A stretch of DNA of 8,945 nt from Gemmatimonadota bacterium (GTDB lineage: Bacteria; 4572-55; J002): positions 1 through 8,945 of the forward strand of contig RFFQ01000161.1 in NCBI GenBank assembly GCA_003697105.1, read 5' to 3'. Within the stretch, counting starts at the first letter, position 1; each line of letters opens with the position of its first letter. Of this stretch, positions 1-8,945 are shown piece after piece. The notes beneath the pieces were generated by a model. That model worked only from the letters and a program-made list of their open reading frames with translations. It was not told where the DNA came from and did not search any database. Made by a program: the position numbers and the translations under genes.

Positions 1-103
1 CCTCTTGCTAATTTGGTTAGTATGAAAAGGGTTATCCCATTATTTAACACAAAAATACCGACCTAAAAAGAAAATTCTCACAGGTCAGGTGATAAGACAC
101 ACT

Positions 104-137
104 ATGAGCCATTGGGAGGCATTCACCAATGGCTCAT
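104..137 (-). terminator. Perfect 12-bp hairpin after the last gene, probable transcription terminator
   Basis: ATGAGCCATTGG (104-115) and CCAATGGCTCAT (126-137) are exact reverse complements separated by a 10-base loop. On the minus transcript the stem begins five bases after the TGA stop of the PhzF-family gene. The following bases (AGTGTGTCTTATC) are only moderately T-rich, with a better T run (TTTTCTTTTT) about 40 bases further on. It may therefore be a weak intrinsic terminator or an mRNA 3'-end-protecting hairpin. Position and perfect pairing are directly seen; function is inferred. Confidence 0.65.
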
Positions 138-142
138 TTAAC

Positions 143-937
143 TCAAAACCGGTTGATTACTCTTTCAGCATACAGCCGGGCATAGCCACTTAATTTAACC
201 CGTTTTCCGGCGTTTTCACACCATATTTCCCCTCCGCGTGCAGAAAGCTGGCGAGCGTACAACTTGTGGTTCCGAAAACGCTTTGCCCAATATGGGGTCA
301 AGATGCAATGTGCCGATCCGGTAACCGCATCTTCTTTGTACCGTTCTTGGGGCAAAAAGTAGCGCGAGACAAAATCAGCCGTATCTCCCGGTGCCGTGAC
401 AATCACATTTGCCGGGTCGATCCGGCGTAAAATATCAAAATTCGGGACTAATTGGCGAACCTCGGCTTCAGTATCAAATATTGCGAGATAGGTGCCGGTG
501 GTCGCTTGCCAAATCTGGCGGGGAATATCGCCTAAACCGGTAATAAGTGCCCCGGGAAAGGTCTCGCACTCCCGTGCCGGAATCGCCGGTAGATGGATCA
601 TCACCCGCCCATCGTCCGTTCGAGATGCCATAATGACGTCTCCGGCGGTGCTTTTAAATTTGAGTACCACCTCTGCCGGCTGGCGTTGGAACATCACGTG
701 TGCCACTGCCAGCGTACCATGCCCGCACAAAAAAATCTCTTTGAGCGGGCTAAACCAACGAATTTCCACAGCCTCAGCGGTTTGAACCGCAAAGACCGTC
801 ACCGGTAGATAATGCTCTGCCGCCATCTGTTGCAATAGAGATTCCGGTAACCACGTTTCAAGCAGACAAACGCCCGCCGGATTCCCCGCAAATACCTTTG
901 AAGTAAATGTATCAATGTGATAAAATGGTATCGTCAT
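143..937 (-). CDS. PhzF-family (YHI9-type) isomerase/epimerase-like protein with altered active site
   Basis: 264 residues, the normal length of the family, which folds as two similar diaminopimelate-epimerase-like halves; few members have a known substrate. Family marks: a start typical of the group (FYHIDTFT), FAGNPAGV (16-23), WFSPLKEI (61-68), CGHGT (71-75, His73 being the conserved histidine), EDAVTGSAHC (202-211, Asp203 conserved) and ARGGEIWCE (233-241). The odd point is residues 43-49, YLPVTVF, where members usually read LSET[AV]F. The catalytic glutamate position is Val46 (codon GTG at 802-800). Phe69 also stands where Asp is common before LCGH. The enzyme may therefore lack classical isomerase activity or use another mechanism. 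It follows the kinase gene by 58 bases on the same strand with no evident Shine-Dalgarno, so it may be the last operon gene or an unrelated passenger. The family call is firm; function is unknown. Confidence 0.92.
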   Translation of the reverse strand: MTIPFYHIDTFTSKVFAGNPAGVCLLETWLPESLLQQMAAEHYLPVTVFAVQTAEAVEIRWFSPLKEIFLCGHGTLAVAHVMFQRQPAEVVLKFKSTAGDVIMASRTDDGRVMIHLPAIPARECETFPGALITGLGDIPRQIWQATTGTYLAIFDTEAEVRQLVPNFDILRRIDPANVIVTAPGDTADFVSRYFLPQERYKEDAVTGSAHCILTPYWAKRFRNHKLYARQLSARGGEIWCENAGKRVKLSGYARLYAERVINRF

Positions 938-995
938 GGCGTTGTGATTGATGGTGTCTGGTTGGCGGTACGTCTCGAAACGAATTTTCGCTACA

Positions 996-2978
996 TTATC
1001 GCTTCAACAGATTTTTTAAGGCGTTACGAACCTCTTTCATATTCGGATACCGGTCTCCGCGGTCTAGTTTGACACAGGTTAGAATGATGTGGTCCAGTGT
1101 TCGTAATACTTCGGAATTGGCGTCGCTTTCTGTCTGTAAGAGTGGATCCAAATAGAGATGGTCATAGTTGATTTGCTCTGCTGTGTAGTATTGTACTAAT
1201 TCGCTTTCCCGGGCGAAGAGCCGCCGTCCGGTGACAATCTCGTAAAACACAACCCCAAATGAGAAGAGATCGGAGCGAGGGTCTATTTTTTCACCGCGAT
1301 GTTGTTCCGGGGACATATAAATACCCGTCCCAACACGTTGTCCAACCGCCGTGACGGTGGAGCCGGCGATGTGCGCCACCCCAAAATCCGTAATTTTCAC
1401 TTCTCCCCGGCTATTTACCATAATATTGGCGGGTTTCAAATCGCGGTGGATAATTTCTTGCTGGTGCACTTCATACAAGGCATCGGCAACGCATGTCATA
1501 ATGCGGATAGCCTCCGTAAGTTTCAGCCGTCCCCGTTCTTTCAAGGAGGGTCCATCCACATATTCCATGATAATACTTCGGCGTACTTCATCAAGGTCAT
1601 AAATTTTGACAATATTGGGATGATTCAATCCCGCCGCCGCTTTAGCTTCGGAAAAGAACCGGACGATTGCCCCAGAATCTTGGTCTTGTGCCGGAAGTAA
1701 CTCCTTGATTGCGACCGTGCGAGCCAGCCGAGTATCGTGTGCTTTGTAAACCACCCCCATACCCCCCCGTCCGAGCTCTTCCAAAATCTGAAAACGGGGG
1801 GTTGCGGTGCCTTCATCCTCAGGAGCGTTAGATGAGGTGCGGGAGCTAACAAAGTTCTGAAATACACTGGAAAAAATCCGCTCGCCTTCCAAATATCCTT
1901 TGCGGTTCAAACTTTTGATGATATGCTGTTCCGAACGGGTGATCTCCTCGGCATGTACCAGCTTAATCAGTACTTTTTTTTCGGCATTATCCAGATGTTG
2001 CCAAATGTACTCAAAATGAGCCTGCGTGCTGGTTTCAAAGGCGTCTTGTAGCTCCTTAAAATCCGACTCCATGGTTTGACTGGCATCTCGACGGTGTTCA
2101 AACAACTGGTAGCAGGCAATTTGTAAAAAAAACGGGTGCAAGCCGGCTAACTGGCGAACAAACTGAACTTCTGCACAGGTCAGATCAATGCCATTTTTTT
2201 GGAATGGTTCGCGGATCAGCATGAGAGCTTCGTTTTCCGAGAAGGGTTCCAGCACAATTGAGGAAAAAATATTGAAAAAAGGTGAACCGATAATCTCATC
2301 CATTGCCACACTTTGTAAATCGCGGGCAGAACTCGTGATATAAGCAACCTTAAAGTTATTGGCAATCCCCCTCAAGAAGGCAAAAAAGTCTAAATTAAAG
2401 CTCCGGTTGCGTGTGACCAAATCAAACTCATCAAAAAAGAAGATTAGAACTTTGTCTTTATAGCGTTCAATTTTACGCACGAAGCCATCATAATCGGCAC
2501 TGGTAATTTGGTTGGAGTGTCCCACAAAGGTGGATGTTGATCCGGGCTCCTCCGGGGGATGTTCCGAGTTAGGAAAGGGACCCACCAACAACCGTTTCAC
2601 TTTGCTCAAAAAGCTTTCCGGTGCTGCGGGCGTACCGGTTTCCTTATTTTTAGCGGCAAGTTGTGCTTCTTCGTGGGTTAATTTTTCCGAGAGCAACATC
2701 AGAAATTCTTTGGGCGAGAGTTGCCCATAAATGGAAAAATCAACCGAGATAAATAGGTAGTTTTCCCAATCATCCAAATAGGTTTTGCGAACATCTGGGT
2801 GATAAATATAGTGCATCAGAGAGGATTTACCGATCCGTCTATCGCCGACAATCGAAACGGATTGCGGTCTGCCGGGGGTACTAATACGTTCGTAAATTTT
2901 GCGGATGATCTTTTTCCGCCCGTAAAAATCGGCGGGGTTTTCTATTTTCGCGCGGTTCGTATACGGATTTTGTCTCAT
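996..2978 (-). CDS. P-loop ATPase fused to a C-terminal Hanks-type Ser/Thr protein kinase
   Basis: A soluble signalling protein of 660 residues from ATG 2978. The frame is open to a TTG at 3011 (671 residues; numbering here uses that longer form). ATG is preferred because NPYTNRAKIENP right after it is where this ATPase family normally begins; neither start has a Shine-Dalgarno. ATPase: FYGR (29-32), Walker A GDRRIGKSS (56-64), Walker B LIFFFDEFD (189-197), lid motif LAGLHPFFLQ (288-297), winged helix about 331-390. A Ser/Pro-rich, probably disordered stretch (116-172) lies between Walker A and B. The kinase (407-669) is complete: GRGGMG loop (414-419), VAIK Lys436, Glu455, HRDLKPAN (522-529), DFG (542-544), SPE (567-569) and the late Arg653. 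Active kinase chemistry on Ser/Thr is therefore expected. There is no transmembrane segment, so it is cytoplasmic. It lies downstream of a membrane protein with a related ATPase, a likely partner or substrate. Confidence 0.9.
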   Translation of the reverse strand: MRQNPYTNRAKIENPADFYGRKKIIRKIYERISTPGRPQSVSIVGDRRIGKSSLMHYIYHPDVRKTYLDDWENYLFISVDFSIYGQLSPKEFLMLLSEKLTHEEAQLAAKNKETGTPAAPESFLSKVKRLLVGPFPNSEHPPEEPGSTSTFVGHSNQITSADYDGFVRKIERYKDKVLIFFFDEFDLVTRNRSFNLDFFAFLRGIANNFKVAYITSSARDLQSVAMDEIIGSPFFNIFSSIVLEPFSENEALMLIREPFQKNGIDLTCAEVQFVRQLAGLHPFFLQIACYQLFEHRRDASQTMESDFKELQDAFETSTQAHFEYIWQHLDNAEKKVLIKLVHAEEITRSEQHIIKSLNRKGYLEGERIFSSVFQNFVSSRTSSNAPEDEGTATPRFQILEELGRGGMGVVYKAHDTRLARTVAIKELLPAQDQDSGAIVRFFSEAKAAAGLNHPNIVKIYDLDEVRRSIIMEYVDGPSLKERGRLKLTEAIRIMTCVADALYEVHQQEIIHRDLKPANIMVNSRGEVKITDFGVAHIAGSTVTAVGQRVGTGIYMSPEQHRGEKIDPRSDLFSFGVVFYEIVTGRRLFARESELVQYYTAEQINYDHLYLDPLLQTESDANSEVLRTLDHIILTCVKLDRGDRYPNMKEVRNALKNLLKR

Positions 2979-3024
2979 ATCAGATGAATTTAGCCATACG
3001 GTTAATGTCAAGTAGCAGTGGTAA

Positions 3025-3062
3025 CGGGTAAAAAGGCGTTTTTAAGTGCGGTATCGCACCCG
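3025..3062 (-). other. Structured intergenic segment between the two ATPase genes (possible attenuator or weak terminator)
   Basis: In this short gap two small perfect stems lie side by side: GTGCG/CGCAC (3046-3050 with 3055-3059, loop of four) and AAAAA/TTTTT (3030-3034 with 3039-3043, loop GGCG). They are bracketed by CGGG (3025-3028) and CCCG (3059-3062). On the minus transcript the GC-rich hairpin is followed by TTAAAAACGCCTTTTT, which is not a clean terminator tail. It could reduce read-through from the transmembrane ATPase gene into the kinase gene, or process the message. Short stems like these also arise by chance. Confidence 0.3.
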
Positions 3063-3086
3063 CGATTCGTCGGGATCAAATTGGAA

Positions 3087-6000
3087 TCAAGTCAGGAAAG
3101 AACTCGAATGTGTGCCCTCTTCTCGTAGGGTTTTCCAAATAGAATGTTCTTCCCGAACCCATCGCCGGATTAAATTGATTTGGAAGCGGTACGTTTCCGG
3201 CGGGGATTCCTTCCTGATTATATCTTTTTTTAGCAATAAATCAAGAGTTTTCGCAACCGATTGTGGCTGAACCTGTAACCCATTGAATTGGTGAGCATTT
3301 TCGATGACCGCTCGACTTTGGAAGGACGCGGTATCCGATTCCACCAACTCGCAAATGAGCGAGAGATTGAGGCGATCTTCTGATTCAAATTCTTCATTCC
3401 ACAGATAAATTAAATGGGGTGGCGGGTTCTTGATCAATTCTTCTACAGCTTCATCCACATCCTCTATTTCGACCACACTGCGATGCTCATCGTTTAAGAT
3501 GGTGATTAAATTCCGGCAAATACATTGGATAAAATACGGATGCCCGGCGGCCAGCTCGTAGATGCGGCGGATGGAATCCTCTTCGTATATGACACTGCCT
3601 TGTACGGGGCGGGTGATCAGTTGCACGGATTCATCATAATTGAGCAAACCGATCTTTCGATAGCGCGCCACATTGAACATTTCCGGTAAATACTGCTCTT
3701 TCAAGGATTCCAACATCTGGGAGCCCACAAAAATGAAGGTCAGATAGCTCCGTTGTTCCATCAAGTGCCGAAAATAGCGGTAAATATCGGTGCTAAGGTT
3801 ATCCTGATGGACTTTACGACTGAGCAACTCGTACTCATCAAAAAGCAGAATGAGGGAGCGTTCCCCAATAACTTCAGCCACATCATCCAAAAAGGTATTG
3901 TACAAGGCATACGGGTTTTGAGAGCGGTCATCAAAGTTATAGGTTTGCATAACCATTTTTCGCAGGGAAATTGTGGGACCCACCGTGGTTTGGTAGCGGA
4001 TAAACGGGTTACCCATTTCATCGGGGTCCACCTTCGCAATGGCTTTTTCAATCCGGCGGACGAGCCGTTCGTGTTCCAAGGGTTTTTCGATCACTTTGCT
4101 GGGATGCGGCTTGACCAACGGGGGTTTTTCCGGGTTGACCAGATATAAGAGGGGGATATTGGAGAGTTTCGGGAAGTCATCTAGCAGGTCGATAAGTTGC
4201 TGCACCAAGTCCTGATCACTTTCCAAATCCATGATGATCAGCAGGGGGCGTTCTTTTTGGGCAAGCGCCGTCATTTCCGCTAAATTTTCGGCGGCTAAGA
4301 CTTCAAATTTTTCCACGCGTAGCGCCACCGACACGAGCCGGATAGTGGGGTGATCTTGGCTTAACATCAAAACTTTGCGGTAACGGTGGACAGATGGCAA
4401 TTCAATGGATTCCAATTGTTCGGCAATGTTAATGCTAATTTTTTTGAAGAAATCGTGTGTATCCACATCTGCCATTTCTTGCATGTCCACAATCACCGGA
4501 ATAAATTGTTCTCCTAACTCACCATTTCGGATTTGGTAAAGGGTGCTGGTTTTACCGACCCGGCGTTCGCCGTAGAGTACCAGCGCAACATCATGCCGAC
4601 GTGACTCAAGTTCCGCTTGAATAAACTGGAATACATCTTCTCGCCCGAAAAACATCGTTTTATCTTTGATCGGGTTACCGGTGATGTACATGTTGGTGAT
4701 TTTGGTCTCTTGGGATCGTTCACCAAACAGGTCGATTTGTCCCACAATTTGGCGGTACAACTGGTCAATCCGTTCCTGTATCCGATCTTCATAGATGGAA
4801 CGCTGTAGCAAGAATTGCCGGAGGGGTAAAATGGCTATGGGGTGCGAGCCGCTGAGAAACGTATAAATTTGGTTTTGTACCTCTTGAGGGATCGCGCCAT
4901 CCGTGACCAAAAACGCAATTCGGGTATTGTATGCCGCTTCTTCTGCCGGATGTGTGATCCGGTGGCGTAATTGCAAAATGGTATCCAGGGTTAATTTTTG
5001 GTTCGTCAAGCAGGTGACCAACGCATGGTTGAATTTCGCATATTCATGGGTTTCGGGGAAGGTTAGGCGTATGTCTGCGCTGGAGAGCCGTTCTACGTGG
5101 GCACCCAAACCTTGGAAGAAACGGCGGGTCACCTCGACCAGTTCTTCAATCCGAAACGCTTCTTCCATCGCGAGGGTGATTTTAGCGATTACATCTTTAT
5201 CGGTGGCTTGTAACAATGCTTTTTCAAAAATCGCAATAGACCGCTTATCGTATTTTTTGGTAATGGCATATACTTCTGCCAAACCCATTAAGGCAACGGC
5301 ATTTTCAGGTTGTTCTTTCAAAGCCAGTTGGTAGAGTTCCTCAGCACGATCGTAATTGCCTTGAATAAAGGCATTATGTGCCCGTTCCACATTGAGCATT
5401 TGTTGCCGTTCATGCAGGGTACGTCCCAACCAGACCGTCAAGATAATCCCCAGAACGATGACCCCGAGGGCAATGGAAAGTGATATCCGGTTCCGCTCCT
5501 GGATCCGCTGTTGCTGGATTTGGGTACGGGTAAATTGCAGTTCCATCTGTGCCATCTCAAACAGCGGGCTGTGATCGATCACACGTTCCAGTAAGGTTTC
5601 CGCCGCTTGCCAGTGGGCATTATCCATTGCGGTGGATGCTTGCTGATACAAAGAATCCATCTGCTCAATTTTATCCGCCAGCGAATCCATCGGGGACAGC
5701 AGGTTGCGCAATTGGCGTTTTGCCACGGCATAGCGCCCGCGCATAACGTTAATTTGTATCAGAATGCGCCGGGCGTCATCATTATGGCGTTGCCGTTGCA
5801 GAGCGTTTTCAGCGGCTTCGGCGGCACGGTCATAATCTTGGGTTTTAAAATATGCCTGTGCTAACAAAGTGTAAATGTTTGCCAACTTCTCCGGTTTTAA
5901 GCGGCCGGTATCCGCTTGATTGAGATACAATTCCAGAGTCAGGATAGTTTCCGAATAATGTTCCAACTGAAAATGGGTCCATGCCAGCCAGTAACTGGCG

Positions 6001-6332
6001 ATATAATGAGGTATCAAGGGGAACTCGCTTTTATCTTGCATCAATTTCAGCGCGTGCTCCAAATGGGCTAATGCCGACGGGTATTCACCGAGTTGTGCCA
6101 AACAACGCCCCAGATGGCTAATGTAAACCTCGTCATTACTCGCCAATTCAACAGCCCGTTGGTAATAAGGTAAAGCACCCGCCAAATCACCGTTGGTATA
6201 TGCGGCATAGCCCTGTTGCCAGGCATCAAAGGCGGGATCGCCACCGCCATAGACCGGCAAAGCGGTACACCACAGCCACACGCCAATAAAGTAAAGACCC
6301 CAATGAAAGGGTTTGAATGGGATTGGCATCAC
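3087..6332 (-). CDS. Transmembrane TPR sensor with P-loop ATPase domain containing an inserted receiver-like domain
   Basis: A 1081-residue protein, not recognised as a named gene. Residues 10-29 are a signal peptide or anchor. Residues 37-265 hold several TPRs predicted to be periplasmic. Residues 284-303 (LSIALGVIVLGIILTVWLG) are a transmembrane helix. Residues 316-395 hold further, cytoplasmic TPRs, and 400-540 is an unclassified alpha/beta region. The ATPase begins at FFGRED (561-566), with Walker A GERRVGKTS (588-596) and Walker B LILLFDEYE (827-835). Between them, 653-765 read as a CheY-like receiver: Asp702 in IIMDLE matches the phospho-acceptor and Lys750 in EKP the conserved Lys, but the switch Thr position is Val732 and the first acidic pair is only partly kept. 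AAGHPYFIQ (928-936) is the ATPase lid signature, and 985-1060 form a winged helix ending YRFQINLIRRWVR. GTG at 6332 and ATG at 6329 are both possible starts behind a strong AGGAGG. It is probably a membrane-anchored signalling switch. Confidence 0.85.
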   Translation of the reverse strand: MMPIPFKPFHWGLYFIGVWLWCTALPVYGGGDPAFDAWQQGYAAYTNGDLAGALPYYQRAVELASNDEVYISHLGRCLAQLGEYPSALAHLEHALKLMQDKSEFPLIPHYIASYWLAWTHFQLEHYSETILTLELYLNQADTGRLKPEKLANIYTLLAQAYFKTQDYDRAAEAAENALQRQRHNDDARRILIQINVMRGRYAVAKRQLRNLLSPMDSLADKIEQMDSLYQQASTAMDNAHWQAAETLLERVIDHSPLFEMAQMELQFTRTQIQQQRIQERNRISLSIALGVIVLGIILTVWLGRTLHERQQMLNVERAHNAFIQGNYDRAEELYQLALKEQPENAVALMGLAEVYAITKKYDKRSIAIFEKALLQATDKDVIAKITLAMEEAFRIEELVEVTRRFFQGLGAHVERLSSADIRLTFPETHEYAKFNHALVTCLTNQKLTLDTILQLRHRITHPAEEAAYNTRIAFLVTDGAIPQEVQNQIYTFLSGSHPIAILPLRQFLLQRSIYEDRIQERIDQLYRQIVGQIDLFGERSQETKITNMYITGNPIKDKTMFFGREDVFQFIQAELESRRHDVALVLYGERRVGKTSTLYQIRNGELGEQFIPVIVDMQEMADVDTHDFFKKISINIAEQLESIELPSVHRYRKVLMLSQDHPTIRLVSVALRVEKFEVLAAENLAEMTALAQKERPLLIIMDLESDQDLVQQLIDLLDDFPKLSNIPLLYLVNPEKPPLVKPHPSKVIEKPLEHERLVRRIEKAIAKVDPDEMGNPFIRYQTTVGPTISLRKMVMQTYNFDDRSQNPYALYNTFLDDVAEVIGERSLILLFDEYELLSRKVHQDNLSTDIYRYFRHLMEQRSYLTFIFVGSQMLESLKEQYLPEMFNVARYRKIGLLNYDESVQLITRPVQGSVIYEEDSIRRIYELAAGHPYFIQCICRNLITILNDEHRSVVEIEDVDEAVEELIKNPPPHLIYLWNEEFESEDRLNLSLICELVESDTASFQSRAVIENAHQFNGLQVQPQSVAKTLDLLLKKDIIRKESPPETYRFQINLIRRWVREEHSIWKTLREEGTHSSSFLT

Positions 6333-6339
6333 TATGTTG

Positions 6340-6345
6340 CCTCCT
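6340..6345 (-). promoter_or_regulatory. Strong Shine-Dalgarno (AGGAGG) for the transmembrane ATPase gene
   Basis: The transcript reads GTAGGAGGCAACATAGTGATG. A perfect AGGAGG stands 7 bases before GTG (6332) and 10 before ATG (6329). The 7-base spacing favours GTG slightly, but both starts can be used and differ by one residue. The site lies in the 27-base gap after the upstream stop, which fits co-transcription. It is the only clear Shine-Dalgarno seen among the four genes. Confidence 0.85.
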
Positions 6346-6359
6346 ACCCGCGGATTCCC

Positions 6360-8816
6360 CTATTCTGCCATCTTTTTGATTTGGTCTTGAATATCATCAC
6401 GGAGTTGGCGGGCTTCCGGGGTGTTTTGGTAATCCAAAGCTTGCTGGATGAGACGGAGTGCCTCCGGCATATTCCCCTGTTGAAACGCGGATCGAGCATT
6501 GGTATAGGATTCTTGATACCGAATCCAGTTTCGCGCGTTTTGGGCACGCTGTTCCAACACGGGTTTGACCTCGGCGGAGGCATAGGTTTTCGCGGTTTCA
6601 AAGGCATGAATTGCCGCCTCCCAATCACCATCAATCACATGTGCGTCACCTAAACTGGTCCATGCCGTGACCAATTTGGCACGAACTTCTTCGGCATTAG
6701 GACGAAGGTTCAGAGCGTTTTCCAAGGCGTCAATACTGCCTTCCCAATCGTTATCGGTAAGCTTTTCCAATGCGGTTTGGTAGTATTGTTCAAACGCTTT
6801 GGCTTTGCGTTCTTCTTTTTGGGCATTCAAGTAGGTATGTCGCCACGAGTCATACAGGGCGATATCCGTGCTGAGGACCCGCCGAATCCGATTTTTCGCG
6901 GGCGGGCGTGGACGCTGGGGGGGCGTAAACTTCACGGCGAAGTACTTCGCACGGGCATCTTTGGTGAAGAGGATGTCCGGGTTTTGGCGGTATAATTCCA
7001 AACCGGTCGTCCACGCCTCAAAAAAGCCATCCTGATCGATCTTTCTTAAAGCTAGGGGTATCCAAAGGTGGTTATCCCGTTCGATAAATTCAAAGCGCGT
7101 CACCAGATACGGAGGGATCTCCTGCAATTTTCGGTCAGACGGTACACCGCTATCAAACATGACTAACAATTCATCGGGGAACGCGAGAATTGCGGTGTTG
7201 ATTTGGTGGTTTTCCAGCAAGGTGACCACCAAAGTCGTGATGTCATCAAAATCGCCGGTTGGTGGCGACTCTGACAAGAGTTCGAGGGGATATTTGACGA
7301 TGTTCCGTTGGAGTACTTTGGCATGGCGGTAGGGGATTTCGGGGTCGGGTTGGTACGCCAATCCGGTCGCTTGCAAGGTGCAGTAGATTTGCATGGCGGT
7401 GATGATATTTTCCGGCAAATCAATAATCAGGTCGTCACTAAGAATCAACTGGACATAGGAATTAATCCACTCGTGGGTGGGGGTGATGAAGTGGGCAAGG
7501 CGTTCTTCGCTCTCCCACAGGCATTTGCCACGACGATAAATGGTAAATTCGGTCTCGTAGGTGGTGGGTAAATAGGATTGGTTTGCATACGAGATGGTGA
7601 TCTGAACCGGTTGTTTCCGATCCGCTTCCAATTGAATAACATCTTCGGGAAGGGGGACTTTCACTACTTCTGAGGTCACCCGGCGCGGCTCAATCGATTT
7701 TCGTTCTTGCGAGATATACGGCACCATCATGGTGCCATCCAGATTGATCGGGACTTGGGTTTCAATAATACACTCAATGGTTTCGTTGGCTTCGTTTTCG
7801 AGTTCTAACATTGCCACCGGTTGATTATTGGCATATTGGGAGGCGTACACATCGGTGATATGCATATTCCGAATGCGGATTGAAGCGGGTATCCCAGAAA
7901 GTGTCAGGGACAAAAAATGGGTTCCGGGCAGTGTCGGCGGGCTTTCATAGGTATAGTCCACCCGGATCATTTCAAAAGGTTGGATGAGCCGGAACGGCAA
8001 TTTCAGGCTGGTTCCAAATGCTTGTGTCGGGGCTTCATCATTGTGGCGCTCCAGCCGCAGACCGGCTCTTAGCCCGAGCACATCAAACAGATAAACCTCA
8101 CCACCCATTGCCACGTAATCACTCCATTCCAACGTCACCAAGGGATCGGAAAGACGAACACCGTACCACGACCGCGAATTGAAAAGGGTGTAACTGGCAC
8201 CATAGTGCATCAATTGGGGCAAATAGATGTCTTCGTGATCAAGTCCCGAATATTTGACTTCAGAATCTGTTAAGTCCTCCCAAACGACTCCCAGCCGTAA
8301 CCGCTCATTGTAGTTGTACATCAAGCCCACATCAATACCATCACCGGTGGATTCGCCCTGCTTCACACCGTCCCAATCCATCTGTTGAAAAATGCTCTTA
8401 AAACTAATACCCACACTCAAACCGCCGTATAGCGCTACGGCTAGCGAGGCATACAACCGTCCATCCTGAAATACCAGTTCCTTGTCATCATAGCCGTAGG
8501 TATAAAAATTAAAGCCGAGCATAGAATGACGCCAAAAGGGGAATGCCAGTGCCAAATTTAGATTTTCAATACCGGCACCGAATCGATTATCTGTGTACGT
8601 ACTGGTAAGTTGTCCGGTACTTAAATCCGCCAACCCGGCGGGATTCCAATAAATAGCATTGGCATCATTCGAGACGGCGACATATGCTCCCCCCAGCCCA
8701 ATCGGGCGGGCGCCCATCGGTACCTGCTGCCGGTTCAGGGCAAAGCTAGGCAACGAAAAGCCTGTGATGCCCAAAAGGAGGACCCACAAAACGAAACATT
8801 GTGAAAATCGCGTCAT
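6360..8816 (-). CDS. Outer-membrane PorV/UPF0164-like barrel protein with degenerate transglutaminase-like domain and C-terminal TPRs
   Basis: An 818-residue exported protein. Residues 1-26 form a signal peptide (hydrophobic FVLWVLLLGITGF core, likely cut after PSFA). Residues 33-65 carry the GARPIGLGGAYVAVS...NPAGLADL pattern that opens PorV/FadL/UPF0164-type outer-membrane proteins. Alternating beta strands run to about 308, so this part is probably a barrel. Residues 310-435 look like a beta-sandwich. Residues 440-630 follow the layout of a transglutaminase-like domain (VKYPLELL, GDFDD at 521-525, MFDSG, WIP at 585-587, then FFEAW), but the expected Cys is Phe523 and the expected His is lost. 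A Pro/Arg-rich linker (632-646) leads to about three TPRs (671-795). The start is fixed because an in-frame TAG lies two codons upstream; no clear Shine-Dalgarno is seen. It is first in the presumed operon, 27 bases before the transmembrane ATPase gene. The barrel and TPR calls are solid; the transglutaminase call rests on remembered family pattern. The role is probably a structural or sensory scaffold rather than an enzyme. Confidence 0.8.
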   Translation of the reverse strand: MTRFSQCFVLWVLLLGITGFSLPSFALNRQQVPMGARPIGLGGAYVAVSNDANAIYWNPAGLADLSTGQLTSTYTDNRFGAGIENLNLALAFPFWRHSMLGFNFYTYGYDDKELVFQDGRLYASLAVALYGGLSVGISFKSIFQQMDWDGVKQGESTGDGIDVGLMYNYNERLRLGVVWEDLTDSEVKYSGLDHEDIYLPQLMHYGASYTLFNSRSWYGVRLSDPLVTLEWSDYVAMGGEVYLFDVLGLRAGLRLERHNDEAPTQAFGTSLKLPFRLIQPFEMIRVDYTYESPPTLPGTHFLSLTLSGIPASIRIRNMHITDVYASQYANNQPVAMLELENEANETIECIIETQVPINLDGTMMVPYISQERKSIEPRRVTSEVVKVPLPEDVIQLEADRKQPVQITISYANQSYLPTTYETEFTIYRRGKCLWESEERLAHFITPTHEWINSYVQLILSDDLIIDLPENIITAMQIYCTLQATGLAYQPDPEIPYRHAKVLQRNIVKYPLELLSESPPTGDFDDITTLVVTLLENHQINTAILAFPDELLVMFDSGVPSDRKLQEIPPYLVTRFEFIERDNHLWIPLALRKIDQDGFFEAWTTGLELYRQNPDILFTKDARAKYFAVKFTPPQRPRPPAKNRIRRVLSTDIALYDSWRHTYLNAQKEERKAKAFEQYYQTALEKLTDNDWEGSIDALENALNLRPNAEEVRAKLVTAWTSLGDAHVIDGDWEAAIHAFETAKTYASAEVKPVLEQRAQNARNWIRYQESYTNARSAFQQGNMPEALRLIQQALDYQNTPEARQLRDDIQDQIKKMAE

Positions 8817-8852
8817 GCGCTAGAGTAAATCCCACAAGAGAAAAAGAGACAA

Positions 8853-8899
8853 GGAATAGATCGGATAGAGAGTAATAATAATCGATCCAGCAGTATTCC
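8853..8899. repeat. Interrupted inverted repeat in the operon leader
   Basis: GGAATAGATCG (8853-8863) pairs with CGATC (8883-8887) and TATTCC (8894-8899). Eleven bases are paired, with a CAGCAG bulge on the right side and a 19-base centre containing the candidate -10. Such an arrangement could act as an operator or as a leader RNA structure. Chance is not excluded. Confidence 0.25.
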
Positions 8900-8903
8900 G
8901 AAA
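8875..8903 (-). promoter_or_regulatory. Weak candidate promoter for the operon
   Basis: On the minus strand TTTCGG (8903-8898) and TATTAT (8880-8875) are separated by 17 bases. The -10 matches TATAAT at five of six positions, but the -35 matches TTGACA poorly. It would start transcription near 8868 and give a leader of about 50 bases before the ATG at 8816. The leader is the natural place for the operon promoter, but the match is modest and the housekeeping sigma preference of the host is unknown. Confidence 0.25.
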
Positions 8904-8945
8904 GATCAAATTCTGAAGTCTCCGCAGAAGTTTTTCGCTGAATAC

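Follow-up and report, generated by a model that had tools for sequence, protein, structure and literature searches.

In response regulators with an ATPase output, for example those of the NtrC family, the receiver lies ahead of the ATPase and becomes phosphorylated. Bacterial pseudo-receivers, such as those of KaiA, CikA, FrzS, and ShkA, have the receiver fold with catalytic residues missing and an altered β3-α3 region (PMC12632262), and they normally lie at the end of the protein or between whole domains. Their working is largely a mystery, and the direct modes known so far are covalent modification, multimeric state, and ligand binding (PMC12632262). The two-gene nSTAND2 conflict operon (Kaur et al., 2021; PMC8195603, Figure 6C) consists of adjacent genes encoding proteins with a STAND NTPase core each, one of which bears an effector domain (GT4 or HEPN). 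Its products were predicted to form a hetero-multimer, in which one of the two NTPases is inactive and fused to the effector.

The DNA analyzed here (the window) spans a complete short contig (8945 bases) from a draft bacterial genome. It carries four genes arranged head to tail on the minus strand, which encode a PorV/PorQ-like protein with TPRs, a 1081-aa protein (P0001), an nSTAND2-protein kinase (P0003), and a PhzF-like enzyme. P0001 is similar to the NtrC family in having a receiver and an ATPase in one chain, but its receiver lies within the ATPase domain. The features listed above for the bacterial pseudo-receivers, that is, the fold (as predicted), the missing catalytic residues, and the altered β3-α3 region, were all found in this domain. 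It differs from them in being nested in a P-loop ATPase, in the absence of helix 4 from its model, and in keeping the Asp and Lys while both acidic residues are lost. The P0001–P0003 pair resembles the operon of Kaur et al. (2021; PMC8195603), as two adjacent genes encode a STAND NTPase each, an effector domain is carried by one of the proteins, and this partner matches Pfam nSTAND2. In contrast to that operon, both ATPases of the window have intact Walker A and B motifs, a protein kinase serves as the effector, and P0001 is membrane-anchored and contains TPRs and the nested pseudo-receiver. Since both ATPases keep their motifs, the pair is regarded as a relative of this design and only possibly as a member of it.

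Architecture of the insert-bearing ATPase

P0001 shows the properties of P-loop STAND/AAA-like ATPases, as the Walker A, Walker B, and GHPYFIQ motifs are all conserved (Table 1), and its Walker B ends in D832-E833 (SLILLFDEYEL, 826–836). The AAA_14 model scored 28.0 bits on P0001 (cut-off 27), and the Pfam nSTAND2 model (cut-off 24 bits) gave no match on its ATPase part at E ≤ 0.001, while 3 of the 20 members of the P0001 ATPase alignment do match nSTAND2. In the likely topology of P0001, a single transmembrane helix separates TPRs outside from further TPRs and the ATPase inside. The PorV/PorQ-like protein and the membrane-anchored P0001 could form a chain spanning the cell envelope. The hydrophobic N-terminus of the former is likely a signal peptide. 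The gene of the PhzF-like enzyme (143–937 bp of the window, minus strand) closes the gene row.

Table 1. Position of the features of the P0001 locus in the window
Feature	Residues	Window position	Strand	Basis or remark
PorV/PorQ-like protein with C-terminal TPRs (upstream gene)		6360–8816	−	Domain matches; 27 bp before the ATPase gene
P0001, 1081 aa: signal/anchor, TPRs, transmembrane helix, TPRs, STAND/AAA-like ATPase with nested pseudo-receiver		3087–6332	−	
N-terminal TPR region of P0001	38–258	5559–6221	−	Domain match; probably outside the inner membrane (inferred topology)
Transmembrane helix of P0001	283–301	5430–5486	−	Hydropathy
Second TPR region of P0001	317–373	5214–5384	−	Domain match; probably cytoplasmic (inferred topology)
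Walker A of P0001, GERRVGKTS	588–596	4545–4571	−	
Whole insert (~152 residues): receiver and ~34-residue tether	~648–799	3936–4391	−	Comparison with the ATPase family
Pseudo-receiver domain of P0001	653–765	4038–4376	−	NCBIfam, hhalign, predicted fold
Two metal-binding acidic positions, both lost	Ser658-Gln659	4356–4361	−	Ungapped register
Phospho-acceptor position, kept	Asp702	4227–4229	−	
Conserved Lys position, kept	Lys750	4083–4085	−	
Walker B of P0001, LILLFDEYE	827–835	3828–3854	−	
GHPYFIQ motif common to the ATPase family	930–936	3525–3545	−	Alignments with relatives
P0003, 671 aa, nSTAND2 ATPase fused to protein kinase domain (partner gene)		996–3011	−	nSTAND2 3.8e-37, Pkinase 1.8e-49

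Identification of the receiver domain

An earlier, sequence-only reading proposed that a segment of the 1081-aa protein reads like a receiver. The corresponding part of the window translates exactly into residues 653–765, and the proposal was supported by NCBIfam, hhalign, the search of the own genome, MAFFT, and the predicted fold. The DivK-like receiver model NF045717 of NCBIfam matched residues 652–765 with an E value of 2.9e-6. When the full P0001 was compared with a profile of 30 receivers, hhalign picked the segment 652–771 (probability 96%, E 2.8e-9) and, without any fold model, aligned 109–119 residues end to end with receivers. Searching the genome with its own insert yielded 16 non-self places, at least 14 of which were in Pfam-listed receivers, the closest matches being only ~26% identical. 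After 55 receivers were added to a 546-aa segment by MAFFT, their Asp fell on D702 in all 55 cases and their Lys on K750 in 54. In the recommended check with the Pfam Response_reg model (PF00072), the score of 22.4 bits for the domain alone and of 19.7 bits in the full protein remained below the curated cut-off of 30.2. A six-frame scan of the genome with the Pfam receiver model listed 134 other places and missed the insert of P0001. The top matches of the insert among solved structures were mostly receivers, each of them weak (E 0.03 or more).

The alignment used for fold prediction mixed ATPase and receiver rows and had been tuned on a few columns, also by random-subset and hill-climbing searches. 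The 39 receiver rows were correct at D702 and K750, and the 16 ATPase rows were wrongly aligned past Walker A, thus only the receiver part of the model was used. Folding of residues 536–1081 without an alignment gave an unusable model (pLDDT 35.6). As had been expected, residues 653–765 take a receiver fold in the prediction, while the ATPase half and the placement of the receiver on it were not interpreted. The predicted receiver part (pLDDT 81–96) has the five strands and helices 1, 2, 3, and 5 of a (β-α)5 fold, helix 4 being absent. It fits solved receivers at Z 16–17, and the comparison with the YycF receiver (3f6p) gave Z 17.4 and an rmsd of 2.3. The top-ranked rows were all receivers in VIA-align and nearly all in Foldseek. 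Because of the receiver rows in its alignment, the fold prediction is in part tied to the sequence result. These rows and the Pfam score below the cut-off would agree with the assumption that the segment simply belongs to the ATPase fold or is another Rossmann-like domain mimicking a receiver. This is, nevertheless, very improbable, considering that the segment is wholly missing in the relatives, that the end-to-end hhalign alignment was obtained independently of the model, and that both structure comparisons were dominated by receivers.

Position of the receiver within the ATPase domain

The two Walker motifs are separated by 234 residues in P0001 versus 66–104 (median 86) in 98 relatives, which shows that the receiver is nested between them, as the sequence-only reading had stated. 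The insert was missing from the 19 relatives in a 20-protein alignment, where the ATPase alignment resumed cleanly and in frame on both sides. Likewise, a paralogue encoded in the same genome (contig C67) and the ATPases of two other genomes (G001 and G046) align on both flanks without the insert segment. The receiver identity and the nesting are jointly well supported, and we see little room for doubt about them. The insertion site is a short connection joining two predicted helices ahead of the Walker B strand, and it is a short loop in the relatives. The further claim that the nucleotide-binding core is interrupted had to be abandoned: no core strand is broken, and the insert replaces or extends the loop between these helices. 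The third-position G+C of the insert is 0.62 versus 0.46 and 0.52 in the flanks, and its codon choice is similar to that of the neighbors.

The search for homologues with the same insertion, which had been suggested earlier, succeeded only in finding relatives of the ATPase; no second carrier of the insert was found in these searches, which were capped. None of the 74 loci fetched from public genomes was seen to contain the insert. A 250-aa probe spanning both junctions found no other carrier in 39 genomes holding such ATPases, in 82 genomes of the phylum of G046, or among the best six candidates per genome in 396 genomes of the class of G388. The same result was obtained with the whole P0001 among the best two candidates per genome in 386 genomes. 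The matches in these searches represented either the receiver alone or the ATPase alone, and no nested arrangement was present in the five that were checked, among them those with the longest frames. In viral contigs, no relative was found with the insert profile, and the whole P0001 gave only a 16-residue match. Phrase searches of the literature, which are weak evidence, found nothing on an inserted receiver. Judged from the sequences compared, the nested pseudo-receiver arrangement appears in none of roughly 100 related ATPases.

A single known carrier among the searched genomes and the origin of the window, a whole short contig of a draft assembly, might also be expected if two unrelated frames had been joined by an assembly or annotation artefact. 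We consider this highly implausible, since the 1081 codons form a single uninterrupted frame, the ATPase homology picks up in frame on both flanks, the receiver is no copy of any other one in the genome, and the codon usage is that of the neighbors.

State of the receiver active site

The spacing from the Asp to the fourth strand is receiver-typical, as had been noted (30 residues between Asp702 and Val732). The five active-site residues DD, D, T, and K read S658, Q659, D702, V732, and K750 in P0001, the first two being assigned on the basis of an ungapped register common to MAFFT and hhalign. Accordingly, the Val reported at the Thr position was right, and so was the loss in the acidic pair, but this pair proved to be not merely incomplete, as both of its members are gone. 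Working receivers have Pro at D+4, Gly at D+8, and an aromatic residue at K−3, and these are reduced among pseudo-receivers (PMC12632262); the corresponding residues of P0001 are Asp706, Val710, and Val747, respectively, the last of them at the position of the switch aromatic. By the definition taken from PMC12632262, the insert is clearly a pseudo-receiver, which is recognized as a receiver by profiles and is devoid of key catalytic residues, although the Pfam cut-off itself is not reached. The loss of the acidic pair, the Thr, and the switch aromatic, together with the missing helix 4, agrees with the pseudo-receiver interpretation offered earlier. On the other hand, a domain that has lost its metal-binding pair, Thr, and switch aromatic is unlikely to couple phosphorylation to ATP use, a possibility that had also been raised.

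For the same reason, it is improbable that the domain is a working, if weak, receiver whose Asp702 is phosphorylated by a histidine kinase of the genome, thereby switching the ATPase. Asp702 and Lys750 are exactly in place, the 134 receiver matches indicate that a two-component network is present in the genome, and some Asp-bearing pseudo-receivers may be less efficient receivers (PMC12632262). However, besides the metal-binding acidic residues, the Thr, and the K−3 aromatic, the D+4 Pro and D+8 Gly are also lost, and the model lacks helix 4, which belongs to the usual output face. Alternatively, the insert might be a passive, neutral domain that a surface loop tolerates and that has no regulatory role. 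Its occurrence in a single protein among ~100 relatives, the short loop at the insertion point, and the loss of many catalytic residues are consistent with this. Conversely, the hydrophobic pattern that determines the fold was kept, as were the Asp and Lys, despite the deep divergence from even the best match in the own genome (~26% identity), and this, like the open frame and the normal codon usage, suggests maintenance, so we find a passive insertion rather doubtful.

The two-ATPase operon and a possible function of the insert

The genes of P0001 and P0003 are on the same strand, 75 bp apart. P0003 scored 128.5 bits with the nSTAND2 model (cut-off 24), and its kinase and Walker motifs are intact. 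A same-strand neighboring gene encoding a second ATPase of the P0003 type was found in 61 of the 74 related loci (Chloroflexi, Cyanobacteria, and others), showing that the pairing is conserved. Seven loci, which all come from Chloroflexi, have a partner ATPase with a protein kinase like that of P0003, and the partners of two other loci bear a TIR domain. P0001 is the sensor-side member of a widespread type of two-ATPase operon and is paired here with an nSTAND2-protein kinase. PADLOC gave no match for P0001, and the best 25 matches of P0003 were all due to the generic kinase domain.

The following scenario could account for these data. A receiver-type domain would have been inserted into the inter-helix loop just before the Walker B strand and would have become a pseudo-receiver later. 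It may act as a phosphorylation-independent docking or ligand-binding arm on the ATPase, which would gate the assembly or the ATP cycle of P0001, and the gated ATPase would control the adjoining P0003. We estimate the probability of the whole explanation, that is, a sensor-side ATPase of a two-ATPase operon gated by a phosphorylation-independent pseudo-receiver and controlling a kinase, at roughly one half. The mechanism taken alone, in which a docking or ligand-binding arm gates the ATPase and hence the partner kinase, has more support than the other proposals but is a tentative candidate. Within it, we infer that the insert most likely binds a partner or ligand, that the binding affects ATP use, and that the kinase is the output. 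More specifically, the pseudo-receiver might be an allosteric arm: a partner, possibly the nSTAND2-kinase, or a ligand would bind to it and move the helix preceding Walker B, which would directly start or stop ATP hydrolysis or the assembly of oligomers. We regard this particular form as rather unlikely. The following points count against the preferred explanation: the retention of Asp702 and Lys750 is unexpected under pure decay, phosphorylation sometimes survives substitutions at DD, T, or K (PMC12632262), and the insert has been seen in one protein only. If true, the preferred explanation would mean that a motor domain directly acquired a switch that needs no phosphorylation. As the pseudo-receiver is physically wired into the ATPase domain, its effect could be readable directly as ATPase activity, for which the related ATPases lacking the insert offer a clean control.

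Related loci

The Chloroflexi loci encoding an nSTAND2-kinase and an ATPase (e.g., L023, L025, L028–L031, L039) contain the same gene pair as the window, but their ATPases are devoid of the receiver insert and their Walker A–B distance falls within the range of 66–104 residues. The sensor-side ATPases of the related loci bear varied extra parts, namely GAF, TPR, periplasmic binding protein, S1, or CARDB. The case of P0001 implies that two-ATPase operons can gain regulatory parts within the motor domain as well as at the ends. In the paralogous ATPase of the own genome (L018, positions 4491–8501 of this locus; contig C67), which has no insert, TPRs and a long region resembling a coiled coil come after the ATPase, and its gene adjoins a 2-oxoglutarate dehydrogenase-like gene on the opposite strand. 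A related ATPase from an Anaerolineales genome is fused to S1 RNA-binding domains (L021, 3331–7179), and another one, from a cyanobacterium, to a periplasmic-binding-protein-like domain (L033, 5962–8787).
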